DNA of 64,000 bases from Spizellomyces punctatus DAOM BR117 (lineage: Eukaryota > Chytridiomycota > Chytridiomycetes > Spizellomycetales > Spizellomycetaceae): positions 110,579-174,578 of the forward strand of contig NW_015971550.1 of the NCBI RefSeq assembly GCF_000182565.1, in the 5' to 3' direction. The position numbers were made by a program, and so were the translations under genes. The notes under the pieces were generated by a model, which was not told the origin of the DNA, did no database searches, and worked only from the letters and a program-made list of their open reading frames with translations. Below, one piece after another: positions 1-64,000 of the stretch; the first letter of the stretch is position 1, and each line of letters opens with the position of its first letter.

Positions 1-1467
1 TTCCAAAGACTCGGGGAGTGATCACGCTTTCAGGTCAAGCAGATGATGTCAAGAGCGCTCAGGAAGCCATTTTGCATCGACTGTTTCGTAAGAGACTTCG
101 GCACCCTATGTATGGATTTGTCGTTCAGATGCCTAAAGATGGAAAGGTTGAGTTTGTACCTATTAATGAAACGGAAGCGCAAGTTCAAGTGAGCAATGAT
201 GAGGATGACGATGGTATAGATGAAAGTTTTACGGCGACGGCAATGGGAACCCGCGAGGACAATGTTGCAGAAGGATTTTATGTTTTGCGCTTCCTCAATA
301 AGGACGGAACGAGTGCTTCACCAACGGAGTCGCCGGACCTAAAGAATTTATCGTTTCGAACACCTGGGGGCGCAGGCAAACAGGGACGGCCACTCGTTGA
401 GCTACTTGACGCCAGCGATGCCACAAGTTTCTGGTCTTATATCACGCACACGCTCTGCAATGATATCAAACGCTCCCAGACTGCATTTGACGGGGCTATG
501 ACGGATAAAACAATACTCCAAGCGTTCTGCTTATCCAAAACTCTCGTATTTCGAATCCAGCGCTCGCTTCTTGGACAGAAACTGTCGTTTTGGGAGTTTA
601 AAAGTGCCATGGCAGAAGGAAGTGCTCGGCCCTTTGAAGCCGTGTACTCGCCGAAGAACGTGATAGAGCCTATCAGGGAAAGATTCATACAACCACTTGG
701 TTCTACGGTGAGAAGATCACATAGCAAAGTCACACTGCAAGGTTGGCGCCGCTACGAGAACAATGCATGGGACAAGTGGGTGCATCAGGTACAAAGCCGA
801 TACTTGAGTTTTGTTCATTGTGGGGGAATCTCACTTATGCTCAACGCATCAGCTTGCGATTCCACTCGAAGATGACGCTAACGTGCTCATTCTTCCCTGC
901 AAGTTCTTTTTGGAAGCCGCTGTCAATAAACGTCGCTGCTTTATCGTCACACCAGATCTCCCTCTCGGTCTTGCAGTCCAACTCGTTATTCAGCCTGCGG
1001 CTACCCCTATTGACTCTCCTATTCTGCAAAACTACCTAGCAGATCTCTTTAACACAATTTGGCGCCAACCACCAACAACGTCGATGCCTGACTACAGATA
1101 CCTTCCAGCTCTGCCCCCCAACAGATGGTCTGAGGTAGTCAACATAGGGTCGGGAGTCCGAAATATCCAGCACCCTTCAGCAAACAGTGGAAGGCCTTTT
1201 GCTGCTCTTCCATTTTGGGTACGAACTGTGGATGTTTGGGAAAAAAGGACTGGATGCGAAAGTATGAAAATTGAACACAATGGAGATAATATACTTTTTA
1301 TGATTGGGATGCGAGGACGAGATGGGACCGTAGGAGAGATTAATGCTGGGACCAAGAAGGAATCTGCAAAACGTATTCAATCTTTGATTGCGAATGTCCT
1401 GGACCTATTTACATACAAATCAGCATATGGCACCGAAGAGAATGCCAACAAAACCGATGAGACATAG
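1..1467 (+). CDS. 3' portion of an unrecognised conserved-looking protein (5' partial)
   Basis: The reading frame is open from the left edge of the window (codons from base 3), so the gene starts upstream. Two exons are seen: to 788 and 853-1467. The 64-nt intron (789-852) has a GTACAA donor, a CTCAAC branch-like site and a CATCAG acceptor, and joins ...KWVHQ to LAIPLEDD in phase 0. About 465 residues are visible. They mix hydrophobic and charged segments (FWSYITHTLCNDIK, FCLSKTLVFRIQRSLL, RRCFIVTPDLPLGLAVQ) with an acidic loop near the start (SNDEDDDGIDE). It looks like a globular C-terminal region of a large protein. I do not recognise the family and see no catalytic signature or transmembrane helix. 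The first ATG in the window (18) is probably internal. Confidence 0.7.
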
Positions 1468-1680
1468 GAGGCGTATCATGAAGCACGGTTTGTTCATTAA
1501 TGCAACGATGTGTGGACTGGAATGGCGAAGGTGAAGGCGTATCTGTACCAATATACATAATTTCATAGCATTTTTTACTTGCATTATACCAGGTATGAGA
1601 TTGTTTGTAATGTACTTGTGTGGCTGGAATTCGGCTTTCATTACTTTCAAACACATATAAAATCATATATCTCAAATTGA

Positions 1681-4600
1681 TTACTGAGTATTTGCAACGG
1701 ACATTGCTGCTGCGGCTGCTGCAGCTGCATTCTCTTCGTTCTTCTTCTTCACCCATACGTCATACTCCACTCGAATCCTCGCAGATCGTAGCCGGGCATC
1801 AGAAATATCTTCCATCTCAGAACCGCTTTTGTCAGGGAGCGGCGGATTACTTTCCGCTCCTACGTTTGAGGGTGTTGGTGTACTGCCATCTTGCCCTACA
1901 TGATTCAGCTCCTTTTCAGGTTGTACAGTTCCCTGCCTCTGAACACCGCGTTTTCTACTAGGGTCGCGACCATGCTCTACACCTGCTGCACGCAAGTCTC
2001 TGTCCAAAGAGTCAATTAGGGAACCCGCTTCTCGTAGGTCGCGGTCCAGGTTTGCTAGCACGGAGCGTTGCCGGTCGGGTGCTCCACGTGGTTTGCGGAA
2101 TACGGCAGGAAGTTTACTGGAAAACAGGAGGCATTTCTAAGGATAAGATGGGATTCAAGCAAGTTGCTTGCATAGTTTACCTTCTACTCGTGTCAGCTGC
2201 TTCGGAATTTGACTCCGGTGGACGATCCGCTGTTTTGCTGGTTCTGCTGATTGATGAGCCTCGATCATTATACCATTAGCCAGATACTCTATGCTGACCT
2301 TTTCTCAGCAGTTGGGGTAACATCCTTTGCTTTGCTCCGAGCCGCAACCGTCGTTCTACAGTGAGTATGATTAATCATCGAGGAAGAATATGCAGAGAAC
2401 AAATAATCTATCACTACCGTGCGTAATTTTCAGTGTGCTCTGGTTTCTGCTCTGTTGCTTGTTTCGACTTGGAGGCCGTGACTGGCTTTCGCTGCAAAAT
2501 GGCAACAGTTCTCAGCAAAAGAGGCAATATAGGAAAAGATTGGACTTGCATGAATACCTTTGCTTCCGCAACCAATGGTGACTTCGCTGATTTTGCCTCT
2601 GAGCCCTTGACATCATGGTTTCTGCTGGGAGATGGATCGGCGTGACTCCTGATCGGACTCTCTGGCCCTCTACCCGGCGAATTTGATGCTATTCCCGTTC
2701 GTTTGCTTCCCTGGTTCATCCTAAGCACCCTCCTTGCTGCACTCTTAAAGCTCCTACGTTCTCTCCCTCGTACGGGCGAACCTTCATCCTCTTCTCCAGC
2801 CAAACCACCAAATTGATTCCTCAAATGCGTGAACTGCTGCCTCATTGCTTCAGCGTCACGATCCATCTTTTGCTTGGCCTTGGACTCCCGCTCTAGCTGT
2901 TTCAGCATTGACGAAATGGTGTCCTCCATTTTGCGTTTTTCAGCATCAGCTTCTTTTAGCTTCTTCCGGAGGAACAGCATGTCGTTTGTGCGCTGATACG
3001 TGGATCCCGAAGGACTTTCTTTTCTATGGGCTACAGGACGTGGATAATTGGGCGATCATTGTTAATACCTGGCACCCGATATTATTTTTCACAATATACG
3101 TACGCTTGGATTCATATTCCTTGATACGTGCAGCTAGTACCCTGTTCTCTTCCTGCAGCTTTTGATACTTGTCTCTCTCAATTTTAAGAGTTTTTGTGAA
3201 CTGGTATCGAAGATTGAGGTTTGCCTGCAGAATCCAGGAATGTACACAATGATTCAGTCACAAAGGCGACATCCATTAGCGCCGTCTTGACCAACCTCAA
3301 CGGACGTCGGGACTGTGCTGGTAATTTTGGGTAAAGGCTTTGCCCTCTCAACTTCCCTGGCCACCCTCTTTTTCAAAGAGGTTACCTGCCGATGTAGTTC
3401 AGTCTTCTCTCCTCGTAGTTTTCTGATCTCTTCCTCCTCATCGTTCAGCTTTAAACTCAGTATTTGTATTTTCTCATCTTGAGGTATACTCGGGTCGGCT
3501 ACAATTGCCTCACTACCTCGCCGTCGCGGTTGTGTGGAGCATAACTTTGCCGCTTCAACTTCTGCCGCTAATGTCTGAAGGGTCCTCAGCAATGTCTCCA
3601 TTGTACGTCCCGCAGACTTTTTCTGGGCCCGTGCACGGAGGATGGGAATTGTTGATTTTCTGAACGTGACTCGTCGTTGTGCTGATCCTCGTGGGCGGTT
3701 TCGTGTTGAGCGGGATGGAGGTGTGCGTTGTGGGGTTCGTGGTGGGCTCTGGGTACTAAGACCGGGGGCCCTTGCTGTTACTTGTGGTGCCTGTTTGGCC
3801 TTCTTAGAATTTGGTTTGGTTTGACGGGATTGAGGGATTTGAGCTGCATCTGTTGTCTGTGGATCTTTCAAGGTTGCTGCGTTCTCCTTCGTATTCGAAG
3901 CGGCGGGCGTTGGAAGTTGCTTTGTGTTGTCATCGACCTGGGTAAGTTCCTTGGGCATACCAGTCTCCCCTGGAATGTCGGTCATTTTAGAACTTGCTGG
4001 CAACTCTACTTCATCTGGGAACGCTCCAGCATCTGAGAGAGGTGTCCGTGAATTCCCACTACGGTCGCCGCTAAAGGGGGCCTTTCCCCGGCCAGACCGG
4101 GCACCACTTCGCCCACCTTTTGATTTTGATGGTTTTGGAGACATTTGCCCTTGTTCTGTCACTATTGGTTGTTCCACGGATTTGATACCGACTGTGTTCG
4201 TAAGGTCTTTCTGGTTGGCAGGCTGTATGGGCGTATCTCCTATTTCAGGTTTGGTTGGTCCGTCCTCATTGGAAGGTCGATTGTCTTGGGGCATTTCTAT
4301 CGTTCGAATTGGTCTCTCATCGTGAACGGATTTGACTTCTCTTTCATCGGGTCGGAGTATATCTCGGTTGCTAGAGTCAGGCTGAGGTAGTTTGTTATCC
4401 TCTGTCCCTGGAATGGGCAGCTCTTCATTCGCAGGCCGATTTGAAGTGCTCTCCGTGATTGATCTGGTTTCACCATCGAAGCCAGGTCTCTCGCTGACCG
4501 CGGGGGTACTCGCAGTAGATATGTTGTCTGACTCTGCGGTTTTCTTTCCTTTGCTTTTGAACAGGGAAAATCCTTTTGATGCTTTGCTTTGCGTCCCCGC

Positions 4601-4899
4601 TGAGTAATAGATAGTGCATCATGCATGAGGTTAGCATCTGTTTGTCCCGCTGCCGATATTCACGCATACCTGAGTGCCCCGGTTCTGGTGTGGGGACATT
4701 ATCATTGTCGCCAACGAGGTCGCCTGTTGATATGAGTGAATCTTTTGCTTTTCGTGGGTTGGTAACGTCCTCTACACCAACCTTGCTTTAGATCTTCTGG
4801 ATCTTCCTTCTCTGCTCTCTGTTTGGCCTTCTTTCCTTTTTTCTGCACTTTGTGCTGTTCGTCTGGAACACTCGTCCCATTTTCTTCCTTTCCTCGCAT
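1681..4899 (-). CDS. Nine-exon coiled-coil / low-complexity protein, 900 aa
   Basis: All nine exons join with preserved phase: 4899-4782, 4723-4670, 4599-3296, 3224-3104, 3030-2558, 2491-2418, 2355-2299, 2246-2181 and 2116-1681. Introns are 52-73 nt with donors such as GTTGGT, GTATGC, GTACGT and GTAAAC. The N-terminal half is disordered and rich in K, E, S, T and P (KGKKAKQRAEKEDPEDLK; later R/G- and P/T-rich runs). The middle carries coiled coils (EKIQILSLKLNDEEEEIRKL; KYQKLQEENRVLAARIKEYE; LRKKLKEADAEKRKMED). The C-terminus has repeated LDRDLR heptads and an alanine run before the stop. The intron at 2557-2492 is 66 nt and open, so it could be read through. I cannot name the family; a scaffold or cytoskeletal role is only a guess from the coiled coils. 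The 2246 acceptor is a tandem NAGNAG site. Confidence 0.75.
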
Positions 4900-6817
4900 G
4901 ACAATTTGGTGAAGTCAAAGTGCTAATGGCTCTATAATCAACAGCTGTCGCCAAATCAGAAAATGCGGGTACTGATCTATGACAAGTAGCAGTCACCCTG
5001 AGTGTGCTAAAAATATTGCCAAAGAACATCTTTTATGTCATTTGACAACCCATATTGCATTCAAATTGGTTGACTGAACTGGCGGAGAATTAAGCGAACA
5101 TGTTTGATCCCTAATAAAAACGGATCTATGAGGATATCGTGGTGCTATTTTATCCCTTGGAAAAAGGCAGCTGCATCCTTTCAATGGCCTGGTACCAAGC
5201 CTTTTTACTCAAATGCTATACTATGGAATGCTTGCCATTTTAGACTAGCTGACTGTGACGGTGCATCAAAGTACCTCAATTGTGATGTTCTCATCCTTGA
5301 TCTTTTGCAGGACGCTGTTCATCAAGGCTGGCCTTTTATGATTCGTTGTGCCGAACATTAGGCCAAATCGATCTACCATAGCTGCTTGTTATCGTCCATC
5401 TTGGCTAGAAGCGGGCAACGCGGGACGTGGATTACGGTATGATTAGGTTATCCACCCCAAGTGCATTAACTCAATCTGGAAACCAGGGAAGATCTCCAAA
5501 GATTGACGCTGGTCGGTCTTCCCGCATTTTCCTTTAAAGCTTTTCGACAGCTGGTGTCTATTCCGAGTTTCAAGCGTATGTAGATCGGACAAGTTTCCTG
5601 CTTGTTATTAGTCCAAAAGCATGTTATTTCCGTGTGTTATCGGCGCCAAGATCCAACCTGTCTCACGTCTATTTGGAACACAAGAGGACAGTTTAGATAC
5701 TGAAGCGGTAAAGGAGGATTTGCAAGGTGTCACGCTAGGTTCTGAAGACATATCGTGTGTGTGGTTGCTTGGAAAAGGATTTGCAGCACAGCCGCTGGAA
5801 TGAGCACGTTTCCTCTGCCGGTAACTTGTCTCTTCCAAAGTGTCTGACCGGAGGAAAACACGTTCTTAACTTGAAGGATGCACGCTGCGCATGCGGCTTT
5901 TTTCCGCGATTTCGGACGTGCGTGCTTTGGCACATGGCATCTAGTTAAGATGGAGTACATGTCATCAAACTCGCTGGATAGGTTGGTAATATGCATGAGG
6001 TTGCTGCCGGTATTTTGAAGGCGATTGGTCTGGAGCTCCTTGTCAGCGCCTTTTATCAGTCCTGTGTTCTCCTCATCCATTTCTGGGCCCCCCCCCCCAT
6101 TTTTGGCGCCAACAGGATGATAGCTTTTCGTATCTCGCAAGCTTCTTTTTTGTTGCGGCCCGCCACCGATTAGACATGCTTCCACTTGCATGTTTTTTGT
6201 GCATCACGCTCCAAATTCGTTGCGCACTTTTGTTACTAGTCATCTGTTCATGGGCGGGAAAAACACACACAGTCTTGACGGCATGATAAGGGCGCATGAG
6301 GCTGAAAATTCGTTTTTTATCTGGCGAGATCAATAGTGTCCGACAGTCCCGGACAGTCACTTCCCGACATCTTGGCATCGTTGTTAATCTTATGTGAATT
6401 AAAATATGCCCAAAAGCGTTCAAGTCGTAGGAAATGGAGACATTACAATCGCCGCAAAAAGGTCCAGATTCATCATTGCACATATTATTTGCACCCATGA
6501 CCATCAGATCTTTTTGCTGCCAATCTACTCCCTTGTCCCCTTTGGCTTCCCTGAACCCTTTTTGCGGCAGGGCGCCCTCCACGGCATTGGTGAGCGCACA
6601 GAGCGTTCTTGCTCTCGGCCCCATGACCATCCAGGGTGTGACGTCGGCGAAACCTACTTTGCTGTAATGAAAATGGGAAGGGACAAGGTATCGGCTGCAG
6701 GGATCACATCCTTGTTTGTCCAACCCTTTTTCTGATGCCCGGCGAGACCCCTTCATCCTCCTGCCTTTCGCCTGAAATCCACCACCACCACAACCACCCA
6801 AGCCATCGCCATCCTAG

Positions 6818-6840
6818 CACACACACACACACAAAAAAAA
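6818..6840. repeat. CA dinucleotide microsatellite with A tail
   Basis: Eight CA units run directly into eight A residues. This is a simple sequence in the region upstream of the homeodomain gene, with no evidence of function. Confidence 0.9.
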
Positions 6841-7342
6841 CACCACAGACCCTCCGTGCACAACTCCCGCCAGGAGAGGGCGGACGGCCAGCGCGTGGAA
6901 GACGCGATGGACCAATGAAGCGATACACATGCCATTCCATGGGCCTCCCTTTCATAGTTACGTGATGAAGGGGATAACAATTACCGTGGTCTCGGGCGCG
7001 CCAGGCCCTTCGAGGACGGGATCACACTGGCACACCTCCTGCGAGCGGAACAAACCAACTGACGTTCTCCTCCAAGACTCGAGTGTCTCCTTTGGGCTGC
7101 CCACCAAAATGACAAAAGGTGGTGAAAAAGGCTCTAGAGATAGACTTGTCGCCCAGTTGTCTGCCCCCCCTTTAGTCTATCATCCTTTTGGCGATCAACT
7201 CTTTTGGGTCGATCGGGTTGCTCGTCCTTTTGCGGATAACCTACTGCGAGCGCCATTTCTTATATTCGTGCTCTTGGTTTGTCTCCGGTCCCCTGTCCTT
7301 CGTGCTCAAAAAGACTGCGTGTGTCTATCTTGCTTTCAAGGC

Positions 7343-7351
7343 ATAAATATA
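7343..7351 (+). promoter_or_regulatory. TATA-like element of the homeodomain gene
   Basis: ATAAATATA lies about 100 nt upstream of the chosen ATG at 7450, inside an otherwise pyrimidine-rich leader. The position suits a core promoter, but this is inference from sequence only. Confidence 0.35.
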
Positions 7352-7449
7352 GCCTTTTGGCCTTTAAAGTTCCCCCCCTCTCGCTTTGCATCTTTGGCGT
7401 GTCTCGCCACAAACTTTATCAAATACCGGCGAATCTTTACCTAAATACG

Positions 7450-8925
7450 ATGGATAGCATTACGACAGAACATCCCATAAAGTACGAAGATATTCCCTAC
7501 GGCCTCGACCACCACACCGAGGCTTGGGAGCAGTACTTTCAACTTCCCCCTCCCACCTACAGTCAGGAATCATCCGCACCGTCGAGTCAAGAAGGGAAGA
7601 AGCGCACGCGACGCGTTCTTAATCCGCAGCAGCAGCAAATCCTAGAAGACCTGTTCATTCATATCCCGAACCCTGACACGAAGCTGCGTGCAACCCTCGC
7701 CGCCCAGCTTAATCTTCCTGCGCGCAATATTCAAGTCTGGTTTCAAAACCGGAGAGCCAAATACCGGCGTCATACACTTGCCACCGAGGCTGACGAAAAA
7801 GAGTTTGCACAGATTGCCTCGGGCGAAGATACGGCAGCATCTGCCACAGAGAGCATGGATGAGAAATCCTCCGTTTCCCCACCTCTATCGGCAAAAGGTC
7901 GTCGCAGTCGCCGTGCTGCCTCTCGGCCGTACCAAACTGGTACGAGAGCAGGCGCAAAATCCGGCAAGGGGACCAAAACGATTCCGTACCCTAGTCCCAA
8001 CATGTGTGATGCTTTCACGTATGGTGTGTCTGGTGCCTTAATGTCATGCCATCCGCTTCACTATGACCGTCCTTCCGTGCTTGGCGTCGGCACTCCCACC
8101 GCCGATTGTGAGTGCATTCAGTATGGTATGTTGATCCACCTGCTTTTCACGACGCTCTGCAATAAGTCGCCTAATGCTGAACTTGTTTTAGACCCGTATG
8201 TAGCAATGAGCCCAATAGATGATACAGGATTTTTGCCCCAGGCGGCTTGCCTCTCTTCCTACTACATGCAGTACGGCTATATTCCTGATAGCCCACCTCT
8301 GGACAGCATCTCGCCTTTGCCATTAGAGGAGAGCGAAGCCATCCAAATGGGGGACAATATTGTCGCATTGACAACCAGTCCACAGATGGAAACAGTCCAT
8401 ACGGCAAATGGCGTAGAGATGCAAGATTCTGAAGTGGATAATGTTCACCTTTCCGACCAGCATTCAAGATCAAGATCACCCGTTTGTCCTCCATCTGAGG
8501 ACGGTAGCGCTGCTGCCGCCTCCCAACGGGCCGAATCGATGGTGCCAATGTTCAGTCAAGATTCTGCATTATGCGACTCCCCTAGTGCCGAGCAGTCTTC
8601 CGTCGACCCTGACGCGTACCTCCAAGCAATCTACGGAAACATGTCCGCACACGGCCATTATGACTGCCCGTCTATCTACCACAGCCCTGGTTATTTTATC
8701 GCCCCACAACCCAGTAATGCCGCCGCGCCACCTTGCGTCCTCACACGATCCCAAAGTTTCCACGAGTACGCTAACCCGGACATGCACCGACCCGCCGCAC
8801 TTCGGCGGAGACACTCGATAGCCACGTTTGATCCTAGCGTTTCCACGTCATGGCCCGGGGTGGATATGAGCGCCTTGGACTTTGTCGATCCCAGCATGCC
8901 GCTTGCATACTACCCGTATCTATAA
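7450..8925 (+). CDS. Homeodomain transcription factor, 469 aa
   Basis: Two exons, 7450-8125 and 8192-8925. The 66-nt intron has GTATGT, a TGCTGAAC branch-like site and TTTTAG. It is a multiple of three without a stop, so it is easily mistaken for coding. The homeodomain covers residues 50-109 as a typical 60-residue form, not TALE. It starts KKRTRR and has recognition helix NIQVWFQNRRAKYRR, with W at residue 97 and the invariant N at 100. This predicts a nuclear DNA-binding regulator. The rest is acidic, S/P-rich and probably disordered. The frame stays open 57 codons upstream of 7450. I chose 7450 because it follows a TATA-like site and begins the charged segment MDSITTEHPIKYEDIPYG. The nearest functional analogues would be fungal homeobox regulators; target and pathway cannot be told. 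Confidence 0.88.
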   Translation: MDSITTEHPIKYEDIPYGLDHHTEAWEQYFQLPPPTYSQESSAPSSQEGKKRTRRVLNPQQQQILEDLFIHIPNPDTKLRATLAAQLNLPARNIQVWFQNRRAKYRRHTLATEADEKEFAQIASGEDTAASATESMDEKSSVSPPLSAKGRRSRRAASRPYQTGTRAGAKSGKGTKTIPYPSPNMCDAFTYGVSGALMSCHPLHYDRPSVLGVGTPTADCECIQYGMLIHLLFTTLCNKSPNAELVLDPYVAMSPIDDTGFLPQAACLSSYYMQYGYIPDSPPLDSISPLPLEESEAIQMGDNIVALTTSPQMETVHTANGVEMQDSEVDNVHLSDQHSRSRSPVCPPSEDGSAAAASQRAESMVPMFSQDSALCDSPSAEQSSVDPDAYLQAIYGNMSAHGHYDCPSIYHSPGYFIAPQPSNAAAPPCVLTRSQSFHEYANPDMHRPAALRRRHSIATFDPSVSTSWPGVDMSALDFVDPSMPLAYYPYL

Positions 8926-10671
8926 AACGGCATACATGCGTGTTTGTCTCTCAATGTACATAGAACGTCGCTCTACGAAAGCAGCATTTACAAGCGACAA
9001 AGTATTACCGCCCACTAGAAGAAGATTACATTCTCGAGACGGTCGCTCAGTTTTGTAGAAGTCCAGTAATGTGTTTTTTACTCTCTCCTTTTTTTTATTC
9101 CCCCCCTTCTCCCTTATTTATGAGTGGTGGAGTGAATTATTTGTAAATACTGTCGTGAACTACGAATGACGGTTTGGAAAAAGTCTAGATTCGTAGCCTC
9201 TTAGTTTTAGGGCTCCTTTAGTCCATCAAAGGTCACTGTTGACCTGAGACGTATGGTATAGGAAGTGTTGTCGTCAAATAGTTCTACTTTTACGTTGCTT
9301 TTTATAAATACAATTTGGTTTCAATGTATGTCGCCCTTCTTTTCTGGCTGATTGAACCAAACTACTGCAATCTTGACAACCAAATGCACGTCCAAGACGT
9401 TATTTCGAGTTATCCGCTTGATGCTTTTGCCAAGACAACTTGGCGCTGGTCATCACTCTGCACGAACCAGCAGGGTTGTGTAGCTATTACGTGTTCCCGA
9501 GTATTCACACTCTACTCATCCTTGAACTGTATCGCGGACTTTTAAACACTTGAGCTCATCTGGCAGAATAACATGTGTTCCTGCCTCCTTTGCATGCATA
9601 CACGGCGTTAAAGGTTGACTGCAAAAGCAGCGCTGGACAACCCAGGAACTCGCCATGTCATTCTTGGAGTGAACACTCATGGCGTAAGCATCCCGTCAGC
9701 AAAATTTTGCCAATAGAGGTTTGAAAGCGGACTACGCCCAAACGACGTAACGGTGTGATCATTAGCTCGCCAACAAATTTCAATTTGGAATTTACTCCTC
9801 GCAATGGAATCCTGCGCCATGGGAACAGTCTTGTGCTTGACATCATCCCGCAAGTGGAACACCACGTGTGGGAGACCGATGACGATATTCCACGCTGTCG
9901 GTGGATACGCTTGCCGTCCGCAATGCATCGTTGTAGTTACCGAGGATTCCATGTCAAACCGTTTTATCGTAACGTTTCAATCCATGGCGCGGTGTTGCCA
10001 AGATTTGGTCAGCGACACTCATCCAAATAAATCAACTTGAACAGCCCAGTCTGTCCTGATTCCATGAACTTTTGAAGCATCTAGCTATTTCATTCCATAA
10101 TTGAAATCTCTGGGCACATATTAGAGATTGATGTCCTCTTCGCCCTACAATACAACGTTGAGCATATGAAAAAAGGACGGACAACAATGTATCCTGGTAA
10201 TTAGTGACCAAATGTAGGTGCGATAGCATGTAAAGTAGAATATTTTGAGCAAACACATCATTGAGTGACCGCATACACGAATAAAGTTATCCTAGCTATT
10301 CGAGGTCGCTTATTCAGCAAAGGAGCAATGTAGCCTTTTATGGTAAATTGCATCTGGTAACCCACCAACGACAAAGGTAACTGTCTTACAGCGGCTACGA
10401 CATTGGTGAAGCAGCGGCTCGACAAAACTCTTACAAGGAGAATCAAACAAGCAGGACGTTATCATCCGCTATGGCAACACTACCATTTTTGACACAACGG
10501 AATCGTACAGAAAATGAAACAAACTTAAATGACATTTTGAGATACTATAGACACTGTAAATGTACAGATTTTGTGATGTTTTCAACTATCTGAGATACTA
10601 TCCAATTGAAGTGGGAATGAAGAAGAAAATGTTAGTTATTCGTCTGAACCGACCAGTATCGTCATGACCGC
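8926..10671. other. Intergenic interval, nothing supportable
   Basis: About 1.75 kb between two genes transcribed toward each other. It is AT-rich with only short open frames lacking family similarity, codon bias or phase-matched splice sites. It probably holds 3' untranslated regions of the homeodomain gene and the TspO-like gene. Confidence 0.6.
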
Positions 10672-11601
10672 TTAAACTTGTTCGTCCGGGGCCGCACTCC
10701 CCAAAAGTGGCTGCCTTTCGCCACCGCCGATTCTCCGCTTGATAACTTGTGGCCTAAACGCGTAGAGGAGGACGATTATGCCCATAACCAGCGCGGAGAT
10801 GCTGATAAACTTGCTCTGCTGGCCAGCAGCAACTCCAAAGAGCGCCCAGGCGATCGTAAAAGCACCAGGAATATCTCCAACGTCACGGTTTTTGAACTCT
10901 GTGTATGCCACAGCCGTTCCGGTCAATTGGAGCAAGACCAAAAAGACCAAAACACGGTGCAACAACGGAGGATGGGCAGGGTCGTGGACGGTTGTGAAGA
11001 TCGCAAAGATGTTGAGCCACGTCACAAACACTAGCCAGCCGTGATAGAGAGAAATCGGAGCGTGAACAAAAAGGGATTGAGTATATGTCCTTGGCGGAAT
11101 ATTCCTGAGGTTGTGGTAAACAATCGTAATTGAAGCTGAAGCGAAAAGAAGGATGAGGAGAGACAAGATCAGGTGGCCGGACTCCTACGAATATAATGGA
11201 TGGTAAGCTAGCTTGCCATGTTGCGACCGAAAAGACAATACAAACCCAATTGTTATGCCAGAGCGATGTCAAAAGGCCCGCAATGATGAAATAGCTGCCG
11301 TAGCCCTCGACAACGATTTCTTCGCTGTCGCCCAGCCACTAAACGAGGTTCATGCACATTAAATCATGTATATGACAAAGTTTTGAGACATGGAGCACAC
11401 CTGCCAAATGACGAACCCCAGAAACAGAGTGTGGATCAGTCCCCATATGGCAAATGCAAATGGAGCGGGTGTAAGATATGTAGGATGCTTCCCATAACCG
11501 ATATCAGTTGCGTCAGGGCCCACGACGTTGTAAATGGATGAAGACAAGAAGAAGAGATAAACAATGGTGTTTCCCAAACGGAGAAGAGTAGGATGTGCCA
11601 T
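10672..11601 (-). CDS. TspO/MBR-like tryptophan-rich integral membrane protein, 268 aa
   Basis: Three exons, 11601-11401, 11338-11246 and 11184-10672, with introns of 62 nt (GTGTGC...TTTAG) and 61 nt (GTTTGT...CGTAG), all phase 0. About seven hydrophobic segments are visible. The segment YLTPAPFAFAIWGLIHTLF, followed by FVIWQW, resembles the TP.GFSIWG..Y pattern of TspO/MBR-related proteins, and further tryptophans lie in the loops (SLWHNNW, YHGWLVFVTW). The C-terminus is cytosolic-looking and ends in a dileucine-like ERQPLLGS, a possible sorting signal. Members bind hydrophobic ligands such as tetrapyrroles or sterols, but the substrate here is unknown. The gene is divergent from the KIAA0930-like gene, with 262 bp between the start codons. 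Confidence 0.82.
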
Positions 11602-11863
11602 CTTTGCAACGGCCGAGAGTCTTGTTTGCCAATGGGGGAGGCCTCGCTGGAAAAGACCGTCCTTTTAAAAACGATGAGCGGTTGGATGACGTCAGGTGCC
11701 GAGCAAGTCATCTGTACAAGTCATGTGACATTGCGCGCGTGGTCCTTCCGGATAGCGCAGCAACCCAGGCAGCAACCACCTACGCAATTGCTCTTTGGCG
11801 CATTTTATCATTTTACTTGGTGATCAGCAAGTGGACGTTTCCCAACTCGCCTGAAGCCTCCGC

Positions 11864-13477
11864 ATGGCCTCTCTCCTGCTACATATTCTTGACCGTCTCC
11901 GCAGAGAAAACCTACATGGCCCAACGTCACCATACCCAGCAACACGTCCTGCGCTTCGCAAACCGCATCAGCATTCTGTAGACTCACCAGACCACGACTC
12001 TTGGGTGCTCCTCGATGAGGAATTCGGTGACCTAGATGCGAAGGACCCTAGGTATGTGTTGCTGGGTACGTAGATATACCAATGACATGTCCAAGCAGGT
12101 TTGGTCTAATATTGCGTGCCTGTCAATCCCTTCAGATGGTTTGAACTATTTGTAGAGTTTTTTGTGGAAGGGGGCGCCGAAGGAAATGATGATCTGCTAT
12201 TCTTTGTTCGCCAAGGTGGAAGTGGACCCGAAACTACATCTGCAGATCAACAGCAACAGGATCCAATATTTGTGAGACGAAAGGTGGCAAATACTATGCC
12301 ATCACTCGGTGACCTTGTAGATTGGAAGCAAACCTTTTTTCTAAACCTTATTGTGCAACTACCCTGCACCCTTACGGTCGCTGTGTGTAAACGGGGAGCG
12401 AGTGGAGAGAGGAAGCGAAGCTTGTTGGCGGGTGAAGAAAGGATTGTGGTTGTAGGCGCAAACTCCAGTGGCTCAGGTGACAGTCCAGCTACAGACGCCA
12501 CCACGCCGAGTCCGGTTGGAGGTGGGCTCGTTGTAGATGCAGAAAGTCCAGCAACTCCCAGTTCCCCATCTCCAAAATCCAAACCAAAGATGATTGCGAT
12601 TCAGCGAATTCCAAAAACTGTTTACGCGGCGCCGTACAAATCTCGTATGGACGTAAAGGACGCCTTCATGAACGAATGCTCCTACCCCCTCGTGTACTAC
12701 ACTGTCAACGACTACGAATCTCACGACCTGCACCTTTCTATCCGTGAAAAGGAATACTTGTGCGTGGAACTATCTGTCATTATACCCGACGAGTCAAAGA
12801 GTGATAGAGTCCGCAAATGGACGACAACATCTGGCGCGGAGGCTGTCGCCGCGATATCGTTGGACGATGATTCTGCACCATTTCCAGTCCCGCGGGGATG
12901 TGCAAAGATTGTTCTGTTTCAAGGGGCCGTACCATACACTTCTCTGCTAGATATATATCAGCAGAAAGGCCTTGCAGCTCGAAACCAATTACGCTTGAGC
13001 TGGAAGAAACTGACGGATGGAGGTATTCAAGGCCGGAAAGGTAACGATTCACCTCCGCCAGAACGAACCGAATACATCATGATGCGGGGACCTCACGGGA
13101 AAGGCCAATGCCAAGTTGCTATTAAAGACGACCTACCACCCCCTAACATTGAGACCGAAGGGTCCTCATCGTCCTCGTCACGAAAACCTTCGTCATTGAC
13201 AGATAAGCTGTTCAAAATGGGCAGCGCCGTAAGAACACAGCTCGTTGCTGCTGCTGCGGCGAGTGTGTTGGGTGTGGATAGTGTTGGAAGCGATGCAGAA
13301 AAATTGAAGAAACCGGAGAGTTTGAGATGTTCCATGACATATGTAAATGTTCCATGGCAGTCTATTATCAGGCACGTTGTAATTGTTGATCATTTTCTTG
13401 AGAGCTGGATAATAACCCAAGTTCATTATAATAGCGATTTAGCAGATCATGCTAGCCGGCGGAGTGACAAGCGATAG
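11864..13477 (+). CDS. KIAA0930 / DUF2045 family protein, about 509 aa
   Basis: Exons 11864-12051 and 12136-13477, joined across an 84-nt intron (GTATGT...CTTCAG) that rebuilds an arginine codon (DPR-WFELFVEFF). Segments matching the metazoan KIAA0930 family occur in order: DDLLFFVRQ, the block MPSLGDLVDWKQTFFLNLIV, AVCKR, then VLFQGAVPYTSLLDIY, MRGPHGKGQCQVAI and, near the end, MTYVNVPWQSI. The molecular function of the family is not established. The insert rich in S, P and G between residues of the two halves is probably disordered. The last roughly 30 residues after WQSII do not look like the family, so a small unrecognised 3' intron is possible. It shares a short divergent promoter region with the TspO-like gene. 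Confidence 0.85.
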
Positions 13478-13984
13478 CTAGCTGATTGCCGAGTCCGATA
13501 ACCGACGCCATTGGTGCCATATATATATATACGGGCGTTTTTCCCCGTCCGCCTTTGGTATGATACAATGAAACTGGTAATCGTACAGAACAGGAGATTC
13601 TGGAATCGAGGGTTCTGAGGATTTGTTTATATTCATTTCTTATTGCCATGGCAACAAACTAAGCCTTGTCTGCGCGCACGTTGTCTATTTATCCATTTTT
13701 GAATGGCCGCTGAAGTACTGCTAATAAGGTTTGGGGTTTGAAGCCCCCGTCGGTTTTCCTTTGCCGTTTTTTTTCATCTTTCATTTTGGGAGATTTGCAT
13801 TGCGAGACGATTTCGAGATCAAGTCCTAGAGGGTTGTTCACCCTTCTTCTCCTTGCTCTCTTTTGAAGAGGTACCCCTCGCCTATGACGTAGAACGCGTC
13901 ACACCGTGTCCATCGTCTAAAAACGGTTTGTAGGTTTGTCCAGCTTTTGTCCCTCCCCAGGAATCCTTCTCCTCCCCGCATACC
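13478..13984. other. Intergenic, with AT repeat
   Basis: About 500 nt between two plus-strand genes. It contains an AT microsatellite at 13519-13531 and a T(8) run. No gene is seen. It probably covers the 3' UTR of the upstream gene and the promoter of the desaturase. Confidence 0.6.
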
Positions 13985-15584
13985 ATGTGCCATACAGGCA
14001 AGACGGCGACAGCCACGGCTGTAAGGCGGCACGCCATCTTTACTCGAAAGGAGATTGAGGACCGCGTTAAGCAGGGAGAGATTTTGGTCATTATCAACAG
14101 CAAGGTGTACAACTTGACCAAGTTTATCAACCACCATCCGGGTGGTGACTTGGCGATTTGGCATATGGCGGGTAAGTGCTGACGATACGCATAATGGTCT
14201 CTAGGGATCAATAAAGCTGTATGATTGAATCAATGTGGTCACTTGCCTGACATGCTTTGACACTAGGCAAAGACGCAACGGACGCGGTCCTTGCGTACCA
14301 TCCTGAACCAGTGATAGAGAAGCGTATGCCACATTTTTGCATCGGGGAGTTAGCACCGAATACTCAACATGCCAGCAAACTTTCTCTGGCGTATCGAAGA
14401 CTGGATGCAAAGTTGAAAGCCGAAGGAATGTATGAAACAAATTACTGGTTTTACGTTCGTGAAGCCGTCAAAATGTTGGCAATCTGGTTTGCGATGATCG
14501 GACTAGTTGTCTGGGGTCCGCAGCACTGGATGACATACGCGGCGAGTGCATTGTTGGGTTCGACCTTGTGGCATCAAGCAGCGTTTGTAGCGCACGATGG
14601 TATGTTCTTCACTCAGACCAGACACGGTATTGAATGGTAATAACATTCTCTTTGTGTTTCCAGCCGGCCACAGCGGAATAACACACGATGCCAAAACCGA
14701 CATGATCCTTGGAATTTGCCTAGGAAACTTCCTTGGTGGACTCAGTCTTGGATGGTGGAAACACAACCACAATGTCCACCATATTGTCACAAACGACCCT
14801 TCACACGATCCCGACATTCAACACATGCCATTCTTTGCCATCTCTACCAAATTCTTTCAAAACCTCTATTCCACCTACTACAAACGCGTACTGAACTTTG
14901 ACGCTGCCGCGCAATTCTTCATATCCATCCAACATCATCTCTTCTACCTTATCCTGTGCTTTGGCAGATTCAATCTCTACGTTCTCGGATGGTCATATGT
15001 CCTTCGCAAAGGCCCGGTTCCCCACCGAAAACTGGAAATTACATGCATGTCCCTATTCTGGGCATGGTTCATCCCGCTGCTGTCTTATTTACCTAATTGG
15101 AAATATCGCGTAGCCTACATTCTCTTGTCACACATGATGACCGTCTTTTTACACCTGCAAATTACGTTGAGCCATTTTGGAATGGAGGCTCAAGAGAATC
15201 CTCAGGACGATTTTGCGGCGATGGCCTTGAAAACCACGATGGATGTCGAGTGTCCTATCTGGATGGATTGGTTCCATGGGGGATTACAAGTATGTTTTTT
15301 GTTTGCCTGGCATAAACTTATTTGTGTGTTTGAAATTGGTTTGACATTACATCTATCGATAGTTCCAAGTCGAGCATCACCTGTTTCCCCGCCTCCCTCG
15401 CCACAATCTCCGGAAGATCCGTCCGCACGTTCTAAAGTTAGCCAAGGACCATAATCTACCGTTCCATAGCTACGGCTTTATCAAGAGCAATCAAGTCGTT
15501 TTGGCTGTTTTACAAAGTGTAGCTCATCAAGTACGAGCCGTGTTACGGGTGGATCCGAGGACGGCGCATGCCCATGCCCTCTGA
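13985..15584 (+). CDS. Cytochrome b5-fused front-end desaturase, probably delta-8 sphingolipid desaturase, 455 aa
   Basis: Exons 13985-14171, 14267-14599, 14664-15289 and 15363-15584, with introns of 95, 64, 73 nt, all GTAAGT or GTATGT donors. The N-terminal cytochrome b5 domain carries the haem motif HHPGGD. The desaturase core has the three histidine boxes: HDAGH (rebuilt across the second intron), HNHNVHH, and QVEHH with glutamine in place of the first histidine, the front-end signature. The tail HHLFPRLPRHNLRK is typical of fungal sphingolipid delta-8 desaturases, whereas delta-5/6 acyl enzymes are the main alternative. It is expected in the ER membrane, taking electrons from NADH-cytochrome b5 reductase through the fused domain and desaturating the long-chain base of ceramides for glucosylceramide synthesis. 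Several hydrophobic spans flank the boxes. Confidence 0.93.
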
Positions 15585-15976
15585 GCACTTTGTGTTGGTT
15601 AATGTTTGTGGTTTTTGTGATTTGTATGCTGCTAGGAATGGACCCGCTACAATATTTTGTAATCCTTTTCAATGTTATCGATAATTATTTTTTTATGTAA
15701 CATGTCTGAAAGACAGAAAGTGTACACAAGTCCTGCACTAAGTGACATCATTTCAAAACACCTATCATCAACCAAGAAAAATGCAATTTTCTGTCACAGC
15801 ACAGAACTAGAGGAATACGAAAAGGAATGGATACAGGAAAAATAAAAAAAGTGGCTGACTCCCCTCCGAAATTTGTATTTCGCATCCAGAGCGTAAAGGG
15901 GTCGTCCGTCTAACTCCAAAACCAGGTTCAAGTGGCTCGCCGAGTGTCCCCCGTTGACCAAGATTATCCATCATCA
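15585..15976. other. Convergent 3' intergenic region
   Basis: About 390 AT-rich nt between the desaturase stop and the Chd1 stop on the opposite strand. It contains several A/T runs and no gene. Confidence 0.6.
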
Positions 15977-18900
15977 TCATCGACGATAAGGATTATATCG
16001 ATCCCCCTTCCTCTCCCGGTCCCTATCACCCCTTCCTCGCTCCCTTTCCCTTCCCTTATCCCGCTCTCTGTCCCTCTCATCTCGTCCGCGCTCTCTTTTC
16101 CTATCGCGCTCCCAGGAGCGATCCCGCCGAGAGTTATCGCGAGTCCGACTGTGGCTTCGGCTTCTACTCCGGCTTCGGCTGGGGCTCCGACTGGGACTTT
16201 TGCTCTTTCGGGGTTTTACAATATCTTGTTTTTTTGGTATCTTGTACTTTTCGCCGAGATTCGCCAAAATCCCGTTTCGACCGTTTTCATGACGTTTGGG
16301 GGGTGGAGCACCCGAAGGTGACAATACGTCTTCTCGCTCCCGTTTTCGCCTATGCGTTGACGGTGTGTTTTCTGAGGCTAAATCCTCTTTGAGGGGAGAA
16401 TGACGCTTAGAATGTGCGGTAGGTGTATCACCGTCGCGATCGCCACGCTTGCGTTTGGCGGCCGCCGGAGCAGGCGACTCCAATTTCGCATCGCCATGTT
16501 GTCCATTTTGCTGCTCTTTTTCATCACTCTTTTCTTTCCCAGCATGGGCTATTTCCCACAACTTTCGTAGTGTTTCCCAGTCCTCGCATGTCCCATCCGC
16601 TTTCGTCCAAAAGAAGTTATCGGCAATAAACCTAAACAGATGCGCTTGAATACGTTGTTTTTTGATTGGCGTCCTCTCTTTTGCTACGTAATCCTCAATC
16701 AGTGAGCACACCGCCAAAAACTCATTCTTGGCACGATCTAGCTTCCATTGGGTTTGCTTCCGTTCCCTGACGTCTGGATCGTCTTCCTCAAAGGCAGGAG
16801 GGCCACGCAGTCTGAGCATTTGGTCTTTGACAGGACGCAGCATCTGTTTATACTTTGACTCGTCATAGTCCGTGAAGAGATCCGACTCTGCACGGTCCTT
16901 CTTTTCAGCTACTTCGCTAGTTCTGCTCTTCTTTTTCGGTCGTGGCGACTTGTCTGCAGGCTCCGCCTCCGTTTTGCTGTTTTTCACCCGGACGACCCCA
17001 TTTCCGCTCTTTGCACTTTCCCTGGCACGTTTCTTTGAATTCGTCTTTTCGCGGGCCAACCGAATATTATTCTGCCGCGTTTGCAGTTCTTTAAGCAGAT
17101 ACATGGCGCGTCGATCGAGATGGAGCTTTTTGGGCAGTAACTTGTCCTTCTGGTCTGAACTCCGCTCGCCTCCGAGATGAAACTTTTTGGCAAAGCCTAG
17201 CTCTGCATCTGCCTGTATTGCTCTCCAATTTCCAAAACCGTGTCGGTACACACCAACTAGGAGCATGGCATCGTCTTTGGTGTTCCATGGAGGTTTCGAG
17301 TCCCATTTGCCAGTAAAGCCGAGATCCGTTTGTTCCAAACGGAACGACAACTGGTTTTTGTGCGATTCCATCTCATCTGTCAGGGCGTTCAGAAGCGGGA
17401 TTCGCTCAATCATCTTCTTTGCATTAATGTCCTTGGTTCCCTTGTAGTCAGCATAAATGGCCTTCTCTTTGTCTGCTTTGGAAGTCTTCTGTCCTTGCGT
17501 TGCCTCTTCATTCACGCGCACAGCCTCCTCACAGGCGGCCATAATCTCTCTGGCGTGCGTCTTAACCGCATCCGCGCTCTTATCTCCAAGGTTGGCATGA
17601 CTGATAATCTCATCAAATCGTCTGTCAAGGTCACCCCACGTCATCAAAGCATTCGCCAAATCCCCGATGGCCTTCTTATCGAGTTGGTTGGCTTGGCCGC
17701 CCTTTTTTCCTTTACCTTTTGTAGCCTTCGCGCTCCGCTTACGGGTTCCGATTTCCTCCTCCTCACCCTCCCCTTCGGCATACGAGATTTGAGGTAGCCG
17801 CTTCCGAGGTGCTGGCACTTTTGGTTGGGATTCTTTCAATAGTTCCTCAGCTTCCGCCACTTTGTCTCGATCATTAGCGGGAACAAGCGAGTCCCATTCT
17901 AACTGATCCATTTGTACATTCATTGTCTTCCACCGTTCCATGAACTCATCACTGCCTCCGGCCACTGGTTGCGCCTGTGCAAGCTCAGTCTTCTCGGCGC
18001 GCGCCAAGATATCATCCAGGTCGAGTTTTTCCACTTTATTGTCATTCGTCTCGCCGTTGGCCCCTGCTTGCTCCGCAGCATCCTGTTCAAATAATTTCTT
18101 CGCACCAAACTTCAAAATTGTGGCCAGCTCATCTCTGGTCGGCTTCTGCAGCTCCTCCGAAAGCTGCTTCTCTTTCTCAATCTTCTCGTACACTTGTCCA
18201 TTATTTTCCATTTGCTGAATGATGGCGTACTCGAGAACCATCTTTCTTTTAGCCCGTTCAATGATATCCTCCTCAATTGATCCAGCAGTGATGAAGCGGT
18301 ACACATTTACATGTTTCTTTTGGCCTACAATCACGAACATACATTAGCGTCATTGGATTCAGAGACCGCAAGTTAATTTACAAACGTACCAATCCGATGG
18401 GCACGTGCAATAGCTTGCAGATCTAAAAAGTAGAATAACGGAAATGTTAGATGCATTAGTGCGATAGTTAGTCAAGTCTAGTTACACGCACCATTTTGCG
18501 GGTTCCAATCTAGGTCAAATAAAATAACAGTGTCGGCAGTCTCCAAATTCAAACCGAGTCCCCCAGCCCTGGTTGACAACAAAAATGCAAAGTCGGTAGA
18601 CCCGGGGGCATTGAAGTGATCCATAGCTCGTTTCCTCGCTTCCGACTGCACGGTACCATCCAAGCGTTGAAATTGTAGTCCCCGAAGCGTCAAATACTCA
18701 GCCAAGATATTGAGCATGTTCACCATTTGGGAAAAAATAAGCACACGTCGCCCTTCTGCTTTCATACGGGTCAACAACTTATCCAATAAAACCATCTTCC
18801 CTGAACTGCTGAGAATATCCACAAATGAATCATTCCTGGATGTGGTAAAGTTACGGGCATTCGGGAACAAGAACGGGTGATTGCTAGCCTTCTTCAACTC

Positions 18901-21535
18901 CATCACCACGTTCTGGAGACTGATTCGTACTTCGTCCTTTGATCCATTCTTCAACCCTGCGAAATTCTTTGTAAAAATAGCGGTGTAATACTTCTTCTGA
19001 AGCTCTGACATTGGTATTCGAAGAATCAGCTCCGTCTTGCCGGGGAGGGAGGTCTCAACATCCTTCTTTAGTCGTCGAAGCATAAGCTTCGTAAGCAGAT
19101 TGTGCAAGTACTGGATCTTTCCCTTTTGCTCCTCATTATCTGTCGCGTCGAGGTCAATCTCCAGGTCCATGTCGATACTAGCACCGGGCATCAGGAACTG
19201 GATTAAAGCCATAAGCTCCTGTACGTTGTTTTGCAGGGGCGTTCCAGTGATCAGCAAGCGGTTGGCAACCATATATTCTTTCGCAAGCGACTGGTGAAGT
19301 TTGGAGTCCTCGTTTTTCAATCGGTGCGCTTCATCTACTGCTAGAAATGCCCATTTGATTTTGTTCAAATGTGCCTTATCTTGTATGATCATCTCATACG
19401 TCGTTAAGAGGACATTGAACCGCAATATCCGCTTTGCAGGACGACCCTTTTTGGCGGTATACGAGTAAAACTCGTATTCTCGAATGATGCTGCGTCCCTT
19501 TGCGTTTCCTTGATATAGAACAACGTTCATATCTGGTGCCCATCTTGCAAACTCGCGCTGCCATGCGGAGATGGTACCAAGGGGTACGACGACTAGGAAT
19601 GGCCCGTATACTTTCATAATATGGAAGAGATATGAGAGGAACGAAACAGTTTGCACGGTCTTTCCTAAACCCATTTCATCTGCCAAGATCCCGTTTTCGT
19701 TCCTATGCCACAGATCCGCCATCCAGTTGACTCCAATCAACTGGAACTCTCGGAGTTCACCTCCCACCAAAAAGTCCGCTTCCCGGAAAGGCTTATATGG
19801 TGGGCGATGGTCAGGCTTGTATTGCTCGCTTCGACTTGGCACTTGCTGACTGTTGGACCGATCCAGGAACGAATCGATCTCGGCCTGATCGTCGGCCAAT
19901 GACGTTGCTGACTCCCAGGTACCTTCCTCGTATCCTAATCCCCGCCACTTACAGTAATACTGCGTGCCGCTCGGGTTGTCCTCATCGGGGCTTACCACGC
20001 GACTGGCAATGATACGATCCACCTTCTTGTGTTCCTCAAGGAGATCCTTCTTATCGTTGATCTCCATCAATACACGTTCTCTATCTTCTTCAGTGAGATA
20101 GGGGTCTTCGAGAATGGCCTGTCGTTCATTGAACTCTTTGATGAACTTGTCAATCTTTTTGAACCCCTTAAGAGTCTCCAGGTACTGGACGTCACACCAC
20201 TGCAGTTCCCGATACGAACGACCTAGCCACTTGACCAGATATTGACTTTGCTCCACAGCGTTGCCATCTACCATATGTAGCATTTAGAAGGTGTCTTGCT
20301 AAGATGAGAAAAAGAGAGACAATTGAGGGACATACCTTCGTCTTCAACCTCCACCGTACGTTGGTCGAAAAACCCATCTATCACATCACCTAAGCCAATG
20401 CGTCCTGGGTCAGCCAAGTGTTTACATCGTCACGGCACACGGTTTCCTTACCTTCTTCTTCTGGCGGATATGCTTCCGCATAGACTTCAGGCCCCCTCTC
20501 TTCCAAATCAAGCTCTTCGTCCGCAGCATTTTCATTGTAGTCCAAAGCGGGGTTTCGCTGTCGGGTGGAGTATCGCGGAAAATCATCATCCCACAGGTAA
20601 AGGTTCTGCTTTTGTCGCTTCTTCTTGGCATTTTCTGATTCGAAATCAGAGCCAGACACCTCTTCCTCTTCTGAAAAGTCTCCGATGAAATCGTCTGGGT
20701 CCTCTGAAAACAGGATCATCTTTAGGACCCAGGCGATTAAAACAACTCCATCTGCCGCCTATGCACCTTTGCGGCGATTCATTTGTGCCCGCGATCGTAG
20801 CTTGCCTTTGCGTTGTTTGCTCTTACGCCGTGATCCATAGTCGTCGTCATCCTCCTCATCATCACTCGGACTGCCCTCTTTACCAGCCTAATATAGAGCA
20901 GAAAGTTATAACGAAATGCCGAGTGGTTGTTAGTCCATGCAATAAGAACGACTCACAGCAGTGAAGCGATTCGGTTGCGTCCGCGCTCTGCCCGATCGTC
21001 GAAGGCCATACAAATCTGGGTTTTCTTCAGCGTATGAAAATTCAGATTTACTGGACCGTATTGTACGTTTTCTGTTCCTTGCCGATGGCTTGTCGTCCGC
21101 CGAGCTTTCACCTTCAGTGATGATCTCATCTTGCTCTGGCTCACTTTCACCTTGAACGTAGTCATCGTCTTCGCTCTTGTGTCCATTCTCGTGGTTATCG
21201 CCAGGCTCGCTAAAATCACTTAGATCATCATCAACATCAATGTCGCCATCCGAACCGGTAGTGGGCCGCCCCGGGATTAGGTCGGCCTCGGGTATCTGTA
21301 CATCCTCATCGGAGTCGAATATGTGATCTGTATCCGAGCTATAGTTACTGTTATGCCGGGCTATATAGAGAGCAATGCAAATGTAGAGGCATCGGTTAGG
21401 AAAAGAGTTTCAAAGGACCGCACAATAGGGTCTTTAATGGTAATCGGCAATAGATCGCAAACAATGATCATGAAAACCCCTAACCAAGATACGCCCCACC
21501 CTAGTCTGCCGAACAGCCAAGCAGCCTTTCGCCAT
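15977..21535 (-). CDS. CHD1: Chd1-type chromodomain ATP-dependent chromatin remodeller
   Basis: Seven exons are firm: 21360-20957, 20887-20767, 20703-20452, 20389-20336, 20267-18492, 18422-18390 and 18324-15977. A plausible first exon is 21535-21493 (ATG in good context, GTATCT donor, CCTAAC branch), giving about 1,675 residues; the true start is uncertain. Domain order: acidic N-terminus with LYGLRRSGR, two chromodomains (SQYLVKWLGRSYRELQW; QYYCKWRGLGYEEGTWE), and a SNF2 helicase with GILADEMGLGKT, VDEAHRLKN, LITGTPLQNN and the C-lobe RLDGTVQ, STRAGGLGLNL and RAHRIGQ (the last built from a 33-nt exon). Then come a SANT/SLIDE-like region (YRHGFGNWRAIQAD), a CHCT/DUF4208 domain (MLRPVKDQMLRLRG) and a basic tail of SR/RD/RE repeats. 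It should slide and space nucleosomes on transcribed chromatin. The long SR-like tail is unusual for Chd1. Confidence 0.93.
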
Positions 21536-22515
21536 GAAAACGTCGTCAAAGAGACACCGTACTAAACATCTCGTAAAGCCCTTGCTCGCTTTTCCCCGTA
21601 CAGTCACCATCGTGCAATGACGGTGATGCACTGAACAACAACGCTGAAATTCCGCGCAGTAAAAACCGAGCGAAGCCATATAGCCTGTTACCCCAGTAAC
21701 CATATATCTCTATCTGAAGCTCCTGCATCGACAAAGTGTCTCTACTAGTGGAACTCCGAACTTTGTCTCACCCATGGCCGATGCCGATGAGTACGCGAGA
21801 CATGATTGGCAAAAGCCACAAACATTTCTTTGCATTTCGCACCTCGTTCGAAAGAGGTTCTCTTGTACTGTCAAGGTGGACTTGGCGCAATACATCGCAA
21901 GTGATATCTGCTTGAGCACCAACCGCGCAAGACGATGCATATCTGGAGGTTTTTGTGCCAAGGCTACCACGGCCACCGTCTGACACGTTCTCATATGGGC
22001 TATGCCAACCTTAGTACCCCGGTACCATCACCCACCTGTAGGACCCGTTGTGTGTACGTCTGTATTAGTCTGTGGGATGCGTTCTATCGGAGGGGGATCC
22101 CCGCTGTTGCTCATGGTGTGGCTGTGCAGTAAGACCGGGAACGTAAGCGAGTGCTTTGCAAAAAGCGTTCAAAAGGCCGGAAAGGCGACCAGCAAACGGA
22201 ACGCACAACAAAACGATTGTAACACAAAGACTTACTAACACCAATGGGATCTTATAAGGGTTGTATCCTTATATTAGGTAATCAGTTGCACGTGAGCTTA
22301 TTGTCGGGCATCTAACATGATGGATGCGATGAAGTATTCTCGACGACAGCAACATCAGAGGAATCTTGTCAAGAAGAGTGTATTTATCAATGAAAAATAA
22401 AAAAAGAACAATCGACAGCAACATCTAAAAAGTCTAGTTACAAAAAAATAAGAAAAAGAATAATCTATCAAATTCCCTTTATGCCCCCGCAAGCACGTCC
22501 ACAAACGCTACTTCT
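21536..22515. other. Intergenic, 5' of Chd1
   Basis: About 1 kb between the putative Chd1 start and the end of the DCAF12-like gene, both on the minus strand. Only short frames without family features are present. It is likely the Chd1 promoter plus the AT-rich 3' flank near 22380-22480. Confidence 0.55.
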
Positions 22516-23973
22516 TTACCACATTCCAGCAAACGAACCCTTTAGGTTAAGTTGCAGCGGACCACCAGCCGCAAACAACCCGGAGCGTGATGGGTTGTAC
22601 TTGAGGGTATATATTGCATTCCGAACATCCGCTCCCTGAAAATGCGCTTCGTACATTGCATCGCGCAAAAGCCACCCTTCACCCGTCTGCAACCAGGCGG
22701 TCATGTCAGAAGGGATGCCAGCCAAGATGGCAGTTGATCCACGGCGGATCCGAGATCGTCTCGCATATCCAGGCGAGAGAGGGGAGGACGCAGACCGAGA
22801 CAAGGGTGAGGGAGACGATGGGGTTGACAATGCCGACTGTGATCTGTGCGAGCTTGGCCAAGCAAGATATTTTCCACCGCGCATGTCGTAAAATGATACT
22901 CTGCCCTTGCCACCACCTACTGCAAGGACTGCATTGTCGAAAGCCAGCGATCGCACGCCCCATCCATCATCACAGCTCTCGAATGTGTGGACAACTTGGC
23001 CCGCTCGCGGATCAACAAGAGAAACATGATTCGCGGAACCGATCGCGTAAATGTGCTCACTATCATCGAACGCCAAACAGCAAGTCTCCTCGGTATAACG
23101 CAAAGGCACATTAGTGGATGGTTTAAACTTGTTGGCGTCCCAAATTTTGACAAAACCATCCGTAGAGAGAGTGGCGATGTTGCTTTTTGCAGTATTGTAG
23201 AGCATATCCCGTACTTTGCCTCGGTGTTCACAAGCCGAAACGGTGGCGGAGAGAAGGGATATACGCGGACCATTCAACGGAGAGAGGAACTCTGTCCCAC
23301 TCTCGGAACAAATCATCCACTTTTTGACGGTCATATCGCGAGCTCCAGAGACCAGAACGTTATCACTCATCCAGGCCACGGAAAATACCATATCAGTGTG
23401 CCCTTGGAGAACTGCAAGAGGTTCAAATGACGGCAACTTGAAGATTTCAATCGAACCAAGAGGTCTTCCAACCCCGACAGCAATCAACGTTCGTGACGGA
23501 TTGACGGCCATGCATCGAATTCCTGTTCCCAAATCTGGCAGCACCTGCCGCTGCATCAGACCCTTTTCTCCGACAGCTTGCTCAGAGCCCCATCCAGGTA
23601 CGTGAGCTTCCACCAATGGTATTTGCACTCTTTTCCCGTTTCCAACATTCAACACGACCAACGCGTTGCATTTTGTTCCCATTACAACGTGATCATCAGA
23701 TAACCAAGTCGCCGCAAACACCTTGTCGAGACCCGCGGTATCAAATTCGTGCTCGTCTGTCAATGAGCCTGCCAATTTTCGCGACACATATCTTGCCATA
23801 TCCGCCTCCAACGAATTGCGATGCGTTCTAATCCGCTGTGCCCGTCCTCGTCGAGCCACGCCATTGCACTCGCGAGAATTTAGACATGCGGCAATATTAG
23901 AAGGTTCGCTATGCGGGTATGTCCAGGTGGGTTCAAAGGGTTTCCCCATAAACGGGAGCTTGAAGACGACCAT
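22516..23973 (-). CDS. WD40 protein related to DCAF12 (CUL4-DDB1 substrate receptor), 485 aa
   Basis: A single exon from ATG at 23973 to stop at 22516, rare in this intron-rich window. WD40-like repeats are visible (HTDMVFSVAWMSDNVLVSGARD, then STDGFVKIWDANK, then LVDPRAG with a DxR-type end). An insert rich in S/P with RRSRIRRG precedes the last blades. The C-terminal segment LFAAGGPLQLNLKGSFAGMW matches the characteristic end of DCAF12 proteins (AGGPL...G.YAG.W). DCAF12 is a substrate receptor of CUL4-DDB1 ubiquitin ligases that recognises C-terminal degrons; that role here is inferred. A WDxR-like box for DDB1 binding is not obvious beyond VDPRAG. Length is close to the human protein. Confidence 0.8.
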   Translation of the reverse strand: MVVFKLPFMGKPFEPTWTYPHSEPSNIAACLNSRECNGVARRGRAQRIRTHRNSLEADMARYVSRKLAGSLTDEHEFDTAGLDKVFAATWLSDDHVVMGTKCNALVVLNVGNGKRVQIPLVEAHVPGWGSEQAVGEKGLMQRQVLPDLGTGIRCMAVNPSRTLIAVGVGRPLGSIEIFKLPSFEPLAVLQGHTDMVFSVAWMSDNVLVSGARDMTVKKWMICSESGTEFLSPLNGPRISLLSATVSACEHRGKVRDMLYNTAKSNIATLSTDGFVKIWDANKFKPSTNVPLRYTEETCCLAFDDSEHIYAIGSANHVSLVDPRAGQVVHTFESCDDGWGVRSLAFDNAVLAVGGGKGRVSFYDMRGGKYLAWPSSHRSQSALSTPSSPSPLSRSASSPLSPGYARRSRIRRGSTAILAGIPSDMTAWLQTGEGWLLRDAMYEAHFQGADVRNAIYTLKYNPSRSGLFAAGGPLQLNLKGSFAGMW

Positions 23974-24524
23974 AGTAGTGTGCCAGACCAGACGGGCTAT
24001 GACCAGCGGACAGCAGGCGATGCAGTTCCAGAGCGAAAAGGAAATGCACGGAGGGGTATCCTAAATAAATAAATCTTTCTCCACCCGGGCCTTCCGGACA
24101 AAACGCCCAACCGGTTGATTCCAACCCACACCTCCGAAGTTTCAGCGGGGGTTCTGGACTGCGACCCAAAACGAACTCCGACTCAACAAAAAAAATCTGC
24201 AATCTCCCCCCATCGCCACCCATCCGCTCATGTATCAAATCTGCCTGATAAGTTTCTAAAAATGGAACTTTTTCATTACATATTTGTAGTTGTAACTGCA
24301 AATTTTAGTGAGACACGTCAAGGGTTCGACGCTCGCTCGGTGCAGGCTTCAAGGGGCACCCGAACCCTTTTTTTTTCGGTCCAATATCGCACCATCATTG
24401 CAGTCGCTCTGTATTCCACGCAATGTCTTTATGAAATCCAAATGGGTATACTAGGCACAGCGATTCTACCACTCACTCTAAGCACTACATATATCATGGT
24501 AGGGAAATATGAATAAATTGACAA
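23974..24524. other. Intergenic
   Basis: About 550 nt between the DCAF12-like start and the DDHD phospholipase stop, both on the minus strand. No gene or strong signal is seen beyond an A(7)/T(9) run pair. Confidence 0.55.
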
Positions 24525-27233
24525 CTATAAACTGTGGGGTGATTCCGTCGGCATATTGACAACAGGAGATTGCCCATCATCTTCCAAAATATGTTTTATC
24601 ATGTGGTACATTACGTTCTTGTTGCTCCTATAGACTCGAATTAGTTGAAAGCGTGAGCAAAGGACAAGTGTCCGCGACTCACCAGTACGAAAAATGTGCT
24701 TTTAGCCCAATTAGATACTGTCAATATCCTGTTAGGTAAAGTCATAGCACGTTCAATTCAAAAGTGGGGATGCTACCTGCTGAACCACATTGTCAATGAT
24801 GTTATCCTGCACGTAATAATCCAATCTCTCGGCTGGCGGCTCGGGAACAGGTAATGATGCGTTTTCACTCGTTTCTGAATCATCAATGTGAGTGGTATTC
24901 ACGCCTGATCGTGCCTCCGCGTCTTGGTGAATAAGACGTTTTGCTTCGTCTTTTCCAAGCAATTCTGACATGACCGTCTCGCCCACATCCAGGACCGTTT
25001 GTTCCTGATTTGATGGGTCATGCAAAGTACGCGGTACCGCAGAGCTTCCCTGCCCGACTCGATCTCCAGAGCCCAAATCCGGCGTAGTTGAGCGTGAAAC
25101 CAACCGATTCTGATCATCTTGGCTTGTATCTATTTCGCCTCCCTGATATACTTCATCTTCCGCTCCGCCGGCAATCATTTCCAGTGCCTTGACGACTGGT
25201 TCAAATAAACTCCGCTTAAATACCTCCGCCATGGCGCTCATAGATTCAGTGACGGTTGCAGTATACGAGGACGATCGAGCACGTTCAAAGGCAACGGACT
25301 CAGTTGTGGTCTGAACCACAGTTGACGACTGCTCGTAACCTGCGTGTCTCTCCACAAATTCACCGCGACCTATAGATGTCAGGTCTACAGATGCTCGACG
25401 CGACAAAAGTTTCGAAACGGGTCTTCGTATTCGACGATTGGTACATACTCCCTCAATACTTTGGCTTGAACCAGGCTGCTGAATTGAAGACTTGTCGTGA
25501 TTGCTGACACTACACGCTCTTTTCCGTTTGGAGCCTCGTTGCCCTGACTGACGACTTTCATCGGGAACGGTTGCTTCACACAATGTCACCAAGTCGTCTT
25601 CGCTTTCCAATTCTGGTCCTTTCTCCGGTTCTCCTGCTCCACCCTTTATACGCATTCTCTTATTCGGCACCCAACCATTAATTCCGTCATCGGCTGCTCT
25701 GGGCTCCTCTCCGCCTTCTTCGTCTTCTTCATCATCAAATCCACCAGCCCAAACCGAACTGTACATGCTCTCCATCACGGCAAACATTTGCTCTCGCAGT
25801 GCGGCGAACTGGGAGAGACTGGGCACTCCCATACTCCGCGGTAAACTGGGTATCTGGAGCTGAGGCATGGATGGCATTGCAGGCATCATGGGCATAGCCA
25901 TCGAGGACGGAACGGTAGGTAGTTGGACGCGGACGGAGGATGCCATGGAGGAAAGGTCCGGGAGGTAGGATGAAATCAATTCTTTATAGTAGTTGAAATT
26001 TGAATTTCGTGCGCTTGGGCGTTGCAGGAGGACTGGTGGAATCTCTGCGTATTGATAATTTAAGAGCGGCTCGATTCGATAAGACTAGATGGAAAGAATT
26101 TAGTTGCTTGAACAGTTTTTAGCATTCACATCAAGATAAATCACTACCAGAGGATCGTACAAATGAAATATATTGTGAAACAGAATGTCTGGTGGTGGTC
26201 GGTACGTATGGATTGATTGCCCTCGCATAATCAGAGTGGCAGGTACAGGAGAGCCCAAGCTAAACAAGGCTGCGGGTCGGAATACCAACTTTGGATAGGA
26301 AATGGCAAAATAAGGGCGGGCGGGTGGTGGTGGCGGTCTTTCCATTGACGGCTCTCGGCTGTTCCCGTTGGAAGCCACCCCGTCCCTCCCTTTCGTGTCC
26401 TCCATATTTGAAAGCAAATCGTAGCAAATGATGCCCCCGAGAGAATGTCCGACCAGGATGACTTTACCATCAAAATCTGGGTGGTCTTGGCAAAACTTTG
26501 TATAAGCTTCATTCAACCGCTTTGCAACAATTTTTAGAATCGTTTGCCCGTGAAATGACGAAAAGTAGTACAATACGTCGGCAAGAATGTCATTATTAAT
26601 GGTTCGCAGAATGGAGCAGGTGGGAAGCGTCACAGTCTTCATACGCCTAATGTATATAAGATGAATAAGAGAAAAGGAATCGGCTGCCACCTTTCACTGA
26701 CACCCACCTGTCAACTGAATCCATCTGATGCAGTTCCTGATGCCATTCTAGTTGTCACACACAAGGTTTATCATATCAGTACAAAAATTCAATCGGTCGT
26801 AACAGTGAGGACGAACCTATTGGAACCCATGCTACATGCGTGCGGCGATGTGGGAACTCTTCTTTTACGACCTCCTTACATGCACGACGAAGGGATTCGA
26901 CTAGAACGAAGACAAGTTTTGAACAAGGTACTCCTCGACCTAGTTCACAGCAAACTCTCGACTTACGGTTTTGAACGTAACGCCGTTGCCGGCCCATCCC
27001 ATGGACAACGAAACAGACATGGTCGACTGCCATAACAATAAAGGTGAAAGAGAAGAAATACTCGCCATTAGCGACACGCAAGTATGGCAAGCTTCAGCAC
27101 AACAAACACCCATACCCTTGCTGGGTTCAGGACCTTGACTCAAACCCGTTGACTCACCACTACCCGATGGTGGCGGTGAAGACGAAATGCTTGGCACTTG
27201 CGGTCCAGTGTCCTGTCTACTAGGTGACCGCAT
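24525..27233 (-). CDS. DDHD-domain phospholipase (phosphatidic acid-preferring PLA1 type), about 760 aa
   Basis: Seven exons: 27233-27116, 27026-26967, 26900-26817, 26747-26708, 26646-26148, 26084-24777 and 24698-24525, with introns of 61-89 nt. Family landmarks in order: VDHVCFVVHGMG, ESLRRACKEVV, AWVPIEWHQELHQMDS, TINNDILADVLYYFSS, the lipase nucleophile elbow VGHSLGGI, ALFSLGSPVP, and HNIFHLYDPLSYRIEPLL (built across an intron). A long low-complexity insert follows, then RLDYYVQDN and a last exon with YRSNKNVMYHMIKHIL. Such enzymes hydrolyse phosphatidic acid on ER, Golgi or mitochondrial membranes. The N-terminus here is only about 40 residues before the lipase core, so upstream exons may be missing. 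The final splice is the least certain: a different acceptor would give a shorter, stop-terminated end. Confidence 0.85.
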
Positions 27234-27659
27234 CTGGGTAGCCAAACAAAATGTTTAAAAGAAAACCTCCCGCAAAGGAGTGTCAAATGGGACAGTTACT
27301 TGTGCATAGCGCTAAGCCGCGTGCAAATGAACGCGGGTTTTTCATGGCCTTTTGACATATTTTGCCGAGTTGCAGGCCAGAGATCTTGCACGAGATACAT
27401 CAACATGCTGACTATATCCGAATGCCAGTTAACAGACCACAGGATACATCTCTATATGTGAGGTCTTTCGCACACTTGCCTTTCCGCCAACGGGCTCATT
27501 CATTCAAATCCATCTCCTTTTCAATTTTCCAGACGTCAACGAACGTAACCTGTAGTGATGTATATTTCTTTCCTCCCTATATGCTACCTTTGAGGAAGGT
27601 TCAGAAGGTTGATGCGTCCGTTGCGCTTTCAGTGGTCACCTACGCCTAGTTTCCCCCCT
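27234..27659. other. Interval upstream of the DDHD gene
   Basis: About 430 nt. A minus-strand frame near 27545-27500 encodes FVDVWKIEKEMDLNE, which faintly resembles the VDV...EMDL segment that precedes DDHD lipases. It hits a stop with no matched donor, so it is not annotated. An overlapping plus-strand frame has no support either. Confidence 0.4.
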
Positions 27660-28465
27660 TTAGAAACAGTCTCCACAAGTCAAAACCATCAAGGTTTTTA
27701 TGATATTCATTCCACTGCAATAAAGTCTGTTCAAAAACAGCTGAAAGATCTCTTGGATGTAGAGAGGAGGAATCCACCATAAACTTTTGCCTATCACCGA
27801 GCCCGCAAATGACGATCCATGGACTTGACCTTCGGTCTTGTTGAGCACAAAATTGCCTATAATCTCGGTGGACGGGAAGTCTCCAAAAAGAGATCAAGCT
27901 GACTATGACTCTGACCTGCTGGTCCTTTCATGAAAGAGTAGATGTTATTTTCCGAATGGTACGCAACGGCAAGTTGCCCGCTGGTACAATATCATATCTC
28001 ACAGATGTATACCTAATGAGGATGACACTGTCATCAGTTATGGAGCCGCCATTTCTAGGATGGCCATTTTCATCATCAGAGACCAAACGGGAAACTATAC
28101 ATCTTTGCAAATGACATGCGACATTCATTCGTAAAAGATCCCAACATCAGTGCCAATTCTTACCGCTGCACTTTATCAGATATGCGACAAGCGGCTGTAC
28201 GCGCTGATATGGACAAAATCCAATTTGAACACCCACGAGCAGAAAGCTCTATTGGCATGCTAGGAACAAAAAGTAAAACACTCACATTGCTCCTTCCTAC
28301 TCAAACGACATGGACGTTCCATCATGAACTCTTTCCAAATGGTATGAGCTGTAACTGCGCCCTCCGATCGCTTACCATACCAGACGTAAGCGTCTGCACG
28401 TGAGCATAAATCAGTTGAAGCGCTTGTACAAGCACCAAAGGTTGGATTGAACAATATCGCCTTTA
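27660..28465 (-). CDS. Tentative spliced gene of unknown function (5' end unresolved)
   Basis: Phase-consistent pieces can be chained: 28465-28376, 28296-28286, 28248-28164, 28094-27963 and 27856-27660. They give KAILFNPTFGACTSAS...DAYVWYG, SFLLVGVQIGFCPYQRVQPL, VSDDENGHPRNGGSITDDS, RYTSVRYDIVPAGNLPLR and a C-terminus ending MVLTCGDCF. The composition is protein-like and each junction has GT-AG. However, the model needs an 11-nt exon and a 37-nt intron, and an alternative path also stays open for part of it. No start codon is secured upstream of 28465. I do not recognise a family. It could be a genuine small gene or a decaying copy. Confidence 0.35.
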
Positions 28466-28957
28466 CTGAAAAATACCCAGCAAAATCTGAGTATAAGAGA
28501 AATACATTGAATTGTGTGATTGCATAAAGTGTCAAAAGCAAATGTACAGAAAATGTTATCGACACGGTCCAAAAATGGCGTTATATCAAGTTAAATGATA
28601 AGGAGAAGGCATGAATATATGGAGTCGTATGTGTGCACCTGGATCTGAGAAATGTTGAGTGCGACCCAATAGTGGAACAAGAAAAACAAAAGACTGCAAA
28701 AGTTTCCTGATGACCAGAAGAGGATGAAGGGTTATCTCGGTCATTGAATTAGCTATCTTTGCATGGTATTAAATACTGTATCAGCCCAAGAGATTACTGG
28801 TCAATGTATGTCAAGCTGTCGCTGGCAGAAGCTGCCGACAGTTTATCGTATCGGAAATACAAGAGCAATCCGTTTGAATTGCTAGTGTGTGATTACGTAA
28901 TCTCGGAGTGTTTGTTCACCAGCCCACCCTTACAGTTGATCAGGAAGACTTTATCAA
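28466..28957. other. Intergenic
   Basis: About 490 AT-rich nt between the tentative minus-strand gene and the CCDC96-like plus-strand gene. No feature is supported; it probably contains their divergent promoters. Confidence 0.5.
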
Positions 28958-30862
28958 ATGGCTGATCAGAATATACAACCAGAGGAAGACAGCGTGGTGC
29001 GTAAATCAGTATATTTAAGACTCGGATGTGGATTCTGATTTTCTGCTCTGCAGAATGGGGAGTTGCGGGAGAATGTGGACGCAGTCGAACCGAGCGCAGA
29101 GTCACAAGCACAGCAAGTTCCCGCTCAAGGAGAGAGTGATGAACCAGGGCAAGGGGAGCAAGCGCAGGCGGAACCCACACAGGATCAGCAAGGACAGGCA
29201 GAACAGACCGAATTGCAGACTGAACATGCGCAGGACGAGGTGATCCAAGAAGATCAATTGCAAGGCGAGCCAACACCAACAGACCAACTTGGTGCACAAG
29301 ATAATGAAATACCCACCGAAGAGGAACAAAGTATTCCTCTGACAACTGATGCCACTGAAGCCGACGCACTGCACACGCCAGCAAGATCACCGACTCCAAC
29401 AGCGCCCCTCCCTTTGTCACCAGAGCCATCCCAACAAGATACTCAGTTCGTTCCTCCCACAGCTCGCACACTCCAATCCCCACCCCCTTCAACACCCACC
29501 TACACATTTCAAAACACGGATCCATCTACGCTCGATGCCCCAATAACATTGACGACTCCGCTCTCCCGCGTCGGATCGGGCGCCAGTACTCCAGTGGAGG
29601 TTGGGTACATCCCACCTACAACGCCAACACAAGAAGAGAGTGTACAAGAGGAGGAGCAAGTTGTGCCTGAGCCGATTCCACAGGGATTGGATAGAGAAGA
29701 GTTGGTGGCAAAGATTCGGGCCGAACTAGATGGAAAGGATAAATTGCAGGTGAGGAATGTGGCTCTACAGAATCGGTTAGGAGAATATTTCAGAAAGAAA
29801 CGAGTGAGTGTTTTTCTTTTGATGGCGTTGACGGTGTGAGTATTGGGTATTAAGCGATTCTGTAGACGGACGAAACGCGCGAAACGGATCCAAAGCCGCC
29901 GACCGACCTGACAACGCGTTACACTACCTCACTCTCCACCCTCCTCACATTGAACCAAACGCTTCAAGCCTTGCATCAAACCCACACCAAGCTCTCTACC
30001 GACTATTTGACCAAACTCACTCAAAAACAGGAAGAAGCTGCGGCGAAAGCAGCCGAATTCTCCACCTACAAACGTGCCATTGCCCAAGCGGCTGAGAATA
30101 GCCGGACTGGCCGAAAAATTGCTCCAAAGGTTTTGGAAGGGCTAGAGATCAATGAGGAAAGAAAGGAAGCCGAAGTCATTGAGGTTCGATTGGAGAATAT
30201 AAAGTTACGGAATAGGCTGCGGAGAAGCGAAGGATTGTTGAGGCAAAAGGTTTGTTTAGGTAAACTTTTGGCCACCTCTTAAAATTGCTGACCGTTTCCC
30301 AATAGGAAGAGCTAGCGGATGGTCTGCACCTGATCGACTTTGAACAACTTAAAATTGAGAATGCGACCTATAACGAAAAAATCGAAGATCGCAATGAGGA
30401 TCTCCTTAAACTCCGAAAGAAGATCACTACCATCGTCCAGGTTCTTACGCATGTCAAGGAAAAGCTGCATCATCTTTCCCACGAGACCCGGGTGTTACAG
30501 GACACATTAGGGGGATTGGATGAGCAAGTCATGAGGAAACGGGATGAGCTGCCGGTCAAAAAAGGAGAGAGGGATAAATTGAGGAATGAGAATGCAGAAT
30601 TGCGAAAACGGGCTGGATTGCTCGGATCGGTTGGGCTGTTGCGGGATTTTGAGAAACATGCTGTATGTTTCAATTTTCAGTTTGGCATTGTAGCATCTTG
30701 CTGCAGGTGTGATTCATTTTTTTTTTGTTCATAATGCAGGACGAAGCACAGGCCTTGCACGGCCAGATTAATGCTCTACGAACACGCCATGCAGAGCTCT
30801 CTGCGGAAATGCTTGGTGTCAAAAGAAAAATTCAAAAGGCACAGATTGTAGGAGCAATATGA
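28958..30862 (+). CDS. CFAP184: CCDC96/CFAP184-like flagellar coiled-coil protein, 550 aa
   Basis: Five exons: 28958-28996, 29054-29803, 29866-30249, 30306-30662 and 30740-30862, with introns of 56-77 nt, all phase 0. The N-terminal half is acidic and Q/E/P/T-rich. The C-terminal half is a long coiled coil of the DUF4201 type found in CCDC96: VRLENIKLRNRLRRSEGLL, then LIDFEQLKIENATYNEKIEDRNEDLL, then KLRKKITTIVQVLTHVKEKL. In ciliated organisms CCDC96/CFAP184 is an axonemal or centriolar-satellite protein paired with CCDC113. Its presence argues that this fungus makes a motile flagellum. The first exon is only 13 codons (MADQNIQPEEDSV), which an annotation pipeline could miss. Confidence 0.88.
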
Positions 30863-31304
30863 TTGCCACAAAGTACGTTTATATTTGGAAAAACTAGGAG
30901 AGAGGAAGAAAAACACAAGGGAAAAATATAGGGAGGGGATATACTAGTAGAAACCAAAGAGTAGGATATACACAAGAAGAGACACACACAAGTGGAGGCT
31001 TTGCAGAAAAGCAACAATAGAATGCATTTGTGCAGGTTAACGGTCGGTCAAAAAGAATATGAGGTTCATTGAGGAAAGAGCTTTTTGTGCCTGTGCATAC
31101 GAGAGAGAGATGTCTAAGTCCTATGTACGATTGGCGAAATGCGCGACATTGGCGAGAATCATATCATACCCCAGTTTAATGATAATGTAGCCGCCGACAC
31201 CAGCAGCGACAAACGCGCCAAAGAGTTTGATAATGAATCGACTAGCGTTGATCAATTTTAGCTCTACCGATATTCAAGAGGAGCAAACAAAAGGGCAAGA
31301 TACG
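30863..31304. other. Intergenic, with an orphan TM-like exon on the minus strand
   Basis: On the minus strand, bases 31263-31121 read 47 codons to a stop after an AG acceptor. They encode a hydrophobic helix (KLFGAFVAAGVGGYIIIKLG) and a short tail ending HFANRT. No phase-compatible upstream exon was found, although the 31952-31305 frame lies directly upstream. It may be the last exon of that gene with an unseen splice. Confidence 0.3.
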
Positions 31305-31952
31305 CTACCATCCGTCGTTGCCTTCCCAAATCTCAACGCCCCATACCCACCATTTCCATGTTGCCTTTCCCTCCAATCTTTTCCTGTTTTTTGTTTTTCT
31401 CCTTTTTCTCAATCCCGGTTCCGATGAGGTATCCGACCCACACACTGCGGCGCTGCTGCTGCTGCAAGTTTTGTATCCGTCCTGGTCTTCTGGTGGAGTG
31501 GGATTGGGAGGGACGTCGACAATGGGCAAGGGAAGAGTGCAGTTTGCCGTGTTTACAAAAGGCAGCGGCGTGAGACTTCTCCCACTCGACAGAGAAATGA
31601 TTTCCAAGTCTGAAAAGTCCCTTTTAGTAATTTCGACCCAGGACCAGTCTGTCCATGCAGGAGGCGGGGTTGGAGGCGGGCGAAGGAGAGCTGTGATGTG
31701 AGGAGAGAGAGGTGTGGCCGTCATTCCATTGTCCAACGTGGCAGAGTGCTTTGTAAACGTTTCTTCTTCTGTCGTTGCCAATGTCCCTGTGGAGGCAAGG
31801 TCTTCGAGTCGTTCAATCAGCGTAGGTCGATACGGCGGCGGCGTATGCATGTGTGTGTTTTTGTGTGTGTGTAAATGTGTATATATGTGTGTTTGGGAAA
31901 AACAGTCAAAAAACACAAGAATAACGACGATGATGACGGGAACGAGTGGCAT
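31305..31952 (-). CDS. Hypothetical membrane-anchored, proline-rich protein (215 aa)
   Basis: Starts at ATG 31952 with a hydrophobic segment VPVIIVVILVFF that could be a signal anchor. A CA-repeat-encoded THTHLHTHKNTH stretch and a P/T/S-rich region follow, then a basic KRRKTKNRKR and tryptophans near the end. Part of the composition comes from a GT microsatellite (around 31853-31885 on the plus strand). There is no family match, and a plus-strand frame overlaps it. It may be real and continue into the orphan TM exon at 31263-31121, or be spurious. Confidence 0.28.
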   Translation of the reverse strand: MPLVPVIIVVILVFFDCFSQTHIYTHLHTHKNTHMHTPPPYRPTLIERLEDLASTGTLATTEEETFTKHSATLDNGMTATPLSPHITALLRPPPTPPPAWTDWSWVEITKRDFSDLEIISLSSGRSLTPLPFVNTANCTLPLPIVDVPPNPTPPEDQDGYKTCSSSSAAVCGSDTSSEPGLRKRRKTKNRKRLEGKATWKWWVWGVEIWEGNDGW

Positions 31953-32227
31953 ATGTCACATTACAAGTCACATTATCCAGCCCTCCTGTACGACCGTATC
32001 ATGAGATAAGATTCAATTTCATATTAAAAATAGATGCAGCCACTGGATCGAATGAGATGAAATGCAAGATGCCTCCCTTGATTTTCAAATGAATGGTTTG
32101 CATTATATGCAGCCATGAACGGATTGCAATTACTATCCCTTGCGGCCATCTATGAGAGGAACTACTCTCCTGTAGCAGTTGCCACCTGCATGACGCTCCA
32201 TGACTCAATATATCGACTCAGTTTTTC

Positions 32228-32234
32228 TATATAA
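32228..32234 (+). promoter_or_regulatory. TATA-like element before an orphan 5' exon
   Basis: TATATAA is followed by a pyrimidine-rich leader and an ATG at 32292. An open stretch ends at a GTATAT donor near 32399, so it resembles the 5' end of a gene. I could not find a downstream exon that joins in phase before the repeat region at 32.6 kb, so no gene is called. Confidence 0.3.
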
Positions 32235-32603
32235 ACCCCCCTCTTCCCCCATCTTGTTTCTTCCTCCCTCGACTCTCGAAGCATCTGCCCAATGCTCAAG
32301 TCCCATCATGAGAATGCCGCTCTGGTGCCGAGGACCTCGTCCGCCCGACAAATACAACATAACCCCTTGCAAACGCTGCTATATTGCTACGATCGCAGGT
32401 ATATCTTGCTGATTTTTCCCACGTGCATATTCCCAGTCCAATTCTGATTTGACTAGTATCTGAAACGTCCTCCGACTAAGAATTTCGGAATCAAAGGGCT
32501 AGTAGGATTTCTCTCGTGGTGGTGGGCGCTAGTTACCCGGTTGACCAACCGTTATCGCATGTGTAATTGTTAGCGATAGTTTTTTTACTTGTAAGGACTT
32601 GGT

Positions 32604-32652
32604 TAGCTAGTTGGCTTTTCCGAACCGGTTCTCGCCGGTTCATTCCCTGGTG
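32604..32652 (+). repeat. Outer copy of the Fanzor-element hairpin repeat, tRNA-like
   Basis: Bases 32615-32652 match 35100-35137 at 36 of 38 positions in direct orientation. The unit contains a perfect 7-bp hairpin: GAACCGG at 32622-32628, a 6-nt loop, and CCGGTTC at 32635-32641. Just upstream, TAGCTAGTTGG (32604-32614) resembles a tRNA A box lacking one base, and GGTTCATTCCC resembles a B box, but the spacing is too short and no acceptor stem exists. It lies about 370 nt outside the left terminal inverted repeat. It is therefore a second, separate copy, perhaps the right end of an older related element. Confidence 0.75.
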
Positions 32653-32928
32653 TGCGCGGCACGACATCGGTTTTTTGCTCGCACACTATTCAATCCGTTA
32701 AGCGTCATTCCCTTTTCAAATGCAAACGTTCAATTGAAGGGAGATAAAAGTCTTGTGATGACTATGATTGAGTAAGCAATATCTCCATTTTAGGAAGGCT
32801 TTCACGTGAACACTATTGAGTGGTTCCTTTTTGGAACGGAGATCCCTGCACATGTGTAGGATCCTTTTTGTAGTTTTTAGGTAGGAGTCGTAGCTGGCAG
32901 TAGCGGTAGTAATGTCTCTGCTTCCCCA

Positions 32929-33023
32929 ATGGCTGCCTAGAGGCTGCCTAATGGCTCCCTGATGGCTGCCTAATGGCCGTCTATCATAGTCTATACGAGT
33001 CCATCCTAGTCTATCCTAGTCCA
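32929..33023 (+). repeat. Tandem array of 11-nt then 10-nt units abutting the Fanzor element
   Basis: Five 11-nt units of the type ATGGCTGCCTA (32929-32983) are followed without gap by four 10-nt units of the type TCCTAGTCTA (32984-33023). The last base lies immediately before the left terminal inverted repeat at 33024. Two further 10-nt units occur directly after the right repeat (from 35174), so the element appears to have inserted into this array. Confidence 0.85.
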
Positions 33024-33053
33024 TAGTGCGGAGCCGATGGGTATTGGCACTAG
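33024..33053 (+). repeat. Left terminal inverted repeat
   Basis: Thirty bases beginning TAGTGCGGAGCC and ending GGCACTAG, the exact reverse complement of 35144-35173. Pairing stops at both edges. It contains the internal palindrome-like CGGAGCCG. Confidence 0.95.
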
Positions 33054-33129
33054 TACATAGATTCCAACCAATTTAATCATAATTTTACTCGATTTAGACT
33101 CATGAACTATGGTTTGATCCAAAAAATCC

Positions 33130-33136
33130 TATATAA
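33130..33136 (+). promoter_or_regulatory. TATA box of the Fanzor gene
   Basis: TATATAA lies about 50 nt upstream of the ATG at 33187 and inside the terminal repeat. The element therefore appears to carry its own promoter and not to rely on host transcription. Confidence 0.5.
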
Positions 33137-33186
33137 GTTGTCGTGCCCATTTTCCCAGGCTTTCATCTTTTCCCACAGATATCATC

Positions 33187-35085
33187 ATGCCGCCAAAGAA
33201 AAAGCAAAAGCTTGAAAAACTCGACAAACCTACTTGCTTACATACCTGCAACAAGACTTCCTTTGCAAAAGCTTTCTTGCCAAACGAGACCTACCGGCAG
33301 CGTCTTCTAGATTACATCGCCATCATCCATCAACTCGCTGACCACGCTTCCCACGCTCTCAAATTCTACATCCTATCTGCACCAACCTTTCCCACGGTAA
33401 ATGAAGATACAATCGAAGCAATTCTCTATCTTCTCAACAAAGGAGAGGCTTGGCATCCAAGAAAGGAAGCAAAGAAGGCATGGCGGGATTGTTTGCTGCC
33501 ATATGTTCAACGGTACTGCCAAATCGTCGGCTTTGTTCACCCAAATCTACGAGGCGAGCAGCAATCAGTCAATTACCTGACAGCGAGTATGATGACGAAC
33601 CTGAAAGTCAACGTTCAAGAGCATTTCATGCAGATGCTCCTTCGGTATATCAATCTGCGGCTCGACGTGAAGGGACAGAAGCAGCGACTGCCACTGAAAA
33701 GCGATGCGCGGCAAGCTTTCTTTACTCGGCTACGCTACTTGAAGTCGGTTTTCCTTTTCGAAACTATGCCAGAATCACTGGATGACTTGAGCATTCTTGA
33801 AAACGAGATTTTAGAAGAGATCTGGACACTTAACCTGCCATTTCCTGATCAAGACAAGCCGCTTGCCTACCTCATTGCCATCGACGCGATGTCCTTCTTT
33901 CCTGCATACTGCCGACTGTCAAAGTTGTTCGAGCAGCAAGGTTTTCAACAGTTCAGCGCGATACCTCTGCGCCGCTCTCTCATCCAAAGCCATATTCGCA
34001 TCGACACGGTCATTCTCTACGCCCACATCCTCTGCATCACCCGCCAAGAAGCAGAAGCCGTAGAGAAGGTCGATTTATGGTTGCGCGTCTGTAATCTACG
34101 TACCAAAGCTTTTCGGTCTCGCTGTGGTATGCATTTTGAAGGCTCGATCACGACGGACGGAACCTCGGTGTCTGTATACCTAAAGCACCCAGAAGCTGAC
34201 AAGTACGGAAAGCGCGGAGCGAGAAAGTCAGCAAAGGCTCTAGCAGCTGAGGTGAAGGCGCTGTATGTGGAAAACAACTTACCTGCTTGTCGAGCAGCAG
34301 AGAATGTCGTCGTTATCGACCCAAACAAACGCGACATTCTCTACTGCCAAGACAGTAATGGTACAACGTTTCGCTACACCGCCAATCAACGCTGCAAGGA
34401 GACTGGAAGCCGTCGATTTGCAAAAGAACGGCAGCGGATGAAAGCTGGCGGTATTGACCTCATAGAATCACGTATCCCAAGCCACAAGACGATGAACCTC
34501 ATAGACTTCATGCGTTACCTTCTCGTTCGCCGCGCTGATTGGGATCGTCGAAAGGAGTTCTACTCCCACCCTGCTCATACTCGATGGAAATGGCACGCAT
34601 TCATAAACCGTCAGAAGAGCGAATCAGACCTCATATCCAACATGCGCAACAAGTACGGCGAAAACTTCACCATTGTGATGGGTGATTGGAGCGACGCCGG
34701 TCGAACTGCGAGATTTCAGACCTCATCAAAGACGAAAGGTTGGCGCACCCTCTTAAAGCGGAACAGGATCAACTGCTTCCTTCTCGACGAGTACAAGACC
34801 TCATCTGTCTGCCCTCGCTGTTTGGCCTCATCTGATGACTTCCTTGAAAAGGACTTCAAAACACGACCTCATTCAAGACCTTGGCGCCGTCGCGAAGGCA
34901 AGATTGAAAAAGTCCATGGATTGCTGGGTTGTACCAACCCTAACTGTCAGCAAGCCTGGACGATGCGCTACTGGAACAGGGACACGCTGAGCACCTGCAA
35001 CATGCTGATGATCGTGCAATCAATGTTGGATGGACACGGTAGACCAGAGGTGTTCAGTCGGAGGAGTGTTCCAGCCGTAGCGTAG
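33187..35085 (+). CDS. Fanzor (Fanzor1-like) RNA-guided nuclease, TnpB-related, 632 aa
   Basis: One intact, intron-less frame; the only other comparable single-exon genes here are the WD40 and zinc-finger genes. The N-terminus has an SV40-like nuclear signal (PPKKKQKL). The C-terminal half is a split RuvC nuclease. RuvC-I has D378 in VVIDPNKRD. A GDWS motif stands at D500 where TnpB has its second acidic position. A DEYKTSSVCPRC segment offers E535 as a possible rearranged catalytic glutamate. A four-cysteine zinc knuckle is C542, C545, C582 and C587 (CPRC...CTNPNC), and RuvC-III has D599 in YWNRDTLSTCN. This architecture and order are those of Fanzor proteins, eukaryotic relatives of IS200/IS605 TnpB that cut DNA using an element-encoded RNA. 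The N-terminal 370 residues should form the recognition lobe. Activity is inferred; catalytic residues appear intact. Confidence 0.9.
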   Translation: MPPKKKQKLEKLDKPTCLHTCNKTSFAKAFLPNETYRQRLLDYIAIIHQLADHASHALKFYILSAPTFPTVNEDTIEAILYLLNKGEAWHPRKEAKKAWRDCLLPYVQRYCQIVGFVHPNLRGEQQSVNYLTASMMTNLKVNVQEHFMQMLLRYINLRLDVKGQKQRLPLKSDARQAFFTRLRYLKSVFLFETMPESLDDLSILENEILEEIWTLNLPFPDQDKPLAYLIAIDAMSFFPAYCRLSKLFEQQGFQQFSAIPLRRSLIQSHIRIDTVILYAHILCITRQEAEAVEKVDLWLRVCNLRTKAFRSRCGMHFEGSITTDGTSVSVYLKHPEADKYGKRGARKSAKALAAEVKALYVENNLPACRAAENVVVIDPNKRDILYCQDSNGTTFRYTANQRCKETGSRRFAKERQRMKAGGIDLIESRIPSHKTMNLIDFMRYLLVRRADWDRRKEFYSHPAHTRWKWHAFINRQKSESDLISNMRNKYGENFTIVMGDWSDAGRTARFQTSSKTKGWRTLLKRNRINCFLLDEYKTSSVCPRCLASSDDFLEKDFKTRPHSRPWRRREGKIEKVHGLLGCTNPNCQQAWTMRYWNRDTLSTCNMLMIVQSMLDGHGRPEVFSRRSVPAVA

Positions 35086-35099
35086 ATTAGTTAGATTAC

Positions 35100-35137
35100 C
35101 TTTTCCGAACCGGTTGTCGCCGGTTCAATCCCTGGTG
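35100..35137 (+). repeat. Inner copy of the 38-nt hairpin repeat
   Basis: Direct repeat of 32615-32652 with two mismatches, one in the hairpin loop (TTGTCG versus TTCTCG) and one just 3' of it. Both stem arms are identical in the two copies, consistent with selection for the hairpin or with recent common origin. Confidence 0.9.
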
Positions 35138-35143
35138 CGGGTG

Positions 35144-35173
35144 CTAGTGCCAATACCCATCGGCTCCGCACTA
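35144..35173 (+). repeat. Right terminal inverted repeat
   Basis: Exact reverse complement of the left repeat at 33024-33053, ending CCGCAC followed by TA. The 10-nt host repeat units resume at 35174. Confidence 0.95.
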
Positions 35174-35436
35174 CGATAGTCTACGCTCGTCCATGGCTGT
35201 GTGTCCATTCAATCTTGTAGTGTAGAAAGAGCCGCTGGTTTTGGGGGGCTGACGTCTGTGGCTGTGCCATGCTGTGGGATGGCGCAGGTTGCTAAACTCA
35301 TGTGACACGCGTATGAATCAATTTTTAACTTTAAGGAAAGAGCGACAAAAAGTAGAAGGACCGTTTCCCGTTATCTTTCCCGCTATTTGACGTTCGAGCG
35401 CCATTTCCCAACTTTCAAGCATCTCGAGGGCAGGCA

Positions 35437-37065
35437 ATGATGAAGGCACTGCTTTTCATCGCCTTGGTCTCTGGTGGAGCGTGGGCTCAAAGTATGTACT
35501 GGGTGATGCAGCGAGCAGTCTTGTTTGAATTTGTATACTGACAAATTCACCCACTTTTCAGGCCCATGCGAGCTTACGGACAGAATATGTCTGACTCAAA
35601 CCACTCTGCAAATCGGATCGCCTTTCTCCCTTTACCTCTATTTCGCTGGATTTCAACAAAAGGATCCGGCCAAATGGACAATATCCCTTTTTAAGGGAGA
35701 CTTGCGGGCAAACCCTCAAACCGATCCTTGCCGTCCCGGCCAACAATTGATTTACAAGTGGGAAGCACCCCCGTTTACCGTCGTATCGACAAATGTTGCC
35801 AAAGGGGATTTGGTAATTGATCCAAAGGTTGTGAATACCATTGCTGGCGACAATCAGTACTTTTTTCAAGCCACGGATGGGACGCAAGGAGTTTGTCCCA
35901 TGGGGCCCTTTGCAGGGGTGACGCACGTCCAACTGGGTGAGTACATTTAGACTGGAAAAAGTTGGCACACGACGCTAGGCAAGCATTGCCAGCCTTCTAG
36001 TAGGAAAACAATGCTGCATAAGAGTACGGTGACACGAGTGCAAACCTCTTATGTTCAGGTTTTCTCACGCGGGAACGAAAGGATCGCATGTTTTTGCAAG
36101 ACATTGAATTTTATCGTGATGGCTATCGCTGTATATTTCCGCCTGCATAGCTAGGCGCTATTTTATACAAGGTACTAACGTACTGGCTGTGGTTGATAGC
36201 TCTTGCGACTACCTCCTCCACAACAGCACCAGCAACATCGACCACGTCGACCGCCGCACCCACCACCGTTAAGGAAGCTCCAGCCCAAACACCGCCAGCA
36301 GGTGTCTTCCCGACTGGGCCTACTGCTCCCGCCACTGCAAGCAGCTCCTCGTCGTCATCACCAAACGTTGGATTAATTGTGGGTGTCATTTTCGTCGCAT
36401 TGATAATATTATCCGCTGGCGGACTCTTCTTCTTTCGACGAAAACGAAAGAACAAGCGAAACTGGGGAATGGAGGGCGGCGCAGGTGCTGCTGCTGCGTC
36501 TGCCGCAGTTGTGGGATCGTCCAAGCCAAACATGTCAGAACGAAAGGAGACTATTGGATCATTGGCTCCATCCGAAAGTGCCTCGCTTGCCAGGCTCGTT
36601 TCTATACACCCAGATCCAGAAGACGAAATTTTTGTTGGACCGCCAATACCTGCCTCATTGGCTAGACCGCAATCAGCAGCAGCTTTGGCAGCCGAATCAA
36701 CAGCCACCGCTCCTCTCCTTCCATCTTTGACCACTCAACCAGAAATCGCCACACCCCGCCTCAGCTCCGCAACCGACCCATTCTCGGATGTTCATGCAGA
36801 TCCCTTCTCCGATCCCATTCCACCACCACAACCTCCACCATCGTCATCACACCGCCGTTCCATTCTGGCGTCGCTCCACTTGGACCGTGACTTGGTCTCT
36901 AAAACTCCTGTGTCTTCCAGCAGCACGTCTGCAAACGATCGACATGCCTTTGCTCTGATGGTTGCACAGGCGTTCCGAAAGGAGCTTAACGATCCACAGA
37001 TGGAGTGGGATCGAAAAAGTGGTGATTCAACAGAGAGTGACAGGGATCAACCGTCTGCCTCGTAG
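35437..37065 (+). CDS. Type I membrane protein: signal peptide, Cys-containing ectodomain, S/T stalk, one TM helix, 431 aa
   Basis: Exons 35437-35491, 35562-35936 and 36200-37065, with introns of 70 and 263 nt. MMKALLFIALVSGGAWAQ is a clear signal peptide. The ectodomain (about 125 residues) has cysteines at PCEL, RICL, DPCRPG and GVCPMG that could pair. An A/T/P/S-rich stalk, a likely site of O-glycosylation, precedes a single transmembrane segment VGLIVGVIFVALIILSAGGL with a basic stop-transfer RRKRKNKR. The cytoplasmic tail of about 210 residues is S/P-rich with DPFSD repeats (a possible endocytic adaptor-type motif). A cell-surface sensor or wall-stress protein is plausible by architecture (Wsc/Mid2-like layout), but I see no Wsc domain. 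The alternative start at 35440 is one codon downstream. Confidence 0.8.
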
Positions 37066-37420
37066 CATGTGACCTGGTCGGTTTTTGTATAGATTCTGAA
37101 TGTAGATGGGTCGACCGAGTAATGATAGTGAGCGTAAGGACGTTTAGGACATTGGTACCCTCCGTAGCATGTTTGTTTTCTTCTTCTTGAGAACCCTCAT
37201 TCACATATGTGCATTTGGGTAGTGGCTGCTGTCATGCAGTGTTCTAGTAGTTTGTAACTGTTACATTTTGTCTTTCTTTTGTATCTAATTTCACTTTGTG
37301 TTCTATTGATGAAAAAGATGAACTATGCACTTTTGCTGAGAAAATGTTCCTTTTTGAACAACATACAAAGTATGTACTATGACCAGCACTATGCACGTTT
37401 ACAACCAAAACGACCACAGC
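37066..37420. other. Convergent intergenic region
   Basis: About 355 AT-rich nt between the stop of the membrane protein gene and the CFAP20 stop. There are no genes; 3' UTRs are likely. Confidence 0.6.
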
Positions 37421-38139
37421 TTAAGCCTGCTTTTGAATCGGCAGGAAAAGCTTGAATTCCGGCGGCAGCTCCTCTTCGGAATATAACCGATCCGAGAAAT
37501 AAATTCTCCTGATTCTGCAATTCGCATGAATTTGCACACGGAGAGTCTCAATGTAGTTTGTTCCGTAGGCTCTGCGTGTAAAGTCGGACAGATTGAACTG
37601 GATTTGGTTCCACCCATCATCGAGACGCATAGGCATTGTGCAGATAAAGGGCTTCACACGCGTTGTTGACTAAGAATAAAGACATCATATAAGAGTAAGC
37701 ATGTGCATCCCATCTGGAAACTTTGTGAACCTGTTGATGAGAACGGTTACCTGATAATTGCTTGCCCTGAACCTCCTCCGAACATTCTTATCATCCAACA
37801 CTTGGACTTCAAACGTAAAGTACTTTTTCAGGTTTTTGATGATCATCACTAAAAACGGCAATTTGATTCCCAAGGTTCTGTTCTGCTGGGCGGGGCAAGT
37901 AATAAAGTTGGTGGAGACATTGGTGCCGATGATTTCGAGAACAGAGGATTGAATGTCATTGTCCGTGATGCGCTTGATGTGCCCATTACGAACTTTTTTA
38001 TCCCAAATTTGAAGCGGCTTTGAGCCAATGCTGTAGAGAATGGATAGGAAGCCCGACTGTTTTTTGTAATCGGTGTTAGATGGTTGAATGGAAAGATGAG
38101 AATGAGAGTTTGCCATACCTGAAACGTGTTGCGGAACAT
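37421..38139 (-). CDS. CFAP20: CFAP20 (Bug22) axonemal / centriolar protein, 191 aa
   Basis: Exons 38139-38119 (7 codons, MFRNTFQ), 38056-37751 and 37669-37421; introns of 62 and 81 nt, phase 0. The product is almost collinear with human CFAP20: [91 protein letters not shown] and [23 protein letters not shown]20 is an inner-junction protein of doublet microtubules and a centriole or basal-body protein needed for motility. The family is lost from non-flagellated fungi, so this is strong evidence for a zoosporic host. It is divergent from the aminopeptidase gene. Confidence 0.97.
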
Positions 38140-38584
38140 GCTGCGAATACGTTCCTAGAGGTAATAAAAAAGGGGGGTATATGTTTTCTATGCCGAAAAT
38201 GTTTCTATGCGTTTTCTCTTGGACGGCTTCAGGCGACCGCCGATGTCTCGTAGCGGAATCCTCTTTTGCCAAAATGTCTCCCTGACTCTCGGGGCAAAAG
38301 AGCTCGCTGCTCCTCTCTCGAATCGCTTTCTTATCTGCCTTGTCTCTGAAAGCCAAACACTAAATAGCCTGCTCCAAGCAACAAAATCAGACGTTGAAAT
38401 CTCGCTTGTCAAGAAGAAAGCCGAGGGAAAAACACTCCGCTACGTGTCCCCCTTCCAACTCACCTCATCAAATAGACTCCGATCTACACGTGACATGCAT
38501 GACTCATCGTTCAAAACCATCTTCCTGCCCCCCCAGAAACCCAGGGCGACTACACGCGAGTCGCACTTGCCAATTACCACGATC

Positions 38585-40384
38585 ATGACGACCCTGCATT
38601 ACACGCCCACCAGTCCAGAAGTGGGTGTGTATCTGTTCATTGGCGAACGCGGACTACTCTCCTCGACCCTTCGTGGTTCATTCTCTGTCCCGCATGACAT
38701 TTTGGAAGTACTTCAAGAGGGGAAGATCGACGTTGTGTCGACCTGGGAGAAAGCTCGCGACAAACGTGTTCAATATGTTGTAGCGCATTTGGCCAAGGAG
38801 CGGAGCAGAAACATGGGGTTCGTGAGATCTGATTTGGTTCACGAGATTGTCGCGGCACAGACACCGAAAGAGGGCGATGGTATGTCCAAAGTTGTCGGCA
38901 TGTTCAGGAGCGCGTGATCTTCTGATAACCAACATGACATCCAGTAAAGATTACTTTGGTACTTGAATCTGGAGAGCAAGTATTTCCTGCAGCGTGGTAT
39001 GTGGTTTTTTACGCTTGGAGTGCTATGAAAGAAAGCGAATCTGAACAATTTTGGCATTGTGCTCTATCTAGTGCGGTGGCCAGAGCCTTCCCTCTCTACT
39101 CCCGTAAAGCCAGCGTCGCCAAACTCAAGCCCCGGAATGTTTATGTGGATTTCACAGTACCCGGTGGAGTGGAGGACGCAACATATAAACGATTGAATGT
39201 TGTCACCAATGCCATCCGCACAGCTGCGAGATTGGTTGATACCCCTTGCGGAGATCTGAACGTTACCACTTATGTATCTGAGATTCGTTCCCTGGTGTCT
39301 CCTTTCCCATCCGTTACAACCACTGTCATCAGTGGGGAGGAGCTGCAGCAAAAGGGACTGAACGGAGTTTACTCTGTCGGCAAAGCAGCCGTGAACCCTC
39401 CTGCTCTTGTCATTCTTACGCATACGCCAAAGACCGCTACAATCGCAGCACGTCCAGTGTTTGTTGGTAAAGGCATTGTATACGATACCGGCGGTTTGAG
39501 TCTCAAATCTGGCCCGGGTATGGTGGGGATGAAGGAAGACATGGCTGGCAGTGCAGCGTGTTTAGGGGCCTTTTTGACCGCGGTAGAACTCGGTCATGAA
39601 GGTACTTTCAGCGTTGTGCTTTGTCTAGCAGAGAACGCAATTGGGTCAAGAGCGCAGAGACCCGACGATATCATTCCCATGTTGTCTGGTAAAACGGTCG
39701 AGGTAAACAATACCGACGCGGAGGGGCGGTTGGTCCTTGGAGGTAAGAAGCGTCCATTGCAATGGCCGCTTGGTTACTCTGCTGACGTCTACATCTCACC
39801 GTCCACAGATGGGGTCGCATACGCGACAAAGTATCTTGATCCAACTCACGTTGTCGATATTGCGACATTGACTGGGGCTCAACTGATCACGACGGGCAAG
39901 AAGCACGCGGGTGTCTTATCCCGCAACGCCGATTTCGAAAAGATCGTTTTGGACGCTGGACAAAAAACCGGAGATTGGTGTTTCCCGCTATTGGTTCGTC
40001 ATGTCATATTTTGTATCAATGCTGTGCATTACACGGACTCATCCCACTTTTGCTATTCGCTCCAGTATGCGCCAGAGATTCTAAAAAAGGAGTTTGATAG
40101 TAAAATTGCCGACATGCGGAACAGTGTGGCGGATCGGATGAATGCCCAATCGTCTTGTGCTGGGCATTTCATTGAGGAGCATCTTGCAGCGGAATGGGAC
40201 GGTCGTTGGGCGCATGTCGATATGGGTGAGTTTTTGGTTTTCAATTTTACTTTGGTGGGAGCTGTGATGTTGAGTACGGTTTGTTTTGTCGTTACTAGCT
40301 GGGCCGGGTGCAAAAGATCAACGTGCAACTGGATTTGGTGTCGCCTTATTGGTCGGTATCTTGGACGAGATCAAAAAGAACTAA
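38585..40384 (+). CDS. M17 leucyl aminopeptidase, NPEPL1-like, 482 aa
   Basis: Exons 38585-38879, 38945-38996, 39072-39742, 39809-39993, 40066-40225 and 40299-40384; introns of 65-75 nt. The C-terminal catalytic domain has the M17 metal and active-site motifs VGKGIVYDTGGLSLKSG and EVNNTDAEGRLVLGDG (rebuilt across an intron), DIATLTGAQ, NSVADR, SSCAGHFIEEHL and ATGFGVALLV. The order and the phrase CAVARAFPLYSRK place it with NPEPL1, not classical LAP. It should be a cytosolic di-metal enzyme releasing N-terminal residues. The frame is open back to an ATG at 38207, but that would run into the 5' region shared with CFAP20. I prefer 38585 (MTTLHYTP). The upstream choice would add 126 residues of poor composition. 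Confidence 0.9.
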
Positions 40385-40573
40385 ACTTGTGTATACATGT
40401 CTGGACACTTTGGACGAGGAGGACATGTGTGCTTCCTTGATAAAGTAAAAACTGAAATATATATCTTTCTTGACTTTATATTGAATCAATTGTTCATTCC
40501 AAGTGTGTTGTCTAAACCCACAAAATCCAAAAAAAAACAACGAACCCAATGCAATACCAACTTTTCCACATGT

Positions 40574-42911
40574 TCAAGCACCCAACTTTTCGATGGCTCC
40601 AACCAACCGTCCCAAATCGCCTCTGATCCCATTAGCATATCTCACCACTTTATCTCTTGTATCCAACAGCTCCACCGTCTCTGTCAGCGCGTTATAACGT
40701 ACCACGAACGGCCGGCGCATGTATTTGAGTGCGTATTCTCTGACTTGCTCCTTCATGTCCTGATGCACCGAATGAGATGCTGTGTGGTGACACCCTGCCA
40801 AAAGTGACGCTCACCTTGAAACTCTCTGCGACAAAGTAGAGGGGCTGGTATTCTGTTATTCTGTTACCAATAGAATGAATATTAAAACGACCAAAAAGGT
40901 TAACCAAGGCTAACTCCGTCACGGTAATACGTACGGGTACGTGGTGTTGGCAGCTTTGTGAGGGTCGAATGGAACTTTTTGTGGTTTGGACGATAATGCA
41001 TACTATTAACAAATGAAACAAACCGAACATTTCAGTAAGGTCCCTCATCAAAAGGAGCGGGTATGCGCGTACCTCCAATTCGCCGAAACTACTTAAAAGC
41101 CCCGCCCCGTACGCTTTGATTTCTTTTCCTTGTCGGCAGAGACCAAACTCGACTATTTGGTTCCAGCATGGGTTAGGTTTGAGATCATGGTGGCCTTTTC
41201 GAGCTGTGAAATGATTATACCTGTAAACCAATAAATCTATGCATAGATAAAACGGGAAAGATTTTAGCTTGACTTGCATTTTTGAGCGCGAAAGAGTAGT
41301 ACATACCGTGGCAAGTTTCTCAATGTCCTAAACACGACGGAAAATATAAAATCAGATCATTTCATGATAGCTCGGAAAGAGACAGCGAAATACCTCATCA
41401 GAAGCACCAAGAGAAGCCAAGCCGATTTCCTGCGAAAAGTCTGCAAAGTCTACAAAGAAGAAGATAACCACAGGTAAATGCCTTGATATCACACGAAAAA
41501 TAAATCGGTTGGTTCGGATACTAACCAGGATCCGCATACAAAGGCACATGGCCCAATAGTTCATGACACACATCCGGTTCTGGCGTGTAAAGTGGTTTGG
41601 AATGATGTCGAATGTACTGCGTTGAATGGAAAACTCTAAAGGCCAACGCGTTCAGGAAATCACGGGAGGAGAGCAAACCCATGACGGGTCTGAGTGTCCA
41701 CCCAGTTGATTCCTTTAGAAAGCGGGAAACATCTTCGAGTTGAGGAATATTGTTGGGGTGGTAGCCGCAGTTATGTTCTAGGAGCTGCAGATGATGGTTG
41801 GCAAGGCGAAAAACAACGTGATGCGCTTCAAGTGGAAACGTACGGGGAGCACATAGCGATGTTCACGGCAGGCGTGAGTTTTGTACAGGGATGTGAGCTG
41901 ATTATAGACGATTCCCCTGTGATGGCCAATCAATTAGCTCGTTAGTCCTAGATTCACATACTCAACGCTAGGCGTACCAAGTCTCGATTTCTTGCGGTGT
42001 ATACTCAATATGGGGTAACGGGGATCCGCTGGTACACTCCGTGAATGGCAGTTCAGACTGAAAGTTTATTACAGATTATAACTTACTATCGATAGGTCTT
42101 TGCAATCTCCGTGATTTGTGCTCGTCGTTCGCGGTACGCAGGGTCCTTGAATCCAGGATGATCCGCGTCCAGTTCCTATTGGAAAGTTGGAAAAACATTC
42201 AGATCACAAACAGATCCTTTCATAACCAATACTGATAACGTACCTCTCCATATTCCATAACTTTGTCTGCAAATGTATCCATGTCCGACTTTTTACGCGG
42301 GAACCAAGGTACAGTCTGCATCGCCACTGTTCAAACTCATTGTCAGCTCAAATGTCATCTAGCCTTTTCGAGTTTACAGACTTACCCAAGTCTGTACTGC
42401 CTGAACTAACAACCTGTAGTTCAAGAACAACCTCCCTCAACTGCTCGCATATATTGTCAATTTGCGCTTCATCCCGCGCTCCAAAATCCACGAAAAAATC
42501 ATAAAATCCTTTTGTGCGGCATGGACGGGATTCAATGCGTGAAAGGGACACATTGAGCTTCCTCAATTCGGAAAGCACTGTATCGAGGGATCCAACTTTA
42601 TCTACTATTTTGAAGCTGTATATCAAGCGTCCTGATTAGTGAGCGCATGTATCTTGTAGGACATTAACGTCAGCAACGTACTATATTGTCGTCCGCAAAG
42701 GAGCGCTTCCCGATGCTCGATTTACGTCATGAAGTGCAGCGGCTTGCGAGGAATGAAATCGACTCGTCAGAACAGCGGGAGGACGAGGAAGTATAGGTAG
42801 GGACAGAAGCGGTCTTGAGACTATCCGGACGTTGGCAGCATGGCACACGACCCTTGCAGGCCGACACGAGAGGACGGACAATGCCGAGCGGGGAAGACAG
42901 CGTAGTGACAT
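40574..42911 (-). CDS. PAH: Aromatic amino acid (phenylalanine) hydroxylase with ACT domain and mitochondrial-type leader, 495 aa
   Basis: Fourteen exons, all in phase: 42911-42682, 42615-42386, 42326-42244, 42175-42087, 42028-41978, 41916-41844, 41784-41526, 41449-41394, 41327-41307, 41236-41221 (16 nt), 41152-41073, 41002-40935, 40860-40815, 40759-40574. The first roughly 70 residues are basic and Ser/Arg/Leu-rich, ending near SRFHSSQ, like a mitochondrial presequence. An ACT regulatory domain follows ([20 protein letters not shown]). The pterin- and iron-dependent catalytic core then has [37 protein letters not shown], iron ligands in [14 protein letters not shown] plus the glutamate of YWFTVEFGLC, and [14 protein letters not shown]. 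It hydroxylates phenylalanine to tyrosine with tetrahydropterin. Tryptophan or tyrosine hydroxylase specificity cannot be excluded. This enzyme is rare in fungi and known mainly from early-diverging lineages. Confidence 0.94.
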
Positions 42912-43293
42912 GACGCTACGATAGTTCCTCGACAAAAGTGTGGTTGAATAAAGAGTGGAAAAGAGTCGAGGGTTTTGACGGAATGGTTTTAAGCAAAATG
43001 GTACACGTTGGGCTGGGTGGGGTCAGCAGGATAATGCCTTATACAACTTGTGTTACAGAGCGTCCGATATGGTATCACTTGCCCGCGCTCACGTGGGCGC
43101 AACAAGAGTTTGAGGAACTTTAGCGAATATACATTTGCAGGTGGGGATTCTTCTATCAGACTCAAAACCTCCCGGATTAACATCGCATCACAGACAGCAA
43201 AGGAAGACATGAGGGAAAAATAGAAAGGAAATTGGTCCAGTTATATATAATTACTATTTGCAAGAAGAACAAAGGAGGTGAGTTGCCATCACC

Positions 43294-45164
43294 TTAAACA
43301 CGAGCACCCACAACGCCCCAAACACCCACAACAATCACCAGCACACCCACGCCAACTCCCATCCCTAACACAGCTCGTCCAAGTACCCCCAGAGAACCAC
43401 CAAACAGTTTCCAATAACAGAGCAAAGGAAACACAATCGCGACCGTCCCCGAGAACGCCGAGCCAAGTAGGCCCATCAAACGGTGGAATTGAGGAAAGAG
43501 GAGCGATGTGAGGAGAATAAGGATCGATAAAACTGTACGTGCAAGGAGATGGAACGGAGGCGATAGATGAAGGGTGTTTTCTGTCGACATGCGTGATCGT
43601 TAGCCCCGGTTCAATGGGTTTGATATACTCAGACTGAACCTACCGATGGCCATATGAACCGGTCGAACTGCCAGCGCATACTTGGTGACAGGGTTTATGG
43701 CAATCAGCCATAGTGTCAGCTTATTTAAAACGGGATTATATGAGGGTATGCTAGCAAGATTCAAGGTGATCTATGTCCCAAAAGGCCACATTAATAAAAT
43801 ACATCGTGTGTTACTGTGTTGCCAAAAGGACTTACCTCTGGTAGTACATCATTGCCAAACATCAAATATCCGCACGCAGCGATTGCTATGTAGAACGCTG
43901 ACACGACCAGATATGTTACGTTGATGCATCTTGCAAAGCGAACCGGGGATTTCATGTCGCGGTATATGTTGGGAAAAACGGCATGGCCTAACACAAATGG
44001 TTAGGACGGCTCATTGATTCAGGTACAACCATAGTGCTGACAACATACCATCATACCCAACAAACATTATGCCAACTGCCAGCGCAACTCGATCGAAACT
44101 CTTTGGCCACAGCCTTGTTTCTGCGGGTTGTAGCAAACTTCCGGGCGGATCCGCCTTCGTCACACCATCCACAACCACAATCGTCAAAAGGTTCAGTATA
44201 GCAACGACCCCTACCAAGCTTGCATACGACAGGCCCCGTACGCTCCTCGGCCATGTGGTCAATATCAGGAGGGCCACCACCCCTAGCTTGATGTGGAGAA
44301 GTTTCCAGTGCGGAAATAGCGCATGTATGGAATCCGCAGCGAGGATGAGCAGCGCCGTCGAGGCTGCATATAGCTCGGCCAGATACACGATCGCAATGAA
44401 GTTCTTTGCCCTTCTTCCAAAAGCAGCCTGCCCTACGTCACCGTACGACATGGATTTAGGACGCGGGGGCAGGTTGCTTGTTGTTGTGGGTAGATCAATG
44501 GGGGTGACATCCATGCATTTCGCGAGAAGTTTGGCAGTAGTGGACGCGATGAGAGCAAATAAGAGAACAAGGGTTATACCGACAATCCAGCCGGTCAGAG
44601 AAAGGGCAAAGGGAAAAGACAGGATACCCATCCCCATGAGGAGGTTAATGGAGTTGAGCGTTGTTTGGATGGCAGTCGAGCTCGGTGTGTGATATGTAAC
44701 TGGAGACTATGGTAGGAAGAATGAATGATGTGTATACATGACCGAATGTGTAATTATGACAGACGTACCTTTGGCAGCAATGCAGTCTGCTCGTTGACAA
44801 GTTCGCCATCTTCTTCAACAGGCACATGATCCGATCCACCTATATACGACGGCGTACTCCGTCCCGATCTAACCGATCCAATAGCCTCTTCCTGTTCCTC
44901 GTCACTGCCCTCACCGATAGGGTCAACAAATACCTCCTCGCCCAACACTGTCTGATGACTTTCTTGCTTTCCAAGAACCGAGGACCAGCTGCCTAGCCAC
45001 GACAGACGAGATCTCTGGCTGTTCGACTCTCCCCGACCTCCAAAAGAGTGGGTATCGTCATATTCTTCTGGTGTAGAGACAAAGACATGGGTTGTGCGAC
45101 GACGGGGAGATATGGAGGTTGGTCGTGGGCGAGAGGGTGGAGGAGCCTGGCCGGACGTCGCCAT
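43294..45164 (-). CDS. AVT-type vacuolar amino acid transporter (AAAP/SLC32-36 family), 539 aa
   Basis: Exons 45164-44769, 44706-44049, 43987-43836, 43770-43644 and 43580-43294; introns of 61-66 nt, the donors mostly GTATGT/GTAAGT/GTACGT. A cytosolic, S/P-rich N-terminus of 130 residues ends in TALLPK. Then comes the AAAP signature NLLMGMGILSFPFALSLTG and about ten further hydrophobic helices, including FIAIVYLAELYAASTALLIL, VLPEITLNLASIPSYNP and FRLMG-like segments near the end. The N-terminal leader, the GMGILSFP motif and the length match fungal Avt1-type H+-coupled transporters that load neutral amino acids into the vacuole. Substrate and direction are inferred. A vesicular GABA/glycine-like role is the animal analogue. 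Confidence 0.88.
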
Positions 45165-47587
45165 GCAAAATGGATGGAAGGGGTCGGGGACCGGAGATAC
45201 TGGGTATTGGAGGCGTGTGGGCAGTTACTGGATATGTGTCTGTGCGTTTTTCCTTTGTATCGAGGGTCATCAAGTCATTTTGGACAGTTGCTGGAGCCCT
45301 TTGGATGTGACAAAAAACCGATTTGACGCGGTGTGATTCATCACATCGTATCGGACTTTAAAACTCGAACGAGTTGCCAGGCGTTTTCCTTCTTGGCCTT
45401 TTGAATTTGCTGGTTTACATCCTTATTTGCATCGGGTTGGTTGTAATATCTTTCAGAACATCTTGGGTCCCATCTGGAAATCGTGCCCGTTTTGCTGAAA
45501 AGTGCCGCTGTATGGTCCTCTTTGGATGCGTGGGATCACTGTCGTCCGACTTTTAGGTTCAAATATAGCACTGTTCGCACTTTGCTGGTGGATTTCTGTG
45601 GAAAGGAAGGCTCTCCCGCTCTGCTAGCCGAGAGCCAATGTGCGCATGTAGTGAATAAACCCAATAACTTTGCAAATGTATATCGCGGGGAGACCCATGG
45701 AATCCTCTAATGCGGATGGTACCATAACCCTGCTGGAACCCTATCCTCCAAAATCGCTCACTCATCTCTCGTAGTTGCTCCAAATGAGCGTTGGCTTCCG
45801 AATTCCATACCTGCCGGGACATTAAGGGCAGAGACTTCGTCCCATGGTAATGTCATTGGTGGAGAGTCCATTGATGACTGCTAGTAATATTACCCTGTCG
45901 GATGTAATGTGATTTTTTGTCATCGGTCCGGTCTTGGTGCTCGATATATGTGTCTGACTAGTGTGTTAAATCTCTCATCGCAATGTCATTAGCAAGACCA
46001 CACTTGGCTCCCCTGAGTTCCTAGGAATATGATAGCAATTTGCTTAGAGGTCAGAACCTGTCTCGCACATTGTGATGTTTGTGTGGTTTTCATGTACCCA
46101 TCCAGGTCTGCATGGCCCAATACTGGCACGTTATTCTCTTTATCAGAGAGGGTTGCATATGGCGATGTTATCTCCACCTTGCCCCAGCCCGCCGAAAACC
46201 GTGCTTTGGGGCATTTCACGTTCACGCTGGACTGACCGAGAACCTTTAAGACCCGTATGACGCTCGTACTCTGCCCGTGCTATAAATCTATCCGACAGAG
46301 GACTGTATCGGATTAGGTGTGCGGTCAATTGAAGGGCGAGGATTTAATAGTTTGAGGCGGTTGCTCTGTATGCGCAGTGTTCTCTACGGGAGAGTGGAGG
46401 TTTGCTACAATCAGAACATGGGCTCTCTATTGTTTTGTACATAAACTATTGACTTGCAGTACTATTTTGGAAGAAAGAGTTCTAAACTGCCTTTGTCAGA
46501 TGGCCTGTGCTGCAAGCTCCCAATGGTACTACACAATGCTATATGCTTTAGTTTCCTACGAACTATGGTAAATTTCGTTGACAAATGGTACTCTTCCGAA
46601 CAACTTTGGAAATAAACTCACAAATCAATTCCCATCCATGCAATCTACTTCTCTGCACACGGAGCGTAATGGCTGGAAACAGATTAAGCAATGAAAGTGT
46701 CATTCCTTCTTCCTGGATGTCGGCCTTGATAACTACAACTTGCCCCTTACTCACATGAATTACGAGAAAATAATGTGTCCTGATGACGAACGCTGATCTT
46801 TTACAACGTTAAGACATCCGATGAGGGCCACTCGATGCTCAGGAATGGGTGTTTAGGAATAAAGTGTCTGGCTAGAGACGAGAGAGGTGTGCAATTTTCA
46901 GATATCAACTGGATATCGTTGGAGGCAGGGCCAATGCCTTGCTGTATGTGATATGAAACTCTTGCGGTGATAAAAGTGGAGATCTTTAGATAAACTATAT
47001 TCCAGACTTTTGATCCTCGAAGAATGGGAAGTGAAATTCAAAAACCCATTGGATTTGCTGGTATGGAAAAACGTTTGGGCAGGAAGAAAGTTCCTCACGT
47101 CCACCCGACCTATTGCTATTTGCACAAGACGTCTGCCTTGCCAACAGAGAGTAAAGTTCCATTTTCACATTGCGCTCTGATGGTTCCGGTCGGAAAAAAT
47201 CTGGTGCACATTTAGTCAGGATGGTCCTTACATACGCTAGTAGTGCACTATTGCTGTTGTCCCCAACAACACTTGACCATTATTGGATAGACCGAAAGCC
47301 CCATGGCACTCATAACCCATTCTTACAAGAAAGGTACATCCTCAAACATGAGCACGCAAGAGGAAGAGGAGAGATAACAAGATACTAGAAGGAGCCGGGA
47401 CTCTTCGGCTTTATCCATGTTTGAATCAATGGCGCCGTGGTCATTTAGCATTAATGCTACCTTACAATTCAAGCCAAATAGAGTCAGTTTTGCATGTACA
47501 TGAACCGTTCACACCAGGTGTAGCGGTCCTATTTCATTCCAAAAGTCTTTTGAGCACAGCAACGTTCCTCCAACAGCAGTTTGTCCA
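45165..47587. other. Long intergenic interval
   Basis: About 2.4 kb between the AVT transporter start and the Crz1-like stop (both minus strand). Only short scattered frames are present, none with family features or phase-compatible splicing. No RNA gene or repeat was identified by eye. A lineage-specific gene with many small exons could be missed here. Confidence 0.5.
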
Positions 47588-49285
47588 CTACATATACGAA
47601 TTAGGTCTCCTTCCAACCCGGCCCCAACCCCGTCCATTCCGCTCATATCGCATTTCTTCCTCAGATTGATGCATAGCGTGATAAGGTATCGGCCATGAAT
47701 TAATGTAGGTTTTTGAGTAAAACGACGTCAAGTCTTCGGGTGGTGAATATGGCTCGTTGTCCGACGGGTAATTGCATAGGAGATCATGTGGAAGACTCAG
47801 GTTGGTCGACATAATGTCCGACTCTCCATGCGCTGGTGCAGATGGGGGTACAGGGGCAGGAGCCAGTGCAGGGGCCGGTGGTGGTGGACTGGGCGGTTGT
47901 TGTGAATTTTCTGCAGGGATTTGCTGTGCCTGGTGTTCTGACGACTCTTCTTCCCGATTATCCGCTTTGCTTCCCTGCTTGGGCTTTGCCCCTCCTTTCC
48001 CATTCGGAACGTGACATCCAGCTGCATCATTTCCAACATGCCTCTTCAAAGCATCACTTCTGGCGAATCCCTTCGAGCAGTTCGGGCATATGTAGGGCCT
48101 TTCGTTGTTATGCAGCCGCATGTGCCGTTTCAGGTCATGATTGCGACGAAAAGATAATTCGCAGTAGGTGCATTTGTGGGGCTTGACTGAGCAATGGGTT
48201 TTTGCATGAGCTCGAAGGTTTTGCGGACGCGCAAAGACTTTTGTGCAGTTTGTGATGGGGCAGGGGTATACGGGGGCTGAAGGTGCAGTGGGAATCGAGG
48301 GAGCAGGTGATTCTGGCTCAGAAATTGTGGTAATCACCGATACCTCCCTTGTATCCTCCAGTAGCCACCCAGGTATGTCCTTTTCTATTTCTTCCACATC
48401 CTCCCTAGCCAGGATCTCTTCGGTACTGATTGTCATATTCGGATTCTGCGATGGATGTCCAGATTGTTCGTCCATCAATCCCGGGTGAGACACAATCAAG
48501 TCAGGACTGTGCGATCGTGATAGCGACAAGGCTGAAACTCCATTCTCGACAGCTGATATTGGCCAGGCAATACTGACATTGTCACTCATTATCGGTTCAG
48601 GTCTTATCCCCGCCATTTCTCCTCCAAATTCGTTAAAATCTAGCAGTCCCGCCGTTTCAGGTGGCCCTATATTAATCGCTTCTCTGCTGGCTGTGGCGGT
48701 TGGGTAGACCGTGGCATTTTCATACAGCGTAGGAGCGGTAGGGGTGTGCATAGGGCGTGGTGGCAGAGTCTCATAGTGAGGAACATGATATTCCGGACGC
48801 CCGTCTTGATTTATTGAATAGTTGAAATTTGGTTCATTTGGCGACAGGACGTCGGGCTTGGGCGCAAAGGTGTTCACGTACTCCATCTCCTGTATTGGGA
48901 TGTATGGCTCCGCATATGGAGCAAAAGGGTCGAATGGAGATTGCGGTAGCAATGATGATGGGGTTATGGAGACAGAGTGGGTTTGCGCCGTCGACAGTAT
49001 CGACGATGACCGAGAACCATCATATTGGTATGCTGGTGTTGGGTAAGCTTGTGAGTTAGGTAGCAGCAGTGGTTGGAGAGGCAGTAGATGATGCTGTTGA
49101 TAAGGTTGCTGCTGATGCTGCTGCTGATGCTGTTGATGATGTTGATGGTAAGGTTGATGATCTTGTCCGAAAGTTTGTGGCCCATGGGCATGTGCGAACG
49201 GATACACGCCTTGCATATCAAATGTATGATGTTTATGCGGCGCAAAATGCGGTGGTTGTGGCGACAATACTTCAAGCGACGGCAT
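47588..49285 (-). CDS. Crz1-like C2H2 zinc-finger transcription factor, 565 aa
   Basis: A single exon from ATG 49285. Three adjacent C2H2 fingers lie around residues 370-450: CPITNCTKVFARPQNLRAHAKTH, then CTYCELSFRRNHDLKRHMRLH, then CPNCSKGFARSDALKRHV ending in a GC-containing linker. The combination FRRNHDLKRH followed by FARSDALKRH is the signature of calcineurin-responsive Crz1-type factors, which move to the nucleus on dephosphorylation. That regulation is inferred; a segment NPNMTIS is only loosely like a calcineurin docking site. The N-terminus has a Q/H-rich tract from CAG/CAA/CAT codons (about 49170-49065). Regions before and after the fingers are P/A/S-rich. The frame extends 40 codons 5' of 49285 without another ATG. 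Confidence 0.85.
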   Translation of the reverse strand: MPSLEVLSPQPPHFAPHKHHTFDMQGVYPFAHAHGPQTFGQDHQPYHQHHQQHQQQHQQQPYQQHHLLPLQPLLLPNSQAYPTPAYQYDGSRSSSILSTAQTHSVSITPSSLLPQSPFDPFAPYAEPYIPIQEMEYVNTFAPKPDVLSPNEPNFNYSINQDGRPEYHVPHYETLPPRPMHTPTAPTLYENATVYPTATASREAINIGPPETAGLLDFNEFGGEMAGIRPEPIMSDNVSIAWPISAVENGVSALSLSRSHSPDLIVSHPGLMDEQSGHPSQNPNMTISTEEILAREDVEEIEKDIPGWLLEDTREVSVITTISEPESPAPSIPTAPSAPVYPCPITNCTKVFARPQNLRAHAKTHCSVKPHKCTYCELSFRRNHDLKRHMRLHNNERPYICPNCSKGFARSDALKRHVGNDAAGCHVPNGKGGAKPKQGSKADNREEESSEHQAQQIPAENSQQPPSPPPPAPALAPAPVPPSAPAHGESDIMSTNLSLPHDLLCNYPSDNEPYSPPEDLTSFYSKTYINSWPIPYHAMHQSEEEMRYERNGRGWGRVGRRPNSYM

Positions 49286-51416
49286 TTCACAGAAGCTGAA
49301 CAGTTCTAAGCGACAGATCTTCCGTCCTCGGTTGGTGTATGCTTGGTGTGATTGCCGGGGAAGTCCGTTACGCGTACAACAACTTTCGTAAGGGGCAATC
49401 CACAAAGTCCAGCAATCCTGAGCTTACGGGGACAACGTAACCGAGATGGCCGAAAACGGCAGCAAGGTGGAGGAAGACGACACCACAGTCGGTAAGTTGG
49501 CTGGAAGGGCAGTCGAAAAGCGTTCAGACCACAGGAATATGAACAGTACCACCCAAGGGCAAACTAAAGGCGCCAAAGCATGGACGTAGTAGGTAAGGCA
49601 GAAAAGACGATTGAAGAGCAGCTTGTTGAGGAATAAACAGAAAGCGACATGGATCCTGTCGATATTCAGCAAACGCACATCCACAAGTGCGTAATATGCG
49701 AGGGAACACGTTGTGAACAACCAAAGCCACAGTTCTCCACGACTTGATTTTTTCTCGGTCACCTCACGGAGATGAAAGCACTTGCAGGGCCTATTTGACC
49801 TTTGATACCAACACTCTCGACACAGTCTCAACACACAAGGCTTCGAACTACTCGCACGATGATACGGTAACGATGTTAGAGGGTGAGACGACTGAATACA
49901 TGGCTTTTCTACCGGTCAAGCCGACAAATGACATACCTACCCAACCCTTGCCACGCCAATCTCGCGGCTTTTGAATAATGGCGGTCAAAAACTCTTCCCT
50001 TGAATACGTCGCCTATTCCATCCTTGGGGGAACGCACAAGCCCTTGGGGTGAAAACGTTGATAAACACTTCACGTGTAAACAATTGTCTGACCCACGGCT
50101 GCTCACGTGATCTTCAGGGAGCTCCGAGGCTCGGAAGGGCAAATGGGGGGTTTTGTTTTTTTCAAGGCATGGAGCAGGGCTTGCATCTCAAATAATCCGG
50201 AACAAGAACAAAGGTAAATTGAATAAGGGGAGGTTGAATTGTCGTCATTGGCATCGAAGCGCCCACAATTGGCTGAGTGGTCCCAGGGGCCAGAAATGCC
50301 ACCGCAAAGGATGTTTTCTTTTGGGAAATGCAGACCAATGGTGGAGAAACGGATGATCAAGACAATTATCTCATTTACCAGTTCTTTGAGAGATTTGCAT
50401 AAACACTGGAAACCTGTGGCCACTGCGTATTATTCCATCACGGCAATGCATTCAATGACATTGCTCATGGATGCAACAAGGATGTGTTACGACACTCGGG
50501 ATGATCACCCGTCGACAGAGATTGCTGTCCCTCCCTCATCATCCCGTAGCCTTGGATTATCAACCATCACAAATGACGTTGTGTGTGCCAAGCTGTTACA
50601 GTCCCTTGCAGACTGCCTCCTCGCGTGCACTTGCGCGTCCTTCTTCTTGCCATAGCATAGGAGTCCGCGTAAATCCCATAAAGCCACTCAAAAGACGCTT
50701 GGACGACCACCCGATTATGGTCTGATCATGGCAACACTCAACCTCCGGCAGTGGGACTGACAAAGGTTCAGCCTCTCTCTGGCCGTACAGTTACAAAAGA
50801 ACGAGTTTGCAAAAACCAACAACTGCATCCAATCAGATACATAGATTCTCCTCATTCACATTTCGGAAGAACGAAAGTTAATGTATTTTTTTTGTCTCAT
50901 CATATTGGATACAGGAGTCGCCAGACACTCATTGAAAAGAGACATGCGCTTGCGCGCACAAAAAGTACGACCTCTCCCCCATCATCGTCGCACCTGCCAG
51001 ACGGCGTCGCAAAGGACGGAAATGCTCGACGCGGTTCAGCAAGCGAGAGACAGTAGGAGACAGATCCTAGGGCAAGCTCAGTTCCGACAAAACCTAGGGT
51101 TTTTATACTCAAGAAAATTGCCAATGCGCCACGCACGTGATGTATAAACGTTGAATTGCGGGAGTTTGCCTTGCAGTTTCTTGGACAGAGAGCTAAAGAA
51201 ACGCATTTACAATTTGTGCAATATATTTTCATATCAACATATGGAATGAGAAAAGGCGGCCAAAGGGCACCGCTCCTCCACATCCCACTAGCAGCATCCA
51301 TCACATTGAAAGAAAAGACTAGAAAACTACCAAATTGCCAGATTTGCGGCTCATCAGGAACACGCGCAATGTGTTATCAGCTCGGTTTACAAATGTTGAG
51401 CAATTCCGAGTGTTCT
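49286..51416. other. Long intergenic interval with an unplaced hydrophobic frame
   Basis: About 2.1 kb. On the minus strand, 49834-49424 is open and encodes hydrophobic stretches (LWLWLFTTCSLAYYALVDV; CPWVVLFIFLW) but has no in-frame ATG and no matched upstream exon. A plus-strand frame at 50239-50655 also lacks support. The rest shows no recognisable feature. Confidence 0.45.
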
Positions 51417-52651
51417 TTAAGCATCAGCAGAGCCTTCACCTTCACTCTCACGAGCAGGAGGAGTTTGGTAAGCCATGGCCACTTTGATGACCAGTTCCCG
51501 GCCATCAACCACAACGTTTTTCAACTCGGAAAGAACCTTTTCCTGCTCTTTCTCGTCCGCTACCTCGACAAAGCCAAAGCCTTTGCTGCGACCACTGCGG
51601 AGTTTAACAACGTGGGACGAAGTCACGTTATAGTCCTTGAAGATGGAGGACAGATCCTCATCCGTGACTTTGAAGGGGAGATTGGCAACGAAGATGGTGG
51701 TCTTGGATGTCTCCCCAGATGTGTCCCGCGCTGGACGAGGAGCACGGAAGCGGCGGAGACCGCGACCACGTCCACGTCCACGTCCGCGCCCACGCCCGCG
51801 ACCGTTAACTTCCTCGCCCTCCTCAGCAGCAGCATCCTCGGCGTACTCTTCCTGAGCGTGAGCTTCATCTTCATCCACACGTGCGCCTTCCTCAGAGCGG
51901 CCACCCTATATAGTACAAAAGTCAAGAATCAGTCGAACTCCTCATTACCTTTTGGTCCCAACTAAACCTTGCGACTTACGTAACCGCCACGGCCTCTGCC
52001 TCGTCCACGGAAACCACCCCGGAAGCCGCCCCTTCCTCTGAAGCCACGGGAGAAACCGCGCCTAAATCTACCGCGTCCGCGGAAGCCGCCTCGACCGCCT
52101 TTGGCACGAACTTCACCAGGCTCCTTGTCCTGAGCCCTCTCCACATTGATCTGCCGTCCACCAAGCTCAGACTTATCCAACAACTCCACGGCTTTGTCTG
52201 CTTCCGCGTCGGTGTCGAAGGAAATGAACCCGTAACCAAGAGAGCGCTGGCCGCGGGTGATGATGTTCACATTGGCGCTGGAGAGTAATATCCATCAGAT
52301 GTCTTGCATAACTAAGGATGAGTCTGACCAAGCATGGAATACAAACATCTTGCCGGCCTTGCCAAAGTATTCTTCCAGCTCTTCCTTTGTGGTGGTGAAG
52401 GCGAGGTTACCCACAAAGACCTTGGCAGTGTTATCAAACTCTTGCGCGGCTTCATCGCTCCGTTCGCCCTCCTCCGCAGGGGCAGCAGCTGCATCCTGTT
52501 CCGTCTGTTCCTTCTTCTTGTGGTTCCTCCTCCTGGGCTTTTTCTCTTCAGTCTTCTTGTCCTCAGCCGCAGAAGCTCCCTCGTTCAAAGAGAGGTTCTG
52601 TACACCTTCGGCGAGCTGGTCAGCAGTGGTAGTCTCGTTCTTTTCGGCCAT
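51417..52651 (-). CDS. RRM-RGG-RRM RNA-binding protein, Sbp1-like, 363 aa
   Basis: Exons 52651-52347, 52277-51980 and 51905-51417; introns of 69 nt (GTTTGT...CTCCAG, splitting an Ile codon) and 74 nt (GTAAGT...TATAG). A K/E-rich leader precedes RRM1, with RNP2 KVFVGNL and RNP1 SLGYGFISF brought together by splicing. A 60-residue RGG/FRG region follows, then an acidic segment, a pure RG repeat and RRM2 (TIFVANL; SKGFGFVEV). This order is that of yeast Sbp1, a P-body/stress-granule protein that represses translation through eIF4G binding by the RGG part. It is a likely substrate for arginine methylation. The nucleolin-like reading is the main alternative. Confidence 0.86.
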
Positions 52652-53835
52652 GCTGATTTCCCACAACGTGTGATTCAAGATGGTTGCGGACAAGGCAAAT
52701 GACGCGTCAAGGATTGCGGAGCGAAAGGAAAAAACATGGTGAGACAGCATGTCCAAAGAGTCCACCACGAAACAGTAGCATGGCTGATGTGCAATCTTGA
52801 CATGATCATCGGCTGATCTGACGCCATTGTGCACAACACTCACACTGAGAGGGGATGTTATTGTCGTCTTCTTTCTGCTATATTTCAATGAGCTGGACGG
52901 GGAGCGCTGCCTCCTCAATATGAGCAGGAGGATGGATGGATTGATCTTTTGCTTTCTTGGGATGGATGGATGTGATTTGGGACAACAGCTTGTCTCTTGG
53001 CTCCTCCACTTATTACATGACAGAGTCGCGTAACGTAACGGCAGTGCCGGTTTCCCGTTTCGGACAAAGTAACACAAATGACTCATCCAAGTATGGACGG
53101 AATGTTAGTCCCACCAATTTGCTTTTGTGGTGCAGTTGATAACGACGCTTTCCTACAACAACCAACCGCTTGCCAGTTCGACCCTGGCCAGGAGCAGTAC
53201 GATTATTGGGTTGCACCTTTTTTTCGAGAGGCGTTTTTGGGGCTAGAGCTTTGCCGGGGGGAAGGAGCGGGAAGCCCGTGCAAATCCAGCCCACAAGTAC
53301 AAACAATACTTGTTTATTTTGCTATTGCTATGCCAAAATGCTAGGTTGCGGATCTGCGCGGATCTGCGTATTGTTGCGTGTGTTTTGTTAAGGTTTTTGG
53401 AACTTTTCCATCTATTTTTATCCAAAAGATCCTTTTGAAAAACGAACGCGATGATTCTTCTCAATAATCCATCTCTTTGAACGCCCCCGACCATCTCCGA
53501 TTTTTATTTGTTGATAAGCCTACGCCACAGTCCGATAAGAATATGATAATTGGATCCACACTTGTCCACATGCAAATGGATTGGATACTTGGAGGGAATG
53601 TGTGGCGCTCTCGGTGCATATTCAAGAATGCATTACATCCGGATACAGTTTCTAATGCATGACTCTCAGCAAAAGAGGCGTAGCACTGTGGCTGGTAAGT
53701 CTCTTCAAAAGGGGCTGCAATTTCCTTCTGGGAAAATAACTGCGCTCCCATCCTCTCCATCTGCCATCTGCTGCTCCTCGTCCCCGTCCTCATTTACCTG
53801 CATCCCATACCCCTCCATCACTAGCATTTCGAACC
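52652..53835. other. Divergent promoter interval
   Basis: About 1.2 kb between the start codons of the RNA-binding protein (minus) and glutamine synthetase (plus). No gene is seen. Frames here have no family match. A C/T-rich leader just upstream of 53836 suits the 5' UTR of a highly expressed gene. Confidence 0.55.
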
Positions 53836-56391
53836 ATGAGTCAGCAAGCTCGCATCAACGCTGTTCAGGACACTGTCCAGCGCCCTGGTCGCAGTGTTGA
53901 CTGGCCTCAGACTGGAAACCGTCCCGCCTACGTTTCCGAAATCTATGGCACCAACGTCTTCTCCCTCAAGAACCTTCAACAAACTCTTCCCAAACCTGTC
54001 TACGCGCGCTTCATCCAGCAAATCAAGGTGGGTACTCGGGAATGGAAATCCAGATGTGAAACGATCAGATCATCTAGGAACGCGGGGGAAATGGGATTGG
54101 AGACCTATGTGGAATGTGCCTCCATTGCTGTCTCTATTCATGATACACGTGAAAGAGTATCGACAATGACTGATGACTGTCCTTTTTTTCTCTAGGGTCG
54201 TCAGACACTTGACAGGCCAACTGCCGATGCTGTCGCCCACGCCGTCAAGGTCTGGGCCATGGACCGGTATGTACAGATACTTTCATTATTGAGAGATCAG
54301 CGGTGAAATAGCAAATGCTAACTCGCTCCATTTACAGTGGTGCAACTCACTTCACTCACTGGTTCCAGCCCCAAACCGGCACAACCGCTGAGAAGCACGA
54401 CAGTTTCTTGACTTTGAAGACTGTCATTTCTGGTGGAATTGAAGAGACCACTGCCATCGACGCGTTCTCCGGCTCTCAACTTCTTCAGTCTGAACCTGAT
54501 GCGTCTTCATTCCCCAACGGTGGTATGCGTTCCACCTTCGAAGCTCGTGGTTACACTATCTGGGACACCACCAGGTAATTATTATCGCGTGTGACAAACG
54601 TTCACAGAGAAATCTGTGTACTGACATCTCTTCCGCCGCAGCCCCATGTTCATTCGCAAAGGTCCTCACGGTACCGCTATCCTCTACGTTCCCTCTGTTT
54701 TCATCTCCTACAACGGAGAGGCTCTTGATGAGAAGACTATCCTTCTCCGCTCATCTGAAGTTCTTTCGAACGCGGCTGTCAAATTGCTCAACCTTCTCGG
54801 CGACAAGGAGACGAAGCGTGTGTACGCCACCTTGGGTACCGAACAAGAATTCTTCCTTATTGACCGTGCTCTTTACAACCTTCGTCCTGATCTTAAGATC
54901 ACTGGCCGTACTCTTGTCGGTACTGTTCCTCCCAAGCACCAGCAGCTGGACGACCACTACTTTGGTCAAATCCCCAGCCGTGTCCTTGCTGCCATCAGCG
55001 AAGCCGAGCTCGAGCTCTACAAGCTTGGTGTGCCAATCAAGACTCGCCACAACGAAGTCGCCCCCAACCAGTTTGAGATGGCTCCCATTTTCGAGGAGGC
55101 TTCCGTCGCTGTTGACCACAACCTTGTCTTGATGGAGACCCTTCACCAGGTTGCTCACCGCCACAAGTTGAAGGTTCTCTTCCACGAGAAGCCTTTCAAG
55201 GGTGTGAACGGTAGCGGAAAGCACTGCAACTGGGCCATGTCTACTGACTCTGGCGACAACTTGCTCGACCCTACTCTCAAGCCTGAGACCAACTACCGCT
55301 TCCTTCTCTTCCTTGTCGCTGTCCTTGACGCTGTTCACAAGCACGGTGGTTTACTCCGCGCGTCTATTGCTAGCGCCAGTAACGAGCACCGTCTTGGTGC
55401 TAACGAAGCTCCCCCCGGTATTGTGTCCGCGTTCTTGGGTGAGCACCTTACTGAGGTGTTGAACTCCATTGAAGAGAACCGCGATGTTCGCAACTTCTCC
55501 CAACCCCACCTTCAGGTTGTCAAGGTTGGAGGCACTGTCCTTGACCTCAAGGTTTCCACCCTTCCTCAGATCGCCCGTGATCTTACGGACCGTAACCGTA
55601 CTTCTCCTTTCGCTTTCACTGGAAACAAGTTTGAATTCCGTGCTGTTGGTTCCAAGCAATCCCCATCTTTCCCCGTCGTTCTCCTCAACTCTGCTGTCGC
55701 TCAGTCGATTACGGAGGTTACAGAGGCGCTTGTGAAACAGAAGGGTAACAAGCCTGAGCCATCAATTGACGACATCCTTGCCGTTGTCCGCAAGTTCATT
55801 GCTGCCAGCAGGAACATCCGCTTTGAGGGTAACAACTACTCTGATGAGTGGGTCAAGGAGGCTGAGAAGCGTGGTCTTCCCAACATCAAGTCTTGCCCTG
55901 TTGCCTTCCGTCAGTTGCTTGAACCTGAGCACGCCAAGCTCTTGACCTCCCTTGGTATCTTCACCGAGGGCGAGTTGCACTCTCGTTTCCACATTCTCAT
56001 GGAAAAGTACGCCAAGGACCTTGTCATTGAGGGCAACACTCTCAAGAACATGATACTGCAGGGTGTCCTCCCTGCCGCCTACAACTTCAAGAAGGAGTTG
56101 GCAGATTCTTTGAATTCGCAAAAGAACCTTGGCCTGGACATTGAGGGCTCACCCGAGCTGAGCACTCTCAAGAAGGTCAGCAAGCTTACTGCCGAGTTGC
56201 AGCAAGCTGTTGATAAGCTCTCTGGCATCATTGACAAGGTCAATGGATTGGAGGACGAGAAGCAAGGTGACGTTGCTGGTACCGAATTGACTGTTTCATT
56301 GGACGAGGTCCGTCAAGCCGCGGATGCATTGGAAGTATATATCGCTGACAAGCAGTGGCCATACCCCAAGTATACCGAGCTTCTGTTCTAG
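53836..56391 (+). CDS. glnN: Glutamine synthetase type III (GlnN class), 749 aa
   Basis: Exons 53836-54027, 54196-54266, 54338-54574 and 54642-56391; introns of 168, 71 and 67 nt cluster at the 5' end. Length is that of GSIII (about 730 residues), far beyond the eukaryotic GSII (about 350). GSIII landmarks include the N-terminal [93 protein letters not shown] and the distinctive C-terminal region. It forms glutamine from glutamate and ammonia with ATP, probably as a dodecamer. Codon use is strongly biased to C-ending codons (AAG, CTT/CTC, GTC, AAC), unlike its neighbours, which implies high expression. GSIII occurs in bacteria and a scattered set of eukaryotes. Confidence 0.96.
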
Positions 56392-56626
56392 AGTTTCATG
56401 GGTTAATGTAGAAGAGCATGCAGACAATAGTATGTTAGGATGAGGCTAGATGCGTATGTTTGCTTTAAACAAAATTTTGTGTTATTTTTTCTCGAGTCTT
56501 TTGTTATTTCCATAAATGAATACATTATCATGCTGTATTTGGGAGTGGACCGAGATGCATTTAAAAGTCCAATGTATTTGCTAGCGATGATACTCAATCC
56601 TGATGAGGTAAATGCCATTTGCAACC

Positions 56627-57474
56627 TCAAAGATGGGCGAGAACGGCTTCGGCAGTAGAGTTCTCCAGACCTTTCAAATCTACGCCAACCCACTTGACGG
56701 TACCGTCGTTGGCAATGATGGCAGAGCGACGGGTGCGCGGCCCCATTTCAAGAGCTCCTGTTAAGGTTATCGCTTATGAGGATCCCCACTATAAAAATAC
56801 TTGACATGTATGGGAAACCTACCGCCACGGGTCTCAAATGCGAGACCAAGTTTCTTGGATAATTCAACATATGGGTCCGACAACATGATCTAACAAAACC
56901 ATGAACCATCAATACCTCAACCACTCTCTCCAGAAAACAAACTCCAAAAGCCCACTTACAATATCCTTGCCGACTTTGAGATGCTTTCCCCAGGCGTCCA
57001 TAGCAAACACGGTATCAGCCGCAAGAACCGCGACAGTGTCTACACCCTTGGCCTTCAAATCAGCGAGTTTTTCAATAAAACCTGGAATATGGGATCCTTG
57101 ACAGGTAGGAGAAAACGCCGCAGGAACAGAGACGAGAACGACATTTTTGTTCTTGAATACTTGTAGATTTGCAAAAAAATCAAATATATTATCAAATCAC
57201 CATCAATACCACAAACACACAAAAACACAAAAACAAACTCACATTCAGTGGTTGAAATCTTTTGCGGAATAGCACAAACACCCTCCTCTTCCGGGTTGTT
57301 TGAATAAAAGAGTGTTGCTTCGGGTATCTTGTCTCCGGGCTGGATTTGGGCTTGTGCCTGTGACCGTAGGCAAGCGGCAGGGGAGAACCAGCGGGTGTGA
57401 GGTACAAGTGATGGGAGGAGGGTCTTGTGTGGGCTGATGCGTGTTGCGCGAAGGAGGGTACTTACGTTGCTCAT
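56627..57474 (-). CDS. Mitochondrial peroxiredoxin, Prx5/AHP1 type, 209 aa
   Basis: Exons 57474-57243, 57159-56960, 56889-56823 and 56757-56627; introns of 83, 70 and 65 nt. The first roughly 45 residues (MSNVSTLLRATRISPHKTLL then a basic stretch) are arginine-rich and presequence-like. The thioredoxin-fold core has GDKIPEATLF, NVVLVSVPAAFSPTCQGSHI with the peroxidatic cysteine in PTC, GVDTVAVLAADTVFAMDAWG and the late segment RSAIIANDGTVKWVGVD. It should reduce H2O2 and alkyl hydroperoxides using thioredoxin or glutaredoxin in the mitochondrial matrix. The motif FSPTC replaces the usual FTPTC. The 3' end converges on the glutamine synthetase stop with about 235 nt between. Confidence 0.94.
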
Positions 57475-57798
57475 TGTTTGTGAGTTGTAGATGCGAGTGT
57501 GAAAAGTGATGAATGTCGGTGGATGATGCCAAGATGAGGGAAAACGGTGGAATGTCATCCCCCCGATCGATCACGGTATCACGTGCGTAACGCTTGATAA
57601 TCAGCATGACAGTTGCTAAATGGCGAGAAACACGGCCATTGTGCAGATAGCAAGCTTGACACCCCAGTTTTGATTAGGAATCATCGTGCAATTACAATAC
57701 AAAGGAACACACTAGGTCCATCCACACAACAGCAAAACTGAATTAAAAACGTCCCTGTTTTCCTCCGCATGCATTGCTATCCACAAAGTTAACGCCAT

Positions 57799-60598
57799 CT
57801 ACTCAACAATCATAGTACGCTCGTCATTTTGGAGAACAAGAGGTGACTGATCAGGCAGTTGTTGCTGGTCATCCTCTTGTTCCATCTCATCGATCCACTC
57901 ATCCAGCTCCGGTTCATTGTCTAGCGACTCTGCAGTAATGTGTTGTCCGCTTCCCACCCACCTATCCAACCATCCCAGGACTTCCGCATGCCATTTCAGG
58001 GAATTGCCAGGTTTGAGCACCCAGTGGTTCTCATCTGGGAAATACACAAGGCGAGAGGGCACACCTCGTCTCTGTAACGCAGTAAAGGTAGATAATCCTT
58101 CCGTAACGGGAAGCCGATAGTCTTTTTCGCCGTGGATGACCAAAGTGGGTGTGGACCATTTGTGGACAAACGCGGCTGGGTTCCATTTTTCGTAGATACG
58201 GTTCGGTTTGGATTTTCGACCTTGTGGGAAGGGTGGTCCTCCGAATTCACTTTCCATAAAGTAAAGTTCGTCTGTGGCATAGTAGCTGGAAAGCGTATTA
58301 AAGGTCCCGTCATGATTGACGAGGCATTTAAATCGGTTGGTGTGGCCGTTAATCCAGTTGATCATGTATCCACCATAGGACGCGCCCAAAGCAGCGACAC
58401 GCTTGCTGTCAATGAAAGGAAAGTTTTCAAGAGCAAAATCCAGGCCTCTCATCAAGTCTGTGGCCACCGAATGGTAAGTGCCGTGCAGTTATTCAAGTAT
58501 AGCCGTCAGCCAAACATACCATGGTAAGGGCGGCCTCCCCAATGTTTCAAAATGGATTTCGTGAAATCGGGTCCGTAACCAGTGGAACCGTGAAAGTTGA
58601 TCACCACCACTAAACATGACGATGGTTAATCTTACGAAAAAAGAAATTACACGGTAAGGATTGCAAACAGTACCGGCATATCCCGCGCCTGTGAAAATCT
58701 GTGGGTTCCACCTACCACATATGTCAACGTTGCCCATAGTCAGAATGGACCGACTGAAATAAGCAGGTTACCTGTAAGACCACCCATCATTCCATGCACC
58801 CTCAGGTCCACCATGAATCAAGAATGCCAGAGGGTAGCGTGCCTGAGAATGGAATGTGACAGGTTTGAACAGCCATCCCATCACAGAATCGCCAGTGGCT
58901 CCCCTGAACCAGAATTCCTAGGGCAAGGACTTAATCAGAGCCGGCGTTGAATAGACATCAACAGCACATACCTCTGGATCGCTCAAAAGAGTTTGGAGCA
59001 AGAGATCGTTATTGAACCATGTCCGCTGCGTCGGCTGTGCACTTTTTTCAGAAAGATCCAGGGTATAAATCTCAGCGGGGGCTACGGCACTGTTCTGCTC
59101 AAAGAAGAGCGTATCTCCAACGACGGACAGCCCTTCGTTTGTATGCTGTTCAACAATGGGTTTGACCTTGCGCGACTTGATGCTTAATTTGAAAATCTTG
59201 ACGTGGCCGTGATCTTGGGCTGTGAGGATGAGGTGATGCGAGTCGGCTGTCCATGCCAAGGATTCTGCACTGCGATCCCATTTGCTTGCTAGGTTTCGGA
59301 CCTTTCCGGTTTCCCGGTCGTAAAGAACAATTTGGTTCTTATCGGCTTCGTATTGGGGTGTCTGTTAAGGGATAGTCAGATACTCCGAAGTGGATGCGGC
59401 AATACAATACGTCCGAGGATTGATATGTACCCGCATCTGAAGCCACACAAGATATTTCCCATCAGGAGAATACACGGGGAACGTGTCGGCTCCCTTGTTC
59501 TTTCCGGAGAGACTCATAGGCTTTTCGCTGCCGTCCGTTGGCACAGTGTAAATATCGACATTGGTGTTCCAGGCGACGCTCCTTTTGGGAGCGCGCGTGG
59601 CAAAAGCGATCTGTTTGCCTGGAACAAAACAACACAATGGTTAGCTCACGTAGGCCCAGAACCGCCCTCATGTTGATACCCACCATCATGAGAGAATGCA
59701 AAGTTACTGGCGTCGCCAAAAGGAGGAACGGGGGTCTCCAAACCCTCCCCTGCCATTAAATTCGTAGCGTTCCCATCAAGAGAAACAGAGGACCCATCGA
59801 CTTTGAGCTTGACGACAAACAAGTTGTTATGGCGCTCAGGGTGGACGTAGACATCCCAGTGTCTGACAAATAACTGGTCTGATTGTTTATCAGCGACTCG
59901 ACTATGAGCAAACATTCATACTAACAACAAATACCATAAACAACAGCCGAATAATGCCTGTTCTTTTCTTCTTCTATCTTCTTACGTGCTGTTTCCAATG
60001 AGCCATCTTCGTAAACCTCGGCTGTGAAAGCCAACGTAGATGTGTTTACGTGGAATTTGAGATTAGCGATGTCAATGGGGTAATCAGTGAGTTGGTGGAA
60101 TTCCGGCTTGTCTCTCAGAGAAGTGTCGTTGAGAAGTTGAGACACATCGGCGAACCAAACCTGTAATTGCACGAACATGACTTTAGGAGAACGTTTGGGA
60201 TAAATATAAATATGACACACCACAAACCTGCTGGGATCCACTCCCACTTCCAATCCCGGCAATTACTCCGTTCCCCAACCAGATCGGATCACCAACAACA
60301 TTTCCACCGAGATTGACCACACTATTATCCTCGAGATTCAGCAACCACAGAGCCTTTTTGGTCTCATTCTCGGTCGGGTTGTATCGTGAAGCGGTAAACA
60401 GCGCATGTCGGCCATCAAGAGACGGAACAGGTGATGAAACCTTATGAAAAGATACGAGGTCCTATGTACAAAAGGTTTTTAATGGTAGTGCCAATCGTGC
60501 TAAAGTGCACACGGAAGACCTACGATGGGTCGTAGTGGGTGAACTTCCGCTAGAACCAAGCTGACAAACACCGCCAGCAGAGCGAGTGCAGCACGCAT
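57799..60598 (-). CDS. Secreted S9C serine peptidase, dipeptidyl-peptidase 5-like, about 752 aa
   Basis: Ten exons: 60598-60524, 60461-60228, 60160-59935, 59896-59684, 59618-59431, 59361-58972, 58917-58772, 58711-58674, 58609-58520, 58457-57799. The start MRAALALLAVFVSLVLA is a signal peptide. A beta-propeller-like half contains LFVRHWD, TYSPDGKY-type repeats (VYSPDGKYLVWLQ) and DRETGKVRNL. The hydrolase half has FHGSTGYGPDF, the nucleophile LGASYGGYM, the aspartate in VIHGEKDYRLP and the histidine in PDENHWVLKP. This is the S9C (DPP5/acylaminoacyl-peptidase) arrangement; fungal DPP5 enzymes are secreted and remove X-Ala-type dipeptides. The intron between exons 3 and 4 would be only 38 nt, so that junction is the weakest. 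All others keep phase with introns of 56-70 nt. Confidence 0.9.
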
Positions 60599-61443
60599 GA
60601 CAAACGCAAAACTCGAGAGATAACTGCCGTAAGGATGGAAAGATGGCAGAAAGTTGGAACACCCGATGCGTCTTATCACTTGAAGCGATCTTGGCCACTG
60701 AGAAGTGTGACTCATTGGCCTTTGATGAGTAAGCAACGTGATCAGTCGACCCTTTCTCCTCATCTGCTCGAACAACAGTCTGCTGGAAACAAGTAGAAAC
60801 GGCTGGTAGCAAAGGGTGGGCTTCAAAAAGGGAAAAGAAAACGGATGGTCTTGTCAAGATAGGAAGCTGTGTAGACTCGGACATCTTAAATATTGGGGAG
60901 CATATGGACGATGGAGTTAACAAGGTCGACATGTCCGACCACGAGCAGGAGAGAAGGATTTGAACCCACATCTGCCAATTGGCTGTCCAGGACTGCTAGT
61001 TACAGCATAACCAAGATGATAGGAATTTGCCACACGGCAGAATCACTCAAGAGACAAATGACCTACATGGATAAGCAGGAGCCATTGACTGGCGAGTATT
61101 TGCTTTTGCTGTAATCGATGTAAGTATGAACAAGATAAAGTCATGTTTAATCCATAAAGTCCCATTCAGCAAATTACAAAGATCTGATGACACAGAACAC
61201 GATCTATTGAGGATAAACCAGACGATGCTACATATTGTCCAATTGTCCACAAGCTCCGAGGGTCAAAAAAAACAAAAACAGCCGCAGCCAAAGGGTTCGA
61301 AAACCTCATTTCCCATCATACTCTCTTTGCATGCAAACAAGACTTGGTAATACGTGCGATACATGGCCAAATGACGGGACACACCGAGCTCTGAATTAAA
61401 CGCGACGCCCCAGCACTGACGCGTTTTTGTCCTCTGGAGCATC
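60599..61443. other. Divergent intergenic region with a tRNA-like remnant
   Basis: About 845 nt between the S9C peptidase and POC5 start codons. On the minus strand, around 61020-60935, a B-box-like GGTTCAAATCC and an upstream TTGGTTATGC resemble tRNA T and D arms. No acceptor stem or anticodon arm pairs, so it is at best a decayed tRNA or tRNA-derived fragment. Confidence 0.4.
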
Positions 61444-63682
61444 ATGTCCGTCTCCCGCTCCTCTTCCACCGACTCGCTCAACATCCCATTAACCCTCCTC
61501 GCACGCACGGATCCCTTCCCGCAAACTGCCATTTCACCCGCAACAAAACCCAATGTCCAACCCATGAATACGAAACAAGAACCGAGCGCTGATCTATCTC
61601 GCATGGATCCCGACAAGAGTGGGGAGGGTGTACAGGACGGCCCCTTGCGCCTAGACACGAGTGAGGGTGTGCATGGACAGGATATGGAGGAGATCATCGA
61701 AAAGATTGCTGCTGTGGAACTTGTTGAGCAGGGTGTTAGGGATCATGCTATGTCAGAAAAGCGCGAGGAAGCGCGTGAGCATGGGCAGCACGGCGAGAAT
61801 ACGTTTGGTACGTACTTTTTCGGTGCCTAAAGAAAATGACGCAGAGAACATATACTAATGATATTGTTTTTTTGGATAGGTCAAGGTATGGGGTTAGGTG
61901 ACAGCACATGGGAGAGTTGTAGGCGTGCTGCTGACAGTGTTCAACTCCAGCTTTACCCGAGTCGCAATTGAAGCGGTCCGCAGGCCATCCAGCTCCCAAG
62001 TCCCTCAAAAGCTCTGTCAAATCAGGGCTATCACGGCCGAAATCATCGACAAATGTTGTCAACGCCGATCAACCACCAAAATCAAAACGGTCGTCACCGA
62101 AAAAGACGGCGGGAAGCACCGGGCCAATACGGTCTCAAACGTCATCTCCCGTACGTGTAAGTCGGTCTAGGAATCCGTCACAGGCCTTTGCACAGTCTTC
62201 CGTTCATGAGAGCAAGGTGGAAAAAGTGGGAACTGAGCCCGAGGCGGTGACAGCTCCCCTGCTGCCAATGCATGACGACCTCATGGCCGACTCTGTCCAC
62301 ATGGATATAGATCCCGATGCCTTGAAATTCGGGGAATCGGTAGACAAATGGACAGGTCTGATGCGTCGAGCAATTCTGGTGGGTGACTATTTCACTTTTG
62401 TCTTCGACTGCCCTTTTGTTTACGCCATTTTATTATCATAGGCTGATTTCATTACTGCTAAAAGCGATCTATTACGTCGTCAACATCAGTTGGTCGAAAG
62501 CGCGCGGCAAGGCTTTGCGGGCGAGGTTGATTCGCTCTCTGATCAGCTTCGTCATGTGAGGTCCCAAATTGCATTCTACGAAAAGAAGGCGGAAAAGAGG
62601 GAGAAATTGGTCGATGCAGCCTTGCTCTATTTGACGAGAAAAGTGAGATAGCTACATTTAGACAGTTGATTATTACCAACTGCTCATGTTTTGCTTCTGG
62701 TTTGAATCATTAGCGGGAAAAGGCGACAGCAGCCCTCCTCTTTGGTCGCTGGCGGTCAAAGCATGCGGAATCACGTCGGCTACGACTCGCGTTCAAGCTC
62801 ACACAGCAATACGCTACCAAAAACCTGCAGCGTAAGATGTTACTAGGGTGGCAGAGAGCCGCTGGGACAACCTGGCGACGAACGGTGGAGCGCAAAATCA
62901 AGGTTGGTTGCTCCCAGAGTAATATGTTGCTGATGAGGACATTTGAATATTGAGCACTACTTGAAAATGTCTAGATGGAAGCCGAAAAGGCAATGGAAAA
63001 CCTTGCTAGCGAGTATGAGAAGCGCATTGCAGTGGTAAGTTCCCATTAGCATTCAAGCGGCGGAGCAGCATGCTCATGTTTTACGTGTTAGATTAAAGAA
63101 GAACTTGCGGATGTTCATGCCCGACTGGACGAGTCTGAACGAGCGCGATCCCTCCAGCAGGAAGACATGAAGAAGGCTTTTATGCGGGGTGTATGTGCTT
63201 TAAACATGGAAGCCATGTCCATGTTTCGCGGGGCCATGGCAAATGGGGAAATGATGGATGGGATGGGGGGATACGGTGTGGATCCGCCGACACAACCTTC
63301 CCATCTCAACGCGGGGTATCGGAGCGATATCCAACCGCAACAACGAACAACAGATTGGGATGACCCATCCAGACGAGATCGTCAAGGCGGCATGGCAGGT
63401 CCCAACAGCGTTCCATTGCCACCACGCCGTACCACAACCTTTCCGTCCAAACCAGACTCACTAAAAGCGACGATAGAAAGTGTCACCAACCAGATTGCAT
63501 CAAAATCGTATTCTTCACCGTATCAGCCAACGTCGTACCAAGGACGCGGATCTGCGTTTGTGACGCGGCATGCTCAACAGTCTGCTGCTGGTTGGGCCGG
63601 GGAAGCTGGGGAATGGTCTGCGGGGGAACGTGGGAACCTACGACTGGGAGCCGTGCCAGTTCCTCAGAGATATCCCAGTTGA
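61444..63682 (+). CDS. POC5: POC5 centriolar protein, 610 aa
   Basis: Exons 61444-61807, 61951-62378, 62442-62642, 62714-62902, 62975-63034 and 63092-63682. The first intron (143 nt) may instead be two introns around a 6-nt exon, GTCAAG, at 61881-61886; both stay in frame. The N-terminus is disordered. The middle has coiled coils (LRHVRSQIAFYEKKAEKREK) and a tryptophan-containing centrin-binding-like repeat (LLFGRWRSKHAESRRLRLAF, MLLGWQRAAG). The POC5-specific block MKKAFMRGVCALNMEAMSMF follows, then a G/S/R-rich tail. POC5 binds centrin and builds the distal lumen of centrioles, needed for full-length centrioles and basal bodies. It supports a flagellated life stage together with CFAP20 and the CCDC96 homologue. 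Confidence 0.9.
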
Positions 63683-64000
63683 TACAATGAAAATAGTTGT
63701 GAAGCGAGTACCGCTCTGGAGGCTCTCATGATGCTTGTAGATTGTTGAACGTTGTATGTTTTGTCCCTAATTTATTACCTGGTCGAGATTCCTCTACCGT
63801 CCTTTGTTAGCGTGCGCATGAGACTTTCCATATGTGCGTGTAGAGACGCGAATGCATGATCGTCACGCAATCATCTCTGTCAAGTCCGTTCGTACTTGCA
63901 CGTTGTTGCTTGCATCTAACTTGGGCTTAATGGCCCAAGATGGACACGGTTCTTGTTCTGCCTTGCTCTCGGTTCATGAACTCTGCATGGGAAACTTCCC
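63683..64000. other. 3' flank of POC5
   Basis: About 320 nt with no gene; the window ends here. AT-rich, consistent with a 3' UTR and intergenic DNA. Confidence 0.5.

Follow-up and report, generated by a model that had tools for sequence, protein, structure and literature searches.

Left-sided CA at the ends of Fanzor-bearing SPu-1 elements and a candidate DDE_3 mover in Spizellomyces punctatus

A 64,000-nucleotide stretch of the genome of Spizellomyces punctatus DAOM BR117 (contig NW_015971550.1, positions 110,579 to 174,578; hereafter the window) contains an intact Fanzor1 gene, which is carried by a member of the published SPu-1 family of which the nuclease and the biochemistry are already known. 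The reading that we favour, with a probability of about 0.6, is that SPu-1 is a passenger moved in trans by a DDE_3 transposase, and that homing by Fanzor retains only those insertions which have CATA at their left junction. What goes beyond the available text of the literature is a candidate transposase, a contrast between left and right ends in the occurrence of CA, and CpG decay together with purifying selection on the long ORFs.

SPu-1 was named as the prototype Fanzor element, of approximately 2,100 bp with 33-bp repeats and putative TA duplications, and was described with 17 full-length copies, nine of which had intact ORFs (Bao & Jurka 2013). In S. punctatus, 42 Fanzor loci (19 of them full length) and 134 ghosts have been counted, and CA was noted upstream of the left repeat in Fanzor loci and ghosts alike (Saito 2023). 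According to the same source, SpuFz1 binds RNA from the right end of the element, the tail of which corresponds to flanking DNA, and cuts DNA matching this guide behind 5'-CATA, the TAM measured for the enzyme. The available text of Saito 2023 states that a transposase bounded by SPu-1 repeats was not encountered, and leaves the biological role of eukaryotic Fanzors open. In other Fanzor1s, the repeat and the TSD form part of the RNA scaffold (Yoon 2023). Among the titles and abstract openings listed for Fanzor and for Spizellomyces transposases, none names a driver for SPu-1.

The sequence-only reading had proposed a complete gene for the RNA-guided nuclease Fanzor, carried by a fungal transposable element, and this is borne out by the comparison with known structures. 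The frame is open throughout, and the best match of its product among PDB chains (phmmer) is SpuFz1 (8gkh; E = 0, 1267 bits) over residues 2-632, by which the window protein is, on sequence comparison, a Fanzor1, and an unrelated zinc-finger or RNase H-like protein is ruled out. The Fanzor1 from Parasitella (9cf0) matches the same ORF at 8.8e-47. D378, E535 and D599 lie where they had been placed and align with D383, E541 and D606 of SpuFz1, while N380 corresponds to N385 in the phmmer alignment; in SpuFz1, these four residues coordinate two magnesium ions (Saito 2023), and structures of the enzyme are also available from Xu 2024. Whether the three acidic residues cluster in space is answered, through the aligned triad, by the solved structure of this close homologue. 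The zinc knuckle is likewise present, as C542-x2-C545 and C582-x4-C587, and the proposed N-terminal nuclear signal agrees with a basic MPPKKKQK stretch which appears NLS-like by direct reading. The RuvC acidic triad and the zinc finger are intact in 10 of the 11 ORFs compared, the eleventh (L083) being without the C-terminal part. Scans of the window protein with Pfam and PADLOC returned 0 families; a search of the protein collection, in which 8000 candidates were scored, found 53 relatives, led by entries from S. punctatus DAOM BR117, and precomputed annotation places PF26935 on 52 of them. One Fanzor relative (P0043) is found on a 3.3-kb contig labelled as a Bacteroidota MAG, which is possibly eukaryotic contamination.

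The element spans positions 33024-35173 of the window, and both of its ends are preserved, as had been claimed for it, in the form of two 33-nt inverted repeats which are 97% complementary (Table 1). With TA at either end in addition to the terminal inverted repeats, the features of a Tc1/mariner-type passenger are present, the status of TA as a target duplication resting on Bao & Jurka 2013, where it is termed putative. The right junction lies between CACTA and CGATAGTC. No transposase was found inside the element, in which, apart from the Fanzor gene, only two overlapping frames, 111 and 106 aa long, lie between the repeats. Close to its left end, at 32923-32983, there are tandem 11-bp repeats of the GGCTGCCTAAT type; imperfect short repeats come after them, and it is into these that the element seems to be inserted.

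Table 1. Features of the window SPu-1 element, of the neighbouring ghost and of the candidate transposon. Positions are those of the window unless another sequence is named.
Feature	Position	Strand	Basis
Fanzor1 nuclease ORF, intact, 632 aa, SpuFz1 paralogue	33187..35085	+	ORF listing, phmmer, alignment
Left terminal inverted repeat, starts with TA	33024..33056	+	inverted-repeat search
Right terminal inverted repeat, ends with TA; also 3' part of the omega-RNA scaffold	35141..35173	-	
CATA at left junction; equals published SpuFz1 TAM; last two bases are the element-end TA	33022..33025	+	
Predicted omega-RNA scaffold, 75 nt, z -4.15	35099..35173	+	fold; conserved block
15-nt guide from right flank	35174..35188	+	
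Ghost SPu-1 element, eroded, separate, without Fanzor gene; left end unrecognisable, right end kept	~32030..32688	+	
Ghost omega-RNA scaffold, still foldable	32614..32688	+	fold of 32614-32704: z -4.04, 1/200 shuffles as good
Candidate DDE_3 transposon, ~3 kb, single copy	G000:C3:531,540-534,565 (L071 2241-5266)		
Candidate transposase gene	L071 4045-5262	minus	
35-bp repeats of the candidate transposon, 91% identical	L071 2239-2276, 5232-5268		

For the omega-RNA, the scaffold length of 75 nt was adopted from Saito 2023. The scaffold folds at -31.2 kcal/mol, with 0 of 200 shuffles as good, and the conserved block to which it belongs stops at the right repeat: among the 40 matches scored out of 157 candidates, 38 end between 35173 and 35179, the self match continues past the right end, and one other stops earlier. 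The outermost bases of the right repeat form pairs with those of the conserved omega-RNA core. In 35 distinct scaffolds from Fanzor copies and ghosts, which are related copies and therefore represent fewer independent events, stem-2 pairs 1-7 are paired in 34 or 35 cases. Double changes are seen at pair 6, which is either T-A (24) or C-G (11), and at pair 7, which is A-T (13), G-C (12) or G-T (9). Pairing is kept in only 24 of the scaffolds at pair 8 and in only 16 at pair 9. Scaffolds with a 3' end outside the typed end patterns were omitted from this set.

The evidence bearing on retention comes from the two bases adjoining the terminal TA, taken in the direction of the element. CA occupies this place at 33 of 39 left ends (18/19 for Fanzor copies, 15/20 for ghosts) and only at 5 of 61 right ends (4/34 and 1/27, respectively), a contrast with a Fisher p of 3.5e-15; as background, CA precedes 388 of the 5052 TA sites in the window (7.7%). 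The count covers unique flanks in the examined loci, at ends agreeing in at least 24 of 30 positions with one of five end consensuses, so that ends below 24/30, which belong to older ghosts, are excluded. CA itself is already in Saito 2023, and it is the contrast between left and right that is new here. With end repeats so nearly alike, a transposase acting symmetrically would be expected to place CA on the one side as readily as on the other, while a filter requiring CATA ahead of the guide sequence would leave the left-sided pattern that is observed. The asymmetry fits a Fanzor which keeps only self-targetable insertions.

The alternative that CATA is a mere insertion preference of the transposase, with no part for Fanzor in retention, is considered unlikely. 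Some target preference does exist, as indicated by weak preferences elsewhere in the flanks: T occupies position -4 in 35 of 61 right flanks (T in 18 and A in 15 of the 39 left flanks), and A or T is found at position -1 in 49 of 61 right flanks; position -3 on the left carries 0.26 bits, and the flank positions other than CA do not exceed 0.39 bits. Such a preference should nevertheless act on both ends alike, given that a symmetric enzyme should not discriminate between repeats as complementary as these, yet CA is confined largely to one side; a transposase reading subterminal DNA could tell the left from the right end. More doubtful than this is the possibility that CA is part of the mobile unit, the element then beginning with CATAGTG and spreading by copying without TA duplication. 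It would be in line with the six left-end exceptions, four of which are one base off CA (TA or AA), the outcome expected of decay following insertion, but it is at odds with the description of putative TA target duplications (Bao & Jurka 2013) and with the fact that CATA equals a TAM which was measured independently (Saito 2023).

When the CATA of the left flank of the window element is joined to its right flank, the result is a perfect target sequence, which the occupied site is not. A search with CATA and the 15-nt guide of the window copy, allowing for up to 2 mismatches, gave a single match, at its own locus with ACTA replacing CATA, and the guides of the C13 copy and of ghost L043, searched in the same manner, also matched only their own loci with ACTA for CATA. 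With ACTA before the guide, the occupied site is without a TAM. The three guides searched (two Fanzor, one ghost), out of about 175, found no further match within 2 mismatches, which speaks against the least probable of the alternatives considered, namely that ghost guides direct Fanzor in trans to other transposons or loci. This had been raised in Saito 2023, where ghost scaffolds from four loci were functional in human cells, and the foldable scaffolds kept in ghosts, as seen in stem-2 pairs 1-7, would be consistent with it.

Joined flanks were also searched in the genome for empty sites, and none was found for 13 of 13 Fanzor insertions: 26 of the 27 matches were the insertions' own halves, and the 27th was a stub of a ghost flank. 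As no empty site was found, excision and homing are inferred. Under the favoured reading of a passenger retained by homing, SPu-1 would be non-autonomous, with an IS630/Tc1-like DDE_3 transposase acting on it in trans. Where excision has left a site empty, or where a sister or allele lacks the element, Fanzor would cut that site, and repair from the occupied copy would then restore the element. Only left-CATA insertions would be capable of such restoration, so only those would persist.

The best candidate for the mover is, judging by its sequence, a DDE_3 (IS630/Tc1-like) element on C3, the ends of which are related, not identical, to those of SPu-1. A search of the genome for DDE_3 (PF13358) gave two matches, of which one lies in an open frame of 408 aa and the other in a short piece with a stop, and a protein search with the 408-aa transposase found its own gene and three poor remnants, with remnants on C1 and C7 among them; since six-frame searches miss intron-split genes, the count of one intact DDE_3 gene is to be read with this in mind. 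A genome search with PF03184 gave 0 matches, its control being equally without a match. The candidate transposase carries DDE_3 (1.6e-12) and HTH_23 domains, and the protein collection contains 37 relatives. In an alignment of 15 sequences, the candidate among them, its residues D210 and D290 do not vary and E335 is conserved to at least 90%.

Within 3 mismatches, the repeat of the C3 element is found in only these two places in the genome. In register from the TA, it agrees with the SPu-1 end and the ghost left end at 20/30 positions each and with the ghost right end at 19/30, as against only 16-17/30 for the second ghost end type (see below). An agreement of 20/30 is reached in 6 (SPu-1 end) and 9 (ghost left end) of 200,000 shuffles, and among the 32,177 non-end TA sites of the loci examined, which overlap so that the sites are partly non-independent, none exceeds 18/30 except the C3 repeat itself. 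At the DDE_3 remnants L070 and L091, SPu-1-type ends were not found, with nothing above 18/30 against the end consensuses at the former and nothing at or above 18/30 at the latter. The C3 element sits between two inverted ghosts which are 82-83% alike. Its target duplication is imperfect in the TA register (TA vs TT, with AAGTG at the right end); if the repeat is taken to start with AGTG, there is a perfect 4-bp TATT duplication. The element also holds a 244-aa ORF, for which the only match is a sub-threshold one to SUKH-3.

A fuller version, which we hold tentatively and at somewhat less than even odds, is that of a two-part selfish system, in which the rare C3 element would move SPu-1 and the ghosts, Fanzor and its guide would act as a private homing endonuclease for each site, and only left-CATA insertions would survive. 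As part of this system, the end repeat would double as the site of the transposase and as a stem of the omega-RNA.

Between the end of the window ghost and the start of the Fanzor element downstream lie 335 bp. The ghost has its own guide and aligns to other ghosts over approximately 700 alignment columns. Like the ghosts of Saito 2023, it and 28 further ghost-type copies share the omega-RNA core in units lacking Fanzor. The right ends of the ghosts examined are of two main types, ...TCACCTCTACACTA and ...TTGCCAATACACTA, with a few variants, so that at least two ghost end types are seen here, compared with a single ghost repeat, with seven differing positions, described in the available text of Saito 2023. 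The second type is also found at the right end of the decayed Fanzor copies L050 and L051 (C10 and C9, respectively), and the copy on C10 has a matching left end too, with CATA and an additional A ahead of GTG. The second class of ghosts is thereby linked to parents which carry Fanzor; L050 and L051, together with L094, another decayed Fanzor copy on which this end type was observed, are possible parents by the resemblance of their ends. In ghosts L040-L067, the DNA upstream of the omega-RNA shows a TATA-like box along with a short stretch resembling MRMxxWWCRGPRPPD. A conserved ghost mini-protein (MRMxxWWCRGPRPPD...) is not claimed, the frame being broken in several of the 29 ghosts.

Searching the genome with the window protein brought up 80 candidates, of which 70 were scored; they gave 71 matches, with fragments of one locus counted apart, and 14 of these matches cover 98% or more of the query and contain no stop. 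Among the loci examined, the nearest full-length copy is the one on C13, with 97.7% identity across 2150 aligned bases, and its ORF has 98.2% nucleotide and 97.9% protein identity to that of the window; the next ORF is at 89.2% in nucleotides, and a partial copy (L026) has 95.4% identity over 803 bases. The window and C13 ORFs are the closest of 55 pairs, the next pair having 91.0% identity in protein. The suggestion that the element is recently mobile, with near-identical copies to be looked for across the genome, is accordingly borne out only in part. The two form the youngest pair among the ORFs compared, and there is no burst.

The median dN/dS over the 55 pairs of 11 distinct long ORFs (window included) is 0.15, with a maximum of 0.29, and the long Fanzor ORFs are under purifying selection. 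Other copies show decay at CpG sites: taking the window copy as reference, and in alignments of at least 700 bases between loci some of which overlap, 5% to 62% of its CpG sites have turned into TG or CA, non-CpG change in the same copies being 0.018 to 0.152. The six most decayed loci have a CpG observed/expected ratio of 0.45-0.61. In-match stops are TGA in 74 of 84 cases (6 TAA, 4 TAG), an excess as the change from CGA to TGA would give. This base composition suggests CpG methylation of silenced Fanzor copies. Two diverged Fanzor copies with 61% and 58% identity, C9:617499-619385 and C9:622459-624345 (G000), lie approximately 3 kb apart; beyond the former there is an omega-RNA core with a stem-1 variant (CCAG/CTGG), and no SPu-1-like end is recognisable there.

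The window copy shares with the element of SpuFz1 (PDB 8GKH) the 33-bp repeats, TA ends, CA/CATA, omega-RNA, catalytic residues and genome, but is a distinct paralogue, its ORF being closest to the C13 copy. The Fanzor1-bearing Tc1/mariner elements PGv-1, PUl-1 and PUl-4 resemble SPu-1 in having TA duplications and inverted repeats, and their group likewise has Fanzor-only members which use the ends of a mariner (Bao & Jurka 2013). Unlike in the PGv-1-type elements, the candidate transposase for SPu-1 is in a separate element with related, not identical, ends. TnpB of IS200/IS605 shares with Fanzor an RNA-guided cutting, which in that system helps the element to copy itself back, and also takes its guide from the right flank and has its TAM at the left end (Saito 2023); its mover, however, is the HUH enzyme TnpA, whereas that of SPu-1 would be a DDE enzyme.

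The window copy thus adds one paralogue to the published prototype family. The CA asymmetry and the related ends of the DDE_3 element provide two testable handles on the role of Fanzor in its host, and both concern the organism that is itself the source of a structurally solved Fanzor.
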